A stretch of 64,000 nt of DNA from Burkholderia sp. BCC0322. Its GTDB lineage: Bacteria; Pseudomonadota; Gammaproteobacteria; Burkholderiales; Burkholderiaceae. Shown here one piece after another: positions 1 through 64,000 of this stretch (within the stretch, counting starts at the first letter, position 1; every line of letters starts with the position of its first letter). The stretch is taken from the NCBI RefSeq assembly GCF_902833045.1, contig NZ_CADFDU010000019.1:53933-117932 (forward strand), given 5' to 3'. The notes under the pieces were generated by a model. The model did not search any database, was not told where the DNA came from, and saw only the letters and a list, made by a program, of their open reading frames with translations. The translations under genes and the position numbers were made by a program.

Positions 1-216
1 CGCGAACGCACCGACGCCCGCGAACGCCGCGTGTCCGAACGACAGCAGCCCGGTCGTGCCGAGCTGCAGGTTGTACGACAGGGCGAGCACGACGAGCGCG
101 GCCGTCTGCGCGAGATAGCCGAGCACCGCGCCATGCGGCCACAGCCACGCGGGCAGCGCGACGCATGCGGCGAACACGAGCCCGCGCGCGACGCCGGCGA
201 GCGTACGGTTACGCAT
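1..216 (-). CDS. livM: Branched-chain amino-acid ABC transporter permease LivM (partial, N-terminal part)
   Basis: Only the first 72 codons lie in the window; the rest runs off the left edge. The start ATG at 216 overlaps the end of livH by 8 bases. The translated start gives a hydrophobic helix followed by SYNLQLGTTGLLSFGHAAF, which resembles the N-terminal region of LivM-type inner-membrane permeases. LivM pairs with LivH to form the transmembrane channel of a HAAT-family importer of branched-chain amino acids or related carboxylates. The ATP-binding and periplasmic binding subunits are presumably further downstream, outside the window. Substrate cannot be told from this fragment. Confidence 0.85.
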   Translation of the reverse strand, partial: MRNRTLAGVARGLVFAACVALPAWLWPHGAVLGYLAQTAALVVLALSYNLQLGTTGLLSFGHAAFAGVGAFA

Positions 217-1144
217 CGGCACGCTCGCCGAACAGCCCGCGCGGCCGCGCGACCAGCACCACGACGAGCAGCAGGTACGGCACCAGCGGCGCCAGCTGCG
301 CGATCGACACCGCGGCCACGCTGTCGGGCAGCACAATGCCGGCCCATTCCGTGAGGTCGCGCAGCGACGTGTCGCTCGCAGCCGCGAAGGTCTGCGCGAA
401 GCCGACCGCGAGCGACGCCGCGAACGCGCCGCCGAGCGAGCCGAGCCCGCCGATCACGACGACCGCGAACACGACCGACCCGACGGTTTCAGCCAGCGCC
501 GGTTCGATGACGGCGAGCGGCGCGCCGATCACGCCGGCCAGCGCCGCGAGCGCGGTGCCCGCGCCGAACAGCGCCGTCATCACGCGCGGCACGTCATAGC
601 CGAGCGCCTCGACGGCCGCGCGGTGCGTCAGCGCCGCGCGCACGACGAGCCCGATGCGCGACACGCGCAGCAGTGCGCCGAGCGCGACCAGCATCGCCGT
701 GGACATCCCCATCATGAACAGCCGGTAGCGCGGCAGCGCGAGGCCGAACACGGTCACGGGCGCGCCATCGAACAGCGCCGGCACGGGTGCCGGCAGCGGC
801 GCGAGCCCCCACACGAGTTTCGCGCCCTCGCCGATCAGGTAGGCAAGGCCGAAGGTCAGCAGCAGCTCGCTCGTATGGCCGCGCGCCTGCACGCGGCGCA
901 ACATCGTGCGCTCGCAGCCCGCACCGAGCAGCCCGACCGCAAGCGGCGCGAGCACCAGCGCGGGCCAGAAACCCGCGCTGGCCGCGATGCTGTAGCCGAC
1001 ATACGCGCCGAGCATGTAGAAGCTCGCGTGCGCGAAGTTGAGCACGCCCTGCACGCTGAAGATCAGCGTGAGTCCGGCCGACAGCATGAACAGCAGCAAG
1101 CCGTAGCTGAGGCCGCTGAAGGCCTGGAGCGCGAACGCGTGCAC
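209..1144 (-). CDS. livH: Branched-chain amino-acid ABC transporter permease LivH
   Basis: The 311-residue protein is an integral inner-membrane permease of the LivH type. It has the typical N-terminal FSVQGVLNFAHASFYMLGAY segment and about eight hydrophobic helices. The GTG at 1144 (VHAFALQAFSGL) is preferred because the reading frame upstream runs back through the thioesterase gene and encodes low-complexity sequence. Only 7 bases separate it from the thioesterase stop, and livM overlaps its end, so the three are probably one transcript. The protein forms the channel with LivM; amino acids are the usual substrate, but amides, urea or aromatic acids are also possible in this family. Confidence 0.85.
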   Translation of the reverse strand: MHAFALQAFSGLSYGLLLFMLSAGLTLIFSVQGVLNFAHASFYMLGAYVGYSIAASAGFWPALVLAPLAVGLLGAGCERTMLRRVQARGHTSELLLTFGLAYLIGEGAKLVWGLAPLPAPVPALFDGAPVTVFGLALPRYRLFMMGMSTAMLVALGALLRVSRIGLVVRAALTHRAAVEALGYDVPRVMTALFGAGTALAALAGVIGAPLAVIEPALAETVGSVVFAVVVIGGLGSLGGAFAASLAVGFAQTFAAASDTSLRDLTEWAGIVLPDSVAAVSIAQLAPLVPYLLLVVVLVARPRGLFGERADA

Positions 1145-1151
1145 CGCGCAG

Positions 1152-1589
1152 TCAGGCCGCGAGCGGCTCGAGCGCGGCGCGCAGCGCGTCGGGCAGCGGC
1201 ACCGGCCGGCGCGTGCCGCGATCGACGTACACGTGCACGAAGTGCCCCTGCGCGGCGGGCGCCGCATCGCCCTGCGCGAACAGCCCGACCTCGTAGCGCA
1301 CGCTCGACGTGCCGAGCTTCACGACCCGCAGCCCGGCTTCGACCGATTGCGGAAACACGAGCGGCGCAAAGTAGTTGCACTGCGTCTCGACCACGAGGCC
1401 GATCGTCTGCCCGTGCTCGACATCGAGCGCGCCGGCGCGGATCAGGTATTCGTTCACGACCGTGTCGAAGTAGCTGTAGTAGACGACGTTGTTCACGTGC
1501 CCGTAGACATCGTTATCCATCCAGCGGGTCGTGATCGGCAGGAAGTGGCGATAGGCGTCGCGCGGACGCGGTTGCGGCTTGTCGGACAT
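1152..1589 (-). CDS. Acyl-CoA thioesterase, hot-dog fold (YbgC/4-hydroxybenzoyl-CoA type)
   Basis: The 145-residue protein matches a single hot-dog domain of the YbgC/FadM type. The segment TTRWMDNDVYGHVNNVVYYS holds the conserved DxxxHxNN active-site pattern, with Asp in the usual catalytic position. Such enzymes hydrolyse acyl- or aroyl-CoA thioesters in the cytoplasm. The start ATG at 1589 (MSDKPQPRPRD) gives the normal family length. It sits 7 bases upstream of livH in the same direction, so it may be co-transcribed with the importer. A link between thioester hydrolysis and uptake of a carboxylate is an inference from position only. Confidence 0.85.
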   Translation of the reverse strand: MSDKPQPRPRDAYRHFLPITTRWMDNDVYGHVNNVVYYSYFDTVVNEYLIRAGALDVEHGQTIGLVVETQCNYFAPLVFPQSVEAGLRVVKLGTSSVRYEVGLFAQGDAAPAAQGHFVHVYVDRGTRRPVPLPDALRAALEPLAA

Positions 1590-1728
1590 GGCGATGACGG
1601 TCAGGACGATGGAAGCGACGAGGACGACGCGCGGCAGCCGCGGAACACGGCGCACCGGCAAGAAGCGGAGCGCCGCGCCGCGATCGCTCGCGGCACGGCG
1701 GATGCAACCCTGCTGACGGGCCGGCCCT

Positions 1729-2265
1729 TCACTGCCCCGGCCGGTCGACGAACTCGAAATCGAGGCCGCGCGCACGCATCCAGTCGGCGAGCGCGACGCC
1801 CGTGCCGGCGCGCCACGGGCGCAGCAGCGGCGGATCGACCAGCTTGTATTCGAGCAGTTCCGGCGACAGCGCGACCGTGCCCGATGCACGCACGTGGTAC
1901 GCGATGATCAGCTCGTTCTTGCGGATGAATTCGTAGACGCCGACGAGCGACACCTGCTCGGCCTTCAGCGCCGTTTCCTCGAACACCTCGCGCGCGATGC
2001 CGTCCTCGGGCGTCTCGCCGCTCTCGAGGAAGCCGGTGATCAGCGCGAACATGCCTTCGGGCCAGGCCGCGTTGCGCGCGAGCAGGATCTTGCCGTCGAG
2101 CTCGACGATCGCGGCGACGACGGGCAGCGGGTTGTTCCAGTGGACATAGCCGCAGCTGTCGTCGGGGCACGCCTGGCGAATGCGGCCGCCTTCATGGTCG
2201 AGATCGGCGCGCTCGGCGAGCGGGCTCGCGCAGCGCGGGCAAAAGCGGTAATCGGCGGTGGTCAT
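1729..2265 (-). CDS. Nudix hydrolase with N-terminal zinc ribbon
   Basis: The protein has 178 residues. Near the N-terminus CPRC and a second Cys pair (CPDDSC) form a zinc ribbon like that of NudC-type enzymes. The Nudix box is GFLESGETPEDGIAREVFEE, matching GX5EX7REUXEEX with all catalytic acids present; the box Gly near its end is Ala. It hydrolyses a nucleoside diphosphate linked to another moiety in the cytoplasm; the exact substrate is not predictable, though NADH- or ADP-sugar-type compounds are usual for ribbon-bearing members. The ATG at 2265 (MTTADYRFCPRC) is chosen because the ribbon begins just after it. The next gene upstream on this strand is the MFS transporter, 121 bases away. 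Confidence 0.88.
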   Translation of the reverse strand: MTTADYRFCPRCASPLAERADLDHEGGRIRQACPDDSCGYVHWNNPLPVVAAIVELDGKILLARNAAWPEGMFALITGFLESGETPEDGIAREVFEETALKAEQVSLVGVYEFIRKNELIIAYHVRASGTVALSPELLEYKLVDPPLLRPWRAGTGVALADWMRARGLDFEFVDRPGQ

Positions 2266-2386
2266 CGATGGGGATCTGGCAGGCGCCGGACGGCCGCCTG
2301 CCGGCTGCCCGCGCACCCGCTCGGCGCGGGAAAGGCTTCATTCTAGCGAGTTTGCCCGTGCCGCAGACGATCCGGCCCCGCCGATA

Positions 2387-3631
2387 TCACGGTTGCAGGC
2401 GCCCTCGTGCGGCCGTCGCCGCGAAGCCGGCGGCGCCGAGCAGCAGCACGGCCGCCGCGCCCCACAGCGCGGGGGAAAACGACCCGAAGCGCGCGGCCAG
2501 CGGCGCCGCGACGAGCGGGCCGAGAATCTGCCCGACCCCGTACGACGCGGTCGCATAGCCCATCAGCCCGGCGGCCCGCTCGCCGTGCAAGCGCCGCGCC
2601 TCGCGCATCGCAAACAGCGTGATCGCGGTGAACGGCAAGCCGAGCAGCGCACTGCCGACCGAGAAGCCGGCCGCGTTCGGCCACACGATCCCGGCGGCAA
2701 TGCCGAGCGCCTGCGTCGCGCAACCGGCGGCGAGCAGCAGCCGGTTGTCCCAGTGCCCGGGCAGGCGCGCGGCGGTGATCGCGCCGACGATCAGCGCCGC
2801 GCCGAACATCGGCCAGAACAGGTCGGGCCACGGCGAACCGGCCGGCAGCGCGGCGCGCGCGATCACGGGCAGGAACGTCGCGGTGACGATGTAGCCGAAG
2901 CCCGGCATGCCGTACAGCACGACGAGCCATGCGGCGTCCGCGCGATGGCGGCGCGTATCGGCCGGCATCGCCGCGGTTGCGGCGGCCGCGTGCGGTGTGC
3001 CACCGCCCGGCGCGCCGGCTTGCGCCGGGGCCGTTGCAAACGTGCGCCAGATCACGACCGACAGCACGGCCGACAGCGCCGCGAAACCGAGCCAGCCCGC
3101 CGTCGCGTGCCGGCCGGCCAGCGCGCTGCCGATCAGCCCCGTCACCACGATGCCGACGCCGGGCCCGGCGTAGATCACCCCGCTCCACTCCGGCGCATGC
3201 AGTTCGGCCAGGCGCCGCAGCCCCCATTGCGACACGAACACGAACGTCCACGCGCTGACGACGCCCGCGACGAAGCGCACCGCGAGCCACACGGGCAGCA
3301 GGTGGCCGACGCCCATCGCGGCGGTGAGCAGCACGGTGGCCACGAGCCCGAAGCGCACCATGCGCGCGGGCGCCGCACGCAGCGCCGCGCAACTGACCGC
3401 GCCGACGAAATAGCCCGCGTAGTTCGCCGATGCGAGCCAGCCACCGGCCTTCAGGCCGATCGAGCCGTCCGCGAGCATCAGCGGCAACAAGGGCGTGAAC
3501 GCAAAGCGGCCGACGCCGAGCACGACCGCGAGGCCGACCATGCAGGCCAGTGCGGCCGTGCGGGCGCGGCGGTCGGCTTGATCGGCGGGAGGCGCGCCGG
3601 CGGCGGCGGTCAGGGCATCGGAGCGGGACAT
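2387..3631 (-). CDS. MFS transporter, YbfB/YjiJ type
   Basis: The 414-residue protein is a 12-helix inner-membrane carrier. The first helix carries VLGVGRFAFTPLLPLML, a sequence typical of the YbfB/YjiJ branch of the major facilitator superfamily. A Pro/Ala-rich linker of about 30 residues near residue 210 separates the two six-helix halves. Substrates of this branch are unknown. It is divergent from a LysR-type gene 123 bases away, which suggests that the regulator controls it. Length and topology are normal. Confidence 0.85.
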   Translation of the reverse strand: MSRSDALTAAAGAPPADQADRRARTAALACMVGLAVVLGVGRFAFTPLLPLMLADGSIGLKAGGWLASANYAGYFVGAVSCAALRAAPARMVRFGLVATVLLTAAMGVGHLLPVWLAVRFVAGVVSAWTFVFVSQWGLRRLAELHAPEWSGVIYAGPGVGIVVTGLIGSALAGRHATAGWLGFAALSAVLSVVIWRTFATAPAQAGAPGGGTPHAAAATAAMPADTRRHRADAAWLVVLYGMPGFGYIVTATFLPVIARAALPAGSPWPDLFWPMFGAALIVGAITAARLPGHWDNRLLLAAGCATQALGIAAGIVWPNAAGFSVGSALLGLPFTAITLFAMREARRLHGERAAGLMGYATASYGVGQILGPLVAAPLAARFGSFSPALWGAAAVLLLGAAGFAATAARGRLQP

Positions 3632-3716
3632 GGCGGTATGGGCCGGCGTTCAACGCGCCGGCCGGATCGGCAATCGGAATGGTGTCATCCTAGCTTGACC
3701 AAACGTTCTTGAAAAA

Positions 3717-3738
3717 TGAATAATTAAGAATCCATTCA
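3717..3738. promoter_or_regulatory. Candidate LysR operator between the MFS and LysR genes
   Basis: TGAAT (3717-3721) and its inverted copy ATTCA (3734-3738) flank an AT-rich core in a short divergent intergenic region that is otherwise GC-rich. Interrupted dyads in this position are typical LysR binding sites. The site lies 16 bases before the LysR start codon, consistent with autoregulation. Confidence 0.4.
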
Positions 3739-3754
3739 TCGCTCGGAGAGAATC

Positions 3755-4669
3755 ATGGATCTGGCGGCGCTGGCGATTTTCCGGGCCGTGGTGCGCGAGA
3801 ACGGCGTGACGCGCGCGGCAGCCAAGCTCAATCGCGTGCAGTCGAACGTCACGACGCGCATCAAGCAGCTCGAGGAGGAACTCGGCGCGGCGCTGTTCGT
3901 GCGCGACGGCCGCCGGCTCGTACTGACGCCGGCCGGGCACACGCTGCTGCCGTATGCGGAGCGCCTGCTCGCGCTCGCCGACGAGGCGCGCGACGCGGTA
4001 CGCGAGGACACGCCGCGCGGGCGGCTGCGGCTCGGCACGATGGAAAGCACGGCCGCGAGCCGCCTGCCGACCGTGCTCGCGCGCTATCACCATGCGTGGC
4101 CCGACGTGTCGCTCGAACTGCTGACGGGGACGACGGGCTGCCTGATCGACCGCGTGCGCGACTTCGAGATCGACGCCGCGCTGTTCGCGCGCCCGCCCGC
4201 GCCGGACACGCTGCCCGACACGTTCGAGACGGTGCCGATCTTCCGCGAGGACCTGGCGCTGCTCACGCCACGCGGCCACCCGCCGGTGCGCACGCCGCGC
4301 GACGTGATCCTGCCGACGCTGATCGCGTTCGAGCGCGGCTGCACGTATCGCAAGTACGTCGAACAGTGGTACGCGGCGCACGGCGTCAAGCCGGCGCGCG
4401 TGCTCGAACTCGGGTCGTATCATGCGATCGTCGCGTGCGTCGCGGCAGGTGCGGGCATCGCGGTCGCGCCGCGTTCGGTGCTCGACCTGCAGCCCGAGAC
4501 CGGCAACATCACCGCGCACGTGATCCCCGCACTGGAAGGCATCGAAACGCTGCTCGCGTGGCGGCAGGGTTATGCATCGGCCGCATTGGCCGCGTTGCGC
4601 GACATGCTCACCGAGGCCGCACGACAGCCGGACGGTACAGCGAAGCCGCCGGTCGCCGCGCCGGCCTGA
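3755..4669 (+). CDS. LysR-family transcriptional regulator
   Basis: The 304-residue protein has the standard LysR plan. An N-terminal winged helix-turn-helix covers roughly residues 1-60 (MDLAALAIFRAVV, then AAAKLNRVQSNVTTRIKQLE). It is followed by a type 2 periplasmic-binding-like effector domain. A GGAG sequence lies about 8 bases before the ATG. It is transcribed away from the MFS gene and most likely regulates that gene and itself. The effector is unknown. A strong hairpin follows its stop and is shared with alaS. Confidence 0.9.
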   Translation: MDLAALAIFRAVVRENGVTRAAAKLNRVQSNVTTRIKQLEEELGAALFVRDGRRLVLTPAGHTLLPYAERLLALADEARDAVREDTPRGRLRLGTMESTAASRLPTVLARYHHAWPDVSLELLTGTTGCLIDRVRDFEIDAALFARPPAPDTLPDTFETVPIFREDLALLTPRGHPPVRTPRDVILPTLIAFERGCTYRKYVEQWYAAHGVKPARVLELGSYHAIVACVAAGAGIAVAPRSVLDLQPETGNITAHVIPALEGIETLLAWRQGYASAALAALRDMLTEAARQPDGTAKPPVAAPA

Positions 4670-4709
4670 ATCGTCAGGCGGCCGGCACACGGTGTCACGG
4701 CGTACCAAC

Positions 4710-4747
4710 AAAAAGACCCGACCGGCGCATGCCGATCGGGTCTTTTT
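4710..4747. terminator. Bidirectional rho-independent terminator between LysR gene and alaS
   Basis: A 17-base arm with one mismatch pairs across a 4-base loop, with A-tract on the left and T-tract on the right (AAAAAGACCCGA and TCGGGTCTTTTT). The symmetrical A/T flanks allow termination of both convergent genes. Confidence 0.9.
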
Positions 4748-4795
4748 CATTTCACGCGATGCCGCAACGAGACGGCATCGCCTCGGTCGGGACGA

Positions 4796-7420
4796 TCAGA
4801 GCCGCGCTTCGATCCAGCCCTTCACGCCAGCCAGCGCACCCGGCAGGTTCGCCGGCTCGGTGCCGCCTGCCTGCGCCATGTCCGGACGGCCGCCGCCCTT
4901 GCCGCCGACCTGCTGCGCGACGAAGTTCACGAGTTCGCCGGCCTTGACCTTCTTGCTCGCGTCAGGCGTGACGCCCGCGATCAGGCTGACTTTGCCGCCT
5001 TCGACGGCCGCCAGCACGATCGCCGCGCTCTTCAGCTTGTCCTTCAGCTTGTCGACCGTTTCGCGCAACGTCTTCGCGTCGGCGCCGTCGAGCGTCGCGG
5101 CCAGCACGTACACGCCGCCGATTTCGACGGCCTGCTGCGCGAGCTCGTCGCCCTGGCTCGATGCGAGCTTCGACTTCAGCGCGCCCAGTTCCTTCTCGAG
5201 CGACTTCACCTGGTCCTGCACCTGCGCGATACGCTGCGTGAGTTCCGACGGCTGCGCCTTCAGCGCGGCCGCGGCTTCGTTCACGCGGGCGTCGAGTTCC
5301 TGCACGTAGCGCACCGCGTTGTCGCCGGTGATCGCCTCGACACGGCGGATGCCGGCCGCGACGCCGCCTTCGACGACGATCTTGAAGAAGCCGATGTCGC
5401 CGGTGCGATGCACGTGCGTGCCGCCGCACAGTTCGCGCGAGAAGCCGAGGTCGAGCACGCGCACTTCATCGCCGTACTTCTCGCCGAACAGCGCCATCGC
5501 GCCGCCCTTCACTGCTTCGTCGTACGGCATCACGCGCACGATGCCCGGCGCGTTCGCGAGGATTTCGTCGTTGACGATCTGCTCGACGCGACGGATTTCG
5601 TCGTCGGTCATCGGCGCGTTGTGCGCGAAGTCGAAACGGGTCTTTTCCGCGTCGACCAGCGAACCCTTCTGCTGCACGTGCGCGCCGAGCACTTCGCGCA
5701 GCGCCTTGTGCATCAGGTGGGTGGCCGAGTGGTTGCGCTGCGTGCGTGCACGGCGATGCGCATCGATTTCCGCGCGCAGCACGTCGCCGACCTTCAGCGT
5801 GCCCTGCTCCAGCGTGCCGTGGTGGCCGATCACGTCGGCCTGCACCTTCAGCGTGTCGGCCACCGCGAAGCGCGTCGCGGCGTTCGCGAGCACGCCCTGG
5901 TCGCCGACCTGGCCGCCCGATTCCGCGTAGAACGGCGTGTGGTCGAGCACGACCACCGCGTCCTGGCCGGTCTTCACTTCGTTGACGGACGAACCGTCGA
6001 CGTACAACGCGACGACCTTCGCGTCGTCGAACGCGATTTCCTCATAGCCGTGGAACGTGGTCTTGGCGCCCGTGTATTCGAGGCCCTGCGCGGCCTTGAA
6101 CTTGCCGGCCGCGCGCGCCTGCTCGCGCTGGCGCGCCATCGCGTCGTCGAATGCCGGCTCGTCGACCGTCATCCCGCGCTCGCGGCACACGTCGGCCGTC
6201 AGATCCAGCGGGAAGCCGTACGTATCGTGCAGCTTGAACGCGAGCTCTCCGTCGAGCACCTTGCCGCCCTTCGCTTCGACGTCGGCCAGCGCGGCCTCGA
6301 GGATCGACATGCCGTGTTCGATCGTCTCGAAGAAGCGCTCCTCTTCCTGGCGCAGCACGTCGGTCACGCGCTGTTCGGCTTCCTTCAACTCCGGATACGC
6401 AACGCCCATCTCGGCGACGAGGTCGGCCACCAGCTTGTGGAAGAACGAACCCTTGCGGCCGAGCTTGTAGCCGTGGCGGATCGCGCGGCGCACGATCCGG
6501 CGCAGCACGTAGCCGCGGCCTTCGTTGCCGGGAATCACGCCGTCGACGATCAGGAACGAGCATGCGCGGATGTGATCGGCGATCACCTTCAGCGAGTTGT
6601 TCGTGAGGTCGCTGATCTCGGTCACGCGCGCGGCGGCCTTGATCAGGTTCTGGAACAGGTCGATCTCGTAGTTGCTGTGCACGTGCTGCAGCACCGCGGC
6701 GAGACGCTCGAGGCCCATGCCGGTGTCGACCGACTGCTTCGGCAGGCGCGTCATGTTGCCCTGCGCGTCGCGGTTGAACTGCATGAACACGAGGTTCCAG
6801 ATCTCGATGTAGCGATCGCCGTCTTCCTCGGGCGACCCCGGCGGGCCGCCCCACACGTCCGGGCCGTGGTCGTAGAAGATTTCGGTACACGGGCCGCACG
6901 GGCCGGTGTCGCCCATCGTCCAGAAGTTGTCCGACGCGTAGCGCGCGCCCTTGTTGTCGCCGATGCGGATGATGCGCTCGGTCGGCACGCCGACTTCGTT
7001 CGCCCAGATGTCGTATGCCTCGTCGTCTTCCTGGTACACGGTGACCCACAGCTTGTCCTTCGGCAGCTGGTAGACCGTGGTCAGCAGCTCCCACGCGAAC
7101 TTGATCGCGTCGTGCTTGAAGTAGTCGCCGAACGAGAAGTTGCCGAGCATCTCGAAGAACGTGTGGTGGCGCGCCGTGTAGCCGACGTTCTCGAGGTCGT
7201 TGTGCTTGCCGCCCGCGCGCACGCTGCGCTGCGCCGTCGTGGCGCGCGAGTACGGACGCGGGTCCGTACCGAGGAAGACGTCCTTGAACTGGACCATGCC
7301 CGAGTTCGTGAACATCAGCGTGGGGTCGTTACCGGGCACGAGGCTCGACGAGCGGACGATCGTGTGGCCCTTCGATTCGAAGAATTTGAGGAATTTCTCG
7401 CGGATTTCGGCAGCTTTCAT
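4796..7420 (-). CDS. alaS: Alanine--tRNA ligase
   Basis: The enzyme charges tRNA-Ala with alanine in the cytoplasm and edits mis-acylated Ser/Gly-tRNA. The 874-residue length matches the bacterial enzyme (E. coli 876). Seen in order are the class II aminoacylation domain ([16 protein letters not shown], then [14 protein letters not shown]) and the tRNA-recognition domain. The editing domain has its zinc ligands HSATH and CGGTH. The C-terminal C-Ala domain ends near [13 protein letters not shown]. The ATG at 7420 gives the conserved [11 protein letters not shown] start; upstream codons in frame are not conserved in character. It is a single-gene transcript with a strong terminator. Confidence 0.98.
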
Positions 7421-7669
7421 GGCGTGCGGGGACAGTCTGGCAAAGACGGCTTCAAACGCCGGCGCCCTTGACGGAGCGCGCGGCGGCATGGATTCGGAAA
7501 CGGTCGATTATACGGGATCGGGGCCGGCTTCCGGGCAAAGCGCCGGAAAGCGGCTCGGCCATCCGGCCGGCCCGGCTGGGCCACCCGCCGGGCCGATTCG
7601 CCTTAAGATGCTCGGCATGCCAACCGGCCGTGCCCGACAAGGCCAGCCATGAAAGGAGACGATTCGACG

Positions 7670-8890
7670 ATGGGTGCCCTGAGCCATATCCGCGTGCTGG
7701 ACCTCACCCGCGTGCTCGCGGGCCCGTGGTGCGCGCAGACGCTTGCCGATTTCGGCGCGGACGTGATCAAGGTCGAGCGCCCGGGCGCCGGCGACGACAC
7801 GCGCCACTGGGGGCCGCCGTACCTGAAGGACGCGGACGGCGCGGATACCGCCGAGGCCGCGTACTACCTCGCGGCGAACCGCAACAAGCGCTCGGTGACG
7901 GTCGACATCGCGACGCCCGAAGGCCAGCAGATCGTGCGCGAGCTCGCCGCGCAGAGCGACGTCGTGCTCGAGAACTACAAGGTCGGCCAGTTGAAGAAAT
8001 ACGGGCTCGATTACGATTCGCTGCGCGCGGTGAAGCCCGATCTCGTCTACTGCTCGGTCACGGGCTTCGGCCAGACGGGCCCGTACGCGCACCGCGCGGG
8101 CTACGACTTCATCATCCAGGGGATCGGCGGCTTCATGAGCATCACCGGCGAGCGCGACGGCGAGCCGGGCGGCGGCCCGCAGAAGGCAGGCGTCGCGATC
8201 GCCGACCTCGCGACCGGCCTCTACTCGACGATCGCGGTGCTCGCCGCGCTCGCACACCGTGACCGGACGGGCGAAGGCCAGTACATCGACATGGCGCTGC
8301 TCGACGTGCAGGTCGCGCTGCTCGCGAACATGAACACCAACTTCCTCGCGAGCGGCAAGCCGCCGGTGCGCTGGGGCAACGCGCATCCGAACATCGTGCC
8401 GTACCAGACGTTCCAGACGCGCGACGGGTGGATCATCGTCGCGGTCGGCAACGACGGCCAGTTCCGCAAGTTCGTCGAGGCCGGCGGCCGGCCCGAGCTG
8501 GCGGACGACGAGCGTTTCGCGACGAACCCGTCGCGCGTGCGCCATCGCGACACGCTGGTGCCGATCCTCGCGGAGATGGTGAAGACGCGCGACAAGGCCG
8601 ACTGGATCGGTGCGCTCGAAGCGGCCGGCGTGCCGTGCGGGCCGATCAACGATCTCGACGAGGTATTCGACAACGAGCAGGTCGTCGCGCGCGGGATGCA
8701 GGTGTCGCTCCCGCACCCGTGCGGCGCGGACGCGAAGCTCGTGCGCAACCCGATCCGGATGAGCGCGACGCCGCCCGACGCACGCACGGCCCCGCCGCTG
8801 CTCGGCGCGCAGACCGACGACGTGCTGCGCGACATGCTCGGCTACGACGACGCGAAGATCGCCGCGCTGCGGGCGAAACAGGCGATCTGA
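7670..8890 (+). CDS. CaiB/BaiF family (class III) CoA-transferase
   Basis: The 406-residue protein starts with MGALSHIRVLDLTRVLAGPW, the typical N-terminal signature of family III CoA-transferases. The catalytic Asp is expected in GVAIADLATGLYS, where it forms the acyl-aspartyl anhydride. These cytosolic enzymes move CoA between carboxylic acids such as formate/oxalate, succinate/glutarate or carnitine derivatives; the donor-acceptor pair cannot be named here. AAAGGAG about 12 bases upstream supports the ATG at 7670 over the ATG at 7649, which itself overlaps that ribosome-binding site. It is divergent from alaS. Confidence 0.9.
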   Translation: MGALSHIRVLDLTRVLAGPWCAQTLADFGADVIKVERPGAGDDTRHWGPPYLKDADGADTAEAAYYLAANRNKRSVTVDIATPEGQQIVRELAAQSDVVLENYKVGQLKKYGLDYDSLRAVKPDLVYCSVTGFGQTGPYAHRAGYDFIIQGIGGFMSITGERDGEPGGGPQKAGVAIADLATGLYSTIAVLAALAHRDRTGEGQYIDMALLDVQVALLANMNTNFLASGKPPVRWGNAHPNIVPYQTFQTRDGWIIVAVGNDGQFRKFVEAGGRPELADDERFATNPSRVRHRDTLVPILAEMVKTRDKADWIGALEAAGVPCGPINDLDEVFDNEQVVARGMQVSLPHPCGADAKLVRNPIRMSATPPDARTAPPLLGAQTDDVLRDMLGYDDAKIAALRAKQAI

Positions 8891-8898
8891 ACGCGGTG

Positions 8899-9028
8899 GC
8901 GGGTGCGGGCGGGCGCGCGGCAGCGGCCTCAACCACTGCCCCGCCTCGTCAATCGCGGTGGCCGGCGCGGGTGCGGGCAGGCGCGCGGCAGCGGCCTCCA
9001 CCACCGCCCGCGTCGTCAATCGCGGTGG
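8899..9028. repeat. Imperfect tandem duplication covering the 3' end of the hydrolase gene
   Basis: Two copies of about 63 bases (8899-8961 and 8967-9028) begin GCGGGTGCGGGC and end GTCAATCGCGGTGG, with a few mismatches. The second copy contains the real end of the hydrolase gene on the minus strand (codons for AHRD and the stop). The first is an extra, non-coding copy just past it. Confidence 0.8.
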
Positions 9029-9582
9029 GCGAGCGCGTCGAGCCAGGCGCGCGCCTCGGGCCAGTCGCCGAGCCCGCTGTCCGCGTTGATGTGGCCGCGC
9101 GGGCCGATATCGTGGAACGCACTGCCCCATGCGTTCGCACAGGTGCGGGCGAACGCGAGCGAGCCATAAGGATCGTCGCTGCTGGCAACGACGCAGGTCG
9201 GAAACGGCAGCCGTTCGTACGGCACCGGCCCGAAGCCGTGCGCATCGGCCGGGAACGCGGGACCGTCGGGATCAGGCAGCGCGACCAGCAACGCGCCGCG
9301 CACTTTCGCGAGCCCGGCCGGGCGCGCATAGCGCGTCGCCCACCACGCGGTGGTCAGCGTACCGAGACTATGGCCGGCAAGCAGCACCGGCCCGCGCGCG
9401 GCCTCGACCGCACGATCGAGTGCGAGGCACCAGCCGTTGCGGAACGCCCGGTCCCAGTCGGGCATCGCGACGCGCGAGAAACGTGCGTCGGCACGCTCCC
9501 AGCGGCTCTGCCAGTGGAGCGGGCCCGAATTGGCGTAGCCCGGCAGGACGAGAACGGGGAATCGAACGGGAAATCGGCTCAT
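9016..9582 (-). CDS. RBBP9/YdeN-family alpha/beta hydrolase
   Basis: The 188-residue protein is a short serine hydrolase of the RBBP9/YdeN type. It opens with VLVLPGYANSGPLHWQSRWE, a family hallmark. The nucleophile Ser lies in GHSLGTL, the Asp in SSDDPYG and the His in GHINADSGLGDW, so the triad is complete. Members are cytoplasmic esterases of unknown physiological substrate. The start ATG is at 9582. Two copies of a 12-base palindrome lie directly upstream, and the 3' end is tandemly duplicated. Confidence 0.88.
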   Translation of the reverse strand: MSRFPVRFPVLVLPGYANSGPLHWQSRWERADARFSRVAMPDWDRAFRNGWCLALDRAVEAARGPVLLAGHSLGTLTTAWWATRYARPAGLAKVRGALLVALPDPDGPAFPADAHGFGPVPYERLPFPTCVVASSDDPYGSLAFARTCANAWGSAFHDIGPRGHINADSGLGDWPEARAWLDALAHRD

Positions 9583-9588
9583 GGAAAG

Positions 9589-9626
9589 TGCGTCGACGCG
9601 TGAAATCGTTATGTTGCGTCGACGCA
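9589..9626. promoter_or_regulatory. Two copies of the palindrome TGCGTCGACGCR upstream of the hydrolase gene
   Basis: TGCGTCGACGCG (9589-9600) and the perfect palindrome TGCGTCGACGCA (9615-9626) lie 26 bases apart in the leader or promoter of the hydrolase gene. The paired arrangement and spacing of about 2.5 helical turns suggest an operator for a dimeric regulator. This is a pattern observation only. Confidence 0.4.
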
Positions 9627-9761
9627 GTGTCGCACACCCGTTCCTCCCTGATGCTGCCTGTCTGATACCGGAAGGATGTGCGTGGGGTCGGGACGCGTCG
9701 AGCGCGGCGTCGCGACCGGACGGCGAGCCGCGCTGCAGGCGGCTCGCGTCATGTCTGTCGG

Positions 9762-9971
9762 TCAGCGCACGTTCGCGCCGACGATACCGCCCGCCGCGGC
9801 GCCGGCAACCGTGCCGAGCGGGCCGCCCGTCACCAGGTAGCCGAGCGCGCCGCCCGCGGCCGCGCCGATACCGGCGTTGCGTTGCGTATGCGTCATCGCG
9901 CATGCGCCGAGTTGCGACAGGGCCGCGACGATCACGGCGGTACGAACGATAAACGTGGTCTTCTTCATCAT
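9762..9971 (-). CDS. Glycine-zipper outer-membrane lipoprotein (YMGG/OmpA-like zipper domain)
   Basis: The 69-residue protein has a signal peptide ending in a lipobox (LGAC), so Cys24 should be lipidated. The rest is a glycine zipper: GIGAAAGGALGYLVTGG and a second GTVAGAAAGGIVGANV. Such small lipoproteins (SlyB/Rick17kDa-like) sit in the envelope and may stabilise the membrane under stress. Two ATG codons are adjacent (9971 and 9968). GGGAGGA lies about 14 bases before the first. No partner gene is evident. Confidence 0.8.
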   Translation of the reverse strand: MMKKTTFIVRTAVIVAALSQLGACAMTHTQRNAGIGAAAGGALGYLVTGGPLGTVAGAAAGGIVGANVR

Positions 9972-10215
9972 GATTTTTGGTGTCCTCCCGCCGCGCCGCA
10001 ACCCGGGCGGCGGCATTGAATCGGTGGAGCCATCATAGGCAACAGCAAACGGCCCGGGCAATCCGATTTACGTCGTGTTACAGCCGACACAATATCGAGA
10101 TAATCGCTCGAAACCCGCCCCCGCCATGCCGCAAGCCGCGCGGGACGGACCCCGGTCAGGTAGAATCACGGGATTAAACCGGCACGACGCGCCGACACAA
10201 CCTGACGCTATCCGC

Positions 10216-11925
10216 ATGAGCACCGAACGCAACGACGCCCCCGCGGCTTCCAATTTCATCCGCAACATCATCGACGACGACAACCGCACCGGCAAATGGG
10301 GCGGCCGCGTCGAGACACGCTTTCCGCCCGAGCCGAACGGCTATCTGCACATCGGCCATGCCAAGAGCATCTGCCTGAACTTCAGCGTCGCGCGCGACTA
10401 CGGCGGCGTGTGCCACCTGCGCTTCGACGACACCAACCCGGAAAAGGAAAGCGTCGAGTACGTCGACTCGATCGTCGACGCGGTGCGCTGGCTCGGCTTC
10501 GACTGGCGCAAGGACGCGGTCGACCACCAGTACTTCGCGAGCGACTACTACGACAAGCTGTACGAGTTCGCCGAGTTGCTGATCCAGCGCGGCAAGGCGT
10601 ATGTCGACAGCCAGAGCGCCGATGAAATGCGCGCGAACCGCGGCTCGCTGACGGAAGGCGGCAAGCCGTCGCCGTTCCGCAATCGCACGCCGGAAGAAAA
10701 CCTCGACCTGTTCCGCCGCATGAAGGCCGGCGAGTTCAAGGAAGGCGAGCACGTGCTGCGCGCGAAGATCGACATGGCTTCGCCGAACATGAACATGCGC
10801 GACCCGGTGATCTACCGGATCCGCTACGCGCACCACTACCGCACCGGCGACGCATGGTGCGTGTACCCGATGTACGACTACACGCACTGCATCTCGGACG
10901 CGCTCGAAGGCATCACGCATTCGCTGTGCACGCTCGAATTCGAGGATCACCGGCCGCTGTACGACTGGGTGTTGAACGAACTCGCGGAAGCCGGCGTGTT
11001 CACGCGCCCGCTGCCGCAACAGATCGAATTCTCGCGACTGAACCTCACGTACGCGATCACCAGCAAGCGCAAGCTGCTGCAGCTCGTCACCGAAGGCCAC
11101 GTCGACGGCTGGGACGACCCGCGGATGCCGACGATCGTCGGCGTGCGCCGCCGCGGCTTCACGCCGGAGAGCATCCACCTGTTCTGCGAGCGGATCGGCG
11201 TGACGAAGATCGACTCGTGGATCGACATGAGCATCTTCGAAGGCGCGCTGCGCGACGACCTCGACGACAAGGCCGCGCGCACGGTCGCCGTGCTCGATCC
11301 GCTGAAGCTCGTGATCGACAACTACCCGGAAGACCTCGAAGAAGCGTGCACGGCACCCGTGCATCCGCACCACCCGGATCGCGGCGTGCGCACGTTCCCG
11401 ATCTCGCGCGAGCTGTGGATCGAGCGCGAGGACTTCGTCGAGAACCCGCCGAAGGGTTATTTCCGCCTGTTCCCGGGCAACAAGGTGCGCCTGCGCTACG
11501 GTTACGTGATCGAGTGCACGGGCTTCGACAAGGACGCCGAAGGCAACGTGACGGCCGTGCACTGCAACTACTTCCCGGACAGCAAGTCGGGCACCGAGGG
11601 CGCGAACGCGTACAAGGTCAAGGGCAACATCCACTGGGTCAGCGCGAAGCATGCGCAGCCGGCCGAAGTGCGGATCTACGATCGCCTGTTCAAGGAGCCG
11701 CATCCGGACGCGGGCGGCGCGAACTTCCTCGAGGCGCTGAACCCCGATTCGAAGAAGATCGTGCAGGCGTACCTCGAGCCGGGCAACGGCGACATCGCGC
11801 CGGAAACGCGCCTGCAGTTCGAGCGTCACGGCTACTTCGTGGCCGACCGGGTCGATTCGAAGCCGGGCCAGCCCGTGTTCAACCGGATCGTCGGGCTGCG
11901 TGACAGCTGGGGCAAGCCGGCGTAA
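10216..11925 (+). CDS. glnS: Glutamine--tRNA ligase
   Basis: The enzyme charges tRNA-Gln with glutamine. At 569 residues it is slightly longer than the E. coli enzyme (554). It has the class I signature HIGH at residues 45-48 (PNGYLHIGHAKS) and the second signature as TSKR near residue 282. The two beta-barrel anticodon-binding domains follow, ending in FNRIVGLRDSWGK. The ATG at 10216 gives MSTERNDAP before the conserved core. The frame is open further upstream, but that part is not enzyme-like. A strong terminator follows 57 bases after the stop. GlnRS in beta-proteobacteria is thought to have been acquired anciently; nothing in base composition here is unusual. Confidence 0.98.
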   Translation: MSTERNDAPAASNFIRNIIDDDNRTGKWGGRVETRFPPEPNGYLHIGHAKSICLNFSVARDYGGVCHLRFDDTNPEKESVEYVDSIVDAVRWLGFDWRKDAVDHQYFASDYYDKLYEFAELLIQRGKAYVDSQSADEMRANRGSLTEGGKPSPFRNRTPEENLDLFRRMKAGEFKEGEHVLRAKIDMASPNMNMRDPVIYRIRYAHHYRTGDAWCVYPMYDYTHCISDALEGITHSLCTLEFEDHRPLYDWVLNELAEAGVFTRPLPQQIEFSRLNLTYAITSKRKLLQLVTEGHVDGWDDPRMPTIVGVRRRGFTPESIHLFCERIGVTKIDSWIDMSIFEGALRDDLDDKAARTVAVLDPLKLVIDNYPEDLEEACTAPVHPHHPDRGVRTFPISRELWIEREDFVENPPKGYFRLFPGNKVRLRYGYVIECTGFDKDAEGNVTAVHCNYFPDSKSGTEGANAYKVKGNIHWVSAKHAQPAEVRIYDRLFKEPHPDAGGANFLEALNPDSKKIVQAYLEPGNGDIAPETRLQFERHGYFVADRVDSKPGQPVFNRIVGLRDSWGKPA

Positions 11926-11982
11926 CGGCATGCTTCGCGCGCGGCGGGCGGCTTCGCAAGCCGCCGTCGCGTGACCAACAAA

Positions 11983-12011
11983 AAAAAACCGGCCCCAAGG
12001 CCGGTTTTTTT
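11983..12011 (+). terminator. Rho-independent terminator of glnS
   Basis: AAAAAACCGGCC and GGCCGGTTTTTT pair perfectly around a 4-base loop and end in seven T residues. The A-tract on the left means it could also stop transcription from the minus-strand Nudix gene. Confidence 0.95.
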
Positions 12012-12065
12012 GTGGCGTGCTAGGAAGCGAAAGCCCCGTCATGACGCAGCGCAAGCCGCGCTCAT

Positions 12066-12536
12066 TCACCCGCCCGTCAACCGCCGATGCAACGCCACCA
12101 GCGACAGCTTCGTGCGAAACAGCCGCGCGAGGCTGCGGCTCGCATACGCGTCGATGTCGCCGGGCACGGTCCAGCGATACGCATCCATCTCGGGAATCAT
12201 CGAGCCGTCGCGACGGCTCGGAAACAGCGACGTGCACGTGCACTGCGCGGGATCGATCTCGCCGTCGGCCACCTTCACCGCGAACAGGTGCAGGTCCTTG
12301 TCGTGCCGGTAAGCAAAGCGGCCGAGATCGAGCAACCGGGCCGGCGCGAATGCGATGCCGGTCTCCTCGAGCAGTTCACGCAGCGCCGCATCGGCCGGCG
12401 ACTCGCCCGGCTCGCCCTGCCCCTTCGGGATGTCCCAGTGGGTGGTATCCGTCGCGTGGGCGAGGAACACGCGACCGGCCCCATCGAGGATCACGACGCC
12501 GCACGACACCGTGCGCGCCGCGCCGCCCCGCTTCAT
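12066..12536 (-). CDS. Nudix hydrolase (MutT/NUDIX family)
   Basis: The 156-residue cytosolic protein has a complete Nudix box, GEPGESPADAALRELLEETG, preceded by HWDIPKG, as in diadenosine-polyphosphate hydrolases and MutT relatives. The C-terminal half is rich in Arg and aromatic residues and may bind the nucleotide. The ATG at 12536 (MKRGGAARTVSCGVVIL) is chosen; an earlier ATG at 12590 would run 43 bases into the preceding gene. It lies 11 bases after the stop of a small exported protein gene, so the pair may be co-transcribed. The substrate is not predictable. Confidence 0.85.
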   Translation of the reverse strand: MKRGGAARTVSCGVVILDGAGRVFLAHATDTTHWDIPKGQGEPGESPADAALRELLEETGIAFAPARLLDLGRFAYRHDKDLHLFAVKVADGEIDPAQCTCTSLFPSRRDGSMIPEMDAYRWTVPGDIDAYASRSLARLFRTKLSLVALHRRLTGG

Positions 12537-12547
12537 CACGCGCGTGC

Positions 12548-12934
12548 TCAGCGTTTCTGCAGCTGCCACTTGCCCGCGTCGCTCTTGCAATAGACGGGCT
12601 TGAGCGTCATCGTCTGGCCCTTCGCGGTGATGTCGGTGGCGATTTCACGGCAGGTCTTGCCGTCCGTCTCGGTCGTGGTCGGCGTGAGCTTCGCATCGAT
12701 CTGCGTGCCGCGGCCGCTGCTCTGCCACGTCGTGGTCTCGCCGTCCTTGCCTTCGTCGCGCACCTGCACGACCGCCTTGGAAAGCGACGCACGGTCGGTC
12801 TTGCTGAAGTAGCTGAGCGGCGTGTCGTTCAGGAAGTTCAGGTTGTTCTGCGCATGGGCGGGCAGCATCGCTGCTGCGCACGCGGCGCCGGCCAGCACGC
12901 GCGTGACGACGGAAAGGGATGCACGCATCGACAT
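12548..12934 (-). CDS. Small exported protein of unknown function
   Basis: The 128-residue protein begins with a clear Sec signal peptide (about residues 1-28, cleavage after AHA). The mature part has no motif that I can name with confidence. It contains many Thr residues and two Cys (KTCRE and VYCKS) that could form a disulfide, and it ends with a short beta-like segment. AAGGAG sits seven bases before the ATG at 12934. It is the first gene of a probable two-gene unit with the Nudix hydrolase; no functional link is obvious. Confidence 0.75.
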   Translation of the reverse strand: MSMRASLSVVTRVLAGAACAAAMLPAHAQNNLNFLNDTPLSYFSKTDRASLSKAVVQVRDEGKDGETTTWQSSGRGTQIDAKLTPTTTETDGKTCREIATDITAKGQTMTLKPVYCKSDAGKWQLQKR

Positions 12935-13084
12935 GTTGTTCTCCTTGGATGTTCGATCGAACGGCGCGGTGCATGCCGGCGAACCGGCACGCACACTGCG
13001 CCTGTCAGCGAGCGAGGATAGCATGCGTGCCGTCCGCGCCGCCTGCTAGGGCCTGTTCACGCCAATGACGGGCTTGCGCTGGCC

Positions 13085-14470
13085 CTAGTGGCCGGCCGGC
13101 GCGGCCGTTTGCTGATATCCGTCGGTCAGCGTACCCAGGAACGCGATCACATCCTTGATCTCGGCCGCGTTCAGCGCCGGCTCCTCGCCGCGCTTGCGAT
13201 CGAACGGCGCCTCGCGGTTGATGTTCGGCCAGTAGCGCTTGGGCAGGTCGTCGTAGATCTGCACCTTGCCGTGCACGACCGGATAGAACTTCTCCGGATG
13301 GATGTCGCGCTCGACGTAGAAGCGCATCACGTCCTCCAGCGTGTGATACACGCCGTTGTGGAAGAACGTCTTGCGCAGCGCGACGTTGCGCAGCGACGGC
13401 GTGCGGAACAGCCCGCAGAATTCGTCGCGGCCCTTCAGGTCGGTACGCTCGGGGCCGCACGCGCCGAGATCGTGGAAACGCGGGTCGCGATTGACGGGCA
13501 ACGCGCGATTGCGCGGCACCGCGATCGCGATCAGCCCGAAATCGCTGAACTGCGGCGGCGTGCCGTCGAGCGCGCGCTGGCTGATGTGGCAGCTCGCGCA
13601 ATTGCCCTTCTTCTCGTCGTTGAACAACTGCAGGCCGCGCAATTCGGCCGGCGTGAGCTGCGCATGGCCGGCGAGATACGCGTCGTACTTGCTCGTGTAC
13701 GGCGAGAACAGTTCGGGCGTCTGCTCGAACGTCTCGAGCGCGCGCAGCACGGCCTTGAACGTGGCTGCGTCGTCGTCGAGCACCTTCACGCCGAACACCG
13801 CGCGGAACTCCTCCGCATACGGCGCGGCCTTCACGGCCTGCGCCACCTTCGCGGGCGAGCTGTTCATCTCGAACGGCGACGTGAGCGGAATGCGCGCCTG
13901 CTCGGCGCCCGTGTCGACCCGGCCGTCCCACGTGAGGCCGCCCGTCGGGCCCGCATCGACGCTCTCGTCGCCTTCGTCGTCGGAATCGTGGAAATGCTCG
14001 GTGAACTGCGGCACGCCCTGCAGGTACTTCAGCGACGGCACCGCGCGAAAACCGGGGCGCTTCATGTCGTCGCCGCCGAACTGCACGGCCAGCGCATTGG
14101 GCGGGCCGAATGCGTGATCGGGGCTGTGGCACGACGCGCACGCGAGCTTGCCGGAACCTGACAGCGTCGGGTCGAAGAAAAGTTGCTTGCCGAGCGCCGT
14201 CATCCGGCGCACGCCTTCGTAAACTTGTGCCCGCGTCTGCGGCCGGTTCGTCTCGACCACCGCGCCGCTGGCGGCAACCGTTGCGGACGCAACCACGTTC
14301 GCGGCGCCCGGCGCACTCGCCGCTTGCGCGGACTGCGCGGGCGGCGCACCCGCCCCCGGCTGTCCGTCACAGCCGGCAAGCGTTGCAAGCGTGGTGGCCA
14401 GCGCGAATGCGCCGGTCAGGTGCAGCCACGAACGCGCGAACGCGCCGGGTGTCGGTTGGCGAGGCTTCAT
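13085..14470 (-). CDS. Di-haem cytochrome c peroxidase/MauG-family lipoprotein
   Basis: The 461-residue protein carries a lipobox (LAGC, Cys34), so it should be anchored to the membrane facing the periplasm. Two CxxCH haem-c sites are present, CASCHSPDH (about residue 111) and CASCHISQR (about residue 285). This is the layout of bacterial CCP/MauG enzymes. Such proteins reduce hydrogen peroxide or carry out long-range oxidations using c-type electron donors. An Ala/Pro-rich linker of about 40 residues follows the lipidated Cys. The gene stands alone: the neighbouring minus-strand gene is about 150 bases downstream and the acid phosphatase is divergent. MauG function itself is unlikely because no amine dehydrogenase genes are nearby. 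Confidence 0.88.
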   Translation of the reverse strand: MKPRQPTPGAFARSWLHLTGAFALATTLATLAGCDGQPGAGAPPAQSAQAASAPGAANVVASATVAASGAVVETNRPQTRAQVYEGVRRMTALGKQLFFDPTLSGSGKLACASCHSPDHAFGPPNALAVQFGGDDMKRPGFRAVPSLKYLQGVPQFTEHFHDSDDEGDESVDAGPTGGLTWDGRVDTGAEQARIPLTSPFEMNSSPAKVAQAVKAAPYAEEFRAVFGVKVLDDDAATFKAVLRALETFEQTPELFSPYTSKYDAYLAGHAQLTPAELRGLQLFNDEKKGNCASCHISQRALDGTPPQFSDFGLIAIAVPRNRALPVNRDPRFHDLGACGPERTDLKGRDEFCGLFRTPSLRNVALRKTFFHNGVYHTLEDVMRFYVERDIHPEKFYPVVHGKVQIYDDLPKRYWPNINREAPFDRKRGEEPALNAAEIKDVIAFLGTLTDGYQQTAAPAGH

Positions 14471-14693
14471 CGATTCGTCGGGAAGTGGGTTCAGGAGCGG
14501 CCGGAGTTTATGTCAGCCGCATGACCGTTACATGACGGCCAATCGACAGGCAATCGAAAGGACGCCTACACCCGGCTGTCAAATCGCACCCTCAAAATGC
14601 TTACAGCCGGACATGCCACGGTTGCCCTCGCGAACCGGCGGTACACGAATGCGCCGGTTTCCCACGCGACAAGAGAGATAGAGAGTACAACGG

Positions 14694-16280
14694 ATGAAAA
14701 ACCACGCCTGGATTCGCTTTACACCGATCGCCGTTGCCGCGGCGGCCGCCCTGACCGCCTGCGGCGGCGACGACGTGCAGCAGCAAGGTCTGTCGACGGT
14801 GAAGAACGTCGTCGTGATCTACGCGGAAAACCGCAGCTTCGACAACCTGTACGGCAACTTCCCGGGCGCGAACGGCCTGCAGAATGTGACTGCAGCAAGC
14901 GCGCAGCAGAAGGACCGCAACGGCCAGCCGCTCGCGACGCTGCCGAAGGCCTGGGGCGGCCTGACCGCGAAGGGCGTCACGCCGGCCGTGACCGAAGCGA
15001 TGACGGCGAACCTGCCGAACGCGCCGTTCGCGATCGACGACCCGAACGGCTTCAACACGCCGATGAGCGTGACGACGCGCGACCTGTATCACCGCTTCTA
15101 CGAGAACCAGATGCAGATCAACGGCGGCAAGAACGACATGTTCGCCGCGTGGGCCGACTCGGGGGGCCTCGTGATGGGCCATTACACGCCCGACGCGACG
15201 AAACTGCCGCTGTGGAAGATCGCGCAGCAGTTCACGCTCGCCGACAACTTCTTCATGGGCGCGTTCGGCGGCTCGTTCCTGAACCACCAGTACCTGATCT
15301 GCGCGTGCGCGCCGTTCTACGCGAACGCGGACAAGAGCCCGGCCGCCGGCTCGATCTCGGCCGTCGCCGCCGACGGCAAGTCGCTGCAGCTCGCGAGCAA
15401 CTCGCCGGCGTCCGCGCTCGACGGCGTGCCGAAGTTCGTGAATTCGGGCAACCTGACGCCGGACTTCTACGCGATCAACACGATGCAGCCGCCGTACCAG
15501 CCGAGCGGCAACAAGGCCGCATCGGGCGGCGACCCGACCCTCGCCGATCCGTCGGCCGCGACCACGCTGCCGCCGCAGTCGCAACAGAACATCGGCGACC
15601 TGCTGACCAACGCGGGCGTGTCGTGGGCATGGTACAGCGGCGCGTGGAACCAGGCGCTGCAAGCCGCACAGAGCGGCACGGCGAACGTGATCTACGGCCC
15701 GAACATGACGGCGCCGAACTTCCAGCCGCACCACCAGCCGTTCAACTACTACGCGAACCAGGCGCCGGGCAGTGCGAGCCGCGCGCAGCACCTGCTCGAC
15801 GGCGGCACCGACGGCAGCGAGTTCATCAAGGCGATCGACGCGGGCACGCTGCCGCAGGTCGCGTTCTACAAGCCGCAGGGCAACCTGAACGAGCACCCGG
15901 GTTACACGGACGTCGCGAGCGGCGACCAGCACATCGCGAACGTGCTCGCCCACCTGCAGGCAAGCCCGCAGTGGAAAAACATGGTCGTGGTCGTCACGTA
16001 CGACGAAAACGGCGGCTTCTGGGATCACGTGGCGCCGCCGAAGGGCGACCGCTGGGGCCCGGGCACGCGGATTCCGGCACTCATCGTGTCGCCGTTCTCG
16101 AAAAAGGGCTTCGTCGACCACACGCAATACGACACCGCGTCGATCCTGCGCTTCATCACGCGCCGCTTCTCGCTGCCGCGTCTCGCGGGCCTGCAACAGC
16201 GCGACGACGCGTTGAAGGCGAACGGCGGGCAGCCGATGGGCGACCTGACGAACGCACTGCAACTGTCGCCGAACCTGTAA
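14694..16280 (+). CDS. acpA: AcpA-type acid phosphatase/phosphoesterase (phospholipase C family)
   Basis: The 528-residue exported protein begins with a signal peptide ending LTACGG, a probable lipobox. It continues with VKNVVVIYAENRSFDNLYGNFPGA, the metal-binding start of the alkaline-phosphatase-like phosphoesterase family that includes AcpA of Francisella and bacterial phospholipases C. Further ligands are expected in GGSFLNHQYLICAC, NEHPGYTDV and TYDENGGFWDHVAPP. The last holds the conserved DE/DH metal site. The enzyme should release phosphate from organic phosphates in the periplasm. A Pho-type promoter was not recognised. The symbol is tentative; phospholipase activity is the main alternative. 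Confidence 0.85.
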   Translation: MKNHAWIRFTPIAVAAAAALTACGGDDVQQQGLSTVKNVVVIYAENRSFDNLYGNFPGANGLQNVTAASAQQKDRNGQPLATLPKAWGGLTAKGVTPAVTEAMTANLPNAPFAIDDPNGFNTPMSVTTRDLYHRFYENQMQINGGKNDMFAAWADSGGLVMGHYTPDATKLPLWKIAQQFTLADNFFMGAFGGSFLNHQYLICACAPFYANADKSPAAGSISAVAADGKSLQLASNSPASALDGVPKFVNSGNLTPDFYAINTMQPPYQPSGNKAASGGDPTLADPSAATTLPPQSQQNIGDLLTNAGVSWAWYSGAWNQALQAAQSGTANVIYGPNMTAPNFQPHHQPFNYYANQAPGSASRAQHLLDGGTDGSEFIKAIDAGTLPQVAFYKPQGNLNEHPGYTDVASGDQHIANVLAHLQASPQWKNMVVVVTYDENGGFWDHVAPPKGDRWGPGTRIPALIVSPFSKKGFVDHTQYDTASILRFITRRFSLPRLAGLQQRDDALKANGGQPMGDLTNALQLSPNL

Positions 16281-16334
16281 CGGCGGAGCGACGCGGCAAT
16301 GCACCGGCGAGTGCGTTGCCGGCCACGACACGGC

Positions 16335-16359
16335 AAGGGGCGGCTTCGGCCGCCCTTTG
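16335..16359 (+). terminator. Terminator of the acid phosphatase gene
   Basis: AAGGGGCGGC, a TTCG loop and GCCGCCCTTT form a stable hairpin with a short T run, 55 bases after the stop codon. Confidence 0.75.
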
Positions 16360-16398
16360 TCATGGCATAAACGCGAACGCAAGCACGGACGCGCCGCG

Positions 16399-16788
16399 TC
16401 ACCCGCCGTACTTCAGCCCGGCGCCGTCGAGTGCGATGGCCAGGATCATCGCGCGTGCATTCGGCGGCGTCGGCCGACCACTCGGGAGGAACACGTCGTC
16501 CCCGCACGCGATCCGTGCGCCCGACGGCACGCAGACCCCGGCCCGCCGTGCCCGCCCGTTTTCCAGCGCTGCTCGCCGAAGTGCGCGCGTCCCGGCTCGA
16601 CCCAACGTACGACCAGCAACCGCGCCGAACGCGCGAGCACCTGCACACGCGCTTCGGATTGCTCACGGCGCAAGGTGTCCCGTGAACGAAAAAAGAGGGG
16701 CCTGCCGCGACCGTCGAAACGGCAGGAGCCGGAGGTATGTCAGCGCCGGATCGTCATCCAGCTCGAAGTATTTAATCCGCACACGCAC
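16399..16788 (-). pseudogene. Possible decayed gene between the phosphatase and XapX genes
   Basis: Three minus-strand segments in different frames each read like protein. From 16788 down there is a stretch with YFELDDDPALTYLRLLPF, ending at a stop near 16664. A second begins about there with VQVLARSARLLVVRWVEPGR. A third ends at 16399 with MILAIALDGAGLKYGG. Together they look like one coding region of about 130 residues broken by two frameshifts. The family is not recognised. The alternative is non-coding DNA with chance open frames, which are common at this GC content. The whole gap 16281-16925 holds nothing else convincing apart from the terminator. Confidence 0.3.
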
Positions 16789-16925
16789 GGCGCGAACACC
16801 CGGGAAACGGAATCGATGCCGGTTCGGGGCTCCCCGCGCTTTTATTCTTCGCGCAAACCCGATACGCTTTCGAAATCTTGACGGCGCGCTCCGCGCCGCT
16901 CGTCTGCCATCCCGGGTCGCCCGCC

Positions 16926-17099
16926 ATGAAACCGTATTGCCTGTCGCTGCTTGCCGGCATCCTCGCTGGTGTCGTCTACGGCGCGCTCCGCGTGAATTCG
17001 CCGGCGCCGCCGCTCATCGCGCTCACCGGCCTGCTTGGCATGTTGGCCGGCGAACAGATCCTGCCCGGCGGCACCACGAACGATCGCAAGCCGTCATGA
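16926..17099 (+). CDS. XapX domain protein
   Basis: The 57-residue protein is almost entirely two hydrophobic segments (LLAGILAGVVYGALRV and LIALTGLLGMLAGEQIL). It fits the XapX small membrane protein family, whose function is unknown. The ATG at 16926 is used; an in-frame ATG at 16878 would add a charged, non-membrane extension. The antiporter gene begins 25 bases after its stop in the same direction, so they are likely co-transcribed. Confidence 0.75.
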   Translation: MKPYCLSLLAGILAGVVYGALRVNSPAPPLIALTGLLGMLAGEQILPGGTTNDRKPS

Positions 17100-17124
17100 C
17101 GCAATCGTTCGCCGCCGGCCACGC

Positions 17125-18705
17125 ATGACCAACGTCGAGCTGTTTCATTACCTGCTGCTGTTGATCTGCGGTGCGGGTGCACTCACGTGGCTCGCCGAGC
17201 GGATTTCGATTCCGCCGGCCGTCGTGCTGCTGCTCGGCGGCTGTGTGGTCGCGGTGGCCGGCAAGCGCGTACCCGACATGGACCCGGCGCTGCTGCTCGC
17301 GGCCGTGCTGCCGCCGCTGCTGATGTCGAGCGGGTTCTACACCGCATGGAAGGAATTCCGGCAGGAGCTTGCGCCGATCGCGTCGCTCGCGCTCGGCGCG
17401 GTAGTGTTCACCACCGTCGCGGTCGCACTCGCCGTGCATGCGGTGAACCCGGCGCTGCCATGGGCCGCATGCTTCACGCTCGGCGCGATCGTGTCGCCGC
17501 CGGACGCGGTCGCCGCGAAGGCGATCCTGCAGCGCCATCCGCTGCCCTCACGGCTCGTCGCGGTGCTCGAAGGCGAAAGCCTCGTCAACGATGCGTCGGG
17601 CCTGCTGCTGTACCAGATGGCCGTGTCGGCCGCGCTCGCCGTGTCGATCACGGCCGCGAGCGCCACCGGCCTGTTCTTCTCGCTCACGCTGATCGGCATC
17701 GCGGTCGGTCTCGCGTGCGGCCATGCGATGAGCTGGGTGCTTCCGCGCCTGCGCGATCCGATGCTCGGCATCGTCGTGACCTTCGCGATGGCGTGGGGCA
17801 GCTACGGGATCGCGGAAGCCGTCGAAGGCTCGGGCGTGCTGTCCGTGGTGACCTGCGGCCTCGTGCTCGGCGTGCGCCAGCATCGCGTGTTCGACGCCGA
17901 CATGCGGATCAAGGCGAAGGCGACGTGGGAAGCGATCGTGTTCGTGCTCGACGCACTCGTGTTCATCCTGATCGGCCTCGCGCTGCACGCGATCCTCGCA
18001 CGCGTGAACCATGAAGGCGCGGTGCTGATGGCCGGCCTGCGCGTCGCGCTGCCCGCCACCGCCGCCGCGATCGCTGCGCGCATCGTGTGGGTGTTCGTCG
18101 CGATGTGGCTGCCGGGCCGCCTGCGCGCGCCGCGCGCCGGCCACGCACCGTGGTCGTGGCGCGAGGCCGTCGTGCTCGGCTGGTCGGGCATGCGCGGGGT
18201 CGTGAGCCTCGCGGCCGCGATCGCGCTGCCCGCCCAATTCCCCGGCCGCGACCTGATCCTGTTCAGCACGTTCCTGTTGATCATCGCCACGCTCGTCGTG
18301 CAGGGCGGCACGCTCGCGCCGCTGATCCGCGTGCTGAAGCTGCGCCCGGCCGCGCGGCACACGATGTCCGAGCATGCGGTGCGCGCGCATGCGTTCGGCG
18401 CGGCGCTCGACGAACTCGACGCGCTCGACAAGCGCGGGTCGACCCTCGAGCGGCCGTCGCTCGAGCGCCTGCTCGTCGAGTACCGGAACCGCGTCACCTT
18501 CAACGAACGCGCGCATCGCCAAGGCGCCGAACCGGCCAACGTGCGCTCGCGCATGCTGCGTGTCGAACTCGAACTCGTCGGCGTGTCGCGCCGTGCGCTG
18601 CTCGACCTGCATCGCGACGGCAAGGTCGACGACGCCGTGCTGCACCGGATCGAATCGGAACTCGATTTCGAGGAACTGCGGCTGCAGCGGCTGCTCGAAC
18701 CGTAA
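17125..18705 (+). CDS. CPA1-family Na+/H+ antiporter
   Basis: The 526-residue inner-membrane protein belongs to the monovalent cation:proton antiporter-1 family (NhaP/YjcE-like). About 12 hydrophobic segments fill residues 1-420. Functional motifs include [19 protein letters not shown] and [15 protein letters not shown], whose Asn-Asp pair lies in the ion-binding region. A cytoplasmic tail of about 110 residues, rich in charged residues and helical, follows. It exports Na+ or K+ in exchange for protons and supports pH and salt homeostasis. The start ATG at 17125 follows the XapX stop closely. OsmC and pirin genes follow in the same direction. Confidence 0.9.
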
Positions 18706-18752
18706 CGCCCGGCCACGCCGCCGGCCTTCCCCTTTCTCCCCATGGAACTGCA

Positions 18753-19145
18753 ATGAGCGAACTGTCCGTCGAAGCGAGCATCGGCTCCGTCGATTACCTC
18801 GTCCACTTCAGCGACGGCGCCCACCAGTGGCGCGCCGACGAACCGGCGTCACTGGGCGGCGGCGATGCGGCACCCACGCCCGTCGCGCTGCTGCTGTCGA
18901 GCCTCGGCGCATGCACCGCGATCACGCTGAAGATGTACGCGCAGCGCAAGGGCTGGCCGCTCACCGAAGTGCACGTGAAGCTCGCGCACGAATCGGCCGG
19001 CACCGGCAGCACGATCGTGCGCCGCATCACGCTGGAAGGCGACCTGTCGGGCGAGCAGCGCGAGCGCCTGCTGCAGATCGCGAACGCGTGCCCGGTGCAC
19101 AAGATCCTCATGCATCCGATCACCATCGACACGGCGATCGCCTGA
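18753..19145 (+). CDS. OsmC-family peroxiredoxin-like protein
   Basis: The 130-residue protein has the two conserved Cys of OsmC/Ohr proteins, in [15 protein letters not shown] (about residue 54) and [10 protein letters not shown] (about residue 115). OsmC proteins reduce organic hydroperoxides through this Cys pair in the cytoplasm. The sequence looks closer to the YhfA/OsmC branch than to Ohr. It starts 47 bases after the antiporter gene and 30 bases before pirin, so it is probably part of the same stress-related transcript. Confidence 0.88.
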
Positions 19146-19175
19146 CGCGTCCCGCCTCGACCACGAGACCCCACC

Positions 19176-20057
19176 ATGTCCGCCTCGATCAAGACCCTGC
19201 TCACGCCGCGCGAAAGCGACATCGGCAACCTCGTCGTGCGTCGCGTGCTGCCCGCGCGCGCCGCGCGCCTCGTCGGCCCGTTCATCTTCTTCGACGAGAT
19301 GGGGCCGGCCGTGTTGCCGGCCGGCCGCGGCATCGACGTGCTGCCGCATCCGCACATCGGCCTCGCGACCGTCACCTACCTGTTCGACGGCTCGCTGATG
19401 CATCACGACAGCCTCGGCTTCCGGCAGAAGATCGTGCCGGGCGACGTGAACTGGATGACGGCCGGCCGCGGCATCGTGCATTCGGAGCGCTCGCCCGACG
19501 AAGACCGGCCGCACGATCAGCCGGTCCATGGGATCCAGACCTGGGTCGCGCTGCCGGTCGAGCATGAAGACACCACGCCCGCGTTCGTCCATCATGCGGC
19601 CGAGACGCTGCCGTCGTTCACGCGTGACGGTGCGAGCGTGCGCGTGATCGCGGGTACCGCGTTCGGGCTCACGTCGCCGGTCGCCGTGTTCTCGCCCACG
19701 CTCTATGCGTATGCGGAATTCGCCGCAGGCGGCACGCTCGCGCTCGACGCCGAACATGAGGAGCGCGGCGTGTACCTCGTCGACGGCGACCTCGCCATCG
19801 ACGGCACCCCGCTCGCCCCCGCGACGATGGCCGTGCTCGAACCCGGCGCGACCGTGGCGCTCGCCAGCGCGAACGGCGCACGCGTGATGCTGCTCGGCGG
19901 TGCGCACCTGCCGGGCGAGCGTTTCATCGAATGGAATTTCGTGTCGAGCGCGCGCGCGAAGATCGACGCGGCGCGTGCGGCGTGGGCCGATCAGACCTTC
20001 GGCAAGGTGCCGGGCGAAGAAAACGAGTGGACGCGCCAGCCGGAACGCAAGGCGTAG
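19176..20057 (+). CDS. Pirin family protein
   Basis: The 293-residue bicupin has the N-terminal pirin metal site. HPHIGLATVTYLF gives two His, and GRGIVHSER gives the third His and the Glu. The C-terminal cupin (GGTLALDAEHEERGVYLVDG) is also present. Bacterial pirins bind Fe or other metals; some show quercetin dioxygenase activity and some modulate central metabolism. The role here is unassigned. Pirin and OsmC genes side by side suggest an oxidative-stress context. Confidence 0.9.
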   Translation: MSASIKTLLTPRESDIGNLVVRRVLPARAARLVGPFIFFDEMGPAVLPAGRGIDVLPHPHIGLATVTYLFDGSLMHHDSLGFRQKIVPGDVNWMTAGRGIVHSERSPDEDRPHDQPVHGIQTWVALPVEHEDTTPAFVHHAAETLPSFTRDGASVRVIAGTAFGLTSPVAVFSPTLYAYAEFAAGGTLALDAEHEERGVYLVDGDLAIDGTPLAPATMAVLEPGATVALASANGARVMLLGGAHLPGERFIEWNFVSSARAKIDAARAAWADQTFGKVPGEENEWTRQPERKA

Positions 20058-20144
20058 TAAACGCCCGATAGTTGACGCGACATGCGCCCCCTGCGGGAGA
20101 GTCGTGAGACACGAGCCCGGCCGGGCTGCGGCAAATGACGGAAT

Positions 20145-20174
20145 GCCCGGGTTGGGTGTCGACCGAACCCGGGC
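20145..20174. terminator. Hairpin between pirin and the cellulose operon end
   Basis: GCCCGGGTT and AACCCGGGC form a 9-bp stem, extended by inner GGT/ACC pairing. It lies between two convergent genes, as expected for a shared terminator, but has no long T run. Confidence 0.5.
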
Positions 20175-20221
20175 GGCATCGGGTCAACCGCCGCCGCACA
20201 CCGCGCCGGCCGCCACGCCTT

Positions 20222-20401
20222 TCAGCGCTTCAATCCCATCAGCTTCGCGAGCGTCGGCCACCGGTCGAGCGACTCGATGAACGCGCGGCGCGCCTGTTCG
20301 TCGACGTAACGCTCGGGATCGAGCGCGGGCAGATGCCGCGCGAGACCGATCACGTCGTTCGGTTGCGACAGGCGATCGTCATCGGCGTCGCCGGGAAGCA
20401 T
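20222..20401 (-). CDS. bcsR: BcsR-like cellulose biosynthesis protein
   Basis: The 59-residue protein ends in a segment (QARRAFIESLDRWPTLAKLMG) that resembles the C-terminus of E. coli BcsR, where a LKRWPLLAE-type sequence occurs. NDVIGLARHLPALDPERY also fits its N-terminal part. In enterobacteria BcsR partners BcsQ and stabilises the BcsA complex at the inner membrane. Here it is the last gene of the operon, and its ATG shares one base with the bcsG stop (TAATG), so translation should be coupled. Identification rests on a short remembered pattern and on context. Confidence 0.65.
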   Translation of the reverse strand: MLPGDADDDRLSQPNDVIGLARHLPALDPERYVDEQARRAFIESLDRWPTLAKLMGLKR

Positions 20402-21957
20402 TACTGTTCGTCGATCCATACGCCATCCGGAGTTTTCACCGAGTAGCCCGCGGCCGTCTGCATCGTCACCGTGCCCTCGTTCTCGCCCACCATCCGCGTG
20501 CGCGGCAGGTCGGCCGCATACTGCGCGAGCGTCGTGCCCGGCTTGAACGGGCTGTTCGACACGAGGTTCGACAGCAGTTGCGCGAGCGCGAGGAAGCTGG
20601 TCGGCTGATCGATCACGGTCGTCGCGCCGTGGTTGCCGGTAAAGCCGATGAGCCGCACGCCGACCGGCCCGTGCACGATGCGCGGCGTCGGGATCTCGCG
20701 CAGGCCCGCGACCTGGTTCTTGTCGCCGCGCAGCGCGGCGCCGTGCTCGGGCACGAACACGATCACCGCGCGGCGGCCCGATTGTGCGATCAGGTCGGCG
20801 AGGCGGTCGAAGTCGTCCATCAGCTTCGTGGCGCGCTGCGGATACGAGTCGATGCTCGTCAGCGAGCTGCCGACGATCCGGTTGCCGTCATGCAGGCTGA
20901 TCGTGTTGTAGTACAGCGCGACCGGGCCCGGCACCGACGCGCGCTGCGCATACCAGTTCGCGAGCGTCGAGTAGTCGTCCTTGATCGCCGAGCCGTCGAA
21001 CGCGTGCATCGCGACGGGCGCGGCCGCGTTCGACACCGGCGGTGCGTCGGGCACCCCGATGTTGTCGTGGACCACCTGCAGGAAGTTGTCGAAATGGCCG
21101 TCGTGGTTCAGCAGCGACTGCACCTTGTAGCCCGCGCTCGCCAGTTGCGAGAACAGGTAGCACTGCTGCGGCGCCGGCTTGTACAGGTCGGCGTGCGCTT
21201 CCTGCCCGCAGCTCGCGCGCAGCACGCGGATTGCCGCCGGGCCGCTGTAGCTCGCGGCCGTGCTGAAATTGGTGAACAGGTAGTCGAAGTGGCTCAGCAT
21301 CGGATGGTTGCGCACCTTCGCGGCATCGAGGTCGTCCCACGACAGCGAGCAGATGTGCAGCACGATCACGTCGAACTGCGTGGCCGGATCGCTGCCGAGA
21401 TGGCCGAACGCGACCTGCCGCTGCGATTCCTGCGTGCGGAACGTCGCGAGCGCGGCGTTGTGATCCTCCGGCTGGCCGGCGAGCGTCGTGCCCGTCGTGT
21501 TCGCCTGCTGCGGAGGCGGTGCGACGACGCGCGCCATCAGCCCGCTGCCGGCCTGCCACAGCGGCATCACGATCAGCACCGCCAGCACGAACGTCGCGAC
21601 GCGCAGCCAGCGGTTGACGACGAAGTAGACGATCAGCGCGCCGGCCACTGTCAGCAGCAGCACTGGCGGCAGCAGGCGCGGCAGCAACTCCATCCAGTAG
21701 TCGAGGCGGAACGTGCTCACTTCGCGTGCGGCCTCGACGAGCCGGGCGAGCGGCGGCGCATGCATCTCGCGTGCGAGCAGCGGCACCGCGATCGCGATCG
21801 CGACGAGCTGCCGGACGATGCGCCACGCACGCCGTCGGATCGGTGCGCTCGCCGCGAGCGTCACCGCGAACGCGAGGTTCGCGAGCCAGAACGGCTCCAA
21901 GTGCCCGGTCGCGAACAGCGCGAACTTCAGGATGAAATACAGATTCCAGAACGTCAT
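20401..21957 (-). CDS. bcsG: BcsG, cellulose phosphoethanolamine transferase
   Basis: The 518-residue inner-membrane enzyme adds phosphoethanolamine from phosphatidylethanolamine to nascent cellulose. Four to five hydrophobic helices occupy about residues 1-135. The periplasmic catalytic domain has the alkaline-phosphatase fold. Cys203 (HICSLSWDD) and Ser238 (AASYSGPAAIRVLRASCGQ) lie 35 residues apart, like Cys243 and Ser278 of E. coli. PEHGAAL supplies the zinc-binding Glu-His pair. The machinery therefore probably makes pEtN-cellulose. The gene starts 27 bases after bcsA and is coupled to bcsR. Confidence 0.92.
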   Translation of the reverse strand: MTFWNLYFILKFALFATGHLEPFWLANLAFAVTLAASAPIRRRAWRIVRQLVAIAIAVPLLAREMHAPPLARLVEAAREVSTFRLDYWMELLPRLLPPVLLLTVAGALIVYFVVNRWLRVATFVLAVLIVMPLWQAGSGLMARVVAPPPQQANTTGTTLAGQPEDHNAALATFRTQESQRQVAFGHLGSDPATQFDVIVLHICSLSWDDLDAAKVRNHPMLSHFDYLFTNFSTAASYSGPAAIRVLRASCGQEAHADLYKPAPQQCYLFSQLASAGYKVQSLLNHDGHFDNFLQVVHDNIGVPDAPPVSNAAAPVAMHAFDGSAIKDDYSTLANWYAQRASVPGPVALYYNTISLHDGNRIVGSSLTSIDSYPQRATKLMDDFDRLADLIAQSGRRAVIVFVPEHGAALRGDKNQVAGLREIPTPRIVHGPVGVRLIGFTGNHGATTVIDQPTSFLALAQLLSNLVSNSPFKPGTTLAQYAADLPRTRMVGENEGTVTMQTAAGYSVKTPDGVWIDEQ

Positions 21958-21984
21958 CTAACCCACTCCGTGATGAGCGCCGCG

Positions 21985-24522
21985 TCAGTCGCGCGCCCGA
22001 TCGAGTTTCGGCGCCAGCATCGCCTGCAGGCCGCGCGCCGCACCCTTCCACATCCGTACATAGCCTTCCAGGCCGATACGCAACACTTCCTTCAGCCCGC
22101 CGAGCGGCGTGTCGAGGCGCTCGCCTGCGTGCCAGTCGAGCCACGCGTCCGCGCGGCCGAACGTGCATTGCACGAGCTGGCGCTCCTGTTCGAGCGTCAG
22201 TGCCTCGAAGCTCACGCCGACGTGGGTCGGCGTCACGCGGCTCACGCGCACCGGGAACGGGAACGGCCGGTCGCCGCGGGTCACGCACACCGTCAGCGTG
22301 TCGCCCACGGCGAGCGCAAGCCCCGGCACCGCTTCAAGGCCCAGGCCGCCGGTCGAGTAGTCGCTCGTGAAGCACGCGGCCGTCGAGCCGTCGGCGAGCA
22401 GCAGCGTGGCCGGCACGCGCATCGCGATCCGGTGCGTGACGCGCACCTGCCTGGTCTCGCGCGCAACGGCCAGCGCCGCGCCGAGCATCGCGAGGTTGTA
22501 CACGGTCCAGCCGAGCGTGATCAGGATCGTCGACGCCTCGTCGCCCTGGTCGGCCACGAGCCGCCACAGGCCGGCGAGGATCGCGAGCACGTTCATCCCG
22601 AACAGCACCAGGTACGGCTTCGACGTCGACCAGTCGACGTAGCCTTCGTCGATCTTGCCGCCCTTGTCGGTCACGTTGAACTTGCCGTGCTTCGGACTGA
22701 AGAACGCGACGGTGGTCGGCAGCGCGATGTACCACGCGAGCACCGATTCGTAGACCTCGGCCCAGAACGAGTGGCGGTAGCGCCCCTGCATCCGCGAGTT
22801 GGCGACGTTCGCCAGCACGAGATACGGGATCACGTAGCTCGCGAGCGCGACCGCGGACGCGTTGATGAAGTACAGGTGGAAGAACAGGTACGCGAGCGGG
22901 ATCGTCAGGAACACCAGCCGCGGAATCCCGTAGAAGAAGTGCAGCATCGCGTTGCCGTAGCAGATCCGCTGGATGAGGCCGAGCCCGCGCCCGAGGAACG
23001 GGTTGTCGATGCGGAAGATCTGCGCCATCCCGCGCGCCCAGCGCGTGCGCTGCTTCACGTGGCCCGCGAGGCTTTCGGTTGCGAGACCGGCCGCCTGCAC
23101 GGTCGGCAGGTACGCCGACGTATAGCCGCGCCGGTGCAGCTTGAGCGCCGTGTGCGCATCCTCGGTCACGGTCTCGACCGCGACGCCGCCCACCTCTTCC
23201 AGCGCGCTGCGCTTGAGCACCGCGCACGAGCCGCAGAAGAACGTCGCGTTCCACAGGTCGTTGCCCGACTGCACGAGGCCGTAGAACAGGTTGCCCTCGT
23301 TCGGGATCTCGCGGAACGTGCCGAGGTTGCGCTCGAACGGATCGGGCGAGAAGAAATGGTGCGGCGTCTGCACGAGTGCGCACTTCGGGTCGCGCAGGAA
23401 CACGCCCATCGTCGTCTGCAGGAACGAGCGCGTCGGCACGTGATCGCAGTCGAAGATCGCGATGTATTCGCCGTGCGTCTTCGGCAGCGCGCGGTTGATG
23501 TTGCCGGCCTTCGCGTGGCGGTTGTCGTCGCGCGTCACGTAGTCGATGCCGGCCTCGCGCGCGAACGCCTCGAATTCGGGGCGCTTGCCGTCGTCGAGCA
23601 GGTACACGCGCAGCTTGGCGCTCGGCCAGTCGATGCTCTGCGCGGCGAATACCGTCGGCTTCACGACCGACAGCGGTTCGTTGTAGGTCGGGATGTAGAT
23701 GTCGACGGTCGGCCAGGTGTCCGGATCGTCGGGCAGCGGCACGATCGTCCGGTCGAGCGGCCATGCGGTCTGCACGAAGCCGAGCAGCAGGATCATCCAC
23801 GTATAGGCTTCCGCGCCGTACAGCAGGTAACCGGCGACGGCCTCGACCGGGCCGCGGAAATCGAGCGTCTGCGTGGTGCGCCACCACACGTAGCGCAACG
23901 TCGCGAGCAGCGCGAGCGACGCGAGCGCGAGCGTCGGCAGATGGCCCGGCAGGCGGCGCAGCATGAGCGCGAGCACCGCGACGATCGCGAAGAACGCGAA
24001 CTGCGCGCCGGGCATCAGCGGCGACATCCCGGCTGCGGCCCACAGGAGCGCGCCGGCCACGAGCAGCAGCGGCGCGAGCCAGCGGCGCCGGCCGACGCCG
24101 TTCGCGCGCGCATCGAGCCAGCCGCCCCAGCGCACCCACGGCAGGCGTTCGAGCTTCGCGTTGATCCACCGGCCGACCGCGCGCCCGACCACGTAGACGG
24201 GCACGACATACTTGTCGAACCACGCGAGCGGATCGCGCGCGGGCCGGCCGTCGGCCGTGCGCGGCGCGCGCACGATCGTGCGCCACAGCCATTCGCGCGG
24301 GCTGAGCGGCTGCAGCACGCCCCACTCCTGCGCAAGCCGCAGGGACGCGACGCGCACCCAGCGGCGCACGTAGTCAGGGCGGCCCGGCGGCGGCGCGTGG
24401 AAGAACAGCCGCACGAACCAGTCGACCAGCGTGCGTTGCGCCGGCAGCCCGATGCCGCGTGCGAGCCAGTCGGCCGCGCGGCGGCCGACTGCGCGCAGGC
24501 GCGGCGCGAAGCCCGCGTTCAT
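21985..24522 (-). CDS. bcsA: BcsA, cellulose synthase catalytic subunit (UDP-forming)
   Basis: The 845-residue inner-membrane glycosyltransferase polymerises UDP-glucose into beta-1,4-glucan and extrudes the chain. The GT2 motifs are all visible: LLDDGKRPEFE, the DxD in FDCDHVP, the general-base TED in VTEDAHTALK and QRTRWARGM. Transmembrane helices flank this domain. The C-terminal PilZ domain contains RVTHR and DYSTGGLG, the RxxxR and D/NxSxxG c-di-GMP-binding elements, so activity should depend on c-di-GMP. The ATG at 24522 overlaps the bcsQ stop (ATGA). The length is close to E. coli BcsA (872). Confidence 0.97.
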   Translation of the reverse strand: MNAGFAPRLRAVGRRAADWLARGIGLPAQRTLVDWFVRLFFHAPPPGRPDYVRRWVRVASLRLAQEWGVLQPLSPREWLWRTIVRAPRTADGRPARDPLAWFDKYVVPVYVVGRAVGRWINAKLERLPWVRWGGWLDARANGVGRRRWLAPLLLVAGALLWAAAGMSPLMPGAQFAFFAIVAVLALMLRRLPGHLPTLALASLALLATLRYVWWRTTQTLDFRGPVEAVAGYLLYGAEAYTWMILLLGFVQTAWPLDRTIVPLPDDPDTWPTVDIYIPTYNEPLSVVKPTVFAAQSIDWPSAKLRVYLLDDGKRPEFEAFAREAGIDYVTRDDNRHAKAGNINRALPKTHGEYIAIFDCDHVPTRSFLQTTMGVFLRDPKCALVQTPHHFFSPDPFERNLGTFREIPNEGNLFYGLVQSGNDLWNATFFCGSCAVLKRSALEEVGGVAVETVTEDAHTALKLHRRGYTSAYLPTVQAAGLATESLAGHVKQRTRWARGMAQIFRIDNPFLGRGLGLIQRICYGNAMLHFFYGIPRLVFLTIPLAYLFFHLYFINASAVALASYVIPYLVLANVANSRMQGRYRHSFWAEVYESVLAWYIALPTTVAFFSPKHGKFNVTDKGGKIDEGYVDWSTSKPYLVLFGMNVLAILAGLWRLVADQGDEASTILITLGWTVYNLAMLGAALAVARETRQVRVTHRIAMRVPATLLLADGSTAACFTSDYSTGGLGLEAVPGLALAVGDTLTVCVTRGDRPFPFPVRVSRVTPTHVGVSFEALTLEQERQLVQCTFGRADAWLDWHAGERLDTPLGGLKEVLRIGLEGYVRMWKGAARGLQAMLAPKLDRARD

Positions 24523-25298
24523 CGCGCCGCTCCGCGGCGACCGGCGGCGCCCGCCGCCAACCACGCATCGACCCAGTTCGCGACGCCGTTCAGGTCGTGC
24601 GACGCCTGCGAATACGGCGCGTCGTCGAAGATCCAGCTGCCGCGCGCGAGTGCTTCGGGCACGGCCGCATCGACGTGGATGCGCTGCTCGAGCATCGATG
24701 CCGGCCCCGCGACCGCGCGCAGCATGCCAAGCGCGTCGCGCTGCATGTCGCGCGCCGGATTCAGCCGGTTGACGACGATCTGCAGTTCGCCGCCGCCGGC
24801 CCGCAGCGCACCGAGCCGCGCGGCCGTCGTCGCGCACGCGGTCGGCTCGGGCGGCACGACGACGAGCGTCAGGTTCGCGCAGCGAATCGCCTGCTCGGCC
24901 TGCGTCGACGGATAGCGTGCGGTATCGATCAGCACGACGCCGTCGGCCGGCAGCGCGATTTCGTCGAGGGCGCGCGACAGCCACGCGGGATCGGCCGCGA
25001 GCCGCGCATCGCATGCGGCGGCACCGGCCGCGTCGAGCTGCCCGTACGGCACGAACAGCACGCCGTCGGCGTTGCGCCACGTATGCGCATGCCACGGCTC
25101 GGCGCCGCCGAGCACGCTTTGCGCGAGGCCGTGCTCGGCCAGCGTGTCGAGGCCGAGCGTCGCACCCATCAGGTTCTGCGCATCGAATTCGACGGCGACG
25201 ACCGGGCGGCCGCGGCGCGCCAGCAGCACCGCAAGCGCGGCCGTGAGCGTCGTGCGGCCCGCGCCGCCCGTCGTCGACGTAATGGCGATCGTCTTCAT
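24519..25298 (-). CDS. bcsQ: BcsQ (YhjQ), ParA/MinD-like cellulose biosynthesis ATPase-fold protein
   Basis: The 259-residue cytoplasmic protein has a MinD/ParA fold, beginning MKTIAITSTTGGAGRTTLTAAL. The P-loop is degenerate: Thr replaces the signature Lys, and Arg15 stands where the P-loop Lys is expected. E. coli BcsQ also has a degenerate loop (GGVGTTT, from memory). VVVPPEPTACATTAARL fits the switch II side of the fold. BcsQ helps place and assemble the cellulose synthase. Both of its ends overlap neighbours by four bases (ATGA): bcsF before and bcsA after. Confidence 0.9.
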   Translation of the reverse strand: MKTIAITSTTGGAGRTTLTAALAVLLARRGRPVVAVEFDAQNLMGATLGLDTLAEHGLAQSVLGGAEPWHAHTWRNADGVLFVPYGQLDAAGAAACDARLAADPAWLSRALDEIALPADGVVLIDTARYPSTQAEQAIRCANLTLVVVPPEPTACATTAARLGALRAGGGELQIVVNRLNPARDMQRDALGMLRAVAGPASMLEQRIHVDAAVPEALARGSWIFDDAPYSQASHDLNGVANWVDAWLAAGAAGRRGAAR

Positions 25299-25513
25299 CG
25301 GGCCGCCTCGTCCGCACGCTGGCCGGGCTCGGCATCGGGCAGCAGCCGCCCGCGCAGCGCCACCGGCACGAGTTCGCAGGGCACGGCGTCGCGCCGGTCG
25401 ATTCCGCGCGGCGCATGAAAGCCCCGGCCGATGCCGAGATGCTGCGCGACGATCCACACGGGCACCGCGATCACGGTGCCGACGATGAAACCGATGACGA
25501 TGTCGGCGATCAT
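25295..25513 (-). CDS. bcsF: BcsF-like small membrane protein
   Basis: The 72-residue protein begins with one transmembrane segment (MIADIVIGFIVGTVIAVPVW) and has a basic cytoplasmic tail. Position between bcsE and bcsQ, size and topology match BcsF. In E. coli, BcsF recruits BcsE to the membrane and links it to BcsG. It overlaps bcsE and bcsQ by ATGA at both ends. The sequence itself is too short and variable to prove homology. Confidence 0.7.
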   Translation of the reverse strand: MIADIVIGFIVGTVIAVPVWIVAQHLGIGRGFHAPRGIDRRDAVPCELVPVALRGRLLPDAEPGQRADEAAR

Positions 25514-27471
25514 GCGACCCCCTGCTTGCGCAGCGGCATCGCGCTGCGGATGGCGCCGCGCCTGGGCGCGGCAGGAATGACGGGTTCCGGCGCCGATGCG
25601 GCCGCGGCCGACGGCGTCGCACCGATCGCATCGAGCGCGACGATCGTATCGATCGCGTCGATCGCCACGCTCACTTCGCGCGGGTCGGGCAACGCCGCGC
25701 CGCGATCGGTGCGCGCGGACGGTGTGCGCCCGGCACGCGCCGGCTGCGTGGCCGCGAACAGATCGCTGTAGTCGGCGATCGGCGCGCGCCGGTTCTCGGC
25801 CTTCAGCGCATTGAGCTCGGTGTCGATGCTGCCGGAGCCGAGGCACACGACACGGTCGGACAGCGTCTCGACCGGCACGTCGAAGATGCGCGCGAGCGCG
25901 TCCTCCGCATCGGCCGGTTCGCACGCGAACAGGAACACGTACAGGTGCGCGGCATCGGCCGTCACGACGTCGCCCGTGCGGCGCGGCCGGCAACACCGCA
26001 GCGCGTCGACGTGCGACACGCCCGGCAGCAGCGCGATCTTCGCGAGCGTGTGCGGCAGCGCGAGCACGGCGCCGCGATCGAGCACCGCGCGAATCCGCTG
26101 GCAGAACGCGCCGACCGGCAGGTAGCCGAGCACCGAATCGCCGAGCGCGGCCGCGAGCGCCGCACGATAGTCGGCCGCGACGGGCCGCGCATAGAGCTGG
26201 CCGCGCAGCGCGTGCACGGCGGCCTGCATCCGCGATACCGGCAGGTCGCGCGCGACGACGCGGCTCGCACCGACGCTCAGCACCAGCATCTCGAACTGCT
26301 GGCGCAGCACTTCGCCGCGCTCGACGACCGCGATCTTCAGCGCACCGCCGCACTGCCGGCGCAGCGTGTGCACGTCCGCGCAGAGCGCTTCGAGCTGCGC
26401 ATGCGAGCGGAACACGAGCACCGCGGTCGCGGCCTCGGCATGCGCGCACGCCGCGACGACGGCCGCGTTGTCCTCGACGATCTCCCAGCCGTCCGGCGCG
26501 CGGTTCGCGCCTTCGAGCACCGCGCGGCTGGCGACGACGCGATCCTCGTCGCTCGCGAGCTTCATCCGGTGCGCGGGCCCGGTCGCGCCGCCGTCGACGC
26601 TCGCCGACAGCCGGCCGCCCGGCGCAAAGCGCAGCGGCCGTACTTCGCCGGCCGCGAGCGTGTCGCCCGCCCGCCAGAAATCGACGACCCATAGCAACTC
26701 GCCGTGCGTTCGCTGCAACTGCGCGACGCCCGAGCAGATACCGTGGAAGCCGCTGCGCGTCGTGCGAGCCGCGTCGCGGACGAGCGGAGCATCGTCGGTG
26801 CGCGCTGCGTCGCCCGCCCGGGTCGCTTCGGGATCGAGCAGCAGCACGAGCGCGATCCGGCGCGTGCGGCACCATTCGGCGAGTGCGTGCGCCTCGTCGG
26901 CGAGCGCGATCGGGTCGTCCCAGCTGAACCAGCGCTGCGCGCCCTCGACGAAGTACAGCGAGCGCGCGCGAAAACCGTAGCGCTTCATCGCGCGCAGGCC
27001 GCCGGTCAGCCGTGCGAACGGGCCCGGCGCCGCGCGGCGCGGTGCATCCGCCGTTGCGCCGGCGTCGGTGTTGTCGCCGTTGGCCGGTTCGGCCGCGGGC
27101 GGCATTGCCAGCACGTTCAGGTTACGGGGCCAGCCGGCCGGCTGCGCGCCGCCGGCGAAGCCGCGCGCCTGCATCTGTGCGGCGACGTGCGCCGCCTCGC
27201 GCGCAAGCACGACCGTCACGTCGCGCGTGCGCGCCTGTCGCGCGCTCTCCCACACGAGCGCGTCGCAGGCCGGCGTGCCGCCGGCCGCATAGATCGCGTA
27301 CAGGCCGCCGGCTTCCAGTTGCGTCCAGGCATCGGGCAAGCCGTCGATCGCGAGCCGGCTCACCGTGCCGGCGCGGCCGCCGGCCGGCCCCGCGCCCAGC
27401 AGCGCACGCAGGCGGCCCAGCAGGCCGGCGGCGCCGAGCGCGGGACGGGTGGCATCGAGTTCCGTAGTCAC
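25510..27471 (-). CDS. bcsE: BcsE, c-di-GMP-binding cellulose biosynthesis regulator
   Basis: The 653-residue cytoplasmic protein has the three-part plan of BcsE: an N-terminal domain, a degenerate receiver-like part, and a GIL c-di-GMP-binding domain in roughly the last third. The segment VLVLSVGASRVVARDLPVS (about residues 400-418) matches the conserved region before the GIL core, although I cannot place the RxGD ligand residues with certainty. BcsE binds the second messenger and boosts cellulose production through BcsF/BcsG and BcsR/BcsQ. A Pro/Ala-rich C-terminal extension of about 60 residues looks disordered. It starts 9 bases after the bcsC stop. Confidence 0.88.
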   Translation of the reverse strand: MTTELDATRPALGAAGLLGRLRALLGAGPAGGRAGTVSRLAIDGLPDAWTQLEAGGLYAIYAAGGTPACDALVWESARQARTRDVTVVLAREAAHVAAQMQARGFAGGAQPAGWPRNLNVLAMPPAAEPANGDNTDAGATADAPRRAAPGPFARLTGGLRAMKRYGFRARSLYFVEGAQRWFSWDDPIALADEAHALAEWCRTRRIALVLLLDPEATRAGDAARTDDAPLVRDAARTTRSGFHGICSGVAQLQRTHGELLWVVDFWRAGDTLAAGEVRPLRFAPGGRLSASVDGGATGPAHRMKLASDEDRVVASRAVLEGANRAPDGWEIVEDNAAVVAACAHAEAATAVLVFRSHAQLEALCADVHTLRRQCGGALKIAVVERGEVLRQQFEMLVLSVGASRVVARDLPVSRMQAAVHALRGQLYARPVAADYRAALAAALGDSVLGYLPVGAFCQRIRAVLDRGAVLALPHTLAKIALLPGVSHVDALRCCRPRRTGDVVTADAAHLYVFLFACEPADAEDALARIFDVPVETLSDRVVCLGSGSIDTELNALKAENRRAPIADYSDLFAATQPARAGRTPSARTDRGAALPDPREVSVAIDAIDTIVALDAIGATPSAAAASAPEPVIPAAPRRGAIRSAMPLRKQGVA

Positions 27472-27480
27472 GGCGTTCCC

Positions 27481-30400
27481 CTAGTAATCCGAATAAAGCC
27501 GCACCGGCGTCGGCGTGACGAGCCAGCTGCGTTGCGCGCGCGCGTCGAACGCATAGCGCAGGTACACGAGCGCCGAACTCGGCGCGTAGTCGTGCGACCG
27601 GTCGACCTGCAACTGCGCGCCGACACTCAGGTGCGGGTTCACGCGGTACTCGACGATCCCGTTGATGCCGTACGAGAACGACACGCCGCGCGTCGAGCTG
27701 CCCGCGTACACGAACCCGGCCGCCACCTGCGCGGCCCGCTGGTCCGAGGACATCGGGTAATACAGCGAATCCTTCTCGTAGCTGTTCGAGATCCCGCCCG
27801 TGACGGTGAGGTCCCACGACAGCGCATCGTGCCGCCCCGCCCATTCGAACGGCACGCCGAGCGACAGGTAGCGTTGCGGGCTGTAGTAACCGCCCTGCCC
27901 GTACGTGTAGTAGCGCAGGTTCTGTGCGTAGTGCCACGCATTGCCGACGAGCCCGGTGCTGACCTTCATCGTCGAACGCTCGTACACGGGCATCGTGAAG
28001 CCCGTGCGCAGCGTGACTTCCGCGTTGCGTTCGACGTTGCGGCCGGACAGCACGCCCGCGCCGAGTTCCGCGAACAGGTTCGTGCGGCCGACATCGACCG
28101 ACGCGCGCAGGTTCACGCCGTCGCGCCGAACGCCGCCCCAGACCGCGCCCGTCCATGGGTCGCGCATCCCCGAGTACGACAGCACGCTGCTCGTTTCCGG
28201 CCGCCGCGACGCATTCACCGAGAAACTGGCCGGGCCCGCGTCGAAGCGATAGCGCACGCCGCCGACCAGGTAATGCACGGGGAAACCGAGCGGCGACGTG
28301 CCGAGGTCGAAGCGCCATGCGTCCGTCAGATAGCCGGCGCCGAGCGCGACACCCGTGGCCGTCTGGTGCAGCGAGCCCGGCGGATTCGCGATCGATGCGG
28401 GTGTCAGTGCGTTCTGCGCCTTGAGCGCCGCGTAGCTACCGAACGTGCTGAGCGAATAGGCATTCGGGTTGCTCGTGTCGAGCGTGCCCGGGTCGAGATG
28501 CACGGTGTCGATCTGCGCGAACACATGCCCGTCGTAGCGGATCGGCACCTGCAGGTAGATCGGCACCTGCTGCGCGCGATACGACGAGATGCCTTCGTCG
28601 CCCGACTTGTACGCCGGCGTCCAGCCGGTCTCGATCTCGGGGTTGCGCCGCTGTTCGAGATCCGCGAACGCGGCCTGCGCCGGCGTCAGGCCGTCGCGGC
28701 CCGGGCTCACGCCCGCCGTGCGTTCCTGCGACCGCGACAACCGGTACAGGGACGCCGCGTCGTCGTAGCGACCCTGTGCCTCGGCCACGCGCCCGGCCGC
28801 GACCGTCACGTCCGCGCGCGCCGGATACGCGGCCTGCAGCCGATCGGTCACTTGCGCGGCCTCGTCCGGGCGACGCAGCGCATTCAGGCGGCGCACGGCC
28901 GACAGTTGCGTGTCGACGTCGTCGTCCGGCGTGCGGGCGAGCACCGCTTGCACGCGTGCCAGCGCCGCTGCCCGATTGCCGCCGTCCTCGTCGATGCGTG
29001 CCAGCGCGAGCTGCGTATCGGCATCGTCCGGCGTGCGGGCGACGACCGGTGCCAGCGCCGCACGCGCCGCGTCGTAATGGCCTTGCGCGCGCTCGAGATC
29101 CGCCAGTTCGAGCGCATAGCGCTTGTCCGCGCGGCCGGCCGGGCTCGCGCGATCGAGCAGCTTGCGCGCCTGCGCGTAATCCTGTTGCGCGATCGCGTCG
29201 TCCGTCCGGCGCAGCACGAGCCGCAGCGACTGGTCCTCGAGCCGCGCCGTCTGCGCGGGCGTCAGCGACGGTTCCCGCCGCAGTGCGTCGAGCCACGCGG
29301 CGAGCGCGTCGTCGCGCCCCGCGCTGCCGAGCAGGTCGCCATAGCGCAGCCGCACGTCCGCATCGGCTTCGCGCGGGTGCGCCGCGATCCAGTCGCGCAA
29401 CGGCGCGAGCCCGCGCTCGGGTTCGCCCGCGTCGATCCACTGCGCGCCGATCGCGGCGAGCATGTCGGGGTCGTCCGGCGCACTCGCCTGCGCCTGGGCG
29501 AGGGACGCGGCAAACGCCATGCGGTCGCCGCGTGCGAGCGTGCCGCGTGCATCGGCCAATGCGCCTTCGGCGTCGAGCTTGCGCGCGAGCGCACGCATCC
29601 CGTCGGAGCGGTGCGCATCGTCGACCGGCGCGAGCGCGGCCCGCGCACCCGTCACGTCGTCGAGCGAATTGCGGTACAGCGCGGTCGCGTAGCGCATCTC
29701 GGGCGTCGCGCCTTGCGCAAGCCCGTCGTCCATCACCGTGCGGCCGAGCTGCGGCAACCCCATGTCGCGATAGAGGCGCGCCAGTGCGAAGCGCGTCCAC
29801 GGCGCGTCGGGCGCGGCGCGCACGGCCGCCTCGTAGCGCTGCGCCGCAGGCCCTCGTTCGCCCTTGTCCGCAAGCGCGCGCGCCTGGTTCGCGAGCAGGT
29901 CGGCACGCAGGCCGTCGAGCGCACGCCGATCGTCGCGGCCCGTCACGCGGCCTTGCAGCGCGTCGAGCAGCGGGCCGACCTGGTCCGCGCGGCCGGTGTT
30001 CTCATACAACGTGGCCGTGCCGCGCACGGCGGCGAGGTCAGGCGAACGCGCGGCCAGCAGCGCGCGCAGCAACGGCTCCGCGCGCGCCCAGTCGCGCTGC
30101 GCGAGCAACGCGTCGACAAGCTGCAGCTTCGCGTCCGGGTTGTCCGGCTGCATCGCGAGCGCCGCGCGTGCGGCGCGCTCTTCGTCCTGCGGACGCCCCG
30201 CGGCGGCGGCCGCGCGGCCTTGCGCGAGCAGTCCCCAGAATTGCGCGGTGCGCGCGAGGCCCTGCCATTTGCCGCGCTGGTCGGTCGAAAGCGTCGCGGC
30301 GCGCATGAACAGCGCACGCGCTTCGTCGTGCCGCCCTTCGCGCAGGCGCAGCAGGCCGAGCCCGCCGACCGCGTCGGCGTCGTCCGCACGCGCGCGCGCG

Positions 30401-31362
30401 GCGCGCGTCAACAGCGGATCGGCGCCGGCCAGGTCGCCGCGCGCGAGCGCCTGCAGGCCGCGCTGCTGCGCGATGTAGTCGGGATTGCGTTCGAGCTGGC
30501 GCTGCGCGTCGCGCTGGCGATCCAGTGTGGCCGCCCGGTCGACGAATTCGGTATCGTCCGGTACGAGCGCGAGATACGCATGCAGCGCATCGAGATAAGC
30601 GGGATCGCTGCCGGCCGACTGCAGCACGCGCCGCCACAGCGCCATCGCCTCCGTATGGTCGGCGTCGGCGCGCCTGGCAAGCGCCCAGGCGATCCGGTTC
30701 GCCTCCGGCCGCGTGTCGGCGCGCTGGTTCAAGAGCCGCGCGAGCGCCATCGTCGCGCTCGTGTCCTGCGGATCGGCCGCGACCGCGCGGCGCAGCGCGG
30801 CGATCGCCGGCTCGCGCCCGCCCGGCGCATTCGACACGATCTGGTAATACTCGGCGCCGAGCGCCCCCGACGGCGCGCCGTTCGGAAACAACGCGACGAT
30901 CCGCCGGGCCGCTTCGTCGGCGCGGCCGCTGCGCGCGAGCAGGCGGATCTGCGCCATCTCGCCGCGCCCGCTCGTCGCGACGCGGTATTCGTCCGCTACC
31001 CGCCGCGTGGCGGGCGCAGTGGGCGACTGCGCCTGCAGGCGCGCGAGCGACGCCTGTGCGCCTTTCGCGTCGCCGAGCCGCAGCAGCACGCGCACCTGTT
31101 CGGCCAGCAGTTCGGGATCGCCCGGCGCGATCAGCAGCCCCTTGCGCAGGGCATCGCGCGCGAGGTCGTCGCGATGCTTGACGCCCCACATCCGCGCCGT
31201 GTCGAGCTCACGCCGCGCGTCGGCGGACGCGGAAGTCGCGGGCGTCGCGCGGTTCGCCATCGTCGCGTCCGCCGCGGTGCCCGGCGCCGCCGCGCACACC
31301 GACGACGCGAGCCACGCGAATCCCGCGACGTGCGGCGCGGCGCGCTTCAGCGGGCGGCGCAC
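27481..31362 (-). CDS. bcsC: BcsC, cellulose export TPR/outer-membrane porin
   Basis: The protein (about 1293 residues) has a signal peptide, then a long periplasmic superhelix of tetratricopeptide repeats covering about residues 40-900. Typical pieces are GDPELLAEQVRVLLRLGD and ARLYRDMGLPQLGRTVM. A C-terminal beta-barrel ends in an aromatic residue and guides glucan across the outer membrane. No ATG precedes the signal peptide. The GTG at 31362 (VRRPLKRAAPHVAGFAWLAS) is the best start and overlaps the bcsZ end by 16 bases; starting at the ATG at 31260 would remove the export signal. The length is near that of the Komagataeibacter homologue and longer than E. coli BcsC. Confidence 0.93.
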   Translation of the reverse strand: MRRPLKRAAPHVAGFAWLASSVCAAAPGTAADATMANRATPATSASADARRELDTARMWGVKHRDDLARDALRKGLLIAPGDPELLAEQVRVLLRLGDAKGAQASLARLQAQSPTAPATRRVADEYRVATSGRGEMAQIRLLARSGRADEAARRIVALFPNGAPSGALGAEYYQIVSNAPGGREPAIAALRRAVAADPQDTSATMALARLLNQRADTRPEANRIAWALARRADADHTEAMALWRRVLQSAGSDPAYLDALHAYLALVPDDTEFVDRAATLDRQRDAQRQLERNPDYIAQQRGLQALARGDLAGADPLLTRAARARADDADAVGGLGLLRLREGRHDEARALFMRAATLSTDQRGKWQGLARTAQFWGLLAQGRAAAAAGRPQDEERAARAALAMQPDNPDAKLQLVDALLAQRDWARAEPLLRALLAARSPDLAAVRGTATLYENTGRADQVGPLLDALQGRVTGRDDRRALDGLRADLLANQARALADKGERGPAAQRYEAAVRAAPDAPWTRFALARLYRDMGLPQLGRTVMDDGLAQGATPEMRYATALYRNSLDDVTGARAALAPVDDAHRSDGMRALARKLDAEGALADARGTLARGDRMAFAASLAQAQASAPDDPDMLAAIGAQWIDAGEPERGLAPLRDWIAAHPREADADVRLRYGDLLGSAGRDDALAAWLDALRREPSLTPAQTARLEDQSLRLVLRRTDDAIAQQDYAQARKLLDRASPAGRADKRYALELADLERAQGHYDAARAALAPVVARTPDDADTQLALARIDEDGGNRAAALARVQAVLARTPDDDVDTQLSAVRRLNALRRPDEAAQVTDRLQAAYPARADVTVAAGRVAEAQGRYDDAASLYRLSRSQERTAGVSPGRDGLTPAQAAFADLEQRRNPEIETGWTPAYKSGDEGISSYRAQQVPIYLQVPIRYDGHVFAQIDTVHLDPGTLDTSNPNAYSLSTFGSYAALKAQNALTPASIANPPGSLHQTATGVALGAGYLTDAWRFDLGTSPLGFPVHYLVGGVRYRFDAGPASFSVNASRRPETSSVLSYSGMRDPWTGAVWGGVRRDGVNLRASVDVGRTNLFAELGAGVLSGRNVERNAEVTLRTGFTMPVYERSTMKVSTGLVGNAWHYAQNLRYYTYGQGGYYSPQRYLSLGVPFEWAGRHDALSWDLTVTGGISNSYEKDSLYYPMSSDQRAAQVAAGFVYAGSSTRGVSFSYGINGIVEYRVNPHLSVGAQLQVDRSHDYAPSSALVYLRYAFDARAQRSWLVTPTPVRLYSDY

Positions 31363-32582
31363 GAGCGGCCTCCCCAGCGGGTGTCGAGCGTGCCGTCCGC
31401 GCCGAACCGGTAGCGCCCTTCGCGCCAGCCTAGCCCGAACAGCGTCAGCACGCTCGTGTAGTAACCGGGCGCCGACTGGCGCGCGAGCGTGTCGACACGC
31501 GCCACCTGTGCATCCGCGAGTGCGCGCTGGCCGCGTGCGTCGAGGAACGGCACGGCCGCCGCCGAGAACCCGCCGTTGCCGTCGTTCGGCCCGGCGACGC
31601 CCGTCGTCGTATCGACCCGCTCGGGCGGCGCGCCATGTGCGGCGATGGTGTCGGCGAACGGCGCAAAACGCGCGAGCAGCGGCGCGGCGAGCGGATCGGC
31701 ACGGTCGAGCATGCCGGCCCACAGATACACGCGGATCGCGTTGTACGCGCTCTCCGCCTTCGTCTCGCGATCGGGCCCGAAACCCGCGCCCGCGCGATAC
31801 AGCGCCCAGTCGGGCGAAAAGCCTTTCGGCGCGGTGTCGAGCAGCACGCGTCCGGTGCTGGCGGCGAGCGCGGCCCAGCGCTTGTCGTCGGGCAGGCGCG
31901 CGCCGAGCGCGCGGATCACCTGCGGCGGCGAATAGCTCGGATTCACGCGCCACTGGCCGTCGGCGAGCTTGAACCCCGTCGGCCCCGGCAACAGCGTGAG
32001 GCCGAGGCCCGGCACGGCCGCCGTCTCGTCGTCGAGCACGCGCTTCGCGAGCAGCGCGCCGCGCGCCGTGTAGCTGCGCTCGTGCCACAGCCGCCCGGCC
32101 TCGACGAGCGCATACGCGATCCAAAGGTCGGCGTCCGACGCCGCGTTCGCATCGAGCACGCGCCACGCGCCGTCGGGCGCACGGCCCCACAGCCACGCCG
32201 GCAGGTGCGCGCTCAGGTCGCCCTGCGCGAGATTGTTCTCGGTCCATGCGAGGATCGTGTCGAACATGCGCCGGTCGTTCGCGACCAGCGCGAAGAAAAG
32301 TCCATACGCCTGCCCCTCCGACACCGTGCGTGAATCGGCCGAACCGACGTCGATCACACGGCCGTCGGCCGAGACGAAATCGCGCTTGAACGCGTCCCAG
32401 CGCGGCCACGCCGCGCCGCATCCCGCGTCGGCCGCGTCGATCGCGCCGGCCCCCGCGGCCTGCGCGCGCGTGGCCATGCCGGCCGCCGCGCACGCCACCG
32501 CAACCGCAACCGCCAGCGCGAGTGCCGCGCCGCCGCGCCGCGCCGGCCGCATTGCCCGTCGCTTCGCCATTGCCCGCGCCAT
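31347..32582 (-). CDS. bcsZ: BcsZ, periplasmic GH8 endo-beta-1,4-glucanase with altered catalytic base
   Basis: The 411-residue exported protein matches BcsZ of E. coli along its length. TVSEGQAYGLFFALVANDR carries the general acid Glu89; LPAWLWG, LLPGPTGF, RVNPSYSPPQ and APKGFSPDW are typical. The residue equal to the catalytic base (Asp243 in E. coli, SYDAIRVY) is Asn281 here (AYNAIRVYLWAG; codon AAC at 31740-31742). GH8 enzymes normally use this Asp, so hydrolysis may be weak or may rely on another base. BcsZ trims glucan in the periplasm and is needed for normal export. The N-terminus is long and Ala-rich; a start at one of the other Met codons in the first 11 residues is possible. Confidence 0.93.
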   Translation of the reverse strand: MARAMAKRRAMRPARRGGAALALAVAVAVACAAAGMATRAQAAGAGAIDAADAGCGAAWPRWDAFKRDFVSADGRVIDVGSADSRTVSEGQAYGLFFALVANDRRMFDTILAWTENNLAQGDLSAHLPAWLWGRAPDGAWRVLDANAASDADLWIAYALVEAGRLWHERSYTARGALLAKRVLDDETAAVPGLGLTLLPGPTGFKLADGQWRVNPSYSPPQVIRALGARLPDDKRWAALAASTGRVLLDTAPKGFSPDWALYRAGAGFGPDRETKAESAYNAIRVYLWAGMLDRADPLAAPLLARFAPFADTIAAHGAPPERVDTTTGVAGPNDGNGGFSAAAVPFLDARGQRALADAQVARVDTLARQSAPGYYTSVLTLFGLGWREGRYRFGADGTLDTRWGGRSCAAR

Positions 32583-32585
32583 CCG

Positions 32586-34889
32586 TTACATCCCCCGTCG
32601 ACGCGCGGCGATTCTCTGCAGCACGCTGAACACGCCGAGCGCGAGCAGCAGCCCCGCCACGACGCCGACCGCGCCAAGCACGACCGGATGCCGCGCCGCT
32701 TGCGTCCACACGCGCGCATACCACGGCACGAAGCCGACCACGTAAGGCTCGCCGACGCGCAGGCTGTCCACCTGCCCCGGCCGCACCAGCGCAAGGTCGC
32801 CCTGCAGCTGCGACACGAGCCCGGCGTTCTCGAACACGTCGAGCAGATCGCCGAGGCGCGGCTGGTCGGTCGCCGTCAGCGCGACGACGCTGCGCCCCCG
32901 GCTGCCCGGCAGCTCGAACCCGGCGAGCGCCGCGAGCGAGCCCGTCTGCTCGATATGCGCGCCGCCTTCGGTCAGGCCGACGCCGTTGCGCCAGCGCTCC
33001 TTCACCGAGAACGCGACGCGCGTGGCGCCCGCGCCGCCCTGCTCGCCGATCACGAGCGGCAATGCCGAGCGCCAGTGCGCGAGCAGCGGCGACGCGGGCG
33101 AACCGTCGATCACGAGGAGATCCTTGCTGCCCGACAGCGCGGCGACGTCGCCGGGCCGCGCGACCTGCACGCGCAGCGCCGGGAAACCGGTCCATTCGCC
33201 CATGTGGCCGAGCATCGTCAGGTAGGCCTCGAGCTCCTGCGGCGACGGCCGGTCAGGCATCACGACGGCCGTCTGCGACAGGTCGGCGAAACGCGTGAAC
33301 GGGAAGCCGCTGTTCGCGAAGAACGCGAGGTTCGGCAACTGCGCGTAATGGACGAAGTGCGAGAAGTCGATCGTCGAATCGGGATCGATCGCCGCACGCT
33401 GCGGCTCGGTCGCCGTGCTCGAGCAGAGGCCCGTCTTCTGCGAATCGAGCGTGAAGCGGAACTGCAGCTGGTTGCCGCTGCCGACCCGGAACGCCGGGAT
33501 GTCGACGTCGCTCGTCACGCGCCCTTCGGGCACCGAGAGAAGCGGCAACTGCATGCGACCGTGCGCGTCCTCGGCATGAGCCGGCCCGAGCCGGTACGAC
33601 TTCACGAGCTGGTCGTTGATCTCGACGGCGAGTGTCGAGTTGTCCTGCACCGTCGGCGCCGTGTAGCGGTAGCGCAGCGTGATCGGCACGCCCGCGCCAT
33701 TCCACGAATGCAGGTCGGACGGCACCCGCAGGTTCAGGCGGATGGCGTCGGGCGTCGTGCCGCGCACTTCCAGTTCGCGCGCGTCGGATACGAGTTCGCG
33801 GAACGCGATCGGCCGGTTCACGGGCAGCCAGCGCGGCGCGTCATACGGCTTGCGCGGCGCGCCGAGATCGACGTGCGCGACCGTCGCCGACGGCCCCGAC
33901 AGCGCCACGCGGCCCAGCACGAGCGTCGCGACCGCGTCGTCGACCTCGGCCGCCGTGCGGCCCGTGACGACGAGCAGCTTGCGCCCCGGCGCGGCAGGGT
34001 TGTCGGCGACCGCGAGCAACGGGCCGTTGATCGACGGCAGCGCGAGGCCGGCCGGCAGCGTCGCGGGCGTGCCGATCACCACCGCCTGGTCGTCGGCCGG
34101 CAACCCGGACGACACCGGGAAGCGCGCGTGCCGGTAGTCGGCCAGCGCGCCGAACCACGACGCCAGCACGCCCGCGCTGCGCAGCGTCGCCGAATCGGGT
34201 GACGCCGGCAGCACGAACGGCAGCCGCACGCGGCCGTTGTCGCGCCGGTCGAAGAACGGCGCGGGCAGCAGCGCGAGATCGTTCGGCAGGCGGACCGGCG
34301 ATTCGTCGAGGATCAGCTCGCTCTTCGGGCTCACGTCGGCCCACAGCGCCGAGTTGGCCGGATCCTCGCAATGGTCGAGCGTGTAGTGCGCGATCAGGCG
34401 CAGGCCGATCTGGTTGAAATCCGAGAAGTAGCGCGGATCGATCGGGATCTCTTGCGTGACCGTGCGGCCCGCCTGTGCGGCGTCGAACGGGACGGTCGCG
34501 ACGACCTCGCCGTTCACCGATACCTTCAGGTGCGACATCGGGAACACCAGCGACGGCGAATACGCGTAGGTCAGGCGCAGCCGCGCGCCGGTGACCACGC
34601 GATCGAGCCGCACGCCCGCATTGATCGTGCGTGCATCATCGGCCCCGCGCAGGCGCAGCGGATCGAACGCGCCGAGCACCGCGAACGGCAGGCGCACCGT
34701 CGTCGCCGGCAGGCCGGCGGCGGCCGCGCTGGCCGCCGCGGGCGCCGCCGCGAGCACCGGCGCCGGCGCAGCGCCGGATGCGGCGCCGGCGGCCGGCACG
34801 GCCGGCATCGGCGCGGCCGACAACGCGGCGGCATGCAAAGCGCCGACCATGGCGGCCGAGAGGACGAGCAGCGACACGGCCGGCTTCAT
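32586..34889 (-). CDS. bcsB: BcsB, periplasmic cellulose synthase regulatory subunit
   Basis: The 767-residue protein has a signal peptide, an Ala/Pro-rich stretch, paired carbohydrate-binding and flavodoxin-like domains, and a C-terminal membrane anchor (about residues 735-757, VVLGAVGVVAGLLLALGVF). BcsB binds BcsA at the inner membrane and guides the glucan through the periplasm; its tail helix is essential for catalysis. Typical BcsB elements are YAYSPSLVFPMSHLKVSVNG and HYTLDHCEDPANSALWADV. It is the first gene of the operon and ends only 3 bases before bcsZ. Having bcsB first and bcsA seventh differs from the usual bcsAB order. Confidence 0.95.
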   Translation of the reverse strand: MKPAVSLLVLSAAMVGALHAAALSAAPMPAVPAAGAASGAAPAPVLAAAPAAASAAAAGLPATTVRLPFAVLGAFDPLRLRGADDARTINAGVRLDRVVTGARLRLTYAYSPSLVFPMSHLKVSVNGEVVATVPFDAAQAGRTVTQEIPIDPRYFSDFNQIGLRLIAHYTLDHCEDPANSALWADVSPKSELILDESPVRLPNDLALLPAPFFDRRDNGRVRLPFVLPASPDSATLRSAGVLASWFGALADYRHARFPVSSGLPADDQAVVIGTPATLPAGLALPSINGPLLAVADNPAAPGRKLLVVTGRTAAEVDDAVATLVLGRVALSGPSATVAHVDLGAPRKPYDAPRWLPVNRPIAFRELVSDARELEVRGTTPDAIRLNLRVPSDLHSWNGAGVPITLRYRYTAPTVQDNSTLAVEINDQLVKSYRLGPAHAEDAHGRMQLPLLSVPEGRVTSDVDIPAFRVGSGNQLQFRFTLDSQKTGLCSSTATEPQRAAIDPDSTIDFSHFVHYAQLPNLAFFANSGFPFTRFADLSQTAVVMPDRPSPQELEAYLTMLGHMGEWTGFPALRVQVARPGDVAALSGSKDLLVIDGSPASPLLAHWRSALPLVIGEQGGAGATRVAFSVKERWRNGVGLTEGGAHIEQTGSLAALAGFELPGSRGRSVVALTATDQPRLGDLLDVFENAGLVSQLQGDLALVRPGQVDSLRVGEPYVVGFVPWYARVWTQAARHPVVLGAVGVVAGLLLALGVFSVLQRIAARRRGM

Positions 34890-35368
34890 GCGCCGCTCCG
34901 TGTCGTCAGGATCATCCGGTCATCCGTCGCATCGGCACCGATGCGCGCAAAGCAGCCATGCCCGTGAGTAAACATCCCCACTGCTTCCCCTCATATCTCT
35001 AACTGGCCTGATTCATTTATCGAAACAACGCGGCGATTTCTTTAATCGCGCGTCGCCGGGCTACGCGCCTGGCACCGGCACATGCCCATTCGTCACACTA
35101 TCTCAAAAATAGGACAAAACTTACCCCGATTCGCAACGTTCGAGCGAAAAAAACCTCGATCCGGTCGGAAATGCTGCGCGAGAGGGATGAATGGTAAGAA
35201 TTGCGCCGTTGTCGCCCGGCAAGCCGAACGGCATACTGCCGGCGCGGTGCGGCTGGCCGGCGGCGGTTCGTTGCGAACCGCCCCGCCGGAACTCGCTGCC
35301 GCGAAGCGGCGCGTATGCTACCGCAATCCCGCGCCGCACGGACGTGCTTTCTTTCACGGAAAACTGAC
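34890..35368. promoter_or_regulatory. Divergent control region between bcsB and the GGDEF gene
   Basis: This 479-base region is markedly more AT-rich than its surroundings (for example 34991-35040 and 35095-35165) and must hold promoters for both the cellulose operon and the diguanylate cyclase. Short A tracts and TGGCAC at 35070-35075 are visible, but I could not assign a specific factor. No convincing gene lies within it. Confidence 0.6.
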
Positions 35369-36391
35369 TTGAATCAAATCGTCGGCACTGCCACTCCGTC
35401 CCCCGATACGCTGCTGCGCATCATTGCCGCGCAGACCGAGATCGCGAAGCTCGGCCTCGATCTCGGCAGCGTGATGGCCTATGTGGCCGAGCAGGTGCCG
35501 CAACTCACCGGCGCGAGCGCCGCCGCGGTCGAATTCGCCGAGGGCGACGACATGGTGTACCGCGCCGCGTCGGGCACCGCGGCCGGGATGCTCGGCCTGC
35601 GGCTGCGCCGCTCGGGCAGCCTGTCGGGCCTGTGCGTGCAGCAAGGCGAGTTGCTGCACTGCACCGACTCGGAAACCGACCCGCGCGTCGATCGCGACGC
35701 ATGCCGGCGCGTCGGCCTGCGCTCGATGCTGGTGATGCCGCTCACCCATGCCGACACGACCGTCGGCGTACTGAAGGTGATGTCGCCGGAAGTCGACGGC
35801 TTTTCGCAAGCCGACGCCGGCACGCTGCGGCTGACGGCCGATCTGATCGCCGCCGCCATGTTCCACGCGGCGCGCAACGAGGCGAACGAACTGTACCTGC
35901 GCGCGACGCACGACGCGCTCACGGGTCTGCCGAACCGCGCGCTGTTCTACGACCGCCTGCGACAGTCGATGCACACGACGCTGCGCGCGAACGGCCGGCT
36001 CGGCATCCTCAACATCGACATGGACGGGCTGAAGCCGATCAACGACGGGTTCGGCCACCGTGCGGGCGATGCGGCGTTGCGCGAGATCGCCACGCGGATG
36101 CGGGGCGCGGTGCGGCGCTCGGACACGGTTGCGCGCATCGGCGGCGACGAATTCGCGGTGATCCTGCCGAACATCGGCAACCGCGACGATGCGCATGCGC
36201 AAAGCGCGCGGCTCGCGCGTCAGGTCGGCGAACCGTTCGAATTCGAGGGACGCCCGATGCAACTCGGCGTCAGCGTCGGCATCGCGCTGCTGCCCGACGA
36301 CGGCACCGACATGAACGCGCTGATCGAGCATGCGGACAAGGCGATGTATGAAGTGAAGCGCACGCGCTCGAAACGGGCGGCGCACGCATGA
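35369..36391 (+). CDS. GAF-GGDEF diguanylate cyclase
   Basis: The 340-residue cytosolic protein has a GAF sensor domain (about residues 20-165) and a GGDEF domain (about 180-335). The active-site sequence RIGGDEFAVIL is intact near residue 258, so it should convert two GTP to c-di-GMP. RRSD five residues before it is a complete RxxD inhibitory site, implying product feedback. The most likely start is the TTG at 35369 (NQIVGTATPSPDTLLRIIA), since the open frame further upstream encodes Arg-rich sequence unlike the family. It is divergent from bcsB and is the obvious local source of c-di-GMP for BcsA and BcsE. Confidence 0.9.
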   Translation: MNQIVGTATPSPDTLLRIIAAQTEIAKLGLDLGSVMAYVAEQVPQLTGASAAAVEFAEGDDMVYRAASGTAAGMLGLRLRRSGSLSGLCVQQGELLHCTDSETDPRVDRDACRRVGLRSMLVMPLTHADTTVGVLKVMSPEVDGFSQADAGTLRLTADLIAAAMFHAARNEANELYLRATHDALTGLPNRALFYDRLRQSMHTTLRANGRLGILNIDMDGLKPINDGFGHRAGDAALREIATRMRGAVRRSDTVARIGGDEFAVILPNIGNRDDAHAQSARLARQVGEPFEFEGRPMQLGVSVGIALLPDDGTDMNALIEHADKAMYEVKRTRSKRAAHA

Positions 36392-36472
36392 CGCGCACTC
36401 GACGGCGGCTACCTTGACGAGCCGGCAGGCGGAACGACGCCGTCAACCGCCCGCTGCCGGCTTGAACGGGCG

Positions 36473-36925
36473 CTAGCCGATCGGCGGAACGGCGATCGCG
36501 AGCCCGACCGCGAGCCACTGGACGACCGCGACGAGCACACCGGCCCGGCACAGCCCGACCGCACCGCGCACGCGCGCGTCGAGCGCACGTCCGGCCTTCG
36601 ATGCGTCGATCCAGCCGAGATCCGTCAGCGCGCGGTCAAGCGCCGCGAGCCCGTCGTCGACCGGGGCCTCGCCTGCCGCCGCGCACGCGAGCGCGGCGAA
36701 CAACCTGCGATCGATCGCGATCCGCACCGCGTACCACAGCGCCGCGATCCCCGACCCGGTGCTGACGATGGCCAGCAGCACGCGGGCGATCGTCGCCGGC
36801 GCCCACCCCGACGCGATCCACCAGCCCGCGCCGGACGCGGCCAGCGCGGCCGCGATCGCCCACGCGCCCGCATCGAGTGCGCCACGCGCGGCGGCAATCC
36901 TGAACGGCGCGGACGGATCGTGCAT
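36473..36925 (-). CDS. Small inner-membrane protein linked to the ynb-like genes
   Basis: The 150-residue protein has four hydrophobic segments (about residues 20-40, 45-65, 70-85 and 120-145) and no recognised motif. Its ATG shares one base with the stop of the PAP2-phosphatase gene (TGATG), so translation is coupled and the two products probably work together. It is the last gene of the minus-strand phospholipid-type operon. Function unknown; an accessory subunit of the membrane enzymes is possible. Confidence 0.7.
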   Translation of the reverse strand: MHDPSAPFRIAAARGALDAGAWAIAAALAASGAGWWIASGWAPATIARVLLAIVSTGSGIAALWYAVRIAIDRRLFAALACAAAGEAPVDDGLAALDRALTDLGWIDASKAGRALDARVRGAVGLCRAGVLVAVVQWLAVGLAIAVPPIG

Positions 36926-38331
36926 CACGCGCCTCCCGCACCCCGACGGCGATCGATCCAGTGCTGCAGCACGGCCACGCCTTCGTCCGACCACACCGCA
37001 TGGGGCCGTACCGCGCGCACCGCGGCCAGCGCGTCGCGCGCATCGCCGAGCCCGCGTCGCGCCGCCAGCCATGCGGCCGCGCACAGCACGCTGCGCCCAT
37101 AGCCGAGCGCGCAGCAGACCAGCACGTCGCGCCCTTCCCCGTGCAGGCGTTCGAGCGCCGCGACGGCCCGCGCGAGCTGCCCGGCCGTCGGCGCGACGAG
37201 GTCGAGCTGAGGCACGGTCGCATACGCGAGCGCCGCATCGACCGACGTCCAGCGCGGCATCTCGGCGGTCAGGTCGACCAGCGCCGTGAAGCCGTGGCGG
37301 CGCACGTCGCGTGTCGTCGGCGTGCGGCCGATCGATACGCGCTCGTCGATCCGCACCGGCGCCGGCTGCCGGAGCGTCCACAGCCGCGAATTGACGAACG
37401 CGCCTGCAATCGTCGGCGCGAGCAGCCAGCGAATGACGACCGGAAAACGCCCGTGCGCGTCCTTCTGGAATGCGCCGGGTGCGCCGCGCCGGTAGATCCA
37501 CGCGACACACGCGAGCGCCAGCGCGACCCACCCTGCCGCCAGCGCCCAGCCGGGCGCGCGCGGCACGCACCAGAGCGCCACGAGCGCGCCCCCCGCCGCG
37601 CCGAGCGCATAGCGGCGCGCGAGCGCACGGCTGGCCGCACCCGGCGACGCATCGGCACCCGGCAGCCGGCCCGCGGCATCGCGCAGCGGAAACAGGAACA
37701 GCGCGAGACAGCCGACGGCCGCGCCGGTCGGGACGTCGATCGCGTGATGCTGGTAAGTGGTCAGCACCGACACGCCGATCGCCGCGAACCACAGGTGCAG
37801 CACGGCACGCGCGAGCGTGCCGCGCAGGTGCTTCGCATAGACGGCCCACAGCACGACGAGCAGCCCGATGTGCAGCGACGGCGCCTGGTTGAACGGCTTG
37901 TCGAAGCCCATCAGCAGCGTGAACAGCGCACCGGCCACGCCGCCCGCGTCGGGCCGCTCGAACCCGAAGCGCAGCGGCCACGCGATGAAGCATGCGACCG
38001 AGATCAACTGCACGGTCAACAGCCGCTTCACGTGGTCGAGCAGGTCGGCTCGGCGCGTCCAGAAGAAGAACGACAGCGCATACAGCAGGTCGATCGACCA
38101 GTACGGCACGATCGTCCACGGCACGAACGGGATCGCGTGCTCCCAGCCGAACGCGAAGGTCGGCACCGCCGCGCGGCGCGCGGCGAGCCAGTTCGCGAAG
38201 CCGTAGGTCGAGAAGAACACGGCCCCCATCACCGCGAGCCAGCCGAAGCGCAGCGCGAACGACGCGTCGCGCGCGCCGGCCGCGGACGCCGCTTCGGCGA
38301 GGCCGCTCGCGCCGCCGTCGAGCGCGCTCAT
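36925..38331 (-). CDS. PAP2 phosphatase fused to a dual-specificity (CX5R) phosphatase, YnbD-like
   Basis: The 468-residue protein joins two phosphatases. Residues 30-285 form a multi-helix PAP2 domain of the Aur1/inositolphosphotransferase type, with PSLH (151-154) and HHAID (195-199) as catalytic motifs. Residues 320-460 are a cytosolic dual-specificity phosphatase domain with CALGYGRS. This gives the CX5R loop, Cys407 to Arg413, with Cys rather than His before the nucleophile. E. coli YnbD has the same architecture. A membrane-lipid phosphate substrate, for example a phosphatidylglycerophosphate-like intermediate, is a reasonable inference. Both ends overlap neighbours (ATGA before, TGATG after). 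Confidence 0.85.
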   Translation of the reverse strand: MSALDGGASGLAEAASAAGARDASFALRFGWLAVMGAVFFSTYGFANWLAARRAAVPTFAFGWEHAIPFVPWTIVPYWSIDLLYALSFFFWTRRADLLDHVKRLLTVQLISVACFIAWPLRFGFERPDAGGVAGALFTLLMGFDKPFNQAPSLHIGLLVVLWAVYAKHLRGTLARAVLHLWFAAIGVSVLTTYQHHAIDVPTGAAVGCLALFLFPLRDAAGRLPGADASPGAASRALARRYALGAAGGALVALWCVPRAPGWALAAGWVALALACVAWIYRRGAPGAFQKDAHGRFPVVIRWLLAPTIAGAFVNSRLWTLRQPAPVRIDERVSIGRTPTTRDVRRHGFTALVDLTAEMPRWTSVDAALAYATVPQLDLVAPTAGQLARAVAALERLHGEGRDVLVCCALGYGRSVLCAAAWLAARRGLGDARDALAAVRAVRPHAVWSDEGVAVLQHWIDRRRGAGGA

Positions 38332-40097
38332 GACGCGTCGACCCGCTGCGCGAGGCTGACCGTGAAGATGCCCATTGCGTCGATCCGCTGGTCGAGCTTG
38401 CGGAAGCCCGCGCGCGCGACGAGTTCGTCCATCTCGGCCTGCGAGCGGCGGCGCATCACCCAGGTCGCTTCGCCGCGGTGATTGTTCAGCGCGCGCGCGA
38501 TGAATTCGAGCTGCGGATGCCACGGCTGCCCCGTATAGACGAGATAGCCGCCCGGCGGCACGGCCTGCGCGAGCCCGCGCAGCGACCGCTCGATCAGCGA
38601 ATTCTCGCCGAACAGCTCGTAGAGGCCCGACACGATCGCGAGCGTCGGACGCGGCTCGAGCGCCGCGAGCGACGCCTCGTCGAACGCGTCGCCGCGCTCG
38701 AAGCGAGCGATCGGCTCGAGGCCGCGCTGCGCGATCAGCACGCGCCCGGCCTCGACGTTCGGCGGGCTGTAGTCGCGCAGCGTGATGTCGTCGGGCGCCG
38801 CGCCGTCGCGTTCGGCGGCCGACGCGATCGCGTCGAGCACGTAGCGCCCGTGCCCGGCCGCGATGTCGACGATCCGCACCGGCGCGCCGTGGCCGCGCAA
38901 GCGGCCGATCGCCGCGCCGATCAGTTCCTGCAGATGCACCTTGCGCTGGCGGATGCCGACCCAGCCCGGCGAGTCGAGATACGTGCGATCGATCAGCGCG
39001 CCGACGCCGAACCGGCCCTGCGCGCGGTTGCGGTACACATAGTCGAGCGTCGAGCCCGAATCGAAGCCGAGCCGCAGCCCGAGCGCGATGCCGTCCGACA
39101 GCGCGCCACCGGCCTTCAGGCCGGCCCGTGCAAGCGCCCAGTACGCCCGCGCGAACACATTCGCCGGCGGCCGGCCGAGCGCCGCGTATTCATCGTGGAA
39201 CGCGCCGCGCCGGTCGGCGTCGGCGAGCGACACGCGCGGGCTCGGCGCATCGAATTCGCGCAACACGAACGCACGCAGCGGCGCGAGCGCCTGTGCACGG
39301 TCGCGTTCGCCGAGCGTGTCGTGATAGAAACCCGGCAGCACGATGCGCTCCTTGCGCGCGGCGCCGAGGCGTTCGAAGAAGCGGTCCTGCGGGCCGCGAT
39401 GCACGACCCAGTCGGCGCCCGAGATCAGCAGCTGCGTCGGCACGGTGATCGCGGCCGCGTCGGCGACGATCCGCCGCGCGGTGTCGTGCAGGTCGAGCAG
39501 CATGTTGACCGCGATCGGCCGCGTAATCAGCGGATCGGACGCATAGCTCGCGATCCGCTCGGGATCGTGCGTGAGGAATTTCGGCTTCACGTAGCTGTTC
39601 ACGTAGAACAGGCCGCGCAGCTTGTGCATCAGCCGCAGGCCCGGCCGCGCGAACGGCACGTAGAGCTTGATGTGGAACGCAGGCGACGCGACGACGAGCG
39701 CGCGGATCGGCGGCGCATAATCGTGCGCCCAGGTCGCCGCGAGCACCGCGCCGACGCTCTGGCCCACCACGGCCATGTCCTCGATCGCGATGCCGTGCGT
39801 GTCGCGGATATGTTCGACGAAGGTCTGCAGGTCGCGCACCGATGCGGCCGCGCTCGGGCTGTAGCCGCGCGCGCCCGGCGAGCGGCCGTGGCCGCGCGCA
39901 TCCCACGCGAAGAACGCGAATTCGGGCAGGTCGAGTTCGTCGACCAGGTGCGCGACGCGCGCCGAGTGTTCGTGGCCGCGATGCAGCAGCACGATTGCGC
40001 CGCGGCAGCGCGCGCCGGTAGCGGGCCAGTGACGATAGAACAGCGTTTCGCCGTCGTGCGTGATGAAGTCGGCCTCGCGGGCCATGCGTGCGCTCAT
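38328..40097 (-). CDS. Alpha/beta hydrolase-SAM methyltransferase fusion, YnbC-like
   Basis: The 589-residue protein has an N-terminal lysophospholipase-like hydrolase (about residues 1-290). Its nucleophile is Ser114 (VGQSVGAV), the loop DARGHGRSPG is typical, and the His lies near GFYHDTLGE. The C-terminal half has a class I methyltransferase fold with VRIVDIAAGHGRYVLDAI around residue 405 as the SAM-binding loop. The same fusion occurs in YnbC of E. coli. It could deacylate a lipid and methylate a head group, but no substrate is known. It lies 81 bases after the phosphatidyltransferase gene and overlaps the next gene by ATGA. Confidence 0.87.
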   Translation of the reverse strand: MSARMAREADFITHDGETLFYRHWPATGARCRGAIVLLHRGHEHSARVAHLVDELDLPEFAFFAWDARGHGRSPGARGYSPSAAASVRDLQTFVEHIRDTHGIAIEDMAVVGQSVGAVLAATWAHDYAPPIRALVVASPAFHIKLYVPFARPGLRLMHKLRGLFYVNSYVKPKFLTHDPERIASYASDPLITRPIAVNMLLDLHDTARRIVADAAAITVPTQLLISGADWVVHRGPQDRFFERLGAARKERIVLPGFYHDTLGERDRAQALAPLRAFVLREFDAPSPRVSLADADRRGAFHDEYAALGRPPANVFARAYWALARAGLKAGGALSDGIALGLRLGFDSGSTLDYVYRNRAQGRFGVGALIDRTYLDSPGWVGIRQRKVHLQELIGAAIGRLRGHGAPVRIVDIAAGHGRYVLDAIASAAERDGAAPDDITLRDYSPPNVEAGRVLIAQRGLEPIARFERGDAFDEASLAALEPRPTLAIVSGLYELFGENSLIERSLRGLAQAVPPGGYLVYTGQPWHPQLEFIARALNNHRGEATWVMRRRSQAEMDELVARAGFRKLDQRIDAMGIFTVSLAQRVDAS

Positions 40098-40178
40098 GCG
40101 TTTCTCTCTCGTTTCGTTATTCGAATCTTGGTGCGCCGCCCTCCGGCGCCCGGTACCGCAACCGCTCCAGCTACCCTG

Positions 40179-40784
40179 TCAACCGCCCTTTTCCGCGATG
40201 CCGGCCTGCACGCGCCGCACCACGGTCACGATCGACAGCACGATCAGCAGCCGCCACAGCCATGCGGCAACGCCGCCGACCGGAAACCCGAGCCCGATCC
40301 ACAGTGCGAACGCGCCGAGGGCAAGCGCGCGGTCGCTCTTGCCGAACGGGCCGTCGTAGCGGCGGCTCACGCCGACCAGTGGGCCGATCAGCCCCGCGCA
40401 TTCGACGATCACCGCCGTCAGCGCGAACAGCCAGACGTCTGCCGGAGCGAACACGGGAATCGCGAGAAACGGCAGCACCAGTGCGATATCGGACACGACA
40501 TCGCCGAGTTCGTTCAGGTATGCGCCGAGCGTGCTCTTCTGGTTGTGTTCGCGCGCGAGCATCCCGTCGATCGCGTTGAGCGCCATCCGCGCGAACAGCC
40601 ACAGCGGGATCAGCAGGAACAGTGCGCGGGCAAACACGCCGAGGCCGGCGAGCGCGCCGACGACGATCGAGCCGCCGGCCGCGAACAGCGTGACCTGGTT
40701 GGCCGTGACGCCGCGCTCGGCGAGCGCGTTCGCGAACGGGCGCAGACGGTTCTGGAATTTGGGTTTGAGTGCGTAGAGGCTCAT
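40179..40784 (-). CDS. CDP-alcohol phosphatidyltransferase, YnbA-like
   Basis: The 201-residue membrane protein has about six helices and the CDP-alcohol phosphatidyltransferase motif. Against D-x2-D-G-x2-A-R-x8-G-x3-D-x3-D it reads Asn70, Asp73-Gly74, Ala77-Arg78, Gly87, Asn91 and Asp95. Two of the four motif Asp are therefore Asn. E. coli YnbA, as I remember it, shows the same two Asn, so this is probably a subfamily trait rather than decay. It should transfer a phosphatidyl group from CDP-diacylglycerol to an unknown alcohol. It is the first gene of a minus-strand operon with the YnbC- and YnbD-like genes. Confidence 0.88.
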   Translation of the reverse strand: MSLYALKPKFQNRLRPFANALAERGVTANQVTLFAAGGSIVVGALAGLGVFARALFLLIPLWLFARMALNAIDGMLAREHNQKSTLGAYLNELGDVVSDIALVLPFLAIPVFAPADVWLFALTAVIVECAGLIGPLVGVSRRYDGPFGKSDRALALGAFALWIGLGFPVGGVAAWLWRLLIVLSIVTVVRRVQAGIAEKGG

Positions 40785-41250
40785 CGTTTTATTTGTGCGG
40801 CACAGTCGGATACGTTTCCCGCCACCCTGCCCCGGGCGGCGAAACGGACTTGAAGGGCCTTGAAGGGCCTTCCATGGACGGGCCTAATCGTCGCCGAGCG
40901 GCCCCGATGCGTCAAGCATGCGCCCGGCCCGCGCGCGCGGCGCGAATCTGGCGTTTTCGACGGAAACTCGCGATAATCCGCTGGCCCGATCGCAGCGAGA
41001 TCCATTCGAACTGCAAACGGGCACTCGTGCAACAGCCGATTATCACGCCGCCGGCCGGCTCATTCGCCGCGACGCATCAGCGTGAGACGGCGAATCGTCC
41101 GATTATCGCGGACCTGCGACAGGCAGCCACGAATTTGAAAAATTTTAAACAAGGGCCGTCCGGCGCGCATCCTGCCGCGCCGGCATTCCGGGGCTCCGCC
41201 CGCCGCTCACGCGCAGCGGGCCATGCAGGCAGGCAGGAGGCGCAGCGCCG
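40785..41250. promoter_or_regulatory. Divergent control region of the two ynb-like operons
   Basis: This 466-base gap separates the minus-strand phosphatidyltransferase operon from the plus-strand acyltransferase-synthase pair and must hold both promoters. The 10-base unit TTGAAGGGCC is repeated in tandem at 40850-40869. An AT-rich patch with TTTGAAAAATTTTAAACAA lies at about 41134-41152. No convincing gene is seen here. Confidence 0.55.
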
Positions 41251-41883
41251 ATGAACATCCTCGACATCTGGCAGCGCGATTTCCTGCTGTCCATCGTGCG
41301 GCTCGTCGCCGGCGCGTATCCCGTCTGGCATCAGGCGCCGCCATCGCCGACGCAGAAGATCTACTTCTCGAACCATACGAGCCACATCGACACGCTCGCG
41401 ATCCTCGCCGCGCTGCCGCGCAACGTGCGCGCGGTCGTGCGGCCGGTCGCCGCGCGCGACTACTGGGACAGCAGCGACATGAAGCGCCACATCGCGCAAA
41501 AGCTGCTGAACGTCGTGCTGATCGACCGCCACCGCGAATCCGGCGGCGATCCGCTCGACCCGGTGCGCGACGCGCTCAAGCAGGGCCATTCGATCATCAT
41601 CTTCCCGGAAGGCACGCGCGGCGCGGAGATCCTGCCGCAGCCGTTCAAGAGCGGGCTGTTCCACCTCGCGACCGAATTTCCGGACGTCGCACTCGCGCCC
41701 GTCTATCTCGAGAACCTGCAACGGATCATGCCGAAGGGCGCGATCTGGCCGGTGCCGCTGATCTGCAAGGTGCACTTCGGCGCGAACGAAGCGCTCGGCG
41801 CCCAGGAAGACAAGCCGACGTTCCTCGCCCGCATGCGCGACGCAGTCGTCTCGCTCGCGCCGCCGCAGCGGCCGGCCGGCTGA
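41251..41883 (+). CDS. PlsC-like 1-acylglycerol-3-phosphate acyltransferase
   Basis: The 210-residue protein has the acyltransferase motifs of the PlsC family: NHTSHID (HX4D, motif I) and FPEGTRG (motif III). In PlsC these act in transfer of an acyl chain to a lysophospholipid to make phosphatidic acid at the inner membrane. AGGAGG about 14 bases upstream supports the ATG at 41251. It is 37 bases from the CDP-diglyceride synthase gene, so the two would make phosphatidate and then CDP-diacylglycerol in sequence. It is unlikely to be the housekeeping plsC, given the paralogous setting. Confidence 0.88.
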   Translation: MNILDIWQRDFLLSIVRLVAGAYPVWHQAPPSPTQKIYFSNHTSHIDTLAILAALPRNVRAVVRPVAARDYWDSSDMKRHIAQKLLNVVLIDRHRESGGDPLDPVRDALKQGHSIIIFPEGTRGAEILPQPFKSGLFHLATEFPDVALAPVYLENLQRIMPKGAIWPVPLICKVHFGANEALGAQEDKPTFLARMRDAVVSLAPPQRPAG

Positions 41884-41920
41884 ACGCGGCGCCCTCTTCT
41901 CCCTTTCCGGATATCAAGAA

Positions 41921-42850
41921 ATGCGAACAATTTTCTGGGAACTGGTCGCGGGCGTCACGGGCGTGCTCGTCGTCGCGACCGTGATCGGCGCGATCCTCGG
42001 CGCACGCAGCGGCGGCACGAACGCGACCATCGTCAATCTGAACCAGCGCATCCGCGCGTGGTGGGCGATGATCGCCATCATGGCCATCGCGATCGGCCTC
42101 GGCAACAACATCACGTATCTGGTGTTCGCGGTGCTGTCTTACCTGACGCTGCGTGAATTCATCACGCTCACGCCAACCACCGCGAGCGACCATACGACGC
42201 TGTTCATCGCGTTCTTCATCGCGATCCCCGTGCAGTACCTGCTGCTCGGGATCAACTGGTACGGGATGTATTCGATCTTCGTGCCCGTGCACCTGTTCTT
42301 CGCGATGTCGCTCGTGTCGGCCCTCACGCAGGACACGCGCGAATTCCTGAGCCGCAACGCGAAGATCAACTGGGCGCTGATGGTGTGCGTCTACGGGTTG
42401 AGCCATGCGCCGGCCGTGCTGATCCTCGACATTCCGCACTACACGGGGCAGAACGCGCTACTGCTGTTCTTCTTCCTGTTCGTCGTGCAGATCAGCGACG
42501 TGCTGCAGTACGTGGTCGGCAAGCTGTTCGGCAAGCGCAAGATCGCGCCGCAGCTGTCGCCGTCGAAGACGATCGAAGGGTTCATCGGAGGCGGCTTGCT
42601 GGCCACGCTGTGCGGCGCATCGCTGTATCGCGTGACGCCGTTCAGCTTCGGGTCGGCGTTCGGCATCTCGCTCGCGATCGTGATCGCGGGCTTCGTCGGC
42701 GGCCTCGTGCTGTCGGCCGTCAAGCGCTCGCTCGGCACCAAGGACTGGGGCTCGATGATCGCGGGCCACGGCGGGATGCTCGATCGCGTCGACTCGATCT
42801 GCTTCGCCGCGCCGGTGTTCTTCCACCTCGTGCGGTATCTGTACGTGTGA
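41921..42850 (+). CDS. CDP-diglyceride synthase (phosphatidate cytidylyltransferase), YnbB-like
   Basis: The 309-residue multi-helix membrane protein has the complete CdsA signature near its C-terminus: SAVKRSLGTKDWGSM and GHGGMLDRVD, with the SxxKR, KD and HGGxxDRxD elements. SDVLQYVVGKLFGKRK is another conserved CDP-DAG synthase block. It forms CDP-diacylglycerol from CTP and phosphatidate. E. coli YnbB is the nearest known type in context. With the preceding acyltransferase it supplies activated lipid, presumably to the divergently encoded phosphatidyltransferase. Confidence 0.92.
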   Translation: MRTIFWELVAGVTGVLVVATVIGAILGARSGGTNATIVNLNQRIRAWWAMIAIMAIAIGLGNNITYLVFAVLSYLTLREFITLTPTTASDHTTLFIAFFIAIPVQYLLLGINWYGMYSIFVPVHLFFAMSLVSALTQDTREFLSRNAKINWALMVCVYGLSHAPAVLILDIPHYTGQNALLLFFFLFVVQISDVLQYVVGKLFGKRKIAPQLSPSKTIEGFIGGGLLATLCGASLYRVTPFSFGSAFGISLAIVIAGFVGGLVLSAVKRSLGTKDWGSMIAGHGGMLDRVDSICFAAPVFFHLVRYLYV

Positions 42851-42854
42851 TGCG

Positions 42855-42875
42855 CGGGCGGCGCAACGCCGCCCG
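42855..42875. terminator. Hairpin terminator after the CDP-diglyceride synthase gene
   Basis: CGGGCGGCG and CGCCGCCCG form a perfect 9-bp stem around CAA, 5 bases after the stop. It lies between convergent genes. Confidence 0.65.
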
Positions 42876-42892
42876 TTCCCGCGCGCGAAGGA

Positions 42893-43705
42893 TCAGTACC
42901 CTTCGCGCAATGCCTTCGGCACGACGTATCGGCCACGCGCCGCGTCGAACTTCACCGTATGGCGCGCGCGGATCGCCCTGTCGCCGCGCATGCCCGTTTC
43001 CGTGACCGTCAGCGGATAGACGTCGCCGGCGCCGGTCGTGTCGGGCGCGATCTCGAAGCGACGTTCCTCGCAGCGCGCCCGCGCGTTCGCACATTCGGTC
43101 GACTCAGCGTTGTCGAGCGCCTCGTCGATGCGCGCCGCCGCCAGCACCAGTGCATTGCCGACCGGCAGCCAGATCGCGCGGAAGCGTTGAGAATAGCCTT
43201 GCCGCGTGTCGCTTTCGCCGATGACGAAACCGAAAAGGTGCGGCCCGAGCCGCTCGATGCGTACGGTGCCAGGCTCGCCGCGCCCGCCCGACGCGATCTC
43301 CGTTTTCTTCATGACCGGTTCGAGCGTCTTGCCGTCGGCCGCCGGTTTCAGCACGTACAGGTCGATCGTGCCGGTCGTCGCGTCCGAATCCATGCCAGGC
43401 ATCCCGTTCTGCACCGCTGCCGCGGTCTCGCCGCACATCGCAAGCAGGATGCGCGGGCCGTCGGCCGTTGCGACGTGCAGCGAGCCGCAAGACGCATAGA
43501 CAAAATCGTCCGCATCCGCCTGCCAGCCCTTGCGGTCCGCGCGCCAATTGCCGTAAGTGTCGTGGAAGAAGGTTTTCAGTTGACGGTCAGGCTGCGCAGG
43601 CTCGGCCGCATGGAGGGGCGACAACGCAGAGAGCGCGGTGAGCACCGCGAGTGCGCCCAGCGCGGCGAGCGGCTTCAGATGCTTGTTCTGGTGCGGGACT
43701 GTCAT
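42893..43705 (-). CDS. Exported protein of unknown function
   Basis: The 270-residue protein has a Sec signal peptide (about residues 1-33, cleavage after LHA). The mature part begins with QPDRQLKTFFHDTYGNWRAD and contains four Cys (YASCGS, AMCGE, ECANARARCEE), which may form disulfides. No catalytic motif is recognised. A second exported protein gene of similar style follows upstream on the same strand. The two may be functionally related, for example as periplasmic lysozyme-inhibitor-like or envelope proteins, but this is a guess. Confidence 0.7.
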   Translation of the reverse strand: MTVPHQNKHLKPLAALGALAVLTALSALSPLHAAEPAQPDRQLKTFFHDTYGNWRADRKGWQADADDFVYASCGSLHVATADGPRILLAMCGETAAAVQNGMPGMDSDATTGTIDLYVLKPAADGKTLEPVMKKTEIASGGRGEPGTVRIERLGPHLFGFVIGESDTRQGYSQRFRAIWLPVGNALVLAAARIDEALDNAESTECANARARCEERRFEIAPDTTGAGDVYPLTVTETGMRGDRAIRARHTVKFDAARGRYVVPKALREGY

Positions 43706-43761
43706 GACGAGGATCGTTCTGGTCGAAAAGGTGTGAGGCGAATGGTAGCGGGCACACGCGA

Positions 43762-44529
43762 TCACGGTTGCCGTGGCGCAATGCCGGTGCCGTCCGGCTT
43801 CAGCCGCGCGGCCGGCACCCATCCTTCGGCGATGCCGCGTGTGCGCGGATTCAGATAGATGACCGCCGTGAAGCGGCCATAGTCGGTCCGCGCATCGACG
43901 TGGTCGTGCTCGACGATGAACAGCCCGTCGATCCGGCATGCGTCGTCCGGCGCAGAATAAAACGGCAGGCGCCCCTTGCCGGTGACGACTCGTCCGGCGT
44001 CGCTGCCCGCAACATAATCGCCCTGCGCCTGCGCGCGACGGTTCAGCGCATCGCAATCGACGGCGTTGCGCATCGGGGCGGCCGGTGCCGCCGGGGCAAT
44101 GCACGTCGACACGAATCGCGACAACGCGCGCCGGTCGATATTCAGCACGGCCGGCCGGTCGGGATCGCGCGTGACGTCGCGCGCCTGCATCGCCTGCGTA
44201 TCGAGCGTCACCCAGCCGATCGTCGCCTCGCGATTCGGCGTGCCCGCGTGGTCCGGTATCGTGTACAGCCTGACGCGGTAGACATCGCCGTCACGCTCGT
44301 CCACGTCGGCACGGATGTCGCGCGGGTTCATCCCTGTCTGCCGCAGTGCCGGCACGATCAACCGCGTCAGTTGATCGTTGCACGACGCCAGCGGCGCGGC
44401 GGCGGCCGTCTGCAGGGCCATCGCGCCCGAACACGCCATTGCAGCATGCACGGCGACAACGGCGGCGAACCGGCGGCGGCGTACGGCCTCGCCATTCGCG
44501 CCCGCCGGCGTTACGATCTCGTTCTTCAC
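43762..44529 (-). CDS. Exported protein of unknown function
   Basis: The 255-residue protein starts at the GTG at 44529, which has GGAG five bases upstream. The N-terminal hydrophobic segment FAAVVAVHAAMACSGAMA and the site AAAAPLASC suggest a signal peptide. The mature part has several acidic and aromatic clusters (YGRFTAVIYLNPRTRGIAEGW at the end resembles an SH3-like fold, where GWVP is a common element). Four Cys are present. Function unknown. It is divergent from the LuxR-type gene and 56 bases upstream of another exported protein gene. Confidence 0.65.
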   Translation of the reverse strand: MKNEIVTPAGANGEAVRRRRFAAVVAVHAAMACSGAMALQTAAAAPLASCNDQLTRLIVPALRQTGMNPRDIRADVDERDGDVYRVRLYTIPDHAGTPNREATIGWVTLDTQAMQARDVTRDPDRPAVLNIDRRALSRFVSTCIAPAAPAAPMRNAVDCDALNRRAQAQGDYVAGSDAGRVVTGKGRLPFYSAPDDACRIDGLFIVEHDHVDARTDYGRFTAVIYLNPRTRGIAEGWVPAARLKPDGTGIAPRQP

Positions 44530-44622
44530 CCAGGCTCCGTTCGATGCGCGCGGGAATCTGCCCGCGAGCCCGTAGCGTACACGCACGGCGCGGCGCCGCA
44601 AGCGCGCATCGCACCTGCCGAC

Positions 44623-45426
44623 ATGGACCCACGCATGAACCTCACCTTGCAGGATGTCGCATGGCACCGGTCGGTCGGGCGGCTCATCGAGTCGCTCGAT
44701 CAGCCGGGCTTCTGGCTGGCACTGATCCGGCTGATCGAGGAATACGTCGCGGTCGACAGCTGGGTCGCGCTGACGTTCGGCGACGGGCGCCCGCAGGTGT
44801 TCGCCGAATGCCCGTACGAGGGCGGCGGCCCCGACCCGCTGTTCCGCGACTACGTGCAGGGCCTGTACCAGCTCGACCCGTTCTACATCGCGAACCGCGA
44901 CGCACCGAAGAGCGGCCTGTTCCGGCTGTCCGACGTCGCGCCCGAGTGCTTCCGCGATACCGAGTACTACACGCGCTATTTCACGCACAACGTCGTCGAG
45001 GACGAGGTGCAGTTCAACGTCGTGCTCGACGATGCACGCACGCTGTGCCTGTCGCTCGGCAGCAAGCGGCGCTTCAGCCCCGAGCAGGTTGCGCTGCTCG
45101 ACCTGATCCGGCCGTGGGTGGCCGGGCTGATGCGGCAGCGGCTCGCGTTCGAGCCTGCATCCGCGGACCCTGCACCGCCGCGCCGGCCCGGCGCGCACGA
45201 CGGCTTCGAGCAGGCGATGGCGCGGCTCGGCACGCCGCTGACCGCACGCGAGCTCGACGTGATCCGGCTGATCCTGAGCGGGCGCTCGAACAAGGAAGTC
45301 GCGAACAAGCTGTCGATTTCCGCCGAAACGGTCAAGGTGCATCGCCGCAACATCTACGGAAAGCTCGCCATCAACTCGCAATCGGAGCTGTTCTCGCTGT
45401 TCCTGAACGCGCAGACCGGCACCTGA
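44623..45426 (+). CDS. LuxR-family transcriptional regulator
   Basis: The 267-residue protein ends with a clear LuxR helix-turn-helix (about residues 200-260): TPLTARELDVIRLILSGRSN, KEVANKLSISAETVKVHRRN. The N-terminal 170 residues lack an obvious receiver or autoinducer-binding signature, although FWLALIRLIEEYVAVDSWVAL suggests a GAF-like fold. Two close ATG codons exist (44623 and 44635), so the exact start is uncertain. It is divergent from an exported protein gene, and a nitrilase-family gene lies 175 bases downstream. Its targets are unknown. Confidence 0.85.
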   Translation: MDPRMNLTLQDVAWHRSVGRLIESLDQPGFWLALIRLIEEYVAVDSWVALTFGDGRPQVFAECPYEGGGPDPLFRDYVQGLYQLDPFYIANRDAPKSGLFRLSDVAPECFRDTEYYTRYFTHNVVEDEVQFNVVLDDARTLCLSLGSKRRFSPEQVALLDLIRPWVAGLMRQRLAFEPASADPAPPRRPGAHDGFEQAMARLGTPLTARELDVIRLILSGRSNKEVANKLSISAETVKVHRRNIYGKLAINSQSELFSLFLNAQTGT

Positions 45427-45601
45427 CACGCGTCGCGGGTCTCGCGCGTCGGCGCTCGCCGCCACTGGCGGCGTCACGGATCAATACCCCTGATGGGTTA
45501 ACGCGCCGGCGGGATGGGAAATCCGCCGCTTCGGCGCATACTGGGGCCTCCTTACCCCCTTCCGGCGCCACCGGCGACGGGCCCCTGCCACCGACATCGC
45601 C

Positions 45602-46423
45602 ATGAAACTGAAGCTCGATATCGTCCAGCTCGCCGGCCGTGACGGCGACACGCACTACAACCTGCAGCGCACGCTCGAAGCGATCGCCACCTGCGCACCG
45701 GGCACCGACATCGTGATGTTTCCGGAAGCGCAGCTCACCGGCTTCCTCGATCCGTCGAATCTTGCCGAATGCGCGGAGCCGCTCGACGGCCCGAGCGTCG
45801 GCGCGGTCATCGCGGCCGCGCGTGCACGCGATGTGGCGGTCGTGGTCGGGCTGATCGAGAACGACGGCGGCCGCTTCTACAACACCACCGTGTTCGTCAC
45901 GCCGGACGGCATCGCGCTGCGCTATCGCAAGACCCACCTGTGGGTGAGCGAGCGCGGCGTCGTCCTGCCCGGCGACCGCTACGCGACGATCGAATGGCGC
46001 GGCACACGGATCGGCCTGCTGATCTGCTACGACAACGAATTCCCCGAAACCGGCCGCGCGCTCGCCGCACTCGGCGCCGAGCTGATCCTCATCACCGACG
46101 GCAACATGGAGCCGTACCGCCCGGTCCACCGCACGTCGGCAACGGCGCGGGCGATGGAGAACCAGGTGTTCGCGGTAGTCGCCAACCGCGTCGGCGGCAG
46201 CACGCATGACGTCGTGTTCGCGGGCGGCAGCCTCGCGGCCGATCCGTTCGGCAACCTGATCTTCGAGGCCGGCCATACCGAATCGCGCCATGCGGTCGAA
46301 CTCGATTTCGACCAGCTCGCCGCGTCGCGTGCGGTCTACGACTATCGCCGGGATCAGCGCCTGCACATCGCCGGCGAACGCATCGAGCACGCCAACGGCC
46401 TTCGCGAACTGCTGATTCCGTAA
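45602..46423 (+). CDS. Nitrilase/omega-amidase family hydrolase (carbon-nitrogen)
   Basis: The 273-residue cytosolic enzyme has the Glu-Lys-Cys catalytic triad of the nitrilase superfamily: Glu in FPEAQLTG, Lys in YRKTHLW and Cys in LLICYDNEFPE. The length fits the aliphatic amidase or omega-amidase branches. It would hydrolyse an amide to the acid and ammonia; the substrate is not predictable. Its own promoter region (45427-45601) contains TACCCC and ATGGG elements that I cannot assign. It ends close to the convergent AtuA-C gene. Confidence 0.9.
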   Translation: MKLKLDIVQLAGRDGDTHYNLQRTLEAIATCAPGTDIVMFPEAQLTGFLDPSNLAECAEPLDGPSVGAVIAAARARDVAVVVGLIENDGGRFYNTTVFVTPDGIALRYRKTHLWVSERGVVLPGDRYATIEWRGTRIGLLICYDNEFPETGRALAALGAELILITDGNMEPYRPVHRTSATARAMENQVFAVVANRVGGSTHDVVFAGGSLAADPFGNLIFEAGHTESRHAVELDFDQLAASRAVYDYRRDQRLHIAGERIEHANGLRELLIP

Positions 46424-46453
46424 GCGCTTGCGCGCCTGCGGCGGCGACATCCG

Positions 46454-46768
46454 TCACGTCGGGTCGGGCACCTCGATCGCCAGCAGCGCCGAACTGACCG
46501 ACTTGCCGTGCGCGTCGAGCGCGAGCGAACGCGTGACGCCGCCGCCGAGCGCATCGCGCAGCACGAAATTGAATGCACCGAGCGCCGGCAATTCGTAACG
46601 CACGACGTCGCCATGCACGATGCCCGCGAGCCACGCCTTCACTGCGTCGGCATCCAGATGCCTGCGCAGGTGATCGTAATGGCGCGGATCGCGGCAGATG
46701 ACCGACACGTTCAGCGTATTGCCCTTGTCGCCGGTGCGCGCATGCGCCAGTTCACGCAGTTGCATCAT
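46454..46768 (-). CDS. AtuA C-terminal domain-like protein
   Basis: The 104-residue protein begins MMQLRELAHARTGDKGNTLN. The ARTGDKGN stretch is typical of the C-terminal domain that follows AtuA (acyclic terpene utilisation) in many proteins. Here this domain is a separate gene whose ATG overlaps the stop of the AtuA-like gene (ATGA). The two products probably form one complex. Its catalytic role is unknown. Confidence 0.8.
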   Translation of the reverse strand: MMQLRELAHARTGDKGNTLNVSVICRDPRHYDHLRRHLDADAVKAWLAGIVHGDVVRYELPALGAFNFVLRDALGGGVTRSLALDAHGKSVSSALLAIEVPDPT

Positions 46769-48123
46769 GCCTCCACGAACGAAAACGACGGCGTCACGGC
46801 CGCGCGCGGCAGCAGCACCGACTGCACGGCGATGACCTCGCGCGTCGACTTGAACGCGCCGCCGCCGCCGGCCGGCCCGTTTGTATAGAGCGTCTCGACT
46901 TCATTGCCGATGCGCGCCGCTTCATCCGCACTCGCCGCGCGGCCCGCCACCCGCACGCGCACCTCGGCCGGCTCGCCGCGCACGGCCGGCGTCGCGTCGC
47001 CGTAGAGCGAATCGACACCGATCAGGTCGAAGCGCAACTCGGTCGCGGCGACGCCGGTCAGTGCCAACCGCTCGCGGACGATCTCGAGCGCGAGTCGCGC
47101 ACGTTCGAGCGCGCCCGGGCCGCCGTACGAGATCTGGCCTTCGCCGATCCAGCCGTCGACGTAGGCCACCGACACCTTCAGCGTATCGGGCCGCGCGGTG
47201 CCGCGCCCGCCCGTCACGCGCACGCGATCGATCGCCTCCTCCACGACCGCCACGCGCGTGAAATCCGCGACGACGTCGGGTTGCAGGTAGCGCGCCGGGT
47301 CGTGAATCTCGTAGAGCAGCTGTTCCTTGCAGGTCGCCGCGCTCACGCGGCCGCCCGCGTGCGGCACCTTCGTGATCGCGACCGAGCCGTCGGCCGCGAC
47401 TTCGCCGATCGGGAACCCGAGCCGCGCGAGGTTCGGCACGTCCTTGTAGCCGGGGTCTGCAAAATAACCGCCCGTCACCTGCCCTGCGCATTCGAGCAGA
47501 TGGCCGACGACCGTCGCCTGCCCGAGCATGTCCCAGTCGTCCATCCGCCAGCCGAACGCGTGGATCAGCGGCGCGGCGAACAGCGACGGATCGGCGACGC
47601 GCCCGGTCAGCACGACGTCCGCGCCGGCCGCGAGCGCATCGACGATCGGCGCGGCGCCGAGGTACGCGTTCGCGGACACGATGCGGTCGCGATAGGCGGC
47701 GACGTCGTCGCCGGATTCCTCGAAGCGGAACGCGCCGCGCAGCACCACGTCGAGCACGTCGTCGCCTTCGACCGCCGCGACCTTCAGCTTCGCGAGGCCA
47801 AGCGATTGCGCGATCTGTGCGGTGCGCCGTGCGGCCGCACGCGGATTCGCCGCGCCCATGTTCGACACGATGCGCACGCCGTTCGGCGCGGCGACCGGCA
47901 AGACCGCGCGCATCCGCGCATCGAGCAGCGGGTCGTAGCCGAGCGCCGGAGCCTTGCGCCGCGCCTGCTGCGCGATCGCGATCGTGCGCTCGGCCAGGCA
48001 TTCGAAGACGAGATAGTCGAGCTGCCCGTGTGCGGCCAGTTCCACCGCGGGCTCGATCCGGTCGCCCGAGTAGCCGGCGCCCGCGCCGATGCGCACACGC
48101 CGTTCAGGTTGCTTTGCTGTCAT
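46765..48123 (-). CDS. AtuA-like protein (DUF1446, acyclic terpene utilisation family)
   Basis: The 452-residue cytosolic protein matches the AtuA family along its length. The start RIGAGAGYSGDRIEPAVELA and the DYLVFECLAERT block are characteristic. Typical family positions further on include DALAAGADVVLTGRVADPS, with Ser and Asp in a likely active site, and HLLECAGQVTGGYFADPGYK. AtuA is needed for citronellol/geraniol breakdown in pseudomonads, but many relatives occur elsewhere, and here no other atu genes are nearby. It precedes the AtuA-C gene and follows a CitMHS carrier gene by 40 bases, suggesting breakdown of a carboxylic acid imported by that carrier. Confidence 0.85.
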   Translation of the reverse strand: MTAKQPERRVRIGAGAGYSGDRIEPAVELAAHGQLDYLVFECLAERTIAIAQQARRKAPALGYDPLLDARMRAVLPVAAPNGVRIVSNMGAANPRAAARRTAQIAQSLGLAKLKVAAVEGDDVLDVVLRGAFRFEESGDDVAAYRDRIVSANAYLGAAPIVDALAAGADVVLTGRVADPSLFAAPLIHAFGWRMDDWDMLGQATVVGHLLECAGQVTGGYFADPGYKDVPNLARLGFPIGEVAADGSVAITKVPHAGGRVSAATCKEQLLYEIHDPARYLQPDVVADFTRVAVVEEAIDRVRVTGGRGTARPDTLKVSVAYVDGWIGEGQISYGGPGALERARLALEIVRERLALTGVAATELRFDLIGVDSLYGDATPAVRGEPAEVRVRVAGRAASADEAARIGNEVETLYTNGPAGGGGAFKSTREVIAVQSVLLPRAAVTPSFSFVEA

Positions 48124-48163
48124 GTCCGTACCGTCGTCCGGCGGATTTCACCGCCGGGAAAGA

Positions 48164-49462
48164 TCAAAAAATGCCCAGCGCGACGCACGCGATCGTCATC
48201 ACGATCGACGCGCCGAACAGCAGCGGGAAGGTGAATTTCTGGTGCTCGGCCAGCTCGATGCCGCACAGGCCGACGACCAGGAACGTCGCGGGCGTCAGCG
48301 GGCTGACCGGGAACCCGGTCGTCATCTGGCCGAGCAGCGCGGCTTGCCCGACCTGCACGGCCGGCACGCCGAGCTGGCCGGCCACCTCGGCGATCACGGG
48401 CAGCACGCCGAAGTAGAACGAATCGGGATCGAACAGCATGCTGAGCGGCATCGACGCGAGGCCGAGCGCCACCGGAATGTGGCCGGCCATCGACGGCGGC
48501 ACGAAGCCGACCGCCGCCTGCGCCATCGCCTTCAGCATCCCGCTGCCCTGCATGATCCCCGTGAACACGCCGGCCGCGAGCAGGATGCCGGCCATCATCA
48601 GCGCGGCGCGCGCATGCGCGTCGATGCGCTTTCGCTGCATGTCGACGTCCGGGTAGTTCACCATCAGCGCGATGCACAGCCCGACCATGAACATGATCGC
48701 GGGCGGGATCTTCTCGCCCATCACGACCATCGTGCCGAGCACGACGAGCGTCAGCACCAGGTTGAACCAGAACAGGTGCGGCCGGCGCAGCGCCTGCTCG
48801 TCGGGCGTCAGCTCGCGCTTCGGCAGCGGAACCGATGCATCGTCGCGCGACAGGCCGAGCCGCTTCTCCTCGCGCCGCCCGAGCCAGTACGCCACGCCGA
48901 ACACGAACACGAGCCCGATCGCCTGCACCGGGATCAGCGGATTGAACAGCGCCGACACCGGCAGGTGCAGCGACGCCGACGCGCGGATCATCGGCCCCGT
49001 CCACGGCAGGAAGTTGATGCCCGCGGCCATCGACACCGCGGCGGCCAGCACGCGCCGGTCCATCTTCAGCCGGTCGTACAGCGGCAGCACGGCCGGAATC
49101 GTCACGAGAAAGCAGACGGCGCCGGAGCCGTCGAGGTGGATCAGCAGCGCGAGCAGCGTCGTGCCCATCACGATGCGCGTCGGCCGCGTGCCGACCGCGC
49201 GCAGGATGTGGTCGATGATCGGGTCGAGCGTGCCGGCGTCGGTGATCGTGCCGAAATAGAGGATCGCGAACACGAACATCCCGACGACGGGCGCGAGCCC
49301 CTTCAGCCCGTCGATGACGAACTTGCTGGTGTGCAGCCCGAAGCCGCCGATCAGCGATGCGGCGATCGGCACGACGATCAGCGCGACGAGCGGCGACATC
49401 CGCTTCGACAGAATTGCGGCCAGCAGCACGACGATCGTGCCAAGCCCGAGTAACGGCAGCAT
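48164..49462 (-). CDS. CitMHS-family citrate/carboxylate transporter
   Basis: The 432-residue inner-membrane protein has about 11 hydrophobic helices and the CitMHS look (LLIHLDGSGAVCFLVTIP, FLPWTGPMIRASASL). The family couples uptake of citrate-metal complexes or similar di/tricarboxylates to protons. It is the first gene of a minus-strand operon with the two AtuA-type genes, divergent from a LysR gene. The substrate may be the acid that this pair degrades rather than citrate. Confidence 0.87.
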   Translation of the reverse strand: MLPLLGLGTIVVLLAAILSKRMSPLVALIVVPIAASLIGGFGLHTSKFVIDGLKGLAPVVGMFVFAILYFGTITDAGTLDPIIDHILRAVGTRPTRIVMGTTLLALLIHLDGSGAVCFLVTIPAVLPLYDRLKMDRRVLAAAVSMAAGINFLPWTGPMIRASASLHLPVSALFNPLIPVQAIGLVFVFGVAYWLGRREEKRLGLSRDDASVPLPKRELTPDEQALRRPHLFWFNLVLTLVVLGTMVVMGEKIPPAIMFMVGLCIALMVNYPDVDMQRKRIDAHARAALMMAGILLAAGVFTGIMQGSGMLKAMAQAAVGFVPPSMAGHIPVALGLASMPLSMLFDPDSFYFGVLPVIAEVAGQLGVPAVQVGQAALLGQMTTGFPVSPLTPATFLVVGLCGIELAEHQKFTFPLLFGASIVMTIACVALGIF

Positions 49463-49559
49463 CCGTGTCTCCTACCTTGTCTTTTGTTGGAGACGAGCGT
49501 AAGGTCGGCGCAGCGATAGCACAATTGAAATGATTTGATCGCAGCAATCACGAGCCGTT

Positions 49560-50456
49560 ATGGATCTGAACCTTCGCGACATCCGCGCGTTCGTCACCGT
49601 CGCACAGGCCGGCAACTTCACGCGTGCGGCCGCGCGCCTGCACCTGTCGCAGCCGGCGCTGACCGTGCAGATCCGCCGGCTCGAGGAGATCGTCGGCGCG
49701 CGCCTCTTCGACCGCAACAGCCGCAGCGTCGCGCTCACGCAGACCGGACGCGAGCTGCTGCCGATGCTGCAGCGCTCGCTCGACGACATGGAGCGCGTGC
49801 TGCGCGATGCGCGCGCGCTCGGCGAAGGCACGAGCGGCACGGTGCGGCTCGCGTGCCTGCCGACCTTCGCGTCCAGCGTGCTGCCGGAGCTGATCCAGTC
49901 GTTCCGGCGCGACGTGCCGCGCGCGGGCTTCGAGATCCGTGACGGCGTCGCGAGCCTCGTCACCGCGCTCGTGCGCAATGAGGAAGCCGATCTCGGATTG
50001 ACCGGCGGCGACGCGTTCGATACGTCGCTGGAGGTGCTGTATGCGGGCGCCGACCGGCTCGTCGCCGTGTGCCCGAAGGATCACCCGCTCGCACGCAAGC
50101 GCCGCGTGAGCACCGCCGACGTCGCGGCCGTGCCGCTCGTGCTCACCGCGCAGGGCACGAGCGTGCGCAGCGTCGTCGATGCCGCGCTGGACGCGGCCGG
50201 CTGCACGCCCGACATCGCGTGCGAGCCGACCTACATGATGACGGCCGTCGCGATGGTGCGCGGCGGCCTCGGCGTGACGATCCTGCCGGCGACCGCGCGC
50301 GAGGTGCGCGCCGAACCGGAGCTGGTCGCGAAGCCGATCGACGATCCCGCGTTCGTGCGGCCGATCGCACTCGTGACGAAGCGCGGCCGCACGCTGCCGC
50401 GCGTCGCGCAGGCGTTCGCCGAAACCATGCTGACGGAACTGAACAAGCGCGCGTGA
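49560..50456 (+). CDS. LysR-family regulator (divergent from the CitMHS-AtuA operon)
   Basis: The 298-residue protein starts MDLNLRDIRAFVTVAQAGNF and has the LysR helix-turn-helix FTRAAARLHLSQPALTVQIRRLE near the N-terminus; the effector-binding domain follows. The 97-base gap to the CitMHS gene contains the likely shared operator. It probably activates the CitMHS-AtuA operon in response to the imported acid. Confidence 0.9.
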   Translation: MDLNLRDIRAFVTVAQAGNFTRAAARLHLSQPALTVQIRRLEEIVGARLFDRNSRSVALTQTGRELLPMLQRSLDDMERVLRDARALGEGTSGTVRLACLPTFASSVLPELIQSFRRDVPRAGFEIRDGVASLVTALVRNEEADLGLTGGDAFDTSLEVLYAGADRLVAVCPKDHPLARKRRVSTADVAAVPLVLTAQGTSVRSVVDAALDAAGCTPDIACEPTYMMTAVAMVRGGLGVTILPATAREVRAEPELVAKPIDDPAFVRPIALVTKRGRTLPRVAQAFAETMLTELNKRA

Positions 50457-50498
50457 ACCGCGCGCCCGGATCGGCGGAACCGGCAGCCCGCCCGACGC

Positions 50499-51083
50499 TT
50501 ACCGCACGTCCGGATCGACGTGCAGCGATTCGCCGATCGCATAGAAATTGCCGCCCGCGATGTAGTGCAGGCTGCGCAGCGCCGGATCGGCCGATTCGAA
50601 ATACCAGTGGCCGTCGCGGAACACGCGCGTATCGGACCACGCCGCGACCACCTCGCCGATGAACAGGTCATACGCCTGCTGGTTGTGCGGCTCCGGAATC
50701 AGCTTGCACGCGAGCCAGCCCGAACATCCGGCGACGAACGGCAGATCGTGGCCTTCGACGTCGAACAGCGCGACGCCCGCTTCGCGCAGCTTGTCGGGCC
50801 GCTCCGCGAGACTGTGGCTGCCGACCGCATGCGTGAGCCGAATCTGAGCGGCCGTCGGCACCTGGATCACGAACGTGCCGCTGCGCTCGACGAGCTCGCG
50901 CGTCTTCGCGGTCTTGTCGAGCACGACCGTCAGCTTCGGCGGCAGGAAGTCCAGCGCGCACGCCCATGCGGCGGCCATCACGTTGTCGACGCCATCGTGG
51001 CGGGCCGACACGAGCACGGTCGGGCCGTGGTTGAGGAGACGGTAGGCCTTCTTCAGCTCCACCGGAGCGATGTGACTGTCCAT
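50499..51083 (-). CDS. Flavin reductase-like domain (FMN-binding split-barrel) protein
   Basis: The 194-residue protein has the split-barrel flavin reductase fold: VLVSARHDGVDNVMAAAWA, then LTVVLDKTAKTRELVERSGTFVIQVP, and a C-terminal NFYAIGES. Such proteins reduce FMN with NAD(P)H or serve as the small component of two-component oxygenases. The start ATG is at 51083 (MDSHIAPVELKKAYRLL). Flanking genes are a LysR and a VOC gene; no oxygenase partner lies here. Confidence 0.85.
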   Translation of the reverse strand: MDSHIAPVELKKAYRLLNHGPTVLVSARHDGVDNVMAAAWACALDFLPPKLTVVLDKTAKTRELVERSGTFVIQVPTAAQIRLTHAVGSHSLAERPDKLREAGVALFDVEGHDLPFVAGCSGWLACKLIPEPHNQQAYDLFIGEVVAAWSDTRVFRDGHWYFESADPALRSLHYIAGGNFYAIGESLHVDPDVR

Positions 51084-51215
51084 ACGGGTTCCTTGGAAAA
51101 CGGCACGCACGGACGGATGCCGTGCGGCGCGGCGCCGGCCGGTGCGCGAGCGCGCAGCCGGGCCGCAGGCCGCATTCTCGCACCTCATTTCAATCGGCGC
51201 TGACGGCGCCGCCGG

Positions 51216-51641
51216 TCACTTCGCGAACAACTGGCCGATATCGCGGAACGCCTTGAATTCGAGTGCATTGCCGCACGGATCAAACAGGAACATCGTCGCC
51301 TGCTCGCCCACCTGCCCCTGGAACCGCACATACGGCTCGATCGCGAAGGTCACGCCGAACGATTTCAGCCGCTCGGACAGCGCTTCCCAGCTCGGCCAGT
51401 CGAGCACGATCCCGAAATGCGGCACCGGCACGTCGTGACCGTCCACCGCGTTCGTATGCGCGCCTTCCTGCGACGCGGTCTTCGGATGCTCATGGATCAC
51501 GAGCTGGTGCCCGTAGAAGTCGAAGTCGACCCACTGCGCGCTCGAGCGCCCCTCTGCCAGCCCGAACACACGGCCGTAGAAATCGCGCGCGGCCGGCAGG
51601 TCGTAGACCGGGATCGCCAGGTGAAACGGGGAAAGACTCAT
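51216..51641 (-). CDS. VOC-family (glyoxalase/dioxygenase fold) protein
   Basis: The 141-residue protein has the beta-alpha-beta-beta-beta vicinal oxygen chelate fold: [21 protein letters not shown], and a metal-binding set His8, His in PHFGIVL and Glu in GNALEFKAF. Members include glyoxalase I, dioxygenases and resistance proteins, so the reaction cannot be given. It is divergent from a LysR gene 112 bases away, which probably controls it. Confidence 0.85.
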
Positions 51642-51753
51642 GGTTGCCTCGTGATGGAACGCTCGCGTGGCGCGAGGACGGCACCATGGTAGTCAAGGTC
51701 AAGCAGAAATTAAATCAATATATAGTTTCTTCATTCACAAATGGAATTGATGA

Positions 51754-52644
51754 ATGATCCGCGAACTGAAAACCCTCGTCGCCGTCGCCCGGGAAGGCAC
51801 GTTCGCCGCGGCCGGCAACCGCATCGGGCTCACGCAGGCGGCCGTGAGCGCGCAGATGCAGCGTCTGGAAGCCGAGCTTGGCTTCGCGCTGTTCGACCGG
51901 CAAGGCCGGTCGGCCCGGCTCAACGAGCGGGGTCATCACGTGCTCGACCAGGCGCAGACGCTGATCGGCCTGTACGAGAACCTGAGCTCGACGGCCCCCG
52001 GTTCGCCTGCCAACGTGCGCGTGACGATCGGCGCGATCGCCTCGGTACAGAGCGCGCTGCTGCCGGCTGCGCTCGCCGAGTTCCATCGCCGGCATCCCGC
52101 GTGCCGCACGCGCGTGATACCGGGGCTGTCGATCGAGCTGGTCAACCGGGTCGATGCGGGCGAGATCGACCTGGCCGCGATCATCCGGCCGCCGTTTTCG
52201 CTGCAGAGCGACCTGCACTGGACGACGCTCGTGCAGGAACCGTTCCGGCTGATCGTGCCGCGCGGTGTCAAGGGCAAGGACTGGGCCGCGCTGCTCGCGA
52301 GCGAGCCGTTCGTGCGCTACGACCGCGCGTCGTTCGGCGGCCGCCAGGTCGACCGTTTTCTGAGGAAGATGCACATCGCCGTGCGCGACACCTGTGAACT
52401 CGACGAGCTCGACGCGATCGTCAAGCTGGTCGAGAACGGTGTCGGCGTCGCGGTCGTCCCGCAGACTGCCGTCTATCGCCGCTGGCCGGCCGGCGTGCGC
52501 GCGATCGATCTCGGGCACCATACGTTCCACCGCGACATCGGGCTCGTGCATCGCGCGCGGCGGACGATGTCGGAACCGGCGCAGATGCTGGCCCGGTTGA
52601 TCGAAGCGGCATCGCGGCGGCGCTCGCCGCCGCCGGCTGCCTGA
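51754..52644 (+). CDS. LysR-family transcriptional regulator
   Basis: The 296-residue protein begins MIRELKTLVAVAREGTFAAA, followed by the recognition helix in LTQAAVSAQMQRLEAELGF. The C-terminal effector domain is of normal length. An AT-rich intergenic stretch with ATTCA and TGAAT elements precedes it. It is likely to act on the divergent VOC gene. Confidence 0.9.
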   Translation: MIRELKTLVAVAREGTFAAAGNRIGLTQAAVSAQMQRLEAELGFALFDRQGRSARLNERGHHVLDQAQTLIGLYENLSSTAPGSPANVRVTIGAIASVQSALLPAALAEFHRRHPACRTRVIPGLSIELVNRVDAGEIDLAAIIRPPFSLQSDLHWTTLVQEPFRLIVPRGVKGKDWAALLASEPFVRYDRASFGGRQVDRFLRKMHIAVRDTCELDELDAIVKLVENGVGVAVVPQTAVYRRWPAGVRAIDLGHHTFHRDIGLVHRARRTMSEPAQMLARLIEAASRRRSPPPAA

Positions 52645-52678
52645 GGCGCACGCCTGGCGACGCCGTAGCCGCGGCGGA

Positions 52679-53458
52679 TCAGCGCCGCCCGGCCGCCCAG
52701 TCGACGGCCGCGTCGAACAGCGCGAGCCCGGCCGGCGACAGGTTCGCGAATGTGTCGTTGTCGAGGAAGAACATCACGCGGCGCGCCGGCGCGAGCGCTT
52801 CGTAGTCCATCGTCGCGCCCTTCTCGTACGCGAAGATCGCGGCCTTGTCGGGTTGACCGTACACGGTCGCGATCGTGATCGCGCCGAGCCCCGGCTTGCC
52901 CCAGCTCATCGGCGCCTGCTTGCCGTACACGTTCGTCGCGCCGGCCGGCAGCCCGGCCGAGATCGGGTGCGGCGCATTGACGAGCCACAGGTAGCGCTCC
53001 TTGCCCGTTTCGCCGAAGTCGACGTCATGACGCTTGCCCGTCATCGCGAGATCGTCGAGCAGGTCGTTTTCCCAGGTCACGAGCGGCTTGTCGAGCGCGC
53101 GCCAGCCGGGCCGCACGTTCTTCGACGACACCGTCGACGAAATCACGACCAGGTCGGCGTCGCGCGCCGCATCGGGCGTGGCCGACTCGTCGATCAGCCG
53201 CACCGCATAGCCGCGTTCGCCGAGATGCTGGCCGATGCGCTCGTCGACCTTCAGGTTCGGGCCGCGCAGTTGCACGAGCATCGCGACACGCGTGACGGCC
53301 AGCGGTGCATCGGCTGCCGACGCGGGGGCGGCCGCGCCTGCGCCGAGGACGAGGCCCGCGCCGATCGCGAGCACCGAGCCCGCGATCGCGCGCAATGCGC
53401 GGCGCCGCGCGCCGGCGGCAACGGCGCGCACGGCGCCGGTCTTCATGTTCCGGTTCAT
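52679..53458 (-). CDS. Secreted protein of unknown function linked to the siderophore receptor
   Basis: The 259-residue protein has an unusually long, Arg-rich N-terminus ending in a hydrophobic stretch and an Ala-rich cleavage site, consistent with export. The mature part has a Rossmann-like, amidotransferase-like pattern: VTRVAMLVQLRGPNLKVDER, DADLVVISSTVSS, and MSWGKPGLGAITIATVYGQ. No nucleophile Cys motif is visible, so enzymatic activity is uncertain. The ATG at 53458 has GGAGAAG upstream. It starts 55 bases after the receptor stop on the same strand, so it belongs to the iron-regulated unit. Confidence 0.7.
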   Translation of the reverse strand: MNRNMKTGAVRAVAAGARRRALRAIAGSVLAIGAGLVLGAGAAAPASAADAPLAVTRVAMLVQLRGPNLKVDERIGQHLGERGYAVRLIDESATPDAARDADLVVISSTVSSKNVRPGWRALDKPLVTWENDLLDDLAMTGKRHDVDFGETGKERYLWLVNAPHPISAGLPAGATNVYGKQAPMSWGKPGLGAITIATVYGQPDKAAIFAYEKGATMDYEALAPARRVMFFLDNDTFANLSPAGLALFDAAVDWAAGRR

Positions 53459-53513
53459 CTGGATCTTCTCCGAAGCCGCGCGCCGCCATAACGGCCGCGC
53501 GGCGATTGCGTGG

Positions 53514-56048
53514 TCAGAACTGCAGCGTGGTGAGCAGCGACACCTGTCGCGCATCGCCGATCGCGACGAAGTAACGGTTCGCGCTCGACGGGTAGTAGGT
53601 GCGATTGAAGAGATTCTTCACGTTGAGCTGGAACGACAGCTTCTGCTTGCCGATCCGCGTGTCGTACGTGGCGAACGCGTCGGCGAGCACGTACGAAGGC
53701 AGCGTGAAGCTGTTCGCCGAATCGCCGGGCCGCGCGCCGACGTAGCGCACGTCCGCGCCGATACGCAGGTCGTCGCCGCCCGCCACCGTGCCGAAGTCGT
53801 AGACGGCCGCGAGCGACGCGGTGTGACGCGCGACGTTCCACAGCTGGTTGCCCGTGTACAGCGGATCCTCGGTCGTCTTCGCGTCGATGTACGCGTAGCT
53901 CGCGATCACGTTCACGCGCTCGCCGAGCTTGCCCGACACGTCGAGCTCGATCCCGCGCGAGCGCGCCCTGCCCGACGTGCGCCAGTCGGTCAGCTTGGTC
54001 GCGTCGTTGTACTGCGACACGAGCACGTTCTTCTTGTCGATGTTGAACAACGCGAGCGTGCCCGTCATCCCGCCCGGCAGGTCGAGCTTGCCGCCCACTT
54101 CCCACGCGGTCGCTTCCTCGGGCGGCGTCGCGCCGTCGATGATGTAGCCCGTCATCGGCGCGATCGACGACGACGGCTTCAGCGACTGCGAATAGCTGCC
54201 GTACAGCGAGAACGTGTCGGTCCACTTGTAGACCACGCCCGCGCGCGGCAGCCATTTCGAGCCGCTGAGATCGGTGTTCGCGACGAACGGCCGCCCCCGC
54301 CCCGCGACCTGGTTGTACGTGATGTAGCGCAACCCGCCCGACACGATCCACTTGTCGGTCAGGTGGATCGTGTCCTGTACGAACGCCGACGCGTCGTGCA
54401 GCGTGTCGGTCTGGTCGCTGTCGCTCGCCGACACCGTGCTCGACGGCGGCAGCAGTCCGTAGACGGGATCGAGATAGCTGAACGGCGTCTTCACGGCCTG
54501 CCGCAGCATGTCCTTGCGGTAGATGCGGCGGTATTCGGTATCGAAGCCGACCTGCACGTCGTGCCGCATCCCGCCCAGCATCAGCTTGCCGTTCACGTAG
54601 CCGATCCCGTAGCTGTCGGTGCTGAGCGAGCCGTGCGTCGCGTCGTTGCTGCGCGTCATCGTGCCCTTCACCGGATCGACGCCCGTCGTGCGCAACTGGT
54701 TCGCGTCGTAGGTCTCGCGGTTGTAGCTGTAGCCGAAATGCGCGCTCCAGTCCGCGTTGAACTGGTGATCGACGCTCAACTGCGCGAGGTGCGATTCGCC
54801 GTCCATGTTGTTGAACGGCTCGTCGATGCGCCGGCGCGCGGGAATGTCGAGCGGCGCGTTGGTGCGCGGGTCGAGCGCGGTGCCGCGATCGAACGGCGAA
54901 TGGAATTTCCGGTACTGGTAGGACACCGCGACCTGCGTATCGCGGCCGTACCACGCGAGCGACGGCGCGACGAAGGTCTGCCGGTATTCGCCGAAGTTGC
55001 GCCAGTACTGCTCGTTGGACTGGTCGACGATCAGCCGGTACGCGAGCCGCGAATCGCCGACCGGCCCGGTCGAATCGAAGGTCGCGCTGCCGCCGTTCTT
55101 GCCGTGCCCGAACGTCGACGCGCCGAGCGAGATCGCGTTGTAGCGCTTGAGCTGCGGCTGCTTGGTAACGACGTTGACCACGCCGCCCGGGTCCATCAGA
55201 CCATACAGCAGCGACGTCGGCCCCTTCAGCACCTCGACGCTGTCGACCGCCGCGTTGAACGCGCGCCCCTGCACGAGCGGCATCCCGTTCTGCATGACCG
55301 AGCCGTCGCGATTGCCGCCGAAGCCGCGCTTCATGATCGTGTCCTGCGTGCCCGCGAGCGTGTTGCCCTGCGTGATGCCGCTGACGTTGCCGAGCGCGTC
55401 GTCCAGGTTGCGCGGACGCTGGTCGCGCAACACCTGCGCAGGCACGATGTTGACGGCCTGCGCGGTATCGAGCAGCGGGATCTCGGAACGCAGCACGCCC
55501 GCTTCCTTCGGCGCGCGATAGCTTTCGGCGCGCAGCGCGCTCGTGCGCACATTGATCGCGGGCAACTCGGCGCCCGCGGCCGCGCCGGCGGCCACGGGCC
55601 GCGCGACCGAACCGTCCGCGCGCTTCAGCGTGTAACCGCCGCCCGGCTGTCGCAACGCGACGAGCCCGGTGCCCGCGAGCAGGCGGTCGAGCGCGCCGTC
55701 GACGTCGAAGCGGCCCTGCACGCCGCCGCTCTTCAGGCCGGCGGTCAGCTCGGCCGGAAACGCGAGCAGGATGCCCGCGTCGCGGCCGAACCGGTTCAGC
55801 GCCGCTTCGAGCGGCCCGGCCGGAATGTCGAACGCGCGGCGCGCCGCGCGCTGCGCGGCCGGCGCCGCATCTGGGTCGGTGTCGGTGTCGGCCAGCGCGG
55901 GCAGCGGCAGCAGCGCCGACACCAGGACGGCGCCGGCCAGCCGGCGCGCGAGGCGACCCGGTGCGGCGGGTGCAGCCAGGCGCGACGCGCGCGGCAGATG
56001 TCGGGCAGGCGCCGGACGGCGCCGATACGTGAGACGGATGGAAACCAT
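53514..56048 (-). CDS. TonB-dependent siderophore receptor with STN signalling domain
   Basis: The protein (844 residues from this start) has a signal peptide, an N-terminal STN domain of about 80 residues (FDIPAGPLEAALNRFGRDAG) and a plug (PAQVLRDQRPRNLDDALGNVSG, then VEVLKGPTSLLYG). The 22-strand barrel ends in the canonical LTTLQF. It is a FpvA/FoxA-like outer-membrane importer of a ferric siderophore that also signals to FecR. Another ATG at 56096 would add 16 residues; 56048 gives the more normal signal peptide. The adjacent FecI and FecR genes are the expected signalling partners. The siderophore is not identifiable. Confidence 0.92.
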   Translation of the reverse strand: MVSIRLTYRRRPAPARHLPRASRLAAPAAPGRLARRLAGAVLVSALLPLPALADTDTDPDAAPAAQRAARRAFDIPAGPLEAALNRFGRDAGILLAFPAELTAGLKSGGVQGRFDVDGALDRLLAGTGLVALRQPGGGYTLKRADGSVARPVAAGAAAGAELPAINVRTSALRAESYRAPKEAGVLRSEIPLLDTAQAVNIVPAQVLRDQRPRNLDDALGNVSGITQGNTLAGTQDTIMKRGFGGNRDGSVMQNGMPLVQGRAFNAAVDSVEVLKGPTSLLYGLMDPGGVVNVVTKQPQLKRYNAISLGASTFGHGKNGGSATFDSTGPVGDSRLAYRLIVDQSNEQYWRNFGEYRQTFVAPSLAWYGRDTQVAVSYQYRKFHSPFDRGTALDPRTNAPLDIPARRRIDEPFNNMDGESHLAQLSVDHQFNADWSAHFGYSYNRETYDANQLRTTGVDPVKGTMTRSNDATHGSLSTDSYGIGYVNGKLMLGGMRHDVQVGFDTEYRRIYRKDMLRQAVKTPFSYLDPVYGLLPPSSTVSASDSDQTDTLHDASAFVQDTIHLTDKWIVSGGLRYITYNQVAGRGRPFVANTDLSGSKWLPRAGVVYKWTDTFSLYGSYSQSLKPSSSIAPMTGYIIDGATPPEEATAWEVGGKLDLPGGMTGTLALFNIDKKNVLVSQYNDATKLTDWRTSGRARSRGIELDVSGKLGERVNVIASYAYIDAKTTEDPLYTGNQLWNVARHTASLAAVYDFGTVAGGDDLRIGADVRYVGARPGDSANSFTLPSYVLADAFATYDTRIGKQKLSFQLNVKNLFNRTYYPSSANRYFVAIGDARQVSLLTTLQF

Positions 56049-56149
56049 GATCGGGAAGTCGGTGGACGATGGGCCAGTGCTGCTTTCATTACCCATGTCA
56101 CGCGAACATCGAGAAACAGCTCAGGTCGGCGGAAAATTTTTTGACGCGC

Positions 56150-57136
56150 TCACGAACGGGCCGGCACGACCGTCGCCCAGTAGCGCGTCAGGTAGTGAAC
56201 GTCGATCGGCAGCGTCGCCTTCAGCGTGTCGAGCACGCGCGCGGGATCGTCGAGCGGATAGGTGCCCGACACGCGCAGGTCGGCCACGGCCGCATCGCAG
56301 CGCAGGCTGCCGCGGCGATAGCGGTCGAGCTCGGCGACGAGGTCGGCCAGCCGCATGCGCGACGCGACGAGCATGCCGCTCGTCCACGCGGACGCGTACG
56401 CATCGAGCGGCGCCGGCGCGTCGATCGTGTCGCGCGTGAACTCCGCGCCCTCTCCGGCCGCGATCACGCGCGCGCCGGCCGTCGCATCGTCGGGCCGCAC
56501 GCGCACGGCACCGGCGAACACCTCGACACGCGTCGCACCGTCGCGCTGCCGCACCGCGAAGCGCGTGCCGAGCGGCCGCAGTTCGCCCTGCGCGGTCGCA
56601 ACGACGAGCGGCCGCGCGGGCACGCGATCGTCGTGGCCGCTTGTCACCATGACCGTGCCGCGCAGCAGGCGCAAGTGGCGCACCGTATCGTCGAAGCGCA
56701 CGTCGAGCGCCGTGTCGGTATCGAGGACGACGACCGTGCGATCCGCGAGCGTCACCATGCGCCGCTCGCCGACCGCCGTGCGCAGGTCCGCCGGCCAGAT
56801 CGCCGCCCGCCGCGCGGGCTCGGCCATCCATGCGGCACCGCCCGCGAACAGCAGCACGGCCAGCGTCTTCACGGCCGCACGGCGGCGGCCCGCACGCGGC
56901 GGCAGCAGCGCCGCTTGGGCGGCCCGCGGGTCGAGCCCGGCCGCCAGCCCGCCGAACCTGCGCTGCATCGTCTCGATGTGGCGCCATGCCGCGTCGTGCG
57001 CGGGATCCTCCGCGCGCCATCGCGCGAGCGCGGCGTCGAACGCTTCGTCGGTACGGCCGGCCTGCCGGTCGACCCACCATTCGACCGCGCGACGCGCAAC
57101 CTGCGGCGGCACCGCCGGCGCTCCCGGGGCGGCCAT
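56150..57136 (-). CDS. fecR: FecR-family anti-sigma/sigma-regulator
   Basis: The 328-residue protein has an N-terminal cytoplasmic part (ARRAVEWWVDRQAGRTDEAF, a DUF4880-type region), a transmembrane segment (about residues 88-106, KTLAVLLFAGGAAWMA), a FecR domain (GERRMVTLADRTVVVLDT) and a C-terminal domain that contacts the receptor's STN region. It passes the ligand-bound signal from the receptor to the sigma factor. It starts 3 bases after the fecI stop. Confidence 0.92.
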   Translation of the reverse strand: MAAPGAPAVPPQVARRAVEWWVDRQAGRTDEAFDAALARWRAEDPAHDAAWRHIETMQRRFGGLAAGLDPRAAQAALLPPRAGRRRAAVKTLAVLLFAGGAAWMAEPARRAAIWPADLRTAVGERRMVTLADRTVVVLDTDTALDVRFDDTVRHLRLLRGTVMVTSGHDDRVPARPLVVATAQGELRPLGTRFAVRQRDGATRVEVFAGAVRVRPDDATAGARVIAAGEGAEFTRDTIDAPAPLDAYASAWTSGMLVASRMRLADLVAELDRYRRGSLRCDAAVADLRVSGTYPLDDPARVLDTLKATLPIDVHYLTRYWATVVPARS

Positions 57137-57139
57137 CGG

Positions 57140-57649
57140 TCAGGCCGCCATCGCGAAGAAGCACTGCGTGCCGGCCTTCACGAGATAGCGTTTCACCGTC
57201 GCCAGCGACACGCCGAGTTCGCGCGCGATCTCGGCCTGCGTGAGCCCGTCGAGCTGCGCGAGCAGGAACGCGCGTTTCGCCGCGAGCGGCAGGCCGTCGA
57301 GCAGCCGGTCGATTTCGAGCAGCGTCTCGAGCACGACGGCCCGCTCCTCCGGCGACGGCGCATGCGCTTCGGGGCGCAGCGCGAGCGCATCGAGATACGC
57401 GCGCTCGATCTGCTCGCGCCGCCAGTGGTTGCTCAGCACGCGCTGCGCGACCGTCGTCAGGAACGCGCGCGGCTCGTCGGCGCCGATCGGCTCGTCGCGC
57501 GCGAGCAGGCGCAGGAACGTGTCGTGCGCGAGATCGGCCGCGCGGTGCGCGCAACCGAGCTTCCGGCTCAGCCAGACGCGCAGCCACGCGTGGTGGCCGG
57601 TGTAGAGGGCGTCGATTTCTCGATGAAGAAGCAGCTTGTCAGCAGACAT
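57140..57649 (-). CDS. fecI: FecI-type ECF sigma factor
   Basis: The 169-residue protein contains sigma region 2 (AADLAHDTFLRLLARDEP, with the core-binding helix) and region 4 (GLTQAEIARELGVSLATVKR). The start ATG at 57649 gives MSADKLLLHREIDALY. A Fur box lies about 40 bases upstream, so iron starvation derepresses it. It then transcribes the receptor operon when FecR signals a bound siderophore. Confidence 0.92.
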   Translation of the reverse strand: MSADKLLLHREIDALYTGHHAWLRVWLSRKLGCAHRAADLAHDTFLRLLARDEPIGADEPRAFLTTVAQRVLSNHWRREQIERAYLDALALRPEAHAPSPEERAVVLETLLEIDRLLDGLPLAAKRAFLLAQLDGLTQAEIARELGVSLATVKRYLVKAGTQCFFAMAA

Positions 57650-57687
57650 GGCCGGGTTCCGGGGTGCGCAGGCGTCAACGATTTTGT

Positions 57688-57708
57688 AAATGAGAATGAT
57701 TATTATAT
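57688..57708. promoter_or_regulatory. Fur box upstream of fecI
   Basis: AAATGAGAATGATTATTATA resembles the Fur consensus of GATAAT-type repeats, in an AT-rich island about 40 bases before the fecI start. It should bind Fur-Fe2+ and repress the fecI-fecR transcript. Confidence 0.85.
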
Positions 57709-58213
57709 ACAAACCTGGCCGGCGACCGGCGTTCCGGTGCGCATTGACCGCTGCCGCGCTTCGATGGGCGACGCACCGATGGCGGTCATGCTCCGGCGCG
57801 GCACACGCTCGGCGCGTCACGCACGCAGCGACAACGAGACCGGAATGGACGACCAGGACGTGGCCGTCAAAGGGCACGCGCGACCCGCCGTTAACACATT
57901 CGTTGCACCCCGGCCAATTCGATTCATTCAATAATTATTTGACAGATCGATAACAATATTCCGGCCGTCTCAATTCCTCCCTGAATTGCGCGAAATTATC
58001 GCGACACATGCAAGCCGCAATGGCGAAATCGCGAAATGGCAATCAATTGATACGCAATTTTCAACAATTCAGATCCCCCGATCGTCGCGATCGAAGGACA
58101 TTCCTGTCTGCGTCAGGCCACAAAAGAGAATTTCGTTTTTACCGTTTTCATCGGGCTCGGTAGTCTCCTGCCATTCCGGATCACGAGCACAAGCCAATGC
58201 GCAAGGAGATGAA
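57709..58213. promoter_or_regulatory. Gap between fecI and the porin gene
   Basis: This stretch carries no convincing gene. The right part (57930-58130) is AT-rich, with ATAATTATTTGACAGATCG and ATACGCAATTTTCAACAATT, as expected for a regulated porin promoter and leader. AAGGAG at 58203-58208 is the porin ribosome-binding site. Confidence 0.5.
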
Positions 58214-59374
58214 ATGAAACGCACGATCCTCTCTCTGATTTCCATCGCGTCATTCGCGGCAATACCCGTCGCACATGCGCAGTCGAGCGTCACGCTGTAT
58301 GGCGTGATCGACACGTCGATCACCTACGTGAACCATGCGCAGGGCAAGGACAACGCGTGGATGCTCGGCAACAGCAGCGCGGGCAACCTGGCCGGCAGCC
58401 GCTGGGGCGTGAAAGGCACCGAGGATCTCGGCGGCGGGCTGAAGGCACTGTTCCAGTTGGAGAACGGTTTCGACCCGAGCAACGGCCGGCTCGGCCAGGG
58501 CGGCCGCATGTTCGGCCGGCAGGCGTTCGTCGGCCTGACGAGCGACCGCTACGGCACGCTCACGTTCGGCCGCCAGTACGATCCGCTCGTCGATCTCGTG
58601 CAGGGCATCACCGCCGACAACTATCTGGGCAGCGTGTTCGCGACGCCGGGCGACGTCGACAACTACGACAACAGCTTCCGCGTCGACAACGCGGTGAAAT
58701 ACACGTCGGCCGTCTATGCGGGCCTGCAGTTCGCGGCGATGTATTCGTTCGGCGGCATCGCCGGGAGCACCGGCGCCGCGAATTCGTATTCGGCCGCCGT
58801 GTCGTACAACAACGGGCCGTTCAGCGTCGCGGGCGGCTACTTCCACGCGACCAACAGCCCTGCGTCGAGCAGCCTGCGCAGCGGCTGGACCAGTTCGTCG
58901 GACGGCACGTTCGACGGCCCGATCAACAGCGGCTATGCGAGTGCGCATTCGATCGGCATCGCGCGCATCGCGGGCCAGTACGTCGCCGGCCCGTTCACGG
59001 TCGGCCTCGGCTACAGCAACGCGCAGTACCGCCGCGATGGAAGCTCGGTGTTCGGCTCGAACGAGCACTACAACACGGGGCAGGGCTTCGTGAACTACCA
59101 GGCGACCCATGCGTTGCTGGTCGGCGTCGGCTACAGCTATACGCGCTCGGGCGGCGACACGTCGGCCACCTATCACCAGGTATCGGCCGGCGCGGACTAC
59201 ACCCTGTCGAAGCGTACCGACGTCTACCTGAGCGCCGCGTACCAGCACGCCAGCGGCCGGACCGGCGACGGCAACGGCGGCTCGATGGCCGCGCAGGCCT
59301 CGATCGGGTCGTACGGTTATGCGGGCACGAGCTCGCAGACGATGGTCAACCTCGGCCTGCGTCACCGCTTCTGA
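58214..59374 (+). CDS. Gram-negative trimeric porin
   Basis: The 386-residue outer-membrane protein has a signal peptide (cleavage after AHA, about residue 22), the typical QSSVTLYGVIDTSITYV beginning of beta-proteobacterial general porins, and the terminal LGLRHRF that ends in Phe for barrel insertion. It forms 16-stranded trimeric channels for small hydrophilic solutes. AAGGAG lies six bases before the ATG. A GC-rich UUCG hairpin follows at 59431-59450. Confidence 0.95.
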   Translation: MKRTILSLISIASFAAIPVAHAQSSVTLYGVIDTSITYVNHAQGKDNAWMLGNSSAGNLAGSRWGVKGTEDLGGGLKALFQLENGFDPSNGRLGQGGRMFGRQAFVGLTSDRYGTLTFGRQYDPLVDLVQGITADNYLGSVFATPGDVDNYDNSFRVDNAVKYTSAVYAGLQFAAMYSFGGIAGSTGAANSYSAAVSYNNGPFSVAGGYFHATNSPASSSLRSGWTSSSDGTFDGPINSGYASAHSIGIARIAGQYVAGPFTVGLGYSNAQYRRDGSSVFGSNEHYNTGQGFVNYQATHALLVGVGYSYTRSGGDTSATYHQVSAGADYTLSKRTDVYLSAAYQHASGRTGDGNGGSMAAQASIGSYGYAGTSSQTMVNLGLRHRF

Positions 59375-59788
59375 TGCAAAACAACGGCCGGCGGCGCGTC
59401 GCGCGGCCGGTCGAATCCGCAACGGCGGACACGGCGGCTTCGGCCGCCGTTGATTCCGGATCGCCTTGCCGTCGCCTTTTTCAGCCCGAATATCCACTGC
59501 CGCGCGATTGTCATCCAGTTTGATTCAGCACCGAATTCCCCCAAGCCAATGACGCAATGCGTCAGTATTCCGGCGCCGTCACTGCCCCGGCATTCGCGCG
59601 ATAATCCGGCCATTTTTACCGATTATGCTTCGCCGCCCCCCTCGATCGGACGCGATGGAAATGCGTGGCGAACGCATGGGCAAATGCAAAGGAAAGTTTG
59701 ACGTGAGCCATTTGCCTGCTCGCTATGGCACACTTCGCGTCTGCGTAATTTCCTTGCACCGGGCGGTCGGATTCCGCCCCATCCTGCC
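59375..59788. other. Gap between the porin and transglycosylase genes
   Basis: No convincing gene is found in this 414-base gap. It holds a hairpin (59431-59450) and an AT-richer promoter-like stretch before the transglycosylase gene around 59510-59720, for example TTTTTACCGATTATGC. Confidence 0.45.
59431..59450 (+). terminator. Hairpin after the porin gene
   Basis: ACGGCGGC, loop TTCG and GCCGCCGT form a perfect 8-bp stem. It lies 57 bases after the porin stop but lacks a long T run, so terminator strength is uncertain. Confidence 0.5.
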
Positions 59789-61012
59789 ATGCCGCGTCAG
59801 ACAACCCGTTCGATCAGCCGAGAAACGCTGAAAATCGCCTCGACGATTGCGATGTCGTGCGCGCTGCACGGTGTCGCCCGGGCCGATTGCCTCGACGACG
59901 CGGCCGCATTCCAGCACGTGAGTGTCAGCCTGATGCGCGGCATCGCGCAGGTCGAGTCGGGCATGAATCCGAACGCCGTCAACACGAATACGAACGGCAC
60001 GGTCGACATCGGCCTGATGCAGATCAACAGCACCTGGCTGCCGACGCTCGCGCGCGAAGGCATCACGCGGGAGAGCCTGTTCGATGCTTGCACGAACGCG
60101 TATGTCGGCGCGTGGATCCTGTCGCAGAACATTCGCCAGCTCGGCGCCAACTGGAACGCGATCGGCGCGTACAACTCCGCATCGCCCGACAAGCGCCTCG
60201 CATATGCACGCAAGGTCTATGATGCAATCCGGACCATGCCGGATTCGCCGGATACCCCCATGCCTATCCTTCCACCGTCCTTTACGCCGCCGCAACAGGC
60301 CCAGGCGTACAACCCGTTCGCGAGCCTGAGCGTGTCCGCACCGCAGCAGGTCACGCGTCCGCGCACGATCTCGTCGGCCCCGCCGCCCCCGCCGCCGCCG
60401 GGCGGCCCCGCCGGCCCGGCCGGCTCGTACAACTTCGGTTGGACGGTCACGGGCGCCGACCAGGCGAAGCCGACCCAGGTCTTCGATGATGGCGCGCGGG
60501 TGTACGTGCAGTTCAGCGACATGAAACACGTGCCGGCGATCTTCACCGAGACGTCGTCCGGACGCGTGCTGATGTCGTGGGAGCTGCAGTTTCCATATGC
60601 CGTCCTGACGCGTCCCGCGCAAACGTTAATCTTCCAGCTCGGGCCGTTCGAGGCGCGCGCGCAGCGTAGCGCGGGCAATGGCACCGGCATGACGGCGCAG
60701 GCGGGTCCGGCGGGCCCGACGACGGCTGCGGCCGCGGGCTCGAAAAAGTCGGCGAGTACGGCGGCGAATACGGCAGCCGGTCCGGCGGCAACTGCCTCAA
60801 AACGCACGGCGTCGACCGATGCGTTGTGGTACGTGAATACGCCTTCGACGTCCGGAACCACGGCAGCCTCGCCGTCGACCGCGAACATTCCGGCCACGCT
60901 GCCGACGGCCATCACGTCGAACACACCGCCGCCCGCGCCGGCCCCAGTGCCGGCCGCAGCCGCTCAGCCTTCGCGCGCCAGCGCGGATGCGCTGTGGTAC
61001 ATCTCGAAGTAG
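59789..61012 (+). CDS. Lytic transglycosylase (VirB1/IagB-like) with a VirB9/TrbG-like domain
   Basis: The 407-residue protein has a signal peptide (about residues 1-32). A goose-lysozyme-type transglycosylase domain follows: Glu in IAQVESGMNPNAVN, then GLMQINSTW and GAYNSA. It should cleave peptidoglycan in the periplasm. After a Pro/Gly-rich linker comes a beta-rich domain (about residues 212-300, TQVFDDGARVYVQFSD, MSWELQFPYAVLTR) that resembles the C-terminal part of VirB9/TrbG from type IV secretion. The tail is Ala/Thr/Pro-rich and has a repeated DALWY motif near residues 346 and 402. No type IV secretion genes are in the window. VirB9-like homology is inferred from pattern only. Confidence 0.75.
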   Translation: MPRQTTRSISRETLKIASTIAMSCALHGVARADCLDDAAAFQHVSVSLMRGIAQVESGMNPNAVNTNTNGTVDIGLMQINSTWLPTLAREGITRESLFDACTNAYVGAWILSQNIRQLGANWNAIGAYNSASPDKRLAYARKVYDAIRTMPDSPDTPMPILPPSFTPPQQAQAYNPFASLSVSAPQQVTRPRTISSAPPPPPPPGGPAGPAGSYNFGWTVTGADQAKPTQVFDDGARVYVQFSDMKHVPAIFTETSSGRVLMSWELQFPYAVLTRPAQTLIFQLGPFEARAQRSAGNGTGMTAQAGPAGPTTAAAAGSKKSASTAANTAAGPAATASKRTASTDALWYVNTPSTSGTTAASPSTANIPATLPTAITSNTPPPAPAPVPAAAAQPSRASADALWYISK

Positions 61013-61043
61013 CGCACCGCCGATCCCGCGTGTCGCGCGGCGA

Positions 61044-61530
61044 TCATTTCTCCACGGTCGGCGGCAGCCCGGACGCGTTCATGTCGCCCACCCATTGCAG
61101 GTCGGCCGTGCCGTTCGGTCTGAAATACACGCGCAGATAACTCGACGTGACGATTCCGGCTGCGGAATCGTCACGTCGATCGCCTGCTGTTCCGACGCGA
61201 CGCCACGCTCGATCTCGGCCAGCGGTTGCGCGAACGCCCACGCCGGCTTCACCGTTTGCCCCGGCGCGACCTTGCTGCCGCAGGCGGCCCCCCGCCGCCG
61301 AATGCCTCACGTGCCTCTCGCGCGGACGGATTGCCGAAGCACCCCGACTCGTGTTCGTTGTCGAGCCGGAACTCGTGAAGCTTGCGGGTGTACTCGTTAT
61401 AGCCGGTGATGCAACCGGTGCGACGCGCCGGCGATGCCGCGCCGTCGTGTCGTTCGCATCCGGCCAGCACGCCGAGCACGCCCAGCGCCGCCGGTGTCGG
61501 CGCGCGAACGCCTGATGCCTGCCCTGGACT
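61044..61530 (-). pseudogene. Frameshifted DUF3304-like lipoprotein gene
   Basis: Reading the minus strand in three frames rebuilds one protein. The first part has a lipobox-like LAGC, then CITGYNEYTRKLHEF and FGGGG. The middle is AACGSKVAPGQTVKPAW and VASEQQAIDVTIPQPE. The end is YLRVYFRPNGTADLQWVGD, stopping at 61044. Together they resemble DUF3304 proteins (ITGYNxxxxxIHEF, GGGG, PGLTVxVxW, Y/VHFxP). Two frame changes separate them: one at the C6 run 61288-61293, where one extra base restores the frame, and one at the inverted repeat 61142-61179. No intact start is found, so the gene appears dead or phase-switched. Confidence 0.65.
61142..61179. repeat. Perfect 17-bp inverted repeat inside the pseudogene
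   Basis: TCGACGTGACGATTCCG (61142-61158) and its exact complement CGGAATCGTCACGTCGA (61163-61179) flank the 4-base loop GCTG. It coincides with the second frameshift of the DUF3304-like gene, which suggests that the palindrome arose by templated (hairpin) copying. Confidence 0.95.
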
Positions 61531-61629
61531 ACGTCGACAGCCTCGCAAACACGGCAATGCCGGGCACCGCACGCATGCCGACAACATTCGCGCCCGTACC
61601 CGCGGGCACGCCACCACCGGCCCAACGCC

Positions 61630-61959
61630 TCACCCGCGCCGCACCCAGATCACCTTGCCGTCGCGAATGCCGAGATTGCGGCGCTCCTCCCGGTAATCCA
61701 TCGTGCCCGGCAGTGCCTTGCCATCGCGCTCGAGCACGCGCCACAGGCAGCCGTCCAGCTGCGCGGCCGCATCGGCCTCGGCCTTGCCGACCAGCGCGTC
61801 GTCCGGCCCCGCGTCCGCCTTGCATGCCTGCGACGTGACTGCCGGCTCGCCGTTCATCATCATGCCGCCCGCGGTCGCATTCTTCGTTCTCATGTCCGTG
61901 CATCCCGCAAACGTTGCGCCCGCAACCAGCGCCATCATCACCGCGATCGTCTTCTTCAT
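61630..61959 (-). CDS. I78-like peptidase-inhibitor lipoprotein
   Basis: The 109-residue protein has a signal peptide ending in a lipobox (FAGC, Cys20). The C-terminal half matches the I78 inhibitor plan: VGKAEADAAAQL, then TMDYREERRNLGIRDGKVIWV. I78 proteins inhibit serine proteases or are envelope proteins of unknown function. A GGGAGAAA ribosome-binding site precedes the ATG at 61959. It lies next to the DUF3304-like pseudogene. Confidence 0.75.
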   Translation of the reverse strand: MKKTIAVMMALVAGATFAGCTDMRTKNATAGGMMMNGEPAVTSQACKADAGPDDALVGKAEADAAAQLDGCLWRVLERDGKALPGTMDYREERRNLGIRDGKVIWVRRG

Positions 61960-62298
61960 CGGTTTCTCCCTTGCGCGCCCGGCGAAACAGGTGCGGCGCG
62001 TCTCGCCCGCCGGGCATTGCATACATGATTGGTTTGCGCGCATCGCCAGCCGTTTTCCGGCGGATGCCAGCCGGCCAACCGCGACCTCGCGCGCGCCGGC
62101 CGCGCCGGTTCGGCTAGCGGAGCCTCGGGGCCGGCCCGAAGCCACAGCCACAGCCACAGCCACAGCCGCCTGCATGTTACCGCAGGCGGTCGGCCGCAAC
62201 GGGGCGGCGCCCATGCATCGCGCGGCGCCGCGGCTCGATCGCCCCGCCCCATGCATGCCGATGCAACGCGGCGCTCGGGGCCGCCGTCGACAATCCGC
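61960..62298. other. Gap between the I78-like and MipA/OmpV-like genes
   Basis: No convincing gene is found in this 339-base gap. A GCCACA microsatellite lies at 62141-62167; the rest is very GC-rich and without a clear promoter. Confidence 0.5.
62141..62167. repeat. GCCACA microsatellite
   Basis: Four and a half tandem copies of GCCACA. It lies outside genes, about 180 bases upstream of the I78-like start on the minus strand, so it could alter promoter spacing if it varies in copy number. Confidence 0.9.
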
Positions 62299-63078
62299 TC
62301 AGAACTTGTACGTCACGCCGGCCATGCCGTAGTAGTTGCTGCGCGTCTGGACGATCGGGCTGTCCCCATAGCGCCCGAGCAGCCGCGTCATGCCGCCGGT
62401 CGCGCGCACCGACCAGTGCTGCGACAGATCCCAGTTCCACGCCAGCGACAGCGTCGCGCTGTCGACCCCGCCGCTCGTCGAATACGGCCGGAACCCGCTC
62501 GTCATCGACTGCGCGTCGGTCACGCCGTAGAACGTCTGCATGTAGCGGCCCGTGCCGGCATGCACGCTGCCCGTCACGACGATCGTGTGCCGCGCGGCCG
62601 TGAACACCGGCACCGCGAGGTCGACATGCCCGGACAGGCCGCGCGACGCATGCGTGACCGGCGCGTCGATCGTGACGGTCAGTTCGCCGCCGTCCAGCAG
62701 CTTCACGCCGGCACGCAAACCGACGAGCACCGAACCCGGAACCCGCCCCATCCCCTTCAGGTGGTTCGAACCCGGCAGGTCGAAGCGGTTTTCGTCGGCG
62801 CGGCCCGCGTCGTAGCCCAACGCTGCCGACACGAACGCGCCGTGCGGCAAGTCCAGCCGGTAGCCGGCGCCCTGCGTGCCGTCAATGAAGAAGCCATTGC
62901 CGAACATCGCGGAAAACGACGGCGCGACCACGCCGCGATACTGGTTGCTCCCCTGGTAGCGCGGTGCGAATCCGCCGCCGAGCGATATCGCATACTGGTT
63001 TTCGGCGTGGGCGACGGCGGCGAGAGTCAGACCGGCAAGGGGCATGCAATAGCGGAAGGAGCGGAGAGATGGGCGCAC
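62299..63078 (-). CDS. MipA/OmpV-family outer-membrane protein
   Basis: The protein (259 residues from the GTG at 63078) has a signal peptide ending AHA and the MipA/OmpV beginning YAISLGGGFAPRYQGSNQYR. It is a beta-barrel ending in the canonical YKF. Family members scaffold the murein machinery (MipA) or respond to envelope stress; in enterobacteria they are often controlled by two-component systems. The GTG gives a proper signal peptide; the internal ATG at 63045 would shorten it. The adjacent divergent gene encodes an RstA-like response regulator. Confidence 0.87.
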   Translation of the reverse strand: MRPSLRSFRYCMPLAGLTLAAVAHAENQYAISLGGGFAPRYQGSNQYRGVVAPSFSAMFGNGFFIDGTQGAGYRLDLPHGAFVSAALGYDAGRADENRFDLPGSNHLKGMGRVPGSVLVGLRAGVKLLDGGELTVTIDAPVTHASRGLSGHVDLAVPVFTAARHTIVVTGSVHAGTGRYMQTFYGVTDAQSMTSGFRPYSTSGGVDSATLSLAWNWDLSQHWSVRATGGMTRLLGRYGDSPIVQTRSNYYGMAGVTYKF

Positions 63079-63286
63079 AATATTGAGATACGAGTGACGG
63101 AGCCCGCAGTCTAGGGATCGCCGCGCGCCGGGACTGTCCGGAATCTGCGGTGAATCTGTGCGCAATTGTGTTCGATTGTTCCTGATTGTCGTACGGCGGC
63201 CCCGGCCGTCGGAACGCCGGATAAAATTCGCGTGCCGCGCGCCCGCGTGCCGAAGTGGAAGACGACGCGCGCATTCCGAGGAGACC

Positions 63287-63916
63287 ATGAAGAACGACAA
63301 TCCGCTCAAATACCGTGTGCTGCTGATCGAGGACGACGACCGCCTCGCGCAGCTCGTGCGCGAATACCTCGACGGCTATGAATTCGCGGTGACGGTCGTG
63401 CGGCGCGGCGATCTCGCCGTCGCCGCGGTGCGCGAGCACCAGCCTGCCCTCGTGATACTCGATCTGATGCTGCCGAATCTCGACGGGATGGAAGTCTGCC
63501 GGCGCATTCGCGCGTTCACCAACATCCCGGTGCTGATTCTCACCGCACGCGCCGATGTCTACGACCAGGTCGCGGGCCTCGAGACCGGCGCCGACGACTA
63601 CGTGACGAAGCCGATCGAGCCGCGCGTGCTGGTCGCGCGCGCCCGTGCGCTGCTGCGCCGCGCGCAGCCCGCCGCGCCGGAACCGGCCGCCGCCGAGCCG
63701 CAAGCCCTCGTGTTCGGCGAGTTGACGATTTCGCCGCCGAACCGGACGGTCACGTGGCGCGGCGAGCCGGTCGACCTGAAGACCACCGAATTCAACCTGC
63801 TGCTGATCCTTGCGCGTGCGGCCGGCACCGTGCTGAGCCGCGACGACATCCTGAGGCAGCTGCGCGGGATCGAGTTCGACGGGCTCGACCGCTCGGTCGA
63901 CTCGGGTGTAAGGTAG
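63287..63916 (+). pseudogene. rstA: RstA/OmpR-family response regulator truncated in its DNA-binding domain
   Basis: The 209-residue product has a complete receiver domain: acidic EDDD near residue 17, phospho-acceptor Asp in LVILDLMLPNLDG and Lys in DDYVTKPIEP. The winged helix begins (LKTTEFNLLLILARAAGTVLS, then LRQLRGIEFDGLDRSVD), but after Asp at codon 205 (63899-63901) it ends in SGVR and a stop. The remembered E. coli RstA continues from GLDRSVD into the recognition helix (ISRLRKKL), so recognition helix and wing are missing. Composition also changes sharply here. It probably cannot bind DNA normally. GAGGAG supports the ATG at 63287. Confidence 0.85.
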
Positions 63917-64000
63917 CTGTATCGCCTTATAAATCAACAACTTACGGTTAATTTTGGGCAGTTGGGCAATTCATTGGGCAAATTGGTAGGTTTTTGGCAA
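63902..64000. mobile_element. Left edge of an integrated element inside rstA
   Basis: From 63902 the sequence is AT-rich (about 40% GC against about two thirds in the rest) and bears no relation to the response regulator. TTGGGCA repeats at 63954, 63962 and 63974 (plus TTGGCAA at 63994) are the kind of direct repeats found near integrase attachment sites. The type of element cannot be named without the sequence to the right. Confidence 0.6.

Follow-up and report, generated by a model that had tools for sequence, protein, structure and literature searches.

A conserved six-gene cluster of Burkholderia that probably makes or tailors a phospholipid and encodes a CDP-alcohol phosphatidyltransferase-like protein with an altered metal site

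RESULTS

Gene content and layout of the cluster

Six intact reading frames lie at positions 36473-42850 of the window (the whole 64,000-nucleotide stretch of Burkholderia sp. BCC0322 DNA that was analyzed), in two divergent blocks with 466 bp between them, just as a preliminary description of this DNA had laid them out. The features are the following.

36473-36925, minus strand: small membrane protein of ca. 150 aa, without known family; its start overlaps the ynbD stop; conserved D, D, R, R, and G
36925-38331, minus strand: ynbD, 468 aa; PAP2-type membrane domain and C-terminal dual-specificity (CX5R) phosphatase domain
38328-40097, minus strand: ynbC, 589 aa; serine hydrolase (S114-D229-H259) fused to a class I methyltransferase (Methyltransf_20)
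40179-40784, minus strand: ynbA, 201 aa; CDP-alcohol-phosphatidyltransferase-like, with the metal-site motif N-x2-DG-x2-AR-x8-G-x3-N-x3-D
40785-41250, no strand: divergent intergenic region, with a 22-bp block at 40964-40985
41251-41883, plus strand: PlsC-like acyltransferase, 210 aa; H42-x4-D47 and FPEG motifs
41921-42850, plus strand: ynbB, 309 aa; CDP-diacylglycerol synthase paralogue

Start and stop codons overlap in the ynbC-ynbD pair and again between ynbD and the small gene, which suggests coupled translation. The 22-bp intergenic block was identical in all ten aligned Burkholderia, and a scan of the divergent region for promoters and terminators gave no match.

Distribution and co-inheritance

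YnbA was located by profile search in 398 genomes drawn from the phylum, 37 of which gave a clear match; of 61 genomes of the genus, 49 carried ynbA. The survey of the 37 YnbA loci covered up to 17 kb around each gene, and gene presence was counted from profile searches instead of mechanical gene calls, some of which had wrong starts or frames. All six genes occurred together in 23 of the 37 loci; 8 had only YnbA, the PlsC-like gene, and YnbB, and 2 had YnbA, YnbC, YnbD, and the small gene. One locus each carried YnbA with YnbC; YnbA with YnbB, PlsC, and YnbC; YnbA with YnbB; and YnbA alone. Neither the PlsC-like gene nor YnbB was found within ca. 8 kb of YnbA in four of the 37 loci (L019, L023, L025, and L050). 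Of 72 named loci spanning 16 kb or more, taken from the 80 matches listed, 48 held all six genes and 11 YnbA, PlsC, and YnbB alone. One of the search patterns behind them demands Asn at the first YnbA site, so the phylum draw is the less biased basis for judging the YnbA motif.

The Methyltransf_20 family to which YnbC belongs was found in 27 of the 398 genomes, all of them among the 37 with YnbA and always at 1.4 to 2.0 kb from it (hypergeometric P of ca. 6e-34, kinship not corrected for). The check for co-occurrence that the preliminary description had proposed thus found the gene set linked. YnbC was missing in 10 of the 37 genomes, and YnbD was not near YnbA in 12, so YnbD-dependent dephosphorylation cannot be a required step. 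Where present, YnbD adjoined YnbC without exception (25/25 and 57/57 loci). The modules are largely nested, with a core to which YnbC and then YnbD are added, with exceptions.

Outside Burkholderia and its close relatives, the genes usually run A-C-D-small-PlsC-B on a single strand. In Burkholderia and those relatives, PlsC and ynbB face the opposite way, giving the split set seen in the window; a different split occurs in several loci of Rhizobium and Ochrobactrum. Among the matches listed, the nearest named loci were from Burkholderia, which we take to belong to the cepacia complex.

Comparison with E. coli ynbABCD

E. coli K-12 ynbABCD (b1408-b1411) encodes orthologues of four of the window genes in the order A-B-C-D (the preliminary description had likewise placed four of them in this operon), with identities of 45% (YnbA), 37% (YnbB), 57% (YnbC), and 38% (YnbD); the four orthologues also lie close together in the window. 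At both loci, YnbC and YnbD each show the same fused domains, and the YnbA motif has the same pair of asparagines (see below). The loci differ in that no PlsC-like or small gene was recognized in E. coli and in that the window genes form two divergent blocks. The PlsC-like gene and the membrane protein had been described as an addition and an extra, a view that the locus survey reverses: both are widespread, ordinary members of the cluster, and it is E. coli that carries a reduced set.

The function of the E. coli operon had been described as not established. For YnbB this does not hold, since it has been studied as a CDP-diacylglycerol synthase able to serve MPIase synthesis (PMC7018664, PMC10881803). 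Among the papers listed in an open-access library, no title or abstract opening dealt with the operon's product, a six-gene set, or the Asn site.

YnbA has an altered metal site

YnbA has the fold of the CDP-alcohol phosphatidyltransferase superfamily and matches PF01066, although marginally (23.0 bits against a cut-off of 22). Solved relatives are reported to have eight absolutely conserved residues, D1xxD2GxxAR...GxxxD3xxxD4, D1 to D3 being metal ligands and D4 probably the base (PMC4634129, PMC6506517, PMC9385802). Written out with its spacing, this hallmark is D-x2-D-G-x2-A-R-x(7,8)-G-x3-D-x3-D, with all four aspartates (PMC9385802, PMC4634129). In YnbA, D1 and D3 were Asn, with Glu after D3, in 114/114 sequences of at least 190 aa (a set from which shorter ones were left out, among them L050 and L049, the latter with an internal stop), and the two asparagines persisted in all 57 sequences kept after redundancy reduction at 80%. 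In the phylum draw they were present in 36 of 37 YnbA proteins (41/42 when five other sequences were added), the exception being L050, in which the motif is degraded. The other PF01066 proteins in four of the genomes had Asp at both sites in 11/11 cases, nine recognized by pattern and the remaining two, whose spacing differs, by eye. The absence of two of the four hallmark aspartates had been overlooked in the preliminary description.

In a phosphatidylserine synthase, changing any of these residues to Ser or Asn is reported to lower activity greatly or abolish it, with more Mg partly restoring some of the variants (PMC8633023), and in a PIP synthase D4 changed to Asn nearly abolishes activity (PMC4634129). 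Given these mutation data, YnbA would either function with a modified metal site or have another role, and, with two hallmark aspartates missing, it may not be a transferase. One alternative is that YnbA is a scaffold that binds or hydrolyzes CDP-diacylglycerol, the cluster remodeling or degrading existing lipids by acyl removal, dephosphorylation, and methylation. The two Asp-to-Asn changes in 114/114 sequences speak for it, as does the crippling effect of such changes in a related enzyme (PMC8633023). However, the rest of the motif (D73, G74, and D95 in 114/114 and R78 in 113/114) and the putative acceptor-site residues (K149 and R152 in 114/114 and R191 in 113/114) are kept with an extreme constancy that is unlike a decaying site; the PlsC-like and YnbB partners would make the donor that a transferase requires; and L050, the only copy of the 37 without a partner gene within ca. 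8 kb, is also the one with the degraded motif. We consider the scaffold unlikely, and the strong conservation of D2, D4, and the residues of the putative acceptor site favors YnbA as a working enzyme.

The closest structures to YnbA were phosphatidylinositol-phosphate synthases. YnbA differs from these and from archaetidylinositol-phosphate synthases by the two Asn, and it scored far below the cut-offs of both NCBIfam equivalog models (74 against 180 and 42 against 170). The Arg after the fourth Asp that is linked to inositol phosphate (R94 in Mtb) appeared in 0/114 YnbA sequences, with V, I, M, A, or L in its place in all 114. Inositol-phosphate synthase (PF01658) was found in 0/10 genomes, which bears on home-made inositol phosphate and not on inositol uptake; inositol as a home-made acceptor is accordingly not supported. 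The phosphate site around R152/R191 is present in all solved relatives and for that reason is a weak pointer to a phosphorylated acceptor. The pgsA model TIGR00560 gave a weak match in 32 of 56 YnbA proteins.

YnbB, PlsC-like, and YnbC enzymes

YnbB matched PF01148 with 211 bits (cut-off of 24) and carries the CDP-diacylglycerol synthase signature S-x2-KR...KD...GHGG...DR-x-D. Residues D193, K216, S265, K268-R269, K274-D275, G282-H-G-G285, D288-R289, and D291 were each present in at least 97% of 101 sequences. PF01148 and the C-terminal synthase residues are common to YnbB and CdsA, but the window protein reached only 87 bits with the E. coli-type CdsA equivalog model (cut-off of 385), and the N-terminal half of E. 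coli YnbB is reported to be different (PMC7018664).

Blocks H-x4-D and FPEG-x-R are typical of PlsC-type acyltransferases. The PlsC-like protein has both, and it matched PF01553 with 57.6 bits (cut-off of 23), as expected of a lysophosphatidate acyltransferase; H42, D47, P119-E120-G121, and R123 were present in at least 97% of 97 sequences. With the 1-acylglycerol-3-phosphate O-acyltransferase model TIGR00530 it reached 50 bits against a cut-off of 103. In YnbC, Hydrolase_4 (237 bits) and Methyltransf_20 (449 bits) were both recognized, and S114, D229, H259, and D411-x-A-x-G-H-G were present in at least 97% of 87 sequences.

Each of the four genomes searched had one other PF01148 gene and two to three other PF01066 genes, and one of them (G001) had three other PF01553 genes, in agreement with the earlier expectation of a housekeeping pathway elsewhere. 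In E. coli, YnbB is without a full housekeeping role: ynbB is reported to fail to complement cdsA, and deleting ynbB causes only mild changes (PMC6362211). The cluster had been called probably condition-specific, and this fits the statement that ynbA is activated by BglJ-RcsB after acid stress (PMC12871917, citing another paper). A ynbA transposon insertion is also listed as enriched among low c-di-GMP mutants, without a mark for Sanger confirmation (PMC13031359).

YnbB produces CDP-diacylglycerol in vitro (PMC7018664), and a second alternative is that it and its partners serve as a backup that supplies GlcNAc-PP-diacylglycerol for the glycolipid MPIase, the other genes trimming or recycling it. 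Overproduction of E. coli YnbB raises MPIase and restores it upon CdsA depletion (PMC6362211, PMC7018664), and both cdsA and ynbB are reported to be upregulated in the cold (PMC10881803). However, deletion of ynbB brought no significant change in MPIase (PMC6362211), CdsA already does the job, and the published scheme, in the parts considered here, has no place for a head-group transferase-like protein, a lipase-methyltransferase, or a double phosphatase. We regard this backup role as very unlikely.

YnbD and the small membrane protein

The phosphatase half of YnbD matched DSPc with 42 bits (cut-off of 33.5) and has the Cys-x5-Arg site of dual-specificity phosphatases. Pfam thus bore out the family calls of the preliminary description for this domain, the acyltransferase, PF01148, PF01066, and the Hydrolase_4/Methyltransf_20 fusion, but the PAP2 half stayed below the PAP2/PAP2_3 cut-offs (PAP2_3 at 16.8 bits with the whole protein and 20.4 with the PAP2 half, against 27). 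A weak PAP2_3 match was seen in the PAP2 halves of 23 of 24 YnbD relatives. Candidate site residues of both halves were present in at least 97% of 84 sequences: S152, H154, H195, H196, and D199 in the PAP2 half and D377, C407, and R413 in the phosphatase half.

The structure model of YnbD (pLDDT of 90.4) has, ahead of the phosphatase domain, eight helices of at least 15 residues in the span 25-282, a count that would place the PAP2 site and the phosphatase domain on opposite faces of the membrane. Cysteine phosphatases require a reducing compartment, and the phosphatase domain is therefore probably cytosolic. Fold searches with YnbD were filled by the phosphatase half, and the PAP2 half gave weak matches to solved structures, the best being human phospholipid phosphatase 1 (E value of 0.002). 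By Z score, the top structure for the phosphatase domain was PTPMT1 with a bound phosphoinositide (Z of 19.4, 1.8 Å over 144 residues), although other dual-specificity phosphatases were within 1 Z of it and PTPMT1 was not top by Foldseek E value. The dual-specificity fold and the CX5R site are common to YnbD and PTPMT1-type lipid-phosphate phosphatases, from which YnbD differs by its fusion to a PAP2-type membrane domain.

PTPMT1 is a phosphatidylglycerophosphate (PGP) phosphatase, and its top rank is consistent with a third alternative, an auxiliary phosphatidylglycerol route in which YnbA would be a second PGP synthase and the PTPMT1-like domain of YnbD the PGP phosphatase, making a special phosphatidylglycerol pool under envelope stress. 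The weak pgsA matches of YnbA also point this way, and glycerol-3-phosphate is a common metabolite. We hold this route to be quite unlikely.

Directly downstream of ynbD, 82 of 89 ynbD loci have a reading frame, 121 to 198 aa long, with many hydrophobic residues, E. coli being among those without it. In the alignment of these 82 small proteins (which leaves out L068, where the pick was the PlsC-like gene), Asp95 was conserved in 98%, Asp120 in 100%, Arg136 in 91%, Arg141 in 98%, and Gly144 in 90%, with numbers that follow a longer frame of 173 aa. None of five stretches tried had a Pfam match (that of L113 was placed by eye).

Genomic neighborhood

As possible clues to the head group, ten genes from within or next to core-only or unusual clusters were considered and discarded, as they belong to unrelated families (NnrS, FKBP, MeaB, fatty-acid oxidation, a citrate transporter, and others) or to none. 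Beyond the six cluster genes, no gene family recurred in more than five of 42 compared loci; the two that recurred in five loci, from two genome families, were the glycyl-tRNA synthetase subunits and hence housekeeping. Cellulose (bcs) and GGDEF genes adjoin the cluster in the window. Among 26 distinct loci, bcsB was near the cluster in nine, all from Burkholderia (seven presumably of the cepacia complex), and in none of the other genera looked at, so we interpret this proximity as local synteny and not as a functional link.

DISCUSSION

Taken as a whole, we think it likely that the cluster makes or tailors a phospholipid. For a more detailed scheme, a dedicated, non-housekeeping CDP-diacylglycerol route to a phospholipid whose head group is probably phosphorylated and then dephosphorylated by YnbD, we see roughly even chances. 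The PlsC-like enzyme would produce a particular phosphatidic acid, and YnbB would convert it to CDP-diacylglycerol. YnbA would then hand over the phosphatidyl group on the cytosolic side. Its acceptor would most likely be a small polyol or sugar that carries a phosphate, though not inositol phosphate made by the cell itself, and the first product would be a phosphatidyl-X-phosphate. YnbC might take off or swap an acyl group and methylate, and the cytosolic Cys phosphatase domain of YnbD would strip the head-group phosphate. The PAP2 site of YnbD, on the opposite face of the membrane, may act later on the flipped lipid, and the small protein would probably serve as a subunit for assembly or for handling of the substrate. 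The substrates, the order of steps, the membrane sides, and the lipid are what we infer; the gene set, its co-inheritance and largely nested modules, the conserved catalytic residues, the asparagines of YnbA, the fold neighbors, and the lack of a detected inositol-phosphate synthase are what we observed.

A bolder reading, to which we give somewhat less than even chances, joins two claims: that YnbA founds a class of CDP-alcohol phosphatidyltransferases that are active although their metal site is Asn/Asp/Asn/Asp, and that the product of the six-gene cluster is an undescribed class of phospholipid, which E. coli, with its reduced set, would also make when its envelope is under Rcs-type stress. 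The six-gene definition supplies the PlsC-like and small proteins, which are missing from the E. coli locus and from the single-gene work on E. coli YnbB. If the reading is true, common proteobacteria, E. coli included, would carry genes for a membrane lipid not yet assigned, and a metal-dependent superfamily would have a branch that works without two aspartates thought to be indispensable.

The divergent intergenic region

The region separating ynbA from the PlsC-like gene contains a conserved block that reads identically in 10 of 10 Burkholderia:

40964-40985, conserved block of 22 bp between the divergent genes

The decamer SGATAATCSG occurs three times in the window, against 0.33 copies expected, and two of these three lie inside the same intergenic region. 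The 22-bp block or the decamer may serve as an operator.

Variation in cluster content and arrangement

Among the ynbA-bearing loci compared, the gene complement varied. A gene for a WG-repeat protein was located within one cluster, flanked by ynbC and ynbD (L031:10708-12861), and in one genome the core of ynbA, ynbB, and the PlsC-like gene was close to a gene encoding YdbH, an intermembrane phospholipid transport protein (L017:9564-12203). One core-only cluster, adjoined by glycyl-tRNA synthetase genes, had a second acyltransferase (PF01553) gene immediately 5' of ynbA (L037:8887-9705). Genome G055 carried a second ynbA, 62% identical, on a separate contig (L051), with ynbC, the PlsC-like gene, and ynbB adjoining; ynbD was absent from its usual place there, and only a weak 40-bit match appeared ca. 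5 kb upstream. A YnbA relative with a partially lost metal-site motif had no partner genes nearby (L050:8345-8815).

The divergent gene arrangement of the Burkholderia type was also present in an Azonexus MAG (L069), whose YnbA was 72% identical, possibly reflecting either transfer or a binning error.

Cellulose and c-di-GMP neighborhood

Just outside the six-gene cluster, and adjoining it, are the following genes:

27481-36391, bcs (cellulose synthesis) genes, together with one for a GAF-GGDEF diguanylate cyclase

bcsB was close to the cluster in 9 of the 26 distinct loci examined, all nine from Burkholderia. In E. coli, PMC13031359 describes, from a single screen, enrichment of ynbA insertions for low c-di-GMP.
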